The notes under the pieces are model-generated. The model made no database searches and was not told where the DNA came from. It saw nothing but the letters and a program-made list of their open reading frames with translations. The position numbers and the translations under genes are program-made. Of a stretch of 32,702 bases of DNA, positions 1 through 32,702 are shown in pieces. Positions within the stretch are counted from its first letter, which is position 1. Each line of letters opens with the position of its first letter. The stretch covers positions 1 through 32,702 of IMG/VR virus record IMGVR_UViG_3300009504_000021. One strand, 5' to 3'. This DNA comes from a virus.

Positions 1-708
1 GTCTTGGTTGAATACTGAGGCTGACCAGAACATATTTGACATTGCCGTAACATTACCAGTATCCCATGCCACATATTCATCCGGCTGACCTGCGTTTATC
101 ACCTTAGTGCTAATGTCCTGGTCAAAGGCTATGGCAAGATAGAACATACCAGCAATGCTCTCAACATTAGAAGTGTTCCAGTTGCCGATGTCCTGGTTGA
201 AGTTAGATGCTAATTGAAACATAATGAACATTGTTGTAACATTTCCAGTATCCCACAATCCGATATTCGCATGAAGTTCTGAAGTGTTTTGTTGAAAACA
301 TCTTGATAAGTCAGTCACTGTCTTCGGTAAAGATTTTGGAAGGTATGTTAGATTGTTCGCCTGTCTAAATGCCCTACTTAATGAAGTTATCCCTAAATTT
401 CCAAAAGATATGACTTTTGTCAGCTTTTCAATGTTAGGAGTCAAGTCTGCCTCTGGCTGACCAAACATGGATACCTTGCCGCTGATGCGAACTTTATAAG
501 TGCCTTCATCACTGTAAGTATGGCTGTGTTCACCCACTGTGGTTATTGTGTCGCTACTACCATCACCCCAATAAACAACACAAGATACTGACTCGTTCAA
601 TGGTAGTGTGACGGTAGTCCCTGCACTCTTCGTTGTGTCGAACTCTAAAACCATCATGTTGTTGTTTCTCTGTTGCTGCTTAATAGCCCTCATTGCTAAC
701 TGATGCAT
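1..708 (-). CDS. PKD plus BspA-like (DUF285) repeat surface protein, partial
   Basis: This frame is open from an ATG at 708 to the window edge, giving 236 residues with the C-terminus missing. Residues about 40-78 look like a PKD (Ig-like) domain: WGDGSSDT, then HTYSDEGTYKVRISG. From about residue 95 there are leucine-rich BspA/DUF285 repeats of about 25 residues, with units such as WDTGNVTTMFIMF, NFNQDIGNWNTSNVESIAGMF and WDTGNVTAMSNMF. Such repeats occur in bacterial surface and adhesion proteins, and PKD domains occur in extracellular proteins. I infer a virion-surface or host-binding accessory at the distal end of the tail module. The ATG lies 4 nt after the stop of the upstream gene and has AGAGGT about 9 nt ahead of it. 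An in-frame ATG at 693 is a weaker alternative. Confidence 0.8.
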   Translation of the reverse strand, partial: MHQLAMRAIKQQQRNNNMMVLEFDTTKSAGTTVTLPLNESVSCVVYWGDGSSDTITTVGEHSHTYSDEGTYKVRISGKVSMFGQPEADLTPNIEKLTKVISFGNLGITSLSRAFRQANNLTYLPKSLPKTVTDLSRCFQQNTSELHANIGLWDTGNVTTMFIMFQLASNFNQDIGNWNTSNVESIAGMFYLAIAFDQDISTKVINAGQPDEYVAWDTGNVTAMSNMFWSASVFNQD

Positions 709-712
709 AAAT

Positions 713-1381
713 TTATACCTCTATCCAATACCCATGCTCTGGCAGTGTCCCTGGCGTAGTAGTATTAGCGTTTATAGTGCTTTCCCAAACTTTGCCAACA
801 TGCCTAACCCTATCTCCTATGTTGTAAGCATCATGTGCCCCTGTGGGCTGTACCCAAACAGGTATCTCGCCTGGCTCACCTATCCTTACATACAAGCTAA
901 CTGCCTGATCTGGTCTCCAATGTGCTGCACTCGTATGATTGGAGATAACCCTATAAGGATTATCCTCCCATCTAAACGCATCACCTATCTTGTAAGCAAC
1001 CCCTACCCTGTAGTAAGGTAAAACATTCCCAATAGAACCAATATTGTCATCATCAACAACTAACAATGTTGACAATGCCCTCCTGATTTCAGCACCGGAA
1101 ATGTTGTTATCCTCTATCTCCGCTTCTTGTGCGAAGTCTTCCTCTGTCTTTGGTAATATTGTCCATGTTGCAACATATCTTCGATTCGCTATGTCAACAA
1201 CCCATGACAGTATGGCTTTTTCTGAGAAGTCATCATAAGATGGAGAGGTTGTGTTTACCACATCCAACTCTATCAACGGAGGTTCAACTATCCCCCTTTG
1301 ACCTCTTGTGTTGGTATAGTAAGGCGTATGCCAATGCAATATCCTTTCTGTCTCAGTATTATATATAACCGTCTGTGGCAT
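713..1381 (-). CDS. Fibre-associated protein with CBM5/12-like modules
   Basis: The protein has 222 residues. The N-terminal part (1-110) is unrecognised. The C-terminal half holds two modules resembling carbohydrate-binding families 5/12 (chitin-binding type): one around residues 128-160 (YKIGDAFRWEDNPYRVI) and one at 180-222 (DAYNIGDRVRHVGKVWES, then a PGT and a final W). The pattern of a GD turn followed by V, G, W and S, then N and PGT, is typical of these small aromatic modules, which bind polysaccharide. I infer a tail-fibre accessory that binds host surface glycan. The ATG overlaps the TAA of the fibre gene (TAATG), with AGGAGGG just upstream, so the two are probably translationally coupled. 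Confidence 0.7.
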   Translation of the reverse strand: MPQTVIYNTETERILHWHTPYYTNTRGQRGIVEPPLIELDVVNTTSPSYDDFSEKAILSWVVDIANRRYVATWTILPKTEEDFAQEAEIEDNNISGAEIRRALSTLLVVDDDNIGSIGNVLPYYRVGVAYKIGDAFRWEDNPYRVISNHTSAAHWRPDQAVSLYVRIGEPGEIPVWVQPTGAHDAYNIGDRVRHVGKVWESTINANTTTPGTLPEHGYWIEV

Positions 1382-3573
1382 TATTCAATCCCTCCTATGA
1401 CAAAGAATACCTCTGCTTCCGAAGTATGATCCTTGCAAATAACAGTAATCACATCCCCTTGTGCTAAAGTCTTAACCCTTGTGTTTATAGACTGATTTGT
1501 CCCATTCGCCACAACAACTTCTAAATTACCAGCACCAGTTTGTTCAAATGAAAAAGTATCCCCTTCAATAAACTCATCTTCAGGAATTGTTATAGTAATG
1601 TCATCTGCATGTTCTACCTCTGTGTACTTAAAGTTGTGGTTTGTCCTTGAAGCATTGAATGTTGTTGTTGTAACCTTAGTGCCGAAGTTAGTCTTCTGTG
1701 TTACATCCCCTATTACAAAATGGATTGTCCCGTCACCAATATGAGTATCAATGTTTGCATGAGTATTACTTCCTATATCCGTTAAACTCGTATGACTTTT
1801 TGTAGTAATATCATTAATGTTACTAACAGTTTTATCTATGTTACCCCATGTAGGTCTGGTCTTAGAGAAAGCTCCAGTAGTAGCATCATAGGCAGTTAAG
1901 AAGTTGTTATCAGCTACAGTCTCTGTCTGTGCCAACACAAGCCATAAGCTCCATTCCAAAGTGCCACCGTTGTTTGTTGCCTTCCAGACTTTCTTCGTGT
2001 CTGTAGCAAGCCAGTATTCACCGTCTAACCCAAGGTCTGTCTTTCCAAGTATATTCGCCTCAGTATCATAACCATCGTATTGCGTATTACTAATATGAGT
2101 ATCAATAGTCGCATGAGTATTACTTCCTATATCCGTTAAACTCGTATGGCTTTTCGTGGTAATATCGTTAATGTTACTAACAGTTTTATCTATGTTACCC
2201 CATGTAGGTCTGGTCTTAGAGAAAGCTCCAGTAGCATCATCATAGGCAGTTAAGAAGTTGTTATCAGCTACAGTCTCTGTCTGTGCTAATACAAGCCATA
2301 AGCTCCATTCCAAAGTGCCACCGTTATTTGTTGCCTTCCATACTTTCTTCGTGTCTGTAGCAAGCCAGTACTCACCGTCTAACCCAAGGTCTGTCTTTCC
2401 AAGTATATTCGCCTCAGTATCATAACCATCGTACAATCCTGTAATGTCAGTATGTTCATTCTCTGACAAATGGTATCTTGCAGTAGTTGTGCCACCTTGA
2501 ATATTTGACAAATCGTTGTGGTTAGTTACTAAACTTGGAGAGAAAGAGGCTTCAAAAGCACTTTCGATGCTATAAAGAGTTGCCTCGCCTTTCTTGACTC
2601 TTATCTTTCCTATTAATGTTGCGTAAGCTGCTAACTTTCCAGGCAATGATGAAGGAGGCTGTGCCGCTCCAGACTGTGCCAATGTATAATTACCTTGACC
2701 ATATACCACATGGCAGGTACTGTCATGCAATACATAAACCCAATGGACACCGTACCTGGTTGCGGTTAGTTCTGCTAAAGTAGCAGCGTTATTGTCATAG
2801 TATGTATTGTCTATAATGTCTCTATCGGGAACTCTTGTCCACCCACCAGATCCGTCTCTATGCCAATAGATAAATCTATCCGTTCCCGAACTATCAAAAG
2901 CATCAATCAAGAACCTATTGACAATTTCCGCCCACATGACCCCTGAATCATAAGCAATGTATAAGCCAGAAGGGTTAGAAATATTTAAGCCTCTGGCTCT
3001 TAGGACTTTGAAATATTCTTCACCAAATAACTGCACCCTTCTGTTGAAGTTCCATAAGTTAGTCCCACACTGTCTAATGTGAACCTCATCACCAGACCGA
3101 TAAACTTTCCCCACAGTAAAGGCTTGTGTGAAATCAATGCTATCAAAATCTGTTGTCGTTTTTATGCTATCAATCCCATCAATATAAATGTAGGTATATG
3201 ATTCATCGGCAAGCTCTATATCTTCAACTGTGTCCCATGTTATATATGACAATTCACTCCCTTGACCATCATCTATGCCAGTGGGAATATCCTGTGGCGT
3301 AGCACTTTCGTTCTTCATTAAGCCTCCACCAGCAGAAACGCTAACAGTTCCCGCAGAAGTCCCTGATATTATCTCACCACCCCATATTCTACCGGAGCTG
3401 TTAATATTATTCCAATATGATATGACATCATCAATCTCTGCATGATCATTGTTTCCGACATTTTGAATATTGTCATGGTCAATATCCCCCTCCACAAAGT
3501 GTACTGTTCCATCTGCAATATGAGCATCTGTAACAATCTCCCCAGGAGTCTTAAAGTTTTTTCGTATAGGCAT
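1381..3573 (-). CDS. Tail fibre protein with internal tandem repeat
   Basis: The protein has 730 residues. The N-terminus is short and polar (MPIRKNFKTPGEI) and resembles fibre attachment ends. The middle is Ser/Thr/Gly/Asn-rich beta-type sequence. A 118-residue period is repeated twice, with copies starting near residues 381 and 498; each carries DLGLDGEYWLATDTKKVW and ends in SHTSLTDIGSNTHA-type segments rich in H, N, T and I. The final ~60 residues form a small separate end domain (FSFEQTGAGNLEVVV). Repetitive trimeric fibres with such linkers are common in tailed phages, so a fibre or receptor-binding role is inferred. The ATG start has GGGAGG about 10 nt upstream. It sits between two small beta proteins and a CBM-like protein, which supports a distal tail role. 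Confidence 0.75.
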   Translation of the reverse strand: MPIRKNFKTPGEIVTDAHIADGTVHFVEGDIDHDNIQNVGNNDHAEIDDVISYWNNINSSGRIWGGEIISGTSAGTVSVSAGGGLMKNESATPQDIPTGIDDGQGSELSYITWDTVEDIELADESYTYIYIDGIDSIKTTTDFDSIDFTQAFTVGKVYRSGDEVHIRQCGTNLWNFNRRVQLFGEEYFKVLRARGLNISNPSGLYIAYDSGVMWAEIVNRFLIDAFDSSGTDRFIYWHRDGSGGWTRVPDRDIIDNTYYDNNAATLAELTATRYGVHWVYVLHDSTCHVVYGQGNYTLAQSGAAQPPSSLPGKLAAYATLIGKIRVKKGEATLYSIESAFEASFSPSLVTNHNDLSNIQGGTTTARYHLSENEHTDITGLYDGYDTEANILGKTDLGLDGEYWLATDTKKVWKATNNGGTLEWSLWLVLAQTETVADNNFLTAYDDATGAFSKTRPTWGNIDKTVSNINDITTKSHTSLTDIGSNTHATIDTHISNTQYDGYDTEANILGKTDLGLDGEYWLATDTKKVWKATNNGGTLEWSLWLVLAQTETVADNNFLTAYDATTGAFSKTRPTWGNIDKTVSNINDITTKSHTSLTDIGSNTHANIDTHIGDGTIHFVIGDVTQKTNFGTKVTTTTFNASRTNHNFKYTEVEHADDITITIPEDEFIEGDTFSFEQTGAGNLEVVVANGTNQSINTRVKTLAQGDVITVICKDHTSEAEVFFVIGGIE
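1741..2079. repeat. Direct repeat, copy A, within tail fibre gene
   Basis: This 339-nt segment recurs 354 nt away (118 codons) at 2095-2433. My manual alignment finds about 14 mismatches, or about 96% identity, with no indel. The unit keeps the reading frame and encodes one fibre repeat. Confidence 0.9.
2095..2433. repeat. Direct repeat, copy B, within tail fibre gene
   Basis: This is the partner of the copy at 1741-2079, in direct orientation, with 15 nt between the two copies. Several mismatches look silent, which suggests a fairly recent duplication kept in frame. Confidence 0.9.
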
Positions 3574-3576
3574 ATT

Positions 3577-3927
3577 TTACTTGCCTCCCTGTTCAATAGA
3601 GCTATAAATTGTTCCCACAAAACCAGATACAACATACCTCATCTGGACAAAGCTACCAAAGTAGTATTCTACAAAGTGCCTGTCCTCCGTTAAAGTTACG
3701 GCATTTTGTGACCATTTTTTGTTAGCCCCTTGCTCATGGACATCATTACTGAATTGTAATGCCACAGAACCTCCAGCACCGAATGTTCCGTTAATATGCC
3801 ATGCTCCTTGTCTAAACCCTGCAAGAGGAATTTCTATGCTCCCATCAGAATCTATAATTATTCTGTCTATCCGGTATCTTCTATTTGACGTGTATTCCGA
3901 TCTGTCTGTGACTATAGTATTTGCCAT
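3577..3927 (-). CDS. Small beta-rich tail/fibre-linked protein
   Basis: The protein has 116 residues. It begins with RIDRIIIDSDGSIEIPLAGF and continues with GTFGAGGSVALQFSNDVHEQ and FVQMRYVVSGF. The alternating polar and hydrophobic pattern suggests a compact beta sandwich. I recall similar short proteins from phage tail-fibre neighbourhoods, without a proven function. The ATG overlaps the TAA of the upstream gene (TAATG) and has AGGAGGGG about 7 nt ahead, so translation is strongly supported. It lies directly before the fibre gene, with a 3-nt gap. An adaptor or decoration role near the fibre is inference only. Confidence 0.6.
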   Translation of the reverse strand: MANTIVTDRSEYTSNRRYRIDRIIIDSDGSIEIPLAGFRQGAWHINGTFGAGGSVALQFSNDVHEQGANKKWSQNAVTLTEDRHFVEYYFGSFVQMRYVVSGFVGTIYSSIEQGGK

Positions 3928-4274
3928 TATAAATCCCCTCCTATTACTGTCTTTACATAAACTATTCCATTGTCAACTTCATACTTATCTTCCCCTGTCT
4001 TTGCAAGGACAGAATAGTAAGCATACTGAAAGTTGTTGAGAGTTTGATCAATGTTAAACTTGAAAGACCATCTCCCTGTACTGGCACTGGTACACCCAAC
4101 CCCAGAGGCAGTGATAGAAGGTTCATGCAATAAGTGACCCATATACATTACAACATTATCAAATTCATCTACACTGATTATATCATTATTCTCCGTAATT
4201 ATCAAACTATTATCAAAGGTTGTGTTCTGTATTACCTCTGGAATAGCATGTTCCCACCTTGATTTATACCTCAC
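3927..4274 (-). CDS. Small tail-module protein of unknown function
   Basis: The protein has 115 residues and I do not recognise it. It is polar and probably mixed beta, with no signal peptide or membrane segment, and ends in a hydrophobic strand (DNGIVYVKTVIGG). The start is GTG at 4274, overlapping the TGA of the upstream gene (GTGA), with a near-perfect GGAGGTG 8 nt ahead, so GTG initiation is convincing. Its stop overlaps the ATG of the next gene. The tight coupling on both sides places it in the same tail-tip/fibre unit. Confidence 0.6.
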   Translation of the reverse strand: MRYKSRWEHAIPEVIQNTTFDNSLIITENNDIISVDEFDNVVMYMGHLLHEPSITASGVGCTSASTGRWSFKFNIDQTLNNFQYAYYSVLAKTGEDKYEVDNGIVYVKTVIGGDL

Positions 4275-4753
4275 TTATACCCCACCTCCATATTCGGTTT
4301 CATAAAAAAGTCTCTTGGAATACTACTCTTGCTCAGCAACCTAAATGATCTCTGTGAAAAATGCTGACTCCGCCTAACATTCGGATCAAATAGAGAGTTC
4401 AATGCATCCCAAACCTCACCTGATTGAGGATCGTCAGCAGAGTTTGTGCTTGTACTTCTTTGGAATATCGCCTGTATTTCACCGTCAGGGCTTCCGATTC
4501 CACTGTAGACAAGATGCCTTATCTCTTCACCAGTAGCCCCTGTCCATCTTGCTTCAGCCTCTAATGTTCTGCACCAATAGACGATCTCAACAGTACCGTA
4601 CATCTGGTGAAATGCTGTAAGGCTTGCACCCCCACTAACCTTAACGATATACAGAGGCTTTACCCATACCATCTTTCCCTCATGCATGATTTGTTGGTGA
4701 CCCCATCTCCAAAGAGACTCATCAGGCTGATAATACCTCCCTGATTGTGTCAT
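4271..4753 (-). CDS. Tail-module protein of unknown function
   Basis: The protein has 160 residues and I do not recognise its family. It is rich in aromatic residues and arginine (SLWRWGHQQIMHEGKMVW; VEIVYWCRTLEAEARW) and ends in a basic region with FFMKPNMEVGYK. I chose ATG at 4753 rather than the in-frame GTG at 4762, because that GTG lies inside an AGAGGTG ribosome site 6 nt before the ATG. The ATG overlaps the stop of the upstream gene as ATGA. Its place between tail-tip and fibre genes suggests a baseplate or fibre-adaptor component. Confidence 0.6.
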   Translation of the reverse strand: MTQSGRYYQPDESLWRWGHQQIMHEGKMVWVKPLYIVKVSGGASLTAFHQMYGTVEIVYWCRTLEAEARWTGATGEEIRHLVYSGIGSPDGEIQAIFQRSTSTNSADDPQSGEVWDALNSLFDPNVRRSQHFSQRSFRLLSKSSIPRDFFMKPNMEVGYK

Positions 4754-5124
4754 CGGTAGCACCTCTTGTTCTCTAATGTGATGTTATCCCTCAAGAAAGA
4801 TTGAAAAGATATTGTCGTTGTCTTTCCTGTGACTTGCCAATAAGTATCCAGGTCTATATCCCCAATACTGAACCTCACAACTTGACCTAACCGTATGGAA
4901 GGGCTATGAGGCATGGTAATTGTCATAATTCTACTGGCATAATAAGACTTAAATAGTTTCTGAAGACCGATATAGACAGCCATTCCATCCGATGTGATCA
5001 TCTTGCTGACAATAGTGTCATGCATGACTTTGCCGTTGCCTAACTTCACAACAACATTAGTGTACTCTGTCTGCCCACCTTGCTTAAACAGAATGTCCTC
5101 AACTTGCCTTAAATAGGAATCCAA
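4750..5124 (-). CDS. Small tail-tip protein, hub-C-terminus-like
   Basis: The protein has 124 residues. Residues about 65-100 (MTITMPHSPSIRLGQVVRF, then DTYWQVTGK) have the look of the small beta domain that often closes phage hub or tail-tip proteins, in which a surface loop and a short barrel follow a substrate-like coordinate frame. No catalytic motif is visible. The start is TTG at 5124, 8 nt after GGAGG, overlapping the last 16 nt of the 1416-residue gene. It may be a domain that is fused to the hub in other phages and has been split off here. That is inference from position and pattern. Confidence 0.55.
   Translation of the reverse strand: MDSYLRQVEDILFKQGGQTEYTNVVVKLGNGKVMHDTIVSKMITSDGMAVYIGLQKLFKSYYASRIMTITMPHSPSIRLGQVVRFSIGDIDLDTYWQVTGKTTTISFQSFLRDNITLENKRCYR
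4760..4766 (-). promoter_or_regulatory. Ribosome binding site deciding the 4753 start
   Basis: The minus strand reads AGAGGTG, then 6 nt, then ATG at 4753. The site contains the GTG that would otherwise be read as a longer start. Confidence 0.75.
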
Positions 5125-8100
5125 CCGTAATCCCTCCCTAAAGTATCTATGCTATCCTTGAAAGTGTTTGATCCAAACGCTACTGGCACACCTTTAACTA
5201 TGACGGCAAAGCTCAACAAGTAATCCCTACCACCACCATAAGTGATGCTATACCTGTATGTGGATTTTGCTTCAAACCCTTCCTCAGTATCACCACTGCA
5301 AATAATCCTACCGTTTTCTACCCCTGGATTAAAGTGGCTATCATTGCTTGTCAATCTTGTCGGCAAATTAGACCTTATTCCAGTTGAAACGCTACCATGA
5401 GTATGCCTGACAGTAACATCACAGTCCCAATCACCGATACACAGCTTGACTTCTGGTTCAGACACAACCTTGTCGAACTGGACATAAACATGCTTAGTGA
5501 TCCTCCTGTGTAGGTACATAATGGTTGTGCTTGTTACTCTGTTTCTGTTCAAAACATTATAATCTTCGCCTACCACATAGTATTCAATCACCTCTACTGG
5601 TTCAGGATCTACGATTATTGACATTCCAAGTGAAGGCAATTGGCTGGTAACTCTTACAGAAGTGCTTGCTGCTGATTCATTGCCCTTTATGTGGTGAAAA
5701 TTGACATTCGCTATTGCAGGATAGTTCTTGCCGTCATCATATACAGGGATAGGACAGTTATACCTATAGAAGTACCTGTACCTGACTGGCTCATTCTCCT
5801 CGTTGCCACACAATAACCTACTTACCTTCCTGTTCCAATAAGATCCAGATACTTGCCGGATAGATTCGCTGCTGATGCTCGAAGGCAACCTTGATATTTC
5901 AACAAGGCTTCTCGTTACCTCTGGTGGTTGTTCGATTACCTGTTCTTCCCTGACACCACCATGAATAGATGTTGCCCCCCCATCATTACTGCTACCCTCT
6001 GGCTCTTTGCAGACTATACCACGAATACCACCCCAGAACTCTTTCGGATGTGTCGATGCAAGATATACTGGTACAAAAGACCTCCCTCTGTTTCCGCCAG
6101 GTAGCCTGACAGTATGGTCTTTTAACACATAAGCCGCTAATGCAATGTTCTTCCAGTCTTCAGGCTCTGTCAATGCAATGTTCGCACTAACTATAGCATC
6201 ACCGTACATGCAAGACACAACATCTTCCTGTGGTAAGTCTATAGTCTCATTGGTAAAGTCTTCCTCATAATCAGGAGGCGTGTATATAAACTCTATGTAA
6301 CTCTTGTAACCTTTATCATCTATAACTTTTAACGTAGGTCTCCATTCTGTGGTTGTGTCCTCCCTTTCCTTCATAGGAATCCCAGGATCTTCGTTGGCTT
6401 CATGGATGTTTATTGAAGACTCTTCAATTATCCCCTTGTCTGCAAAGATACTAACAAGATACCTATACGGAAATACTACATTAGAATATGCCCTACCATG
6501 TAGGTACTGACCATTCTGTGCAGGGATTGATGTATCTTCCAAATAAATATCCATCTTAACCGCAGCCCATGTAATGTTCAATCTAATGTCTGTTTCAGCG
6601 AACATGGTTTGTCCTCTGATAATGCAATCATTTGTCTCGAACAATGGAGCTAACCATGCCTGATCGGTAAAATATTTTGCCCAATAACTAATCCTCAAGA
6701 AACTATTCTCATGTGGAAACTCTCCAATAATAGAGAATGTGTTGTTTGATGATTCATAGGTAGCTATCTTGTAATACCTGAGATTGTCTATGCAATATAC
6801 AGTCATCCCAAAAGGGCTTTCAAGGACTGGAGGATTGATGACAGGGAACTGAACAGAAAATGTCTGGTTGTCAATGCTCCTTGCTTCCTCGTCAACTATG
6901 AACTTTATACCCAATTCTATTGGTTGGTTTCTTACTAAAGGATCAATACTGAACTTACCTACATTGCACCAAAGTCTTCCCTTGTTAGATGTACTGCTAA
7001 AAACCTCTAAAGTTATATTGCTTCCAGGATAAAGTTCTTGTGAAGGAGTAGTGTCTTTAACTGTTATCGTCATGTTTCCCTCAAGTTTATCCTTCTCTCC
7101 TACAATTTTAATCCTGTTCCAGCCTTCTGCCTGATTCTCTTGTACGCTTAAAATCTCTAAAGGATGTAAGTTTGACAGCACATGTGATGCCTCTGGAAAC
7201 CCAGGAGATACATCAGAATCCTTTATGTTGGAAGCGTTATCCAATGACAAAGGTTCTCTAACCCCGATCCATTCGTACTTCCTTGTTATCTCAATATCTC
7301 CATTAGGGTGAGGAATCATCATTAGCTCAAAGTGTTCACAGAGTTCTGACAGTATGTCTATATAAGATTTTCTCCATACCTCTAACTGGCTATAAGGAAT
7401 CTCATTGTAAGGAATGTCCCCAATGATAAGGTCTGCGAAGTATCTAACGAATAAAGAAGCATGACTCCAAACAGATCTCATATATCCTTCTATCGAAATC
7501 TTATTAGAGTCTGGCATCTTAGGGTGAACATACTTGAAGAAGAACCCATAAGGTGCATCAAGTAAGCATTGCAATGTCCTGCCTTCAAAAGTCCAAACCT
7601 TTTGAGCAAATGAATAGTTTATGCTACAACTTTCAATGATTATATCGTACTCAATACCCGCTACAGTAAGTCGAATAAAAGTCTTCTTCTTGATGCCATC
7701 CTTATCAATGTAAGGTTTATATATATCTTCATAGAAGAAACTACTCCTCGTGGTAAAAGATATAGCATAACAGAAATCACCAGTATTTGCAGATATAGAA
7801 ATATCTGTAATGTCAGCAGTCCCATGGTAATATGTAGTATGAGGTTGTTTTATCGTAATGAGCTTGAAATCCACCTTATTAGAATCGTCAACAACGATAA
7901 TCCCACCGTCAAAAGAAGAACTGTCTATCAGATGATACTTGACTATTAAATCTGAGAACCTTCTTTGTGAAGTAGAAAGGATGTCATATGCAACCTGTAA
8001 ATCCTGTATCGAATATGTCTTTACATCATATGAAATCAGAAAATCTTTAATGATCCTTTTTGTTGTTGTATTGTATGCAACAGTAAAGTCATGTATCTTT

Positions 8101-9359
8101 GCCCTATCCATATCATCAAAATGGTTGATTATTATTTCATATATCTCAGTAATCTGACAATAGATGGAAGTATCCTCTTTCTTCCCCCGTATTGCTATGT
8201 AAACATCTTGACCCTTATAATCTTCTAAACTTAAAGTGACACACCCTCTAAAATCCTCTGCAACCTTAAATGTAGATCCATTATGGTTCATGCCACTATA
8301 TGTTAAATTCTGTTCTACACCCTTGACAGTAAGTTTTGAATAGCCATCTAATGTGGGATCTTGATCTGTTGTGGATATGTACAAATTAAATTCATTCTCT
8401 ATATCAGAAAACTTGTTTAAGAACTTGCCAACCATAGCAATTTCTACAGCAAACCTACTGTCTGGGATATGCACTTTAGGAGTGCAAAGCCACATGTCAA
8501 ATTCTTCTTCAACTGTTGTTTCAGCCAACAGCTTTCCACCCTTCACCATTCCTTTTATCTGTGATACTAAGTATGGTCTTACCGGTTGCAAGCAAACCCA
8601 TTCTGTGAAGTTCAGACTATGGTATAACCAGTCCTCATCCCAATCTCTGGATGCAGTTAGCCTGAGGGCAAAGTATGTGTTAGTATTGCCAGGGATGACA
8701 AAGAAGACATCAGCCTCCTCCCACTCTTCCCATTCTTCAGGGGATGTGTCAGTATCCCAATCCCAAGATTGTGCGGATATTTGCAGTATGGGATTCAATG
8801 GAGCTTCATGGAATGTCTTCTCTATGCCCCACAGTTTGCCCTGCAACCAGTCAGCATCAGTAGACCCTTCCACGTTCTTCCAGCTTATATCAACAATGAC
8901 ATTCCTTGTCCCGTCATATTCAAAAGGATAGTCGAAATCTATCTTTATCTCTCTTTCTAAAAATTCGTAAGAGTCATCAATGTCTGGTGATTCCTCGAAA
9001 TCCCTGTCATATACGATGTCCCACCATTCCATCTGTGACAGAAGACCATACTCCCCTTCAAAATCCTCTAACTCCGTATGCACTAACCGCACAAGAAGGT
9101 TTGGCAGCTTATTGTTCCCTGTAGTATCCAAGTCTTTCCAACTCAAATATAGGCAATCTATGTTAGAAGGGTATTCGGGGAGATCATCTCTCCTGAGCAG
9201 GACTTGATGGCGAATCATCCTTGCCCCACCAGACGTGCTACCTGTAGCCAATACCTCAACCTGTGAGTAATCGGCATTGTCCTTCCAGGTATCCTCAATG
9301 GTTTCTATCTGATGCCCACAAGAATCCTCACGAAAATTATAATGGTTAATAATAGACAA
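5109..9359 (-). CDS. Large tail-tip / hub protein (1416 aa)
   Basis: This is the largest protein after the tape measure. The N-terminal ~400 residues are acidic, Trp-rich, beta-type sequence, including an EEWEEWEEADVFFVI stretch and several jelly-roll-like strands. Residues about 416-476 hold four short imperfect repeats (HDFTVAYN, KDFLISYD, QDLQVAYD, SDLIVKYH). Residues about 520-760 (TDISISANTGDFCYAISF; EGRTLQCLLDAPYGFFF; SELCEHFELMMIPHPNGD) look like a tail hub domain of the kind seen in Tal/gp27-like proteins. The C-terminal third is again beta-rich. No peptidase or hydrolase motif is evident. The start is TTG, directly after the TAA of the upstream gene, with AGGTGA ahead. Position and size indicate the central tail-tip protein. 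Confidence 0.6.
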   Translation of the reverse strand: MSIINHYNFREDSCGHQIETIEDTWKDNADYSQVEVLATGSTSGGARMIRHQVLLRRDDLPEYPSNIDCLYLSWKDLDTTGNNKLPNLLVRLVHTELEDFEGEYGLLSQMEWWDIVYDRDFEESPDIDDSYEFLEREIKIDFDYPFEYDGTRNVIVDISWKNVEGSTDADWLQGKLWGIEKTFHEAPLNPILQISAQSWDWDTDTSPEEWEEWEEADVFFVIPGNTNTYFALRLTASRDWDEDWLYHSLNFTEWVCLQPVRPYLVSQIKGMVKGGKLLAETTVEEEFDMWLCTPKVHIPDSRFAVEIAMVGKFLNKFSDIENEFNLYISTTDQDPTLDGYSKLTVKGVEQNLTYSGMNHNGSTFKVAEDFRGCVTLSLEDYKGQDVYIAIRGKKEDTSIYCQITEIYEIIINHFDDMDRAKIHDFTVAYNTTTKRIIKDFLISYDVKTYSIQDLQVAYDILSTSQRRFSDLIVKYHLIDSSSFDGGIIVVDDSNKVDFKLITIKQPHTTYYHGTADITDISISANTGDFCYAISFTTRSSFFYEDIYKPYIDKDGIKKKTFIRLTVAGIEYDIIIESCSINYSFAQKVWTFEGRTLQCLLDAPYGFFFKYVHPKMPDSNKISIEGYMRSVWSHASLFVRYFADLIIGDIPYNEIPYSQLEVWRKSYIDILSELCEHFELMMIPHPNGDIEITRKYEWIGVREPLSLDNASNIKDSDVSPGFPEASHVLSNLHPLEILSVQENQAEGWNRIKIVGEKDKLEGNMTITVKDTTPSQELYPGSNITLEVFSSTSNKGRLWCNVGKFSIDPLVRNQPIELGIKFIVDEEARSIDNQTFSVQFPVINPPVLESPFGMTVYCIDNLRYYKIATYESSNNTFSIIGEFPHENSFLRISYWAKYFTDQAWLAPLFETNDCIIRGQTMFAETDIRLNITWAAVKMDIYLEDTSIPAQNGQYLHGRAYSNVVFPYRYLVSIFADKGIIEESSINIHEANEDPGIPMKEREDTTTEWRPTLKVIDDKGYKSYIEFIYTPPDYEEDFTNETIDLPQEDVVSCMYGDAIVSANIALTEPEDWKNIALAAYVLKDHTVRLPGGNRGRSFVPVYLASTHPKEFWGGIRGIVCKEPEGSSNDGGATSIHGGVREEQVIEQPPEVTRSLVEISRLPSSISSESIRQVSGSYWNRKVSRLLCGNEENEPVRYRYFYRYNCPIPVYDDGKNYPAIANVNFHHIKGNESAASTSVRVTSQLPSLGMSIIVDPEPVEVIEYYVVGEDYNVLNRNRVTSTTIMYLHRRITKHVYVQFDKVVSEPEVKLCIGDWDCDVTVRHTHGSVSTGIRSNLPTRLTSNDSHFNPGVENGRIICSGDTEEGFEAKSTYRYSITYGGGRDYLLSFAVIVKGVPVAFGSNTFKDSIDTLGRDYGWIPI

Positions 9360-10394
9360 TTATTCACCTACTGTGGTTACAACAAATGTTACCCCATGAA
9401 ACGCCACAGAATCCTTTTTAACGAACTGTCTCAACCAGACAGGGTATATAGTACCCTTTGTCTTAAATGTTATTGTATGCCCCTCTAACGCTGCCTCTGT
9501 GTTGTACCATGATGAAGAAGGTATCTCAAAGTATGGATGCCCTACATGTGGATTGTCAACTGTGATGTCATCCCCGAAGTTAGCATACTCTACAACCCCT
9601 AAGACACTACCACCTGTCTGAGATATTTTAATATCACCAGATTCATTCAGTACCTCTATTTCCCATTCAGCATCTATTGTTCCCGTATTGTTTACTTCAG
9701 GATATTGTGCTAAACCCCATCCTACCGGATTCACTAAATCGTAAGCATCTGACTCTAATGTTCCAATGTCAACACAAGATGCTACCATCGTGTTGTCAGG
9801 ATCGGTAAAACTTTTTCTGACAGTGCCACCACTGACCGCATTCACTAACCCTGAAAGGATGTAACCTCCACTTGTTGAGTTGTATGCAGCACTCGTAGCC
9901 GTAACTATTTCAAAGTATGGGCTTAAATAACCAAACTCTCCCAGCTCCCCGATGAAGATAATATCATCATCATGGAAGCCCCCCTCTTCCCTGGTATTCA
10001 CAAATATCTGTTCGCTACTTCCACCTGACAAAGATGAGGCAAGAACCCCACTACCATGCCATGAGTACCCCCCTGACAAAGAACCACCACCAGCAGCGAT
10101 AATGTCAGCCTGTGTGTCTGTTGTAGTGCCATCGCCAATATATATAATGTCATCATTGTTAGGTTGCATCTTGACGAAAGCAATTGTATTTCTCAGCTTG
10201 TCAGGATTCTGCAAATAATAATGACCGAAGATTTTTCTCATTCTTACTAAGTCTTCTGCTGACCTGTCATCTTCTGTCACGCTTGGAAATACATTGTCTA
10301 TCGCCCCATTGCTTATCTGTAAGTAGTTTACAGATATACTCCCCCCATTGTTGGAAGTGTCATTGTTTGTAGAAGCTCTATAATATTTAATCAT
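9360..10394 (-). CDS. Tail-tip-associated structural protein
   Basis: The protein has 344 residues. It opens with MIKYYRASTNNDTSNNGGSI, then VFPSVTEDDRSAEDLVRMRK, a start I associate with phage minor structural proteins lying between the tape measure and the hub. The rest is Gly/Ser/Thr-rich beta sequence with Ig-like character (WEIEVLNESGDIKIS; HTITFKTKGTIYPVWL). No enzyme motif is visible. The ATG has AAGGAG about 10 nt ahead. The stop is followed immediately by the TTG of the large hub gene, so the two products are likely made in linked amounts. A distal-tail or baseplate-wing role is inferred. Confidence 0.55.
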   Translation of the reverse strand: MIKYYRASTNNDTSNNGGSISVNYLQISNGAIDNVFPSVTEDDRSAEDLVRMRKIFGHYYLQNPDKLRNTIAFVKMQPNNDDIIYIGDGTTTDTQADIIAAGGGSLSGGYSWHGSGVLASSLSGGSSEQIFVNTREEGGFHDDDIIFIGELGEFGYLSPYFEIVTATSAAYNSTSGGYILSGLVNAVSGGTVRKSFTDPDNTMVASCVDIGTLESDAYDLVNPVGWGLAQYPEVNNTGTIDAEWEIEVLNESGDIKISQTGGSVLGVVEYANFGDDITVDNPHVGHPYFEIPSSSWYNTEAALEGHTITFKTKGTIYPVWLRQFVKKDSVAFHGVTFVVTTVGE

Positions 10395-10414
10395 CTATGA
10401 AAATCTCCTTGCTA

Positions 10415-10825
10415 TCAACATGAACAACTTGTAACTATCATCCTAACAGACAGCTTGCACCAATGGTCATTGCCAACAGCATTCCTACTCACAGGAACAT
10501 AAACAACCGCTGGCATATCGTCTTCAGAATAGAACAGGCATTGATAACTACTCCCATAATACTCAAAGACAAAACCAGCATGTGAAGCCACACTCTCACT
10601 ATATGCTTTCAACTCCTTTGCTGTGCTGATCTTCTGCCAACCACTATCATCGTCTGACTCTAAGATTATAAGCTCTCCTATGTAAGCCTCTGGCTTTCTG
10701 TTCCTGTATAATATGGGAACACCCCATACGCTCCTGGTAACTTCATTAATATCCCTTGAATATTCATGCTCATTTCTCCAGTATATGTGATTGTCTAATG
10801 TGGTACTGTTAATTATGATGGACAT
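10415..10825 (-). CDS. Small protein after the glycosyltransferase, unknown
   Basis: The protein has 136 residues and an unrecognised, probably mixed alpha/beta fold, with a Cys-rich end (MIVTSCSC). I placed the start at ATG 10825 because AGGAG lies exactly 7 nt ahead. A longer reading from TTG at 10849 is open but has no ribosome site. The gene overlaps the last 17 nt of the glycosyltransferase. Position between tape measure and hub is where a distal tail (Dit) protein is often found, but I see no sequence support for that name. Confidence 0.55.
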   Translation of the reverse strand: MSIIINSTTLDNHIYWRNEHEYSRDINEVTRSVWGVPILYRNRKPEAYIGELIILESDDDSGWQKISTAKELKAYSESVASHAGFVFEYYGSSYQCLFYSEDDMPAVVYVPVSRNAVGNDHWCKLSVRMIVTSCSC

Positions 10826-12869
10826 AGTTGAACTCCTCACAGTAATCAAAGCCTAACTGGTATTTGACATTGTACTCTGTATCCCTGTCATCTATTTCCA
10901 ATACATACTCATAGTCTGAAACCTTAAACTTGATCCTACCGTACAAGTTGAGCTTGAGTATCCTGTCCAAAACTTCTATTGCTGTGATGGTAAAGACAAC
11001 TGGTCTGTCTATCAATACACTCGGATTTGTCATAACCCCCCTGTATGGTTCATGCTCACATAGCATAGACTGTGACATTAATGATTCCATCATATAAGCA
11101 TGTGAAATTTCATCGCTTTCACAAGTATATATTTTAATCTTAGAGACTTCCTTGTTTAACCTTATAACCTTTGTCCCGTAATCCATTCTAAACTTTTTCA
11201 GTGCATCAGCCCATTCCTTGCCGTAATTGCCCTCGCTTAAATGTTTAATCCCTATAGGACAAACCCCAACTTTATAACCCTTCCTGTTCGCATCTATCCC
11301 AAAAGCAATGTCATAGAAGTGGAACTTGTTATAAGCCTTCCAAGGAATATCCCTTGCTACATCCCCCCTCATCGCAACAAAACAACCATCAAATGTTAGA
11401 ATGTCCTTGTCTACCCCATAGTTTGTGAAAGAGAATTTCCCATTCTTTAATGGATGTGCTACACAGCCCCCTGAAATTAGCCCATTCAACTCAGGCGACC
11501 ACATGCCATGCATGGGATTAAACAGAGTGCTACCACAGGCAGCCACAATGTCATACTTTTTCAGCCCATCCACCACTTTATGTAACCAGTTTTTATCAAT
11601 TATCTCTATGTCATCATGTGCAAATATAAAGATGTCTACATCTTTATTGTTCCCTGTTACAGTATTAAAAACATCAGCCAGGCTGTGTTCCCCATTGTTC
11701 AAAGACATTATGACATTTATATCATAGAATACAGAGTTCTTCAAAACGTTGTCCTTTATCTTCTGTAATGATTCTTTTGTCCTACTCGAAGTGCAATACA
11801 ATATCTTTTTCTTGCTATTGTCTAACCCTGTATTTACTGTGTACTGATTCTTTTTCTTGTTACTCTTTATCATGCCGTAGTAAGTTTGATAATAATGATT
11901 TAACCCTTCATTATGTAAGTTGTAGTTTTCTTTGACTACCTCATGCAACTCAAAACCTGCATTCAACCTGGCTTGCTTATTGTCTATCAAATAACATAGA
12001 GCATCTTTCCATTCTTTATTCCCATCAGCTATGATTAAATTTGAGGCAAGTTTAGACTTCGTGTACGGAACAATAGGTGACGCCACTACCGGACATCCTA
12101 TCGCCCCAAACTCTGTAGGCTTCAATTCTGACTTGCAATGATTAAACATACTGTCAATAGCAGGACAAATCCCAATATCTATGTTAGTTTGGCTCAATGT
12201 CTTGTAGTACCCATGCATGTCATTATTGAATGGCACAAAGTCTACACAGTTAAGCCCTTTGAATGCAGTAGGGCAATCACCAAAGAATATTATCCTGACT
12301 CTCCCCTTGTACTGACTGAGTATTTCAAGCAACGCTTCCTGTGCTGGCATAATGTCAACATCCCTTCTTCTGAAGTCTAAAGTCCATGCAATTCTTACTA
12401 TGCCATCAACAGACTTTCTTCCAAAAGGTAAAGCGTTAATGTTCAGGTAATTAGGTATAACATGTATCTTGTTTCGAGGAAAGCCCGTCTGTTGGGTAAT
12501 TACATCAGCCAGGAAATCCGTTGTCGTTGTCATGTAGTCACACCTGCTCATGAACAGTTTGTATTCATTTAGCATTGACTCATGTTTATCTTTACACTTA
12601 TCACCTTCAATGTTCAGGTATTCGGGAAGATGCCAAATAGAATCATCTAAATCCATGACATGGACTTGATCACCATCTAACTTGTATAGGTCTTCCAGAA
12701 GACAACTCTTCTGCCAAACCACCAAATCAGATAAAGGGGAATGAATGTAATTGGTATCATAGCACTTAATATAGCCGCAATTATTTAGCTCATTCCTGAC
12801 CTGTGCTATCCTGAGAAACCCCGCCCCATGAGGAATTGTCTCATAAAAACTTACTAATAACTTTTCCAT
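10809..12869 (-). CDS. Two-domain glycosyltransferase (GT-B plus GT-A)
   Basis: The protein has 686 residues. Residues 1-335 resemble GT4-type GT-B enzymes: VMDLDDSIWHLP at 71-82, VIPNYLN at 137, a Rossmann-like second half (RVRIIFFGDCP at 190-200) and the nucleotide-sugar region KSELKPTEFGAIGCPVVASP at 246-265. Residues about 354-565 resemble GT2-type GT-A enzymes: FIFAHDDIEIIDKNWLHKVV with an acidic metal-site pair at 419-420, then FDGCFVAMRGDV and FHFYDIAFGIDANRKGYKVG. The last ~110 residues are unassigned. No membrane segment or signal peptide is visible. It likely transfers two sugars in sequence onto a virion or cell target. The ATG has AAGGAG 10 nt upstream and follows the tape measure gene by 18 nt. 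The substrate cannot be read from sequence. Confidence 0.8.
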   Translation of the reverse strand: MEKLLVSFYETIPHGAGFLRIAQVRNELNNCGYIKCYDTNYIHSPLSDLVVWQKSCLLEDLYKLDGDQVHVMDLDDSIWHLPEYLNIEGDKCKDKHESMLNEYKLFMSRCDYMTTTTDFLADVITQQTGFPRNKIHVIPNYLNINALPFGRKSVDGIVRIAWTLDFRRRDVDIMPAQEALLEILSQYKGRVRIIFFGDCPTAFKGLNCVDFVPFNNDMHGYYKTLSQTNIDIGICPAIDSMFNHCKSELKPTEFGAIGCPVVASPIVPYTKSKLASNLIIADGNKEWKDALCYLIDNKQARLNAGFELHEVVKENYNLHNEGLNHYYQTYYGMIKSNKKKNQYTVNTGLDNSKKKILYCTSSRTKESLQKIKDNVLKNSVFYDINVIMSLNNGEHSLADVFNTVTGNNKDVDIFIFAHDDIEIIDKNWLHKVVDGLKKYDIVAACGSTLFNPMHGMWSPELNGLISGGCVAHPLKNGKFSFTNYGVDKDILTFDGCFVAMRGDVARDIPWKAYNKFHFYDIAFGIDANRKGYKVGVCPIGIKHLSEGNYGKEWADALKKFRMDYGTKVIRLNKEVSKIKIYTCESDEISHAYMMESLMSQSMLCEHEPYRGVMTNPSVLIDRPVVFTITAIEVLDRILKLNLYGRIKFKVSDYEYVLEIDDRDTEYNVKYQLGFDYCEEFNYVHHN
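10833..10837 (-). promoter_or_regulatory. Ribosome binding site deciding the 10825 start
   Basis: The minus strand reads AGGAG, then 7 nt, then ATG. It lies inside the 3' end of the glycosyltransferase gene and selects the shorter of two open starts. Confidence 0.7.
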
Positions 12870-12887
12870 CCCAAACTATCTCCTTCA

Positions 12888-15800
12888 CTAAAATTTACGT
12901 GTTTTATTTCTATTTTTCATTGCTCTTATTAACTTACTTGCAACTTCCCCATCAGAATACATCCTATATTCTGTTCCATCAAGATAAATATTCACAGGTC
13001 TGTGGTCTGAACCCATCTGGAAAGAACCTTTGTCAGCAACCCCACCAGTAGCAAATTGTGGTATCTGGTTAGGCTGAGGGACAAATCTTGACATGACTTT
13101 ATCAAATCCACTTATCAACCTATTAATTGTAGTAGGCTGATAGTCTGTCATGCCCTGTACTGAGACACTGTTTGCCCCCCCCCCATTGGTAAACCCTCCA
13201 CCTGGCATTGTGCTTGCAGTAGCACCACCACCGGATTGCATCTCTGAATTGTAAGATCTCAATGCGGATACAGCATTTTGTATCCCTTTTGAAATTGACT
13301 CCCATAATTGAATCTGTGAGTTCAAGAGAGCATTGGCACTTTCCATGACAGACACATATTCCTCGCCTTCATCATTCGCACCAGACATCCCCCTCTGTAA
13401 TCCTATAGCAGATTCACCCGCATCGCTAAGGGCAGATACCATCTCTTTTGGAAGGTTTACCATGCTTGCTAAATGTAGCTCAATCTTACCGAATATCTCA
13501 CCCATGTTGAATAAAATATCCTCCTGGGCTTTCATGCTTGCCCTTGCCTGTTGCAATAAATTACTATACCCTTCTACACTATCACTGATTCCACTCCACT
13601 CTTTATCAATGTCCTGGAGATCCATCTTCTGGTTATAGAATGACCTCGTGGAAGCAGCATCAGCCAATTCTATCTCTTTGTTCAGAGCAGCCGTCTCTCT
13701 GACAATGGCTTCCCTCAGTTGTAACTGATCCTCTACATACTTTACTATTTGCTCTGCTGTCATTCCCTCGGTATTGATGTTCTCCAAAGAATTTTTACTG
13801 TACCTTGCTTGCAAATCGTATAGAGCAGTGATCCGCTCCTGGAACTTAACTTTATCTTGCTGGTGTTTCACATCCTCTTGTCTACTGTCTTGTTCCCGTC
13901 TTAACCTTGCCATGTCCTGTTCGTATCTTTTCTCATCAATACGACCCTGTTCTCTCTGTCTCTGTAGATTGTTTATCCTCTGTTCTACACTTGACAGCAT
14001 CCTCCTTGATGAAAGCTCCGCATCGTTAGCCCTTCTTGTAGCATCGATTGAATCTTTCTTCCTGGCGTCAATTTGCCGTAATGTGGCAAGAGTCCGCCCT
14101 GCCTCTAATGCCTGTTTCTCAAAAGCCTTTGCCGTCTCAGTGCTAAGGGTACTTATTCCTGAAGCATGGTCTTGTAATGCACGAGTTGTCCGCTCTATCC
14201 TATCCAACAATAGTGACTCAGTTGTTAAATCCTTAAACAATTCTATGGAATCAGCCCCATACATGTCCACCAATCTGTCCGCAATCTGTCCTATTTGTAA
14301 ATCCATGCTCAAGAACCCTGATAATGATTCAGAGACTGACTGGTTTAAGAACGTAAACATATGCTCAAATCTTTCACTCAAAGACTTTGTTAAAAGTCCT
14401 GATTCACTTAATGTCTCTTTCTGCTGTTCTAATACAGGGATAAAAGAATGCCTGACCATCTCAGAAATATCTCTGACCATGTTCTTTTGACTTAACCCAA
14501 ACTCCTCAGATAGCTTTATTACAGTACCTACGCTCAGGCTCAGGCTTTGTAATTCCTTTCTCGAAACATTGGATATGTTTATAATCTCTTGATTGGTTGT
14601 GAATGGAAGCCCAAGCATTTCTTGTTGTACCTTGTCTAATGTACTAATTATCATGCTGTTTGCTTTCACAACATTCCCATACATAGCCAGTGCCACAGGC
14701 TGACCGCTGGCGATGGCATTTAACATCTGAACAGCCGTTGTCATACTATCCTGTAAGGTTGACTTCCTCTTATCTTCCTCTGCGTTTATCCTCTGTATCG
14801 TTGCTAAGTAACTCTCCGCACTCAGCTCCCCTTCTGTAAATAGATTACCTATCACAATAAGTGAAGCTCGTCTTTGCATGTCCATGCTCTCAGAAATTTC
14901 TGCCTGTTCTCGCAACTTGTCTATAATCTCTTGAGTAGCCCTGGCTTTGTCTAAATCCAATAATGTCTGTGCAAAGCTACTATCATTGTACCTCTCTTGT
15001 GCTTGTATCAGGTTAGCAAAGTTCTTTACCCTGTCTACATCAACATTGCCTCTCATGATCTGGACTTGAAGTATCTGGTACTCTCTGTCTACAACCTCTT
15101 GCAAAGCAACAGACATCTTGTTGGCATTCCCAATGTATTGATCAGCCATGTTTTGAATGTCTTGTTGCATCTCATCAGGTAATGAAGACAACTCCTTCAT
15201 TAGTCTTTGCAACCTTGCCGTCTCTTCGTTTATTAATCCTATTGACGCTGCGGAAGATACCGCACTACCCCTAATGTCTATCCCCACAAACCCAAGGATT
15301 GTCTTTGTCGCATTGCCTATCCCTTCTGCTACCTTCTCAAAAGGATAAACCAATAAGTTAGTATAGACTTTCAACCCATTAAAGAACCCTGATGTGTCAA
15401 TCCCCACCATCCTTGCAAGAGAATCTGATATTTTTAAGAAGCTCTCTGTTATCCCACCTATAACCCCACTGCGTTCAAACCTCTCGACTATATCATATAC
15501 CCCACTAAAATGTTCTTCAGCCCCCGAAGTTGACAAGATAGCTTGCACCTTGCCTAACTTAGTGATTTTATCCATGTACTCATCAGTGCCATCCGATACA
15601 TCCCTTAATGACCTTGCTATAGCGATATAAGAACCATGGATATTAAGTGATTCTAATTCATTGGAAAAAGCCCTTAGCCTTGTTGTATATTCTTTGTAAG
15701 ATATTTCTCCGTCTGATAGTAACTGATTCTGTTCCTTTAGCCTCTTGTTGGTTATGTCAGTGGCTGCCCTTAGATTGGAATAAGCCGTTGATGTACTCAT

Positions 15801-18800
15801 GATGGCTTTTTCTATCCCCAGCATGGCTTTTCCAACCTCATACAGAGAAAATACAATGGCAGAAATAGCCGCAAATTTTACGGCTAACAACACTAACGCC
15901 TTTGATATGCCAGCAATAGTTATGGTTAAATGTCTCATCCCTAAACTTAAAAATTTTAGGTTTAATATCTGCCCTTTTATAGTGCCTCCAAGTGCAATTT
16001 GTGAAAAGTTGAACAACTTAGTTGCTGTAGTACATGCAACTGTCCAATAACTTGTCAACTTTAACTGCACAACATTTGCAGCATTCGCTATGGTTTGTCG
16101 AATTGTCCCAGCCGTTGATAAGTGTATCAAAGTTAATAATTTACTCTTCAATGCCACAATCGTTTTCAATGCCGTCTCTGTATGGTACAACTTGACTACC
16201 CAATTCTTCAATGCAACGCCTACTAATATAGACAACGCTCCCCCTAATAACTTCAGTGATGTTGAGAATAGTTTCGTCTTCTCTTCTATCCTTGATATTG
16301 CATTTGCTACATCCACACCAAATTCTTTTATGCTCAGTATAGAAGGATACAGGTTAGCCTGGATTGCCGCTGCCATACTTGCCATAGCAGCAGTAAAGCT
16401 ATCCATCTGGACTACCCCTATCTCATAGGCAGTTGCAGATCCTATCAACTTCCTCTCCATCTCTTCTAACTGATCAACCTGACTTACTAATGCTGTCATT
16501 CCTTGTGCAACACGCTTATCCAGTGATGCGTAAACCTTGTCAACTGTTAGCCCAGCATCAGCCAATGTCCTCATTATCTGTACCAGAGAGTTTAACTTAG
16601 GATTTACATCTTCCGCACTAACGCCAAGGCTTTGCAACATAGCTGCAAACCTCCCTGTTGGAGCTAACAGTAAGCCTATTATCCCCCTCAAAGAAGTTCC
16701 AACCTGTGATGCCTGTATGCCAGCATTGCTCATCGTTGCCAATGCTGCGGATAAATCTTGAAACTCTATTCCCGCTGCATTTGATGTAGCCGCTGTATAA
16801 TTCAATTGTGTTGCTATATCTTTAAGCTCTAATTTACTATTTAGCAATGCTCCAGTAAGGGTGTTGGCTATATTAACCATTTCACTCGCATCCTTATTGA
16901 ATGCTACCATGATGGTTGTTGCAACCTTCGTGGCTTGTGATACATCCTCTAATGCGGCTCTCGCTAAAGATGATATGGAGTACACACTCTTAGATACTTG
17001 TTCCCCCTCAAGACCTGCCTTTGCTAATGCAACTGAAGCCTTAGCAATCTCGCTCTGTGCATAGCCGAAGTCTCTTGCCGCCCTGTTGATATTGCTTGAT
17101 AACTCAGATAATACATGCGAAGTCGCTCCTGTTATCGCCTTAAAGCTAATCATGCTGGTCATGAGGTCATTAAATTCTTGCAATGTGCTGTTGATGAATT
17201 GCCTCATCTGCCTGACAAGATAATATATACCACCACCCATGAATATGTATCTCATGATGTTGCTCATGCCAGCAAACTTAGATGTTGTGTGTTCTGCCGA
17301 TCTGCCTATATTATGAATGCTCCTTGACACCTGAACTGAAACAGGAACAATCTTCAGTAGGTTGCTATTGAACTTGGCTATTTCAGGCTCTGTTAGGTTA
17401 GCAACATTCCTCACCGCATCACCCAGACCCGTTATCTTAGATATAAAAGAATTAATCGCCCTCAACGATTCTGCATCATCAAATGTCTTAGGCATAATTT
17501 CTGAGACTTTTAATAAAGATGCGGATAGAATGTCAGTCTTTGACGAAAACTCAACAGTTACCCGGGATAATGCATTGATGTATTGCGATAAACTCACAAA
17601 CAATGCACTTAACTTCTCTATCCCAGGAATGGAAGCCTGAGAAAGGCTAATTAAAGCGTTCTTGGTCTCACCAATAACAGTAGAGAACATTTTCTTTTTG
17701 TCCGTCATGTTGTCAAATGCACTGCCTAAATCCCTTGAAAGACTTGTAATTAAATCTGCAAGCGTTGAGAAAGCATTGCTAATAGCATTGATGCCTGCAA
17801 CATTTTCAGGGCTAACCCCCTTTGCCAATACTTCAACAAACTTCTCTACCTGCTCTGTCGATGAGCTTATCGCCTTGTCAACACCTGATACATTATCCTT
17901 CGCCTGTTTAGCAAACTCTGATGTTGCACTAATGGCTTTCCCAACCTTCTCTACATATGTTCCTATTGCAGCTATCATCTTTGGATCACCAGTAAGCTCT
18001 GGCATCTCATTGCTCAGTCTCTTCATGGCAGAGATAAGAATGTCTGTATTTTCAGCAAGACCCGTCTGTGCCTGACTGAGGGCTGTCACTAATGCTGTAA
18101 TGGCATTGAAAGCCTGTGGCAAGGAGTCCATGCTGCCCTTTGTCTTCTCCGCAAACTCAGCAACAGCCACCCCCAAACTACTGAATATAGCCTGCAACCT
18201 ATCAACAGTCTCACCTGTCTTGGCGTTCTTCTGTATAATAGCCCGATTAGCATCGACTACCTTTGCAGATACTGTCTCTATTACTCCACCGAAGCTCTGA
18301 AACAAAGCCGCTAATCCCTTTATTGCAGAAGCTGACTGCTCCCCAAATGTCACGTTCATAGCGGCTGCAAAGGATTCAAGACTTCCTGTTATCAGGCTTA
18401 ATGTGTTTCTTATCTCTTCTGATCCTTGCAATCCTCTAAAATCTAATTTTGCAAGTAACGCCATAGCTTGTGCCGTAGCCCTGATAGCATCCCCCAGATT
18501 CTTCAAAGCCTCAGCGTCAGACTCAATCTTAGGCATGTGAGCAGCGAAATTGTTGAGAGCAACTAAAACCATAGCCATGTTGTCTGACAACTTCTTGGAT
18601 ACATTAGATAACGCATCTATAAACTTCGTCAATTCACCAATGGCAACCATACTGGATTTAGCATCATCAGTAAGGTTCTTGCCTAACTGGTTCAACGCAG
18701 TGGCTGTGTACCTCAATATCTTCTTGAGGATAGTACCCCTCTCACCAATACTATTGAAAGCTGATACCATCTTGTCTGATGCTGTTGATACAAAGGTTGC

Positions 18801-19709
18801 TGTCCCCTCCATGGCTATGCCAAAGTTCTTGAGTAACTCTACAAACTCAGGGAATCTGTTCGCTCCCATCTCATCACTAAACTTCTTGATGAATGCACTT
18901 ATCTCTGTTGAGAACGCCCTCAATGTCCCTTTGACAGCAGGTAGTATCTCTTGGACAGGCTTCAAACTTCCTGTCATCCTCTGTGACATTACTTCCATGG
19001 ATATAACTAACTCAGAGAACGCCATCATCATTTCACGATACATTTCCACCGCACCGCTTATGTTTCCAGCCTCAAAAGCCTCCTTGAAATGTGCCGCAAA
19101 AGATGTTAGTGTGTCAAATATCTGCTTAAAGTCATTGGATAATTGAAGCAGGTTCTGCATCGATTTCTTCTGGAAAGTGCCTAAAGAAGATAAAACCTCC
19201 TTCAGCTTGGCAGAATATGTGTTCAGAGATTCTAACCCCTTTGTGTCGAAGTCCATTCTCCCAACCAAAGAGTTTATCCTACTTAAAGACTCAACAACTG
19301 ACTCCATGGCAACCGCTGTCTTCCCCATTTCAGCTCTCATCTCTGTGAAGCCAACAGCATCGAATACTAACTTCATCTTGTTGGCAAAGACACCAGTGTC
19401 TACACCACTTAACGCAGTCTCTATTTTGTTTTTAATATCTATGTTAGAGATGGAATCGTTAATTTTATTGGTAAAGACACTGGCATCAATATGACCAAAA
19501 GTTGTGTTTATATGTGAAGCGATTTCTTGAGTATTAATGCCAGCCTTGATCTTAGATGTGAGTCCAACGCCTATTCCACTAAACGCTGTCTGAATGGCTT
19601 CCCCCACCTCTTTAATAGATGATTGGATAGCCTTGAAAGCGTTTTGGACATCTACTACCCCTGTAGCCTTGTCAAAAGCAGTCTTTATATGTATTGAGCC
19701 AATAGCCAT
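12888..19709 (-). CDS. Tail tape measure protein (2273 aa)
   Basis: This very long, mostly helical protein sets tail length and is threaded inside the tail tube. Residues about 1-780 are coiled-coil-like with long diverged repeats. Residues about 796-1070 match the TP901-1-type tape measure core (AARDFGYAQSEIAKASVAL; NAAGIEFQDLSAALATMSNA). Hydrophobic segments follow near residues 1155-1175 and 1265-1290 (LLAVKFAAISAIVFSLYEV), as is usual for tape measures that meet the host membrane. Residues about 1890-1970 form a charged R/E/Q coiled coil. The C-terminus is Gly-rich, then NIYLDGTEYRMYSD. At about 0.15 nm per residue the tail would be near 340 nm. No peptidase motif is seen. The ATG follows the chaperone genes by 15 nt. 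Confidence 0.95.
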   Translation of the reverse strand: MAIGSIHIKTAFDKATGVVDVQNAFKAIQSSIKEVGEAIQTAFSGIGVGLTSKIKAGINTQEIASHINTTFGHIDASVFTNKINDSISNIDIKNKIETALSGVDTGVFANKMKLVFDAVGFTEMRAEMGKTAVAMESVVESLSRINSLVGRMDFDTKGLESLNTYSAKLKEVLSSLGTFQKKSMQNLLQLSNDFKQIFDTLTSFAAHFKEAFEAGNISGAVEMYREMMMAFSELVISMEVMSQRMTGSLKPVQEILPAVKGTLRAFSTEISAFIKKFSDEMGANRFPEFVELLKNFGIAMEGTATFVSTASDKMVSAFNSIGERGTILKKILRYTATALNQLGKNLTDDAKSSMVAIGELTKFIDALSNVSKKLSDNMAMVLVALNNFAAHMPKIESDAEALKNLGDAIRATAQAMALLAKLDFRGLQGSEEIRNTLSLITGSLESFAAAMNVTFGEQSASAIKGLAALFQSFGGVIETVSAKVVDANRAIIQKNAKTGETVDRLQAIFSSLGVAVAEFAEKTKGSMDSLPQAFNAITALVTALSQAQTGLAENTDILISAMKRLSNEMPELTGDPKMIAAIGTYVEKVGKAISATSEFAKQAKDNVSGVDKAISSSTEQVEKFVEVLAKGVSPENVAGINAISNAFSTLADLITSLSRDLGSAFDNMTDKKKMFSTVIGETKNALISLSQASIPGIEKLSALFVSLSQYINALSRVTVEFSSKTDILSASLLKVSEIMPKTFDDAESLRAINSFISKITGLGDAVRNVANLTEPEIAKFNSNLLKIVPVSVQVSRSIHNIGRSAEHTTSKFAGMSNIMRYIFMGGGIYYLVRQMRQFINSTLQEFNDLMTSMISFKAITGATSHVLSELSSNINRAARDFGYAQSEIAKASVALAKAGLEGEQVSKSVYSISSLARAALEDVSQATKVATTIMVAFNKDASEMVNIANTLTGALLNSKLELKDIATQLNYTAATSNAAGIEFQDLSAALATMSNAGIQASQVGTSLRGIIGLLLAPTGRFAAMLQSLGVSAEDVNPKLNSLVQIMRTLADAGLTVDKVYASLDKRVAQGMTALVSQVDQLEEMERKLIGSATAYEIGVVQMDSFTAAMASMAAAIQANLYPSILSIKEFGVDVANAISRIEEKTKLFSTSLKLLGGALSILVGVALKNWVVKLYHTETALKTIVALKSKLLTLIHLSTAGTIRQTIANAANVVQLKLTSYWTVACTTATKLFNFSQIALGGTIKGQILNLKFLSLGMRHLTITIAGISKALVLLAVKFAAISAIVFSLYEVGKAMLGIEKAIMSTSTAYSNLRAATDITNKRLKEQNQLLSDGEISYKEYTTRLRAFSNELESLNIHGSYIAIARSLRDVSDGTDEYMDKITKLGKVQAILSTSGAEEHFSGVYDIVERFERSGVIGGITESFLKISDSLARMVGIDTSGFFNGLKVYTNLLVYPFEKVAEGIGNATKTILGFVGIDIRGSAVSSAASIGLINEETARLQRLMKELSSLPDEMQQDIQNMADQYIGNANKMSVALQEVVDREYQILQVQIMRGNVDVDRVKNFANLIQAQERYNDSSFAQTLLDLDKARATQEIIDKLREQAEISESMDMQRRASLIVIGNLFTEGELSAESYLATIQRINAEEDKRKSTLQDSMTTAVQMLNAIASGQPVALAMYGNVVKANSMIISTLDKVQQEMLGLPFTTNQEIINISNVSRKELQSLSLSVGTVIKLSEEFGLSQKNMVRDISEMVRHSFIPVLEQQKETLSESGLLTKSLSERFEHMFTFLNQSVSESLSGFLSMDLQIGQIADRLVDMYGADSIELFKDLTTESLLLDRIERTTRALQDHASGISTLSTETAKAFEKQALEAGRTLATLRQIDARKKDSIDATRRANDAELSSRRMLSSVEQRINNLQRQREQGRIDEKRYEQDMARLRREQDSRQEDVKHQQDKVKFQERITALYDLQARYSKNSLENINTEGMTAEQIVKYVEDQLQLREAIVRETAALNKEIELADAASTRSFYNQKMDLQDIDKEWSGISDSVEGYSNLLQQARASMKAQEDILFNMGEIFGKIELHLASMVNLPKEMVSALSDAGESAIGLQRGMSGANDEGEEYVSVMESANALLNSQIQLWESISKGIQNAVSALRSYNSEMQSGGGATASTMPGGGFTNGGGANSVSVQGMTDYQPTTINRLISGFDKVMSRFVPQPNQIPQFATGGVADKGSFQMGSDHRPVNIYLDGTEYRMYSDGEVASKLIRAMKNRNKTRKF
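13175..13184 (-). repeat. G10 homopolymer in tape measure gene
   Basis: The coding strand has ten consecutive G (plus strand C10), read as Asn then GGG GGG GGG Gca. It lies about 95 codons before the stop. An eleventh G would switch to a frame that ends at 13123. Confidence 0.95.
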
Positions 19710-19724
19710 GCTTACACCCGCAAG

Positions 19725-20024
19725 TTATAAAATATTATCCAGGATCTTTTCTATAGCCATCTGATTATGCTTCTGTTTGGGAACATTCGATTTCCCGAAC
19801 TTAGAACTACCACTCTTTCCACCTTCGCCAAACATCCTATGTAAAGTATCCCATTCCATGTAAACATCGAACCTTTTCATGATCTCTTCCTCAGTGAAGC
19901 CCCACTTCACCCTGGCTTCCACCTTTGGATCAAAGCTGGACATAACCATTATGGTATCGTCAATCTTTACTTCGCCTTTTCCACCCCTACGGGTGAGATC
20001 AGAGCGTTTATCAGATTTACATTT
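19725..20024 (-). CDS. Tail chaperone frameshift extension (gpT-like part)
   Basis: This is the -1 frame downstream of the A9 run. It is open from 20024 to its stop at 19725, 99 residues. Fused to the first 139 residues of the upstream chaperone, it gives a 238-residue G-T-type protein. The conserved-looking part is VEARVKWGFTEEEIMKRFDV, followed by a basic Gly/Ser/Lys tail. An internal ATG at 19949 exists, but I see no ribosome site before it, which favours synthesis by frameshift. In lambda-like tails the fusion protein binds the tape measure and recruits tube subunits. Its place just before the tape measure gene is diagnostic. Confidence 0.8.
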   Translation of the reverse strand, partial: KCKSDKRSDLTRRGGKGEVKIDDTIMVMSSFDPKVEARVKWGFTEEEIMKRFDVYMEWDTLHRMFGEGGKSGSSKFGKSNVPKQKHNQMAIEKILDNIL

Positions 20025-20440
20025 TTTTTTGACGTTTCCTGGTATTTTTCCATGACCAAATGGTATATCTCTTCAAATATATCATCAGCCTCAATGAAGT
20101 CTTTGCTATACAATATCCTGTCTATGGAAACATCGTCTACAATCTTGCCCTCATCATCCCTCTGTGTCAAGACAAGGCTTACAATTTCATATGACATGTT
20201 ATCATATTCTTCTAACGTCTTCAAGTCTCTTGCTACATCTACTTTGTTGCCTTCATCCTTACCGCTGTCTTCCTTGAATTTCTCTACTGTATTTATATAA
20301 CTATTTGTGATAAGATCAAATAGCTTCTTCCTTAGACCATAGCTAAAGAATACTGGATACTCCTTGCCGTTAATTATTACAATGTACTTCGCATTGTTTA
20401 TCTTCTCAATGCGATTTCCTTCAGTCCTCTTCTTTGACAT
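19967..20440 (-). CDS. Tail assembly chaperone (gpG-like)
   Basis: The protein has 157 residues. It is highly charged and predicted helical after a short beta start (AKYIVIINGKEYPVFFSYGL). Its size, composition and position between tail tube and tape measure match the G protein of siphoviruses, a non-virion chaperone that coats the tape measure during tail assembly. The 3' end carries an A9 run that allows a -1 shift onto the next frame. In the zero frame the protein ends 18 codons after the run. The ATG is preceded by AGGAGGAAG at good spacing. Family assignment rests on synteny and the frameshift rather than on a diagnostic motif. Confidence 0.8.
   Translation of the reverse strand: MSKKRTEGNRIEKINNAKYIVIINGKEYPVFFSYGLRKKLFDLITNSYINTVEKFKEDSGKDEGNKVDVARDLKTLEEYDNMSYEIVSLVLTQRDDEGKIVDDVSIDRILYSKDFIEADDIFEEIYHLVMEKYQETSKKNVNLINALISPVGVEKAK
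19982..19995 (-). other. Candidate stimulatory hairpin after slippery site
   Basis: The coding strand reads CACCC, loop GTAG, GGGTG, a 5-bp stem. It starts about 26 nt after the A run, farther than the usual 5-9 nt, so its role in frameshifting is doubtful. Confidence 0.3.
20022..20030 (-). other. Programmed -1 frameshift slippery site (A9)
   Basis: In the zero frame the coding strand reads TCA AAA AAA AAT, so A AAA AAA is a legal heptamer for tandem -1 slippage. The -1 frame after it has no stop until 19725 and enters the second chaperone frame. Confidence 0.85.
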
Positions 20441-20464
20441 CTTAAAAAACTTCCTCCTGTTACT

Positions 20465-20779
20465 TTACTCTTTTTCTATAAATTCAATATACTTCTGTTT
20501 GCTAACTAATCCACTAATTCTCCCAATTTCATGTCTGACACCATCAATAAAATTAAACATTATTACTGTAGGAACACCCCTTATTTCAAACAACTCACGA
20601 CAAGCCTGACTTCCATAGTTCCCATCTGTAATATCACAAGCCATGAACACCACATCTTTGTAGATATTCTCAAGCTCAAACAGTACAGGTAGAACTTTTT
20701 TACAAGGGACACATTGTTGTGTCCCAAAGTAAACTAAAGCCTTCCCACTACCAGGGAACTCACAAGGAAACTGCCTCAT
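20465..20779 (-). CDS. Thioredoxin-like protein
   Basis: The protein has 104 residues, the normal length of a thioredoxin. The redox motif is CVPC at 23-26 followed by KK, and the cis-proline loop is RGVPTVIMF at 67-75. Strand and helix order fits the fold (ALVYFGTQQ; VVFMACDI; GRISGLVSKQKYIEFI). The usual WCGPC is replaced by QQCVPC, nearer to glutaredoxin/thioredoxin hybrids in phages. Extra cysteines occur at 6, 48 and 60. There is no signal peptide, so it acts in the cytoplasm or in the virion. It starts at ATG 4 nt after the tail tube stop, with no clear ribosome site, so coupling to the tube gene is likely. It may control disulfides in tail proteins or serve host metabolism. Confidence 0.85.
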   Translation of the reverse strand: MRQFPCEFPGSGKALVYFGTQQCVPCKKVLPVLFELENIYKDVVFMACDITDGNYGSQACRELFEIRGVPTVIMFNFIDGVRHEIGRISGLVSKQKYIEFIEKE

Positions 20780-20783
20780 GGGA

Positions 20784-21875
20784 TTATGCCAGTAGGTATA
20801 TTAAGTCAGGAGCATCAGTTCCTAAAACTGTCTGCTTCATTGCCGTCAATTTAACCGGAAATGCTGACCACCCCTGTTCTGTAGAAATTTCCGCAGAACT
20901 CTCAATCTTGCAATTAGGCAACCAGAATTGGAACAGTCCACCATCCGCCAATTCCCATACAACATGAGCGGAACAATAATAGTCAGTGTTGTTTGTGGCA
21001 GAGTCTAACAGTACATCAAACAATGTCGCTGCTGTACCCTCAACAATGCCTCCATCCGCAGTTGCAAACTCTTCAACCTGTGCTTCTATAGCAACTTCAA
21101 CTCTCTCAAGCATCGTTACATCAACCACCTCTGGATAACCAGCAGTATGCTCAAGGAAAGTAGGTTCTATTGTCAGAGAAGCTCCCTGTATAGCACCGAT
21201 ACTGTCAGTCTCAATAAGATGGCTTGTAGAAGCTGAAACGCCTGTTGCTGAAGTTCCTATGTTTCCAATTCTAATCTGTGGTCTACCAATAACCAGATTT
21301 AATGGATCTTTTGTGATAGCCATCTCTGCTCTGTCCCTTGTGGAGGCAGATACCGTACTTTTATACAATGGCTTGTTGCTGACATAAGATGAGTTGTAAG
21401 CCCACTGAATGTCTAACTCAATAGCACCCCAATCATTATCAGTGGATATAGAAAGATTCGGTCTCAACTCACAATGATTAGAAAATAACCGGATAAGGTC
21501 TCCACTCTGTTTCTGTATCGTTCCCTCAACCGCATACTTTCTGAGTACACCTGTCTTGATTGAGTCCAAAACCCCTGTGATTATTCCTCTAACCGCAGTG
21601 CTTCCAACCTCTTCAGGGCTAATCTTAAACCCTATTGTCTTAGTCTCTAATATTTTATAGTCTTCCTCTTCAGGAAAACCACTGACATGAGGCTTGTGCG
21701 TCATTTCTAATGTCGCTGACGCTGCCTGTATTGACCCAAGATCATCAAGTGCCCCTGCTCCACTCACAGGTGGTGAGGTAGCATCTATAATGTCACCTAT
21801 TTTGACCTTCATCAAACCTATAACGAGGTCTTCAGTGTTCCTCGTCATCGGTTGGTTAAGCGGATTCCTTGCCAT
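20784..21875 (-). CDS. Major tail tube protein with duplicated domain
   Basis: The protein has 363 residues. Two halves align with an offset near 180: LVIGLMKVKIGDI (17) with LVIGRPQIRIGNI (194), GSIQAASATLEM (47) with GAIQGASLTIEP (227), HVSGFPEEEDYKILE (63) with HTAGYPEVVDVTMLE (243), and SISTDNDWG (142) with EISTEQGWS (329). Position before the chaperones and tape measure, together with abundant beta character, identifies the tail tube subunit. A doubled tube domain is known from phage T5 pb6, which builds trimeric rings with pseudo-sixfold symmetry; I infer the same here. The ATG has GGAGGG at good spacing, as expected for a highly expressed protein. Confidence 0.8.
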   Translation of the reverse strand: MARNPLNQPMTRNTEDLVIGLMKVKIGDIIDATSPPVSGAGALDDLGSIQAASATLEMTHKPHVSGFPEEEDYKILETKTIGFKISPEEVGSTAVRGIITGVLDSIKTGVLRKYAVEGTIQKQSGDLIRLFSNHCELRPNLSISTDNDWGAIELDIQWAYNSSYVSNKPLYKSTVSASTRDRAEMAITKDPLNLVIGRPQIRIGNIGTSATGVSASTSHLIETDSIGAIQGASLTIEPTFLEHTAGYPEVVDVTMLERVEVAIEAQVEEFATADGGIVEGTAATLFDVLLDSATNNTDYYCSAHVVWELADGGLFQFWLPNCKIESSAEISTEQGWSAFPVKLTAMKQTVLGTDAPDLIYLLA

Positions 21876-21901
21876 AAAAAATTTCCCTCCCTGTAATAGC
21901 T

Positions 21902-22372
21902 CTATATAGGCATTGTAAAAATAAACTGATTCTCTTTGAACTTAAAACCCCACGCCAACTCTTGGATACCATGAAGATCCTTGATCTCTTTTAATACCAT
22001 GCTATTGCAAATAGACCCTTGACTACCAGTAGAATAATTAAATACTGAAACGCTACAACCAGGGAAGAGATTCTCTAAGATGTAATCCTCAGCCCTGAGC
22101 AAAGACTCATTCATGTTGTCCTTCCTCGTCATGGTCATGATGAATACAGAAAAATTGTTCTTTGTTTGTACTCTTGCATCAGCACCCATCCTCCAAGCAA
22201 TCGCATAATTCAATCCTGTTAATTCCGTTAAGTTCATGGGATTCCTATCTAAACAAACTAACTTAAACTCTTTACCAACCTCACTCTTAAAGGCTTCACT
22301 GTGTACAATATAAGCCAAGTAATTATCTATACTACGAATCTTGTTCCATTGACTACTCCTATATGCACTCAT
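21902..22372 (-). CDS. Tail terminator-like neck protein
   Basis: The protein has 156 residues of mixed alpha/beta type (NNFSVFIMTMTRKD, then LLRAEDYILENLFPGCSVSVF). Its length and its place immediately before the tail tube gene are those of tail terminator (gpU-like) proteins, which cap the tube and fit it to the head. I see no residue-level signature, so the name rests on synteny. The ATG overlaps the TAA of the preceding gene (TAATG) with GAAG and a G-run just upstream. It ends 26 nt before the tube gene. Confidence 0.5.
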   Translation of the reverse strand: MSAYRSSQWNKIRSIDNYLAYIVHSEAFKSEVGKEFKLVCLDRNPMNLTELTGLNYAIAWRMGADARVQTKNNFSVFIMTMTRKDNMNESLLRAEDYILENLFPGCSVSVFNYSTGSQGSICNSMVLKEIKDLHGIQELAWGFKFKENQFIFTMPI

Positions 22373-23079
22373 TATACTTCAAACCCCCAAGACAAAGACT
22401 CGTTCCAAACCCATTCCCCCTCATAGTTCTTGCTCATGTCATAACTAAGTGCAGAGAATACAACCATCGCCATCGCTGACCCTATCATCCCAAGCATAGG
22501 AGTAAAGAACTCTCTCTCCGGGACTACGGGAAAAGCATACCTACTCCAGTACAACATCTTGTACGCATCCATAGAAGGATAAGGTATCTCGAATGTAGCA
22601 ACACCAGTGAATGAATCCCTACTGTCCTGAACAATTCCATCAATGGTAACTCTTTCACTGACTAACTCATCCAACATGCTCCCAGTATGAGAATAGTGAG
22701 CCAAATGGCTTCCCATTTTACGCCTATACCAAGCCTTAGTTAATCCTGACATCTGCACCTTCACAGAGTCACTATGCCCCCCATGCCTCGCTACAAGGTT
22801 ATACTCCTTATCGTTGTACGATGCAGAACCTTGGCTTCTCATGTCATTAACCATGGTTGAAATTATAGACCCTACTTGACTCTTAAATGTATGTGCTGAG
22901 AATATTGTCTCTAAACTATCAGAAACATTCTTCTTGATGCCCAATACAACATCATGCGTTAAGTCATCAACAATGCTTACCGATGATTCAATCTTCCTGG
23001 AAACACCCTCTAACCCTTTGGAAACAGGCATTTCTTCAAACTTAAATGTTGCAGACAATGTTCCCATTATACTAACCAT
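22372..23079 (-). CDS. HK97 gp10-like tail completion protein
   Basis: The protein has 235 residues from ATG 23079. I chose this start because the previous gene ends TGA, one base later comes the ATG, and GGGAG lies 10 nt ahead. The longer open start at 23100 lacks a ribosome site. Residues about 20-70 are helical. The middle carries GGHSDSVKVQMSGLTKAWYR and an acidic GSMLDELVSERV. The C-terminal part has FPVVPEREFFTPMLGMIGSA, resembling the closing motif of HK97 gp10-type proteins. A neck role follows from its place between connector and terminator genes. Confidence 0.5.
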   Translation of the reverse strand: MVSIMGTLSATFKFEEMPVSKGLEGVSRKIESSVSIVDDLTHDVVLGIKKNVSDSLETIFSAHTFKSQVGSIISTMVNDMRSQGSASYNDKEYNLVARHGGHSDSVKVQMSGLTKAWYRRKMGSHLAHYSHTGSMLDELVSERVTIDGIVQDSRDSFTGVATFEIPYPSMDAYKMLYWSRYAFPVVPEREFFTPMLGMIGSAMAMVVFSALSYDMSKNYEGEWVWNESLSWGFEV

Positions 23080-23080
23080 G

Positions 23081-23677
23081 TCAGATGTACTCCCTACCAT
23101 CAGTAGAACATAGTATCCTCGATATACCTGGTATCTTCCTGTCTATACCACTGATGTAATACCTTCCTATGTCGGCATCCAAAACATCACCAAGCTGTAC
23201 CCCATGGTTAGATGACATAAGAATGTTTAATGCGTCGTAAGGCAATGTAGTGTGCCTTGTGCCGTCAAAAGGTTCTCTCTGCATAGCAAACCATACATCA
23301 CTGCTTTTAAGCGTTAAAGAGGCACTCTCGCCTTCTGTAGAGTCATATGATGTGATAGCACTATACAGATTTCCTACCTGATTCAAGAATACACCAGCAG
23401 CTCTCTTACGCATTACAAGAGTGAAGAATGTATCTGGCACTAAAGAAGATATTAGATACCTTGCCCCACTCAATAACAATACATCGCCATCCGCTACATC
23501 ACAATCACTATCAAAATGAAAAACAACACTATCTGTAATGTTATCCCTGGTCTTTATGTAGTCATTTCTTGCCTTGTTGTAGGAACATTTTATCCAAACA
23601 TTTCTGTTCTCTATGAAGCCGTCACTCATGTTTACTAACATCCTTGTATGACGCTTGAATGCTCCTACTCCTATCAC
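23081..23677 (-). CDS. Head-closure-like connector protein
   Basis: The protein has 198 residues. The central part is beta-type with FHFDSDCDVADGDVLLLSGA and RYLISSLVPDTFFTLVMRKR, a pattern like the small SH3-like stopper proteins that plug the portal after packaging. The C-terminus repeats a similar layout (GVQLGDVLDADIGRYYISGI), so the protein may hold two related beta domains. The start is GTG at 23677 with GGGAG about 9 nt ahead. It is the second gene after the capsid-proximal connector, the usual place for head closure proteins. The assignment is by position and pattern. Confidence 0.45.
   Translation of the reverse strand: MIGVGAFKRHTRMLVNMSDGFIENRNVWIKCSYNKARNDYIKTRDNITDSVVFHFDSDCDVADGDVLLLSGARYLISSLVPDTFFTLVMRKRAAGVFLNQVGNLYSAITSYDSTEGESASLTLKSSDVWFAMQREPFDGTRHTTLPYDALNILMSSNHGVQLGDVLDADIGRYYISGIDRKIPGISRILCSTDGREYI
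23090..23094 (-). promoter_or_regulatory. Ribosome binding site deciding the 23079 start
   Basis: The minus strand reads GGGAG, then 10 nt that include the stop of the upstream gene, then ATG at 23079. Confidence 0.65.
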
Positions 23678-23681
23678 AATA

Positions 23682-24113
23682 TTACTCTCCCGTAATTAAG
23701 TTCAGATTAGGCGAAGAAAGGCAGAAGAAAGATCTATCTGTCTTTGCACCAGTAATAAGCTCTATGCATTCCCATGCCTTATCATAAAACAACTTCCTTT
23801 CCCCTTCTGGTATCCTACCACGATTCCCCCAACTAATATAGTTCTCTCCATCCTTTATTGTCTGTGGCAACATCAAAGTAGTATTTTCCCTCAAAGCATG
23901 TGCTATCATGTAAAGAACAGCAAGCTTCAATAACATCAGATCGTCACCTGTCAGTTCTTTCCAGTTAGTAACAGCCTTCTTGACATACCGCTCCGATTGA
24001 CCTAATAATGAGATTGAGTTTAATTGAATATCTGATATATCATAAGAGCTTAACCCCATAATAGTCCGCACATCCTCTTCCCAACCTGCATAATTAAGTA
24101 TCCTATTTTCCAC
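23682..24113 (-). CDS. Head-tail connector (adaptor) protein
   Basis: The protein has 143 residues, mostly helical in its first 85 (DIQLNSISLLGQSERYVKKA; DDLMLLKLAVLYMIAHALRE). This all-helical layout and the location after the capsid match gp6/gp15-type adaptors that bind below the portal as a ring. The start is GTG at 24113 with AGGGG 9 nt upstream, overlapping the preceding gene by 11 nt. It ends 4 nt before the next gene. No other function is suggested. Confidence 0.55.
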   Translation of the reverse strand: MENRILNYAGWEEDVRTIMGLSSYDISDIQLNSISLLGQSERYVKKAVTNWKELTGDDLMLLKLAVLYMIAHALRENTTLMLPQTIKDGENYISWGNRGRIPEGERKLFYDKAWECIELITGAKTDRSFFCLSSPNLNLITGE

Positions 24114-24318
24114 GCTTCTTGCCCCTCACAATGGTTGGCTGTGTCTCTTCCTGTGGCAATGGCTCAGGATCAAAAACAATTTCTAAAGTCTTGCCCAGCC
24201 TTTCATATATAAATGGAGTAAGGGGAGTCTCTATTACCTCCCCAAACTTAACCCAAGCATGTCCAGTATTATTGTCATACTGGATAATGCCTTCCTTTAT
24301 CAACCTAACCTTAGGCAT
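24103..24318 (-). CDS. Small protein following the capsid gene
   Basis: The protein has 71 residues from ATG 24318. An in-frame TTG at 24324 is only 1 nt from the AGGGG ribosome site, whereas the ATG is 7 nt away, so the ATG is preferred. The first 50 residues look like a small beta/SH3-type fold (IIQYDNNTGHAWVKFGEVIE), and the end is basic (IVRGKKRGK). Short proteins of this kind often follow the capsid gene in phages, without known function. Confidence 0.55.
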   Translation of the reverse strand: MPKVRLIKEGIIQYDNNTGHAWVKFGEVIETPLTPFIYERLGKTLEIVFDPEPLPQEETQPTIVRGKKRGK

Positions 24319-24325
24319 ATTCAAT

Positions 24326-24330
24326 CCCCT
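24326..24330 (-). promoter_or_regulatory. Ribosome binding site deciding the 24318 start
   Basis: AGGGG on the minus strand overlaps the capsid stop codon region and sits 7 nt before ATG 24318. Confidence 0.6.
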
Positions 24331-25462
24331 ATACTGTTAGAGTCAGTGCATGTGTCGCCTTAGGAAATATCTTACCGAATCCATCGTAATGACTCATCAC
24401 GATTCTTTCATATCCACCCAAGATAATCCTTTCTGTCTCTGTCAAGTCCGCACCTATTTCAAACCATCTCTGAGCCGCATACCTATTGTCAATTCCTATG
24501 ATAGTATTTGCTGATATATGAGCATCATCCACAACTACTATTGTCGGATTTGCATTCAGACCCCTAACTAACCTTGGATCGTTTTTAATAGAAGGATCTA
24601 AAGACTCCCTCAAAGCCAAAGTATCAATACTCGCCCTTGTCATGTTGAGAATAGTAAACGCTGTGTCAAAATTCATGAAGGTAGTGTTAATACTGTAAGG
24701 TCTTCTTGAGTTTAGCCATTTCAGCCATGCCCTATATGTGATTTCCCCAGCAGCAGAGATAGAAGAATCAAAAGATTGTGCCGTTGCAGTATCCGCAGCC
24801 GGAGTCATTGCTGTACCCCTGCCGTTCAGGAGGAAGCTCAAGCCTTCCCTGAATATCGCCCTCTTCTGAAACCCTGCAAATCTGGTGATGGCAGGTCTAA
24901 TTATCTCAACACTGGCTCTTCTCAGGAACTCGTCACTCCACCTTATAGATATACCATACTTTTTCATGCTCTCAGCTTTCTCGGTATATCCAATTGTAAA
25001 TTCCGGTGGAGCTGCAAGCTCGTTGATTACAGATTCCTGATAGTCTTCCTCTTTATCGTCAATATACAATTCCTTGAAGATGTTAGTGTTAATCCCCATC
25101 TGGTTGCCACCAGTGATCAAGCCAACATCATAAGGATCGTCTTCAGGAACTAACATCTCCCACCTTGCAAGAGAACTAATGAACTCAGGAAACAATATCC
25201 TTGCACTACTGTCTGTAACAAAGAATTGAGCCAAAGAACCTGCATATATTCCCTTTTCCGGTGAAGATTTAACCCTTATCCCAAATCTCTGTAGCTGTCT
25301 TTCGTAAGCCGTCAAAGTGTCGTTAGGCTTACTCGGATTCATCCTCTCCAAGTATTCGCTAAATGATAGACCAAACTCTTCCTTTGCAATCCTATACATT
25401 TCTGGCTTTAACTGGATTTCACCAGGACAATCTGTTCTTGGTATTTCCAATATATCTCTCAT
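24329..25462 (-). CDS. Major capsid protein (HK97 fold)
   Basis: The protein has 377 residues. It follows the protease and decoration genes, as major capsid genes do. Visible elements suit the HK97 fold: an N-terminal helical segment (1-70), a long helix region around 165-205 (IRWSDEFLRRASVEIIRPAI), a hydrophobic core strand (PTIVVVDDAHISA) and a beta-rich end (TERIILGGYERIVMSH). There is no obvious large cleavable delta domain, consistent with a separate scaffold carried by the protease protein. The ATG has an AAGGAG-type site upstream. Assignment is by synteny and overall pattern, not by a short diagnostic motif. Confidence 0.75.
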   Translation of the reverse strand: MRDILEIPRTDCPGEIQLKPEMYRIAKEEFGLSFSEYLERMNPSKPNDTLTAYERQLQRFGIRVKSSPEKGIYAGSLAQFFVTDSSARILFPEFISSLARWEMLVPEDDPYDVGLITGGNQMGINTNIFKELYIDDKEEDYQESVINELAAPPEFTIGYTEKAESMKKYGISIRWSDEFLRRASVEIIRPAITRFAGFQKRAIFREGLSFLLNGRGTAMTPAADTATAQSFDSSISAAGEITYRAWLKWLNSRRPYSINTTFMNFDTAFTILNMTRASIDTLALRESLDPSIKNDPRLVRGLNANPTIVVVDDAHISANTIIGIDNRYAAQRWFEIGADLTETERIILGGYERIVMSHYDGFGKIFPKATHALTLTV

Positions 25463-25474
25463 TTTTCCTTCTCC

Positions 25475-25927
25475 TTATCTAAAAAACAGAATTACTTTCT
25501 GGTTAGTAACATCATACTGTATTACCTCTGGGGCATTAGGATAAATCTCACTCGCACTGGTAGCCAATTCCTTGACCTTACCATCGCCACCACCTATAGC
25601 ATACATGCCAGGCAAGAATGATGCTGATGTCGCTCCTGATACAGCAGGAACTTCTAACAAGCCCTGTGTCGATACAGTTACAGTAACTACATCAGACCCT
25701 GGCGAATCAGACCTAACCTGGTCAAGTATGGCGTCAAGCCTGCCTAATATCCTGTCGTCATCACCAGCAAGTTTCACATAAACCCCATCAGAATTTTGTG
25801 CATGAGTCTTGCTTTCTAAAGTCACTGCATGACCTTTGTGAGCGTTCAATGCACCAGTCATAAGGAAGGTAATCCCCCTGCCTGTGTACATCCCCTTGTA
25901 CTTTACATTTCTTGGAATAGATACCAT
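25475..25927 (-). CDS. Head decoration-like protein
   Basis: The protein has 150 residues, rich in Gly, Val, Ser and Thr, with beta-barrel character (HAVTLESKTHAQNSDGVYVK; VVTVTVSTQGLLEVPAVSG). Lambda gpD-like decoration proteins, which stabilise the expanded capsid, are similar in size and are encoded exactly here, between protease and capsid. The ribosome site AGGAGGGG before the ATG is among the strongest in the window, fitting a high-copy capsid component. The gene starts 12 nt after the protease stop and ends 12 nt before the capsid ATG. Confidence 0.65.
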   Translation of the reverse strand: MVSIPRNVKYKGMYTGRGITFLMTGALNAHKGHAVTLESKTHAQNSDGVYVKLAGDDDRILGRLDAILDQVRSDSPGSDVVTVTVSTQGLLEVPAVSGATSASFLPGMYAIGGGDGKVKELATSASEIYPNAPEVIQYDVTNQKVILFFR

Positions 25928-25939
25928 GTTTTTCCCCTC

Positions 25940-27037
25940 CTATTTGACCTTATATATCTCTGTGTCTTCAGGCATTTCCGTAGTATCAGTGTTCTGTGTC
26001 ATGCCAGCATTCCTGTTTTTTGTGGCAAGCTCAATGAACTTTAATCTCATCTCTTGCAACGAATCTATACTCTTTCCTGTGAACATCGCTTTGTCAAAGT
26101 CATTTCCATAAGCCTTTACCCCGTACTCTGCCAACATGTCCAAGTAAGAATCCTTAAACTTTGATAGCACCTGATTGTTCGCCTCTAATTCACATATCTT
26201 GTTTTCCATCTCTTGCATTTCAGTTTTGCTCTTCTCTACAAGTGATGACAACTCTAAACTATTGCTGATGCTCTCCTGCAATTTTGTGTTGACACTCTTT
26301 AACTCGTTAAGAGCATCTAATATCGCTTTATTACTCTCACCATCCATGCTAATAGTAGCCTCCTGTTTCTTTTTTAATTTATTGTCTTTTATATTAAAAT
26401 CAATTTTCCCATAATGAACCGAATCACCCATGCCTACACCAAAAGAAGCCACCTTGTCCGGTACTATTATCCCTGCACCAGGAAGACTACCATCAAGAAC
26501 AATGTGGAACGTACTGTAAACAGTCCCATCATGATATGCCTTCCCATGACAAGATTGCCCCTCATACTCACAACCAGGATAATGACGGCAACCTGACTCC
26601 CAAGAGTATAAGTCTAACCCACATATAGAACAAAGCACTTTCCCAGGTCTGAACTCTATGCTCGTATCAAACAATGTGCCAAAGTTCAACGACTTAATAA
26701 TGTCGTTACTTGTTATCCCATTCCCTATGTTAATGTCCTTAATCATGTAAACTTTAGCAACAGACTTATCCCCTGTTAGGTAACTATAACCCTGTACAGT
26801 CCTACCCAAAGAGATGTATGTGTTCCTATCATGCAATATCCCCATCGCTGTTTGTCCTGAATTTGTGTATTCAGTATAGCCTCTCAGGAAGTCCGGCTGC
26901 AATACCATGTTCCAACTGGCGTTATACTCCCCTGTGCAAGTAACAAAATCAAACACCTCTATATCATCCATGGAGATTTTAGAATCCTCCTGGAAGTTCT
27001 TCCTTATAACCTGGAAAATTTTTTCATCAATCTTCAC
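25940..27037 (-). CDS. Prohead protease with Cys/His insert and scaffold tail
   Basis: The protein has 365 residues. The N-terminal ~210 match HK97-type prohead serine proteases: GILHDRNTYISLGRT places the catalytic His at 69, and LFDTSIEF gives the likely nucleophile Ser126. A probable metal-binding insert follows (CSICG at 136-140, CRHYPGC at 150-156, CH at 163-164). Then comes LDGSLPGAGIIVPD, typical of the strand after the active site. Residues about 235-300 form a Glu/Lys coiled coil, consistent with a fused scaffold, and the last 25 residues are acidic. The start is GTG, overlapping the portal stop by 1 nt. The protease would cut scaffold and capsid proteins during head maturation. Confidence 0.8.
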   Translation of the reverse strand: MKIDEKIFQVIRKNFQEDSKISMDDIEVFDFVTCTGEYNASWNMVLQPDFLRGYTEYTNSGQTAMGILHDRNTYISLGRTVQGYSYLTGDKSVAKVYMIKDINIGNGITSNDIIKSLNFGTLFDTSIEFRPGKVLCSICGLDLYSWESGCRHYPGCEYEGQSCHGKAYHDGTVYSTFHIVLDGSLPGAGIIVPDKVASFGVGMGDSVHYGKIDFNIKDNKLKKKQEATISMDGESNKAILDALNELKSVNTKLQESISNSLELSSLVEKSKTEMQEMENKICELEANNQVLSKFKDSYLDMLAEYGVKAYGNDFDKAMFTGKSIDSLQEMRLKFIELATKNRNAGMTQNTDTTEMPEDTEIYKVK

Positions 27038-28509
27038 TATCCTAAACCCCCCATCTTCAAAATGTTGTCCTCCTTCTCGTCTTCAGTCCTCGTGTCAATA
27101 GTATCCTCCCCTGGAGTCTGATCTTCGGGTTGCTGGTTATACCCACCATTATCACTGTCATCATCATCAGTAGTCCCAATGCTAACCCCCAAATGCTTCA
27201 GCCTATAGTAATCAAACCATTTAGGCTGAAACCCAGAAGGCAATCCACGACCAGTCAATTCCTGACACGCATCATCTAATGTGATGAAATCTATGCAAGC
27301 AAGCTCTAATAACCGCTTCTGTCTCATTAATTTATGGTTCTCTATCTCATTGGGAGACCGTAAATCAACATCGTCAAAGGTTATTGTAGCATTGCCGGAA
27401 AGCCCCTCCAACCTTAAACATAAATTCAATATACTCGCTAAAGTTGGCATAATAGTCTTCTGTATGTACTTAACACCCCTTACATACAAAACACCCTCAA
27501 CACCTTCATCAGAAGACCCAGACCTCCCCAATATACTCGGTAAAGTCTTTAATCCACTGCTTATCTGCTGATCCAATATCTTCACCAATGGAGCTATGTC
27601 TATATTCCCACTCGATGAAGGACTCAGGTAACTCAACTCCGCACTATCATAATGAACAATAGCATCCTCTGGCTTTAACCCTGACAACATGGATTGGAAC
27701 TCAATTCTCCTCGACTCCAGCCATTGTCGCAAACTGTCCGCATTTCTACGCACACTCGCTGGAGCATTCCTTATCATCACATCCTCTAATATCTTGCCAT
27801 GTATCCTCGCCCAACCAGCCCTGTCAACAACCTTCTCCAAGTCCTGCAAAACCCCTATCCTAAAAAATATGGGCTGCAACGAACTAAGAAAAATAGGGAT
27901 GTGCTGAACACTGTCAACATCAGGATCTATAAAACACCAGAATAGAAACTCCGAACTAACCTTCTTGCCCTTCTGGTAAGCAACAAACTCATCACCCTCC
28001 CTATACCAGTCTATCCACTTCGGATCTACTACCCTAATATGACTGAAATAACCCTCATCATCAGTGATAACCTCCATGCCACAAGCACCCCTTGTTAAAC
28101 ATAATCTGCTAACCTGACGCAGTACCGTACTAATACTCCTGTCAACAGAATGACCCTCCATCCTTTTTAAGCAGCTATGAAGACGCTTCGTTGCACCACT
28201 CTTAATGTTACCCCTCTGGTCTGTGACGCTAAACTTAACACCACTGTCTAAAGCAATCAGGAAGTTGTGTATGGCATCAGACATGTCACTGTCAAACCTA
28301 CTAAGTTTGTCTATAAGTTTGTCAGGATCACGATTGTAACGGTAGGATTCTAAGTCCTGAAGGTACTCATCATAAAGAACTTTCCTGGCTGATTGACGGG
28401 AAGTAGTAGAACCGCCTAACTCATAATGCGGATTAGAAACCTTCCCCCTGTTATTAGAAGGAATTTTATCCGTTGTAGCCTTTTTTCTCCAAAAATTAAA
28501 AATAGACAA
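27037..28509 (-). CDS. Portal protein
   Basis: The protein has 490 residues. The portal forms the dodecameric channel through which DNA enters the head. Supporting features are its size, its place upstream of the prohead protease, and typical segments: IRVVDPKWIDWYREGDEFVA (wing beta region), an LSSLQPIFFRIGVLQDLEKV helix, LPSILGRSGSSDEGV before the crown helices, and a helical end with ENHKLMRQKRLLELACID. The C-terminal ~50 residues are very acidic (DDDDSDNGG). The start is TTG at 28509 with GGGAG 9 nt ahead. It is the first gene after a 99-nt gap holding a promoter-like sequence. Confidence 0.85.
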   Translation of the reverse strand: MSIFNFWRKKATTDKIPSNNRGKVSNPHYELGGSTTSRQSARKVLYDEYLQDLESYRYNRDPDKLIDKLSRFDSDMSDAIHNFLIALDSGVKFSVTDQRGNIKSGATKRLHSCLKRMEGHSVDRSISTVLRQVSRLCLTRGACGMEVITDDEGYFSHIRVVDPKWIDWYREGDEFVAYQKGKKVSSEFLFWCFIDPDVDSVQHIPIFLSSLQPIFFRIGVLQDLEKVVDRAGWARIHGKILEDVMIRNAPASVRRNADSLRQWLESRRIEFQSMLSGLKPEDAIVHYDSAELSYLSPSSSGNIDIAPLVKILDQQISSGLKTLPSILGRSGSSDEGVEGVLYVRGVKYIQKTIMPTLASILNLCLRLEGLSGNATITFDDVDLRSPNEIENHKLMRQKRLLELACIDFITLDDACQELTGRGLPSGFQPKWFDYYRLKHLGVSIGTTDDDDSDNGGYNQQPEDQTPGEDTIDTRTEDEKEDNILKMGGLG

Positions 28510-28608
28510 GTTGATGTGCTCCCAAAACTACAAATTAATAATACAACTAATGAAGAGAAAAAAAACTACCAAACTATACTTAAAAATTAACACATGTAGC
28601 AATAAATG
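28510..28608 (-). promoter_or_regulatory. Intergenic gap with candidate promoter upstream of portal
   Basis: This is the longest gene-free stretch inside the cluster. On the minus strand TTGCTA (28602-28597) and TATAGT (28578-28573) are 18 nt apart, matching 4 of 6 and 5 of 6 bases of the sigma-70-type consensus. A T8 run at 28565-28558 lies downstream without a GC-rich stem, so I do not call a terminator. The promoter would raise expression of head and tail genes separately from the packaging genes. Confidence 0.5.
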
Positions 28609-29070
28609 TCAATAGCTATTTGATATACTATCCACAATACCTTTAATGCTCTTGCCTAAACAAAAACCTATCACACTAATATCATACCAATTAATACTGC
28701 ACTTCCCCGAAACCTCTACGAAATTTAAGAAGTCCTCAATCTTGACAAACCAGATAAACCCCTTCTCCCTGCTCTCCAACAAGAAACCAGCCCTGCACCC
28801 CCGCATGTGTGCCTTGTGTAAGCTGCTGACCTGATGCGGCTTGATCATCTTGTTCCTGCCTATGGAAAATAACCCCCCACCCGTAGTCTTTAGCTCAATA
28901 CAATACAACATGCCACAGTAATAATAAAATACATCGTATGGATTCTTTGCCATAAACCTGAGGTTGTTCCCCTCAACCTTTCCAGGGTAATCATAGAAAG
29001 AATACCAGTATATCCCTAACGATTCTAACTCTTTGTAAAACCTCGACTCAAATTTCTTGCCTACTAACAT
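28609..29070 (-). CDS. RecU-like Holliday junction resolvase
   Basis: The protein has 153 residues. It fits the RecU nuclease layout: GKKFESRFYKELE at 4-16, the acidic residue in NPYDVF (Asp46), the IELKTT motif with Glu59 and Lys61, then KPHQVSSLHKA (His79-Gln80) and AGFLLESREKGFIWFV. RecU-type enzymes are metal-dependent and cut four-way DNA junctions. In a phage this would remove branches from replicating concatemers before packaging. The ATG follows the clamp stop by 2 nt with no clear ribosome site, so translation is probably coupled. The gene precedes a promoter-bearing gap and the portal gene. The family is confident; the exact junction specificity is inferred. Confidence 0.75.
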   Translation of the reverse strand: MLVGKKFESRFYKELESLGIYWYSFYDYPGKVEGNNLRFMAKNPYDVFYYYCGMLYCIELKTTGGGLFSIGRNKMIKPHQVSSLHKAHMRGCRAGFLLESREKGFIWFVKIEDFLNFVEVSGKCSINWYDISVIGFCLGKSIKGIVDSISNSY

Positions 29071-29072
29071 TG

Positions 29073-30134
29073 TTAGCTCAACGGCATTATCAAGTAAGAA
29101 TCATCAGCATCTTCTAACAAGACAATATCCCTTTCTGTGGTAAAACTAAATGTGGCATCATCAGAAGACAAACATCTAAGAATGTCCTGTAAATAAGTAA
29201 CATTAAAGCTGAACGCTATGTCTTGCTGGCACATGCAAGGTATCCTTGTCGAACCACTACAAGAAGATCCATCCTCTGCCATTAAATGACACTCGTTGCC
29301 CTTTATTACCATGCGGATAGAATTAAATAACTCACTGCATAAAGGCTTGATGACAGAAACAGCCTGCAATAATTCCGCCTTGTCAAAGACCATGCTGCCA
29401 CCTGATGAACCAGGAAACAAACTACTGTGTTCAGGGAAATCAAACGCCATGCACCTCAATTGCAACCTATCACCCAAATGAATGTCAACAACATTGCCCG
29501 CAACCCGAAGACATATTATGTCATTCCCATTGAACAACTTGGTTATAAATCTGACATCCTTCAATGCTAACAAGAATCTACAGTCCTGAACGCCACTTGC
29601 TTGGATTTTTACCTCTCCTAACCTATGCCCATCAGAAGCAACAATAGACAAATTCCCATCCTTAATGCAGAACAGTATCCCATCAAGACCATTGTAACTC
29701 TTTCTAACCACAAAACAAGATAGCTTCGATAAAGCAACCTCTAACTGCGATAACGAAATAGGAAGCAAAACCCCATCATCCCTAACATCAGGGAAAGAAG
29801 GATACTCTTCGATTCTCACTGTAGCAAACTCAAAAGAAGATGACCCACATACCATCCTTATAGAATTACTGCCCTGGAAAGAAAACTGAATGTCTCCTTC
29901 AGGAAGATACTTCACAATGCTATGCAACTTACTGAACGGCAATAAACACTTGAATCCACTATCCTCAACCTCTTCTTCAAAAGTTGCAATTGCCGACACA
30001 CTCAAGTCAGTTAAGTAGACTCCTTTGCTACTGTCCAGTAAACAATTACTCAAAATTGGTAAAATTTGTTTAGGCTTCACTATTCCAACTAACTTTTCCA
30101 AACTATTCAATAGAACTTTCTTCGAAATTCTCAA
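29073..30134 (-). CDS. dnaN: DNA polymerase III beta sliding clamp
   Basis: The protein has 353 residues, close to the bacterial beta clamp (about 366). Family hallmarks are visible: KPKQILPILSNCLL near the N-terminus, EEYPSFPDV at 109-117, the LDGILF strand at 150-155, SDGHRLGEV at 167-175 in the partner-binding pocket, and YLIMPL at the extreme C-terminus, which closes the same pocket. Three-domain length is complete, so the protein should form a dimeric ring around DNA and bind polymerase or other clamp-binding proteins. The start is TTG with AGGAG 8 nt upstream. It sits between a small coiled-coil gene and the resolvase gene in the packaging operon, an unusual place for a replication gene. 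Confidence 0.9.
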   Translation of the reverse strand: MRISKKVLLNSLEKLVGIVKPKQILPILSNCLLDSSKGVYLTDLSVSAIATFEEEVEDSGFKCLLPFSKLHSIVKYLPEGDIQFSFQGSNSIRMVCGSSSFEFATVRIEEYPSFPDVRDDGVLLPISLSQLEVALSKLSCFVVRKSYNGLDGILFCIKDGNLSIVASDGHRLGEVKIQASGVQDCRFLLALKDVRFITKLFNGNDIICLRVAGNVVDIHLGDRLQLRCMAFDFPEHSSLFPGSSGGSMVFDKAELLQAVSVIKPLCSELFNSIRMVIKGNECHLMAEDGSSCSGSTRIPCMCQQDIAFSFNVTYLQDILRCLSSDDATFSFTTERDIVLLEDADDSYLIMPLS

Positions 30135-30156
30135 AAGATAAACTCCTTTTTATTTG

Positions 30157-30462
30157 TTAACCACGTACTAAACCCTTGTTGTGCTTCCTAATCTTCAACT
30201 GAGATAATTCTACCTCCAATTCTAACCATTCAGATAACAACCACTTCAATTCAACATAATTGGCTAACTCTAACTCAATGTCAGGAACAATCCCAGGATG
30301 GATAGGCTCATTCAAAACACCCCTGCCACCTGAAACACTATAACGCAACATCTTGTGACCATGACCACGATCCGATAATTCACCAGAACGCAACCGACCC
30401 AAAGATGAAATCCTACCCCGAATATCCAAAATCTTAGACTCTAACTGTTGCAACTTCTTCAA
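30157..30462 (-). CDS. Small coiled-coil protein of the packaging operon
   Basis: The protein has 101 residues if read from TTG 30462. I prefer this to GTG 30471, because that GTG belongs to an AGAGGTG ribosome site which lies 6 nt before the TTG. The N-terminus (LKKLQQLESKILDIRGRI) and the C-terminus (LELANYVELKWLLSEWLELE) are helical and heptad-like. The middle (30-60) is a His/Gly-rich loop with IHPGIVPDI. I do not recognise a family. Such a layout could be a small connector or a terminase accessory, but nothing proves it. Confidence 0.55.
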   Translation of the reverse strand: MKKLQQLESKILDIRGRISSLGRLRSGELSDRGHGHKMLRYSVSGGRGVLNEPIHPGIVPDIELELANYVELKWLLSEWLELEVELSQLKIRKHNKGLVRG

Positions 30463-30468
30463 ACTAAA

Positions 30469-30475
30469 CACCTCT
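30469..30475 (-). promoter_or_regulatory. Ribosome binding site deciding the 30462 start
   Basis: AGAGGTG on the minus strand overlaps the large-terminase stop codon and precedes TTG 30462 by 6 nt. A reading from the GTG inside it would leave no spacer. Confidence 0.7.
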
Positions 30476-32057
30476 AAATTTTACTGCTGAAAGTATGGAA
30501 ACCCACCATGAAACTATTGTGACTGTTACTCATCTGTCCACTCAATGCATAAATAACAGCCATCGCAAAGTGATCAGGCATCCCCATGTTAGTGTACCTA
30601 ACCTTGCCCTCCTTGTCCTTGTCCCCCTTTATCGCATTAAAATGATCAAGAAAATCAATGTTCTCATCCATTATATGCTCCGCAAATAATAAACGACCAT
30701 CCTTGATGAAACCACTAACCTCACTTATCGCAACATTCTTGTGCAAAGTTATAGTCAATTCAGCCTCATCAACCTTACTCAAACTACTGACATTCCTAAA
30801 CCAAACATAATAAACCTTCGGCAACAAATCCTTAACCTGCCTCGCAAAAGTAACATCAGGCAAAGGATCTATCCCTACAAAAAAAGGATTGTACCTGTCT
30901 ATGACACGCCTTAACCGATATATCCCCTCCGAACCATCACAAACAAAAGAATCTATCACTATCCACTTGTCTAACCGTACATCAATAACTACAACATGCT
31001 TGTCTACACTGTTGTCAATGCCTACCAAACAACCATAACTCCTGTCCACAGGCGACTCCCTGACAATAGCTGACTCCAATACCTCCAAGTTAAAAGGAAC
31101 TAACTCAGCACTGTCATAAGGTAAACCATACACGCAATTCCAAATGTGCTGGGAAGCCTCAGGATGCAACTTGTAACGATCCTCACTCAACTTAATACTC
31201 TCAGCATCAAAACTACTACTCCAAATCTTGCCAATCTGATAACTACTCTTACCCGAAAACTCCCGCTTCGCTACAAACTCACTCCTGCAATCAGACTTAA
31301 TCAACTCCCTACCACAACTCGGACACAAAAATACCCACCGATTATGTAAACGCTTTATGCTGTCAGGCATCAAACAAACCCAATCACTACAACGATTGCA
31401 CTTATATAATAACCACTTCTGATCACCCTGCTTAAATAACTTGTCTATCCCATAATTACTGAAAGTAGGCGTACTGAAAAATCTACGCAACGCTAACTTA
31501 CTGTCCTCCAACCTACTCGCATACTCACTAACCGTAAACAAATCACTCTTGTCTATCTCATCATGTATCAAAATATCAGCAGGAATACTCAACGCAGATG
31601 TCGTGCCACGTGTCCCACGAAAATAAATGAATGCCTCAAGTATCTGCTTCAATCCAGAATTATCAACACTACCACGTACAGGGAAAGTAGACTCCAAATC
31701 CTCCAACATACTACTAAAACGATCCGCACTAAATACCTCAATGTCACTCTTAGTAGGCATCGTGTAAATAATACGAATCCTACCATGACGTACACACCAC
31801 CGAACACCCAAACGAACAAATAACTCAGTAGCACCAACCTGTGAACCCTTACGGACACTCACCCAATCACACTCATCATCACATATCGGAATCAAAAATT
31901 CACGACCTACAAAACTAAAACGCTCACTCATCCGCTTAGGATTAGTCATGTACTTACATAACCACTCACTGTTCAACAAATCCTCAGCAAAAGGTAAATG
32001 ACTGTCTATCCTACTGCCAAATTGACGAATCTCCCTGCCTATGTCTATCCCTGTCAA
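30474..32057 (-). CDS. terL: Terminase large subunit (packaging ATPase-nuclease)
   Basis: The protein has 527 residues. The motor domain has a Walker A-type loop RKGSQVGATE at 69-78 and Walker B DILIHDEID at 161-169, as in gpA-type terminases. A probable zinc site follows: CNRC at 220-223 and CPSC at 245-248. The RNase H-like nuclease domain carries its acidic residues in VGIDNSVDK (Asp348), VGIDPLPD (Asp397) and MPDHFAMAVIYAL (Asp495). It drives DNA into the prohead and cuts the genome. The start is TTG at 32057, overlapping the small subunit's TGA (TTGA), with GAGG 5 nt ahead. The next ATG is at residue 37 and would remove conserved N-terminal sequence. Confidence 0.92.
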   Translation of the reverse strand: MTGIDIGREIRQFGSRIDSHLPFAEDLLNSEWLCKYMTNPKRMSERFSFVGREFLIPICDDECDWVSVRKGSQVGATELFVRLGVRWCVRHGRIRIIYTMPTKSDIEVFSADRFSSMLEDLESTFPVRGSVDNSGLKQILEAFIYFRGTRGTTSALSIPADILIHDEIDKSDLFTVSEYASRLEDSKLALRRFFSTPTFSNYGIDKLFKQGDQKWLLYKCNRCSDWVCLMPDSIKRLHNRWVFLCPSCGRELIKSDCRSEFVAKREFSGKSSYQIGKIWSSSFDAESIKLSEDRYKLHPEASQHIWNCVYGLPYDSAELVPFNLEVLESAIVRESPVDRSYGCLVGIDNSVDKHVVVIDVRLDKWIVIDSFVCDGSEGIYRLRRVIDRYNPFFVGIDPLPDVTFARQVKDLLPKVYYVWFRNVSSLSKVDEAELTITLHKNVAISEVSGFIKDGRLLFAEHIMDENIDFLDHFNAIKGDKDKEGKVRYTNMGMPDHFAMAVIYALSGQMSNSHNSFMVGFHTFSSKI

Positions 32058-32542
32058 AACTTCCTCGCTATCAAACTCTTCATCTTCAATAATATGTCGT
32101 GCTTCGCACCCTCATCAAACTTACCTACCTCATCCAATACTATCCGCTGAAATTCACGGAATACCTTCACATTATGATAACGCTCCTGACTCTTCAACAT
32201 AAACGCCTGGTAACGCTGTACACTGTCCAATATCTTAAACCTATTGCCATCTACATCCCCATCATGCAAATTCCCCAATAACATGTGCTTCAACGCTATA
32301 TATACCTCCTTCGTCTCCATACCAACATCTAACATGTTATCATAACCTACATGTATCCGAGGAATACGACTAACAAAACCTAACTTTACCAAAAATTCCC
32401 TGAACTCCCCTACCAAAGACATGTCTATCCCCAACGAAGAAGAAAGCTCATCGTCAGTAGAACCCGATCCAACTAACTCAACACCAAGTAACACCAATTG
32501 CATAAACTCACGAAATAAAATACTCTGCCTGCTAACTAACAT
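32054..32542 (-). CDS. terS: Terminase small subunit candidate
   Basis: The protein has 162 residues and sits immediately before the large subunit, overlapping its TTG. Residues about 29-60 (DDELSSSLGIDMSLVGEFRE, then LGFVSR) read as a winged or plain helix-turn-helix, the DNA-recognition element of small terminases. The C-terminal 60 residues are helical and could form the oligomer ring. There is no ribosome site: the 160 nt upstream on the coding strand contain no purine-rich stretch, while an extended -10 element ends 6 nt before the ATG. I therefore think the mRNA is leaderless. The family name rests on position and HTH pattern. Confidence 0.7.
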   Translation of the reverse strand: MLVSRQSILFREFMQLVLLGVELVGSGSTDDELSSSLGIDMSLVGEFREFLVKLGFVSRIPRIHVGYDNMLDVGMETKEVYIALKHMLLGNLHDGDVDGNRFKILDSVQRYQAFMLKSQERYHNVKVFREFQRIVLDEVGKFDEGAKHDILLKMKSLIARKF

Positions 32543-32548
32543 ACTACT

Positions 32549-32576
32549 ATTATACCAAAAATAACAAAAATGAAAA
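32549..32576 (-). promoter_or_regulatory. Extended -10 promoter driving the late operon
   Basis: On the minus strand TGGTATAAT (32557-32549) is a perfect extended -10 element. TTTTCA at 32576-32571 matches 4 of 6 bases of the -35 consensus at 16-nt spacing. Six bases separate the -10 from the terS ATG, so the expected transcription start is the A of that ATG. Confidence 0.7.
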
Positions 32577-32702
32577 GGGAAAAATAAAAAAAGATAAGAG
32601 GAAAATGAAAGGGAAAGGGAGGGAAGGATGGGGAAGGGAAGGGGGAAAGGGAAGAGGGGAAGGGGGATGGGAAGGGGGAGAGGGAAGAGGAAAGGGAAGG
32701 GA
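32566..32702. other. C-free polypurine tract (plus strand)
   Basis: No C occurs on the plus strand across 137 nt, and only six T are present (32571, 32585, 32595, 32606, 32629, 32668). The left part is A-rich, and from about 32611 G-runs of 3-5 recur every few bases. No gene is visible in it. It reaches the window edge, so its full length is unknown. Confidence 0.95.

Follow-up and report, generated by a model that had tools for sequence, protein, structure and literature searches.

Organization of the packaging operon

The stretch of DNA analysed here, referred to as the window, is a virus record of the IMG/VR type with 32,702 bases, which is a fragment of an uncultivated tailed phage genome. 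Almost every long gene is located on the minus strand, and the record is the late half of this phage, comprising packaging, head and tail genes. Besides a sliding clamp and a Holliday junction resolvase, no further recognised replication genes were found on the 32.7-kb record, so that the remaining replication module is either located outside of it or absent. In the order of transcription, the minus strand encodes a probable small terminase subunit (terS), the large terminase subunit (terL), a small protein named p104, a beta clamp and a RecU-like resolvase, which are followed by a 99-nt gap, the portal gene, a 365-aa gene, a 150-aa gene, the capsid gene and the tail genes. An earlier note on this DNA had described five contiguous genes ahead of the portal, and all of them are present on this strand with intergenic distances of -4, 2, 22, and 2 nt from terS to recU, the first being a 4-nt overlap of terS and terL, and 99 nt from recU to the portal gene. 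This tight spacing supports the idea of one co-expressed set.

The putative TerS (32054..32542, minus strand, 162 aa) was assigned by position, as no family match was obtained; its homologs are weak (E 0.001-0.05), and all are encoded directly upstream of terL (L330, L292, L275, L270). TerL (30474..32057, minus strand, 527 aa) is of the GpA/phrog_675 type (phrog_675, 8.1e-71; PF05876, 4e-10), and its Walker A-like K70, DE166-167 and the nuclease residues D348/D397/D495 and H496 are invariant across 11 relatives. The small coiled-coil gene of the earlier note is present as well (30157..30471, minus strand), although its product comprises 104 aa when read from a GTG, and the 101 residues originally given apply to a TTG three codons downstream. 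AlphaFold predicts p104 to be a two-helix hairpin with helices at residues 4-28 and 63-102 and a loose middle (pLDDT 83-94 over most of the helices). The protein is outside known families, and no homolog was found among 348 loci.

The gap between recU and the portal gene (28510..28608, minus strand, 99 nt) is AT-rich and contains a weak promoter-like match; promoter-like sites did not exceed the number in shuffled sequence. Behind this gap, the portal protein (27037..28509, minus strand, 490 aa; phrog_3753, 1.3e-54) is followed by the 365-aa gene (25940..27037, minus strand), which occupies the place of the head protease or scaffold of PMBT3-like phages and probably has this function, judged by its position. 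Homologs are found at the equivalent place in L270 (5e-9), L267 and L280. The 150-aa protein (25475..25927, minus strand) sits where a small head protein is encoded ahead of the capsid gene, with weak homologs at the equivalent place in L278-L281, L013 and L014. The major capsid protein (MCP) comprises 377 aa (24329..25462, minus strand; phrog_3922, 1.2e-53).

Identity of the clamp and the resolvase

The clamp gene (29073..30134, minus strand) starts behind a strong Shine-Dalgarno sequence (AAGGAG) and encodes a protein of 353 aa, which is, as claimed before, a full-length beta sliding clamp with three domains that matches phrog_947 (2e-44) over its full length. At the level of Pfam, the N-terminal (PF00712, 5.9e-24) and C-terminal domain (PF02768, 6e-9) are accompanied by a central domain (PF02767, 2.5e-5) that scores slightly under the Pfam cut-off. 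Comparison with solved bacterial clamps in the PDB gave E-values down to 9e-23. Both the motif DGHRL at residues 168-172 and the C-terminal IMPLS align with the solved clamps, the C-terminal end being one residue shorter than that of the Escherichia coli clamp. The partner-binding cleft is presumably lined by this DGHRL loop and by the Met-Pro at the C-terminus. Based on these sequence features, the assignment as a clamp is solid. Because a scan for the pattern TDGHRL may miss the SDGHRL of the window's clamp, the viral contigs were scanned with a second clamp pattern, which returned nothing closer than ~24%.

The adjacent gene (28609..29070, minus strand, 153 aa) encodes a Holliday junction resolvase of the RecU/phrog_843 type (phrog_843, 7e-19), whereas its score against the Pfam RecU family (2.7e-4, 21.4 bits) is under the cut-off of 25. 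The residues E8, D46, E59-x-K61 and Q80 are invariant in seven sequences, i.e., the window and six relatives, and E...D...ExK...Q is the catalytic pattern that we would expect for RecU-type nucleases. A PDB profile search with the RecU alignment gave no match at E <= 0.01. The AlphaFold model is of low confidence (mean pLDDT 51), and its top 10 Foldseek matches were all RecU crystal structures (E 1e-3 to 7e-2). The earlier designation as a RecU-like nuclease is therefore confirmed with its catalytic residues kept; at the sequence level the assignment is solid, and the protein is predicted to cleave four-way junctions.

The packaging module and the terL-portal junction in relatives

Homologs of the packaging and head module are found in the Pseudomonas phages PMBT3 and UAntarctica, in many IMG/VR contigs and in a small number of contigs from bacterial or archaeal MAGs, and terL, portal and MCP are homologous and in the same order in PMBT3-like phages. 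These relatives are mostly 23-33% identical. Single-protein scans of viral contigs with TerL or the clamp of the window revealed no close relatives, so that profile scans were needed.

Among the loci that hold both genes, terL and the portal gene are located on the same strand in 141 of 145 cases, with a median gap of 64 bp. Inserts of more than 900 bp between the two genes occur in only seven of these 141 relatives, and neither a clamp nor a RecU is present in any of the seven. As far as the content could be named by eye, the inserts encode a DNA methyltransferase together with a resolvase/invertase (L294), a phosphoesterase-like protein (L314), large repeat proteins (L319 and L331), a PhoH-like ATPase (L335) and small lysis-type proteins (L339). 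Since unrelated genes are found at the junction in several relatives, the terL-portal junction is an insertion site in the PMBT3-like group. A recent foreign origin of clamp and resolvase was considered on the basis of composition and found to be unsupported, as the GC content of both genes is within the range of the window and their strong skew is shared by terS and terL.

A clamp was found in none of 50 records with a related packaging module and in none of 35 further, closer records, many of them 70-87 kb in size (0/85 in total), although the same search detected even very diverged clamps elsewhere (G099, G100). Resolvases of phrog_843 are present in three of the 50 records and in 11 of the 35 closer relatives. 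In five closer contigs that were read by eye, the resolvase gene is well away from the portal gene and beside genes for a polymerase or exonuclease and SbcCD-like proteins, e.g., in G103 (resolvase at 58 kb, portal at 28 kb) and G113 (67 kb and 24 kb, respectively). With no clamp and a resolvase remote from the portal, the resolvase of these relatives belongs to a replication/recombination module. The idea that this gene set is kept with the packaging genes therefore did not hold: the relatives share the packaging genes and have no clamp (0/85) or a resolvase elsewhere (11/35 of the closer ones). To a large extent this is the outcome that the earlier note had named as refuting its proposal, with the restriction that the relatives are distant, at only ~25% identity.

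Clamp and resolvase genes in other phages

Annotated phages carry their clamp gene in replication modules. Out of 50 clamp-carrying viral contigs, 23 had a detectable TerL, with a median distance of 16.9 kb between clamp and TerL, and only three of them had the clamp within 4 kb, one of which (L233) had entered by the motif scan and was not evenly sampled. In L168 the clamp gene ends 20 nt before terS (phrog_57), and terL is located farther along. The clamp gene of L145 has as its neighbour a gene from the family named RNA polymerase beta subunit, behind which terS and terL are found, and in L233/L241 a clamp-like gene is oriented head-to-head with terL. In none of the other phages examined did the clamp gene have the position that it has in the window, behind terL and within the head operon. 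A published description of the order terL-clamp-recU was not found in the open-access literature, although one may exist. The arrangement of clamp and resolvase within the packaging operon is real and rare.

The nearest homologs of the resolvase are encoded by gut-type phages, where they are part of a structural module: the gene is flanked by those for a virion structural protein and the tape measure, and a tyrosine recombinase follows. Homologs of the window's subtype have this position between virion structural protein and tape measure in L262 and L003, and relatives of RecU are found within tail modules in L003 and L259-L265. We also considered that clamp and RecU might be a conserved pair, but phrog_843 occurs in none of the 50 clamp contigs, and only one of six phages with the RecU subtype has a clamp, which is far from RecU on the contig.

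A probable late block at an insertion site

The most probable explanation, to which we assign a probability of about 0.55, is that p104, clamp and RecU are an accessory DNA-metabolism block, which is lodged at the terL-portal insertion site and expressed together with the packaging genes, where it acts in debranching and in late use of the clamp. As the relatives do not have the block, the locus looks more like a hot-spot insertion than like proof of a new replication-packaging machine. Transcription of the block with the terminase genes would cause clamp and resolvase to be made late. The resolvase would then free replicating or recombining concatemers of branches and crossovers and thereby keep the packaging motor from stalling, as gp49 does in T4. 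The clamp, for which the host presumably supplies the loader, may hold DNA polymerase or repair factors on the phage DNA during late concatemeric synthesis. Direct contact of the clamp with either terminase or resolvase would not be required. A resolvase that is made late and next to the packaging genes would make sense, with precedents in T4 gp49, in SPP1 gene 44 and in the RecU relatives within the tail modules of L003 and L259-L265.

This reading is favoured by the contiguous genes with their short gaps, the family scores and catalytic residues of clamp and RecU, the inserts of other content at the junction in relatives, the lack of a clamp in the 85 relative records, the RecU homologs in the tail modules of L262 and L003 and the precedent of T4 gp49. 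The weak promoter-like site ahead of the portal speaks against it. Moreover, the clamp may have to be present early, and a late operon would not provide for this, and the block may be native to the true lineage of this phage, as no relative closer than ~30% was found.

It is conceivable, but in our view unlikely, that clamp and RecU are pure cargo, i.e., that the junction simply tolerates insertions and both proteins serve general replication and repair, with no role in packaging, so that the neighbourhood carries no functional message. The unrelated genes at the junction in 7/141 relatives point in this direction, as do the usual location of phage clamps within replication modules and the resolvase of the five closer relatives inspected, which has polymerase and SbcCD-like genes as neighbours. 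However, two functionally related DNA genes with very short gaps in a terminase operon are less likely to be there at random, and both RecU in late modules (L003, L259-L265) and a clamp adjoining terS (L168) recur in other phages. A role of the clamp as activator of late transcription, bringing RNA polymerase to late promoters as gp45 of T4 does, appears highly improbable: beyond the T4 precedent, it is favoured by the clamp of L145 with its neighbour from the family named RNA polymerase beta subunit, but genes resembling gp33 or gp55 were not found on the record, and a clamp in the late operon would need to activate its own transcription.

Another reading, which goes back to the earlier note, is direct coupling, in which the clamp on the DNA tethers the resolvase, the terminase or p104 and brings them from the replication fork to the packaging motor. 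This is improbable, even though the operon is tight, the clamp has retained the cleft motif DGHRL and the C-terminal IMPL, and gp17 of T4 binds the late sigma factor gp55, which also binds the clamp gp45 (PMC9026906). All six proteins encoded from terS to the portal gene were scanned with regular expressions for canonical clamp-binding motifs, and the counts were near those of shuffled sequences (QxxLF, one observed vs. 0.44 expected; strict five-residue motif, none observed); noncanonical contacts may exist. The sole suggestive match is the stretch QSILF at residues 6-10 of TerS. In addition, the linkage is missing from every relative examined, and the resolvase is far from terL in the closer ones. 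From the proposed coupling of replication, debranching and packaging, one co-expressed set therefore fits the tight spacing, whereas the tethering by the clamp is unsupported. A version in which the host-loaded clamp travels with the packaging complex, TerS or p104 acts as adaptor, and RecU debranching and the start of packaging take place on freshly replicated DNA, is very improbable, and physical tethering as such is a guess.

If clamp and resolvase of the late block are indeed made and used with the terminase, they would constitute a compact system for the handover of replicating, branched DNA to the motor, a step that so far has been studied mainly in T4. Even as cargo, the genes would mark the terL-portal junction as an insertion hot spot able to accept replication genes, and for this reason the neighbourhood of a phage gene should be checked against relatives before a function is inferred.

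Comparison with known systems

PMBT3 (Maxrubnervirus) and UAntarctica share the order terL, portal, protease, small head protein and capsid with the window, with 23-33% identity for TerL, portal and MCP. Unlike in the window, their portal gene directly follows terL, with neither clamp nor resolvase in between. A clamp within 2.6-3.7 kb of terL is also present in the two GpA-type IMG/VR contigs L145 and L168, but there it is located upstream of the terminase genes, RecU is missing, and terminase and head belong to another family. In SPP1 the gene 44 resolvase closes an early operon, with the terminase genes 1 and 2 coming immediately after it, and a role in packaging has been considered (PMC3485210). 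SPP1 therefore resembles the window in that a junction resolvase gene adjoins the terminase genes, but it differs by the early operon, the RusA type of the enzyme, the position of the resolvase upstream of terS and the lack of a clamp. In T4, gp49 (endonuclease VII) is attached to the portal and releases packaging motors that are stalled at branches (PMC9958956), and a link between clamp and terminase has been argued via gp55, as gp17 binds gp55 and gp55 binds gp45 (PMC9026906). The T4 proteins gp49, gp45, gp55 and gp17 belong to other protein families, and their contacts have been measured in T4, whereas they are conjectured for the window. The precedents of T4 and SPP1 make coupling plausible, and they also mean that as a concept it is not novel; the novelty lies in the gene arrangement and in a bacterial-type clamp that is used with a RecU-type enzyme.

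Sequence features of the terminase region and contig end

In the stretch 28609-32542, which runs on the minus strand from terS to the recU-like gene, the coding strand of terS, terL and the gene for p104, a 104-residue two-helix protein, is strongly asymmetric and T-rich with a GC skew of 0.43-0.53, and this skew declines to approximately 0.2 across the clamp, recU and head genes. Immediately upstream of terS, the contig is closed by a tract of approximately 120 nt that is pyrimidine-rich on the minus strand (32583-32702), which may represent an assembly break point or a packaging-start or genome-end feature. At 32542-32576 there is a promoter-like sequence with an extended -10 element (TTTTCA, 16 nt, TGnTATAAT). 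Since this site ends 6 nt ahead of the terS ATG, any transcript starting there would be nearly leaderless.

Other genes of the window

Among the tail genes, a thioredoxin-like gene is present at 20465-20779 (PF00085, 8.8e-9) with a CVPC active site. A glycosyltransferase gene with two glycosyltransferase-like domains lies between the tape measure and the tail-fibre genes (10809-12869), and the truncated last gene (1-708) contains DUF285 repeats of the BspA/Mycoplasma type and a weak PKD match.

Related modules in other contigs

The terS-terL-portal-protease-capsid module of the window is shared with L270, a contig from the MAG bin of an Asgard archaeon, which also gives the best match to the 365-residue gene at the protease/scaffold place (25940-27037, minus strand). 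A RecU-type resolvase gene is found within the structural module of L003 and L259-L265, and in several of these it is followed by a tyrosine recombinase gene, both ahead of the tape measure. Clamp or clamp-like genes near the terminase occur in other contigs as well. In two of them (L233:344-2890 and L241:2-2476) terL is arranged head-to-head with a short clamp-like gene. In the GpA-type phages L168 (9935-16544) and L145 (7051-12569) a beta clamp gene lies a short way upstream of terS and terL; in L145 the interval between clamp and terminase genes is occupied by a gene resembling an RNA polymerase subunit (phrog_2044).
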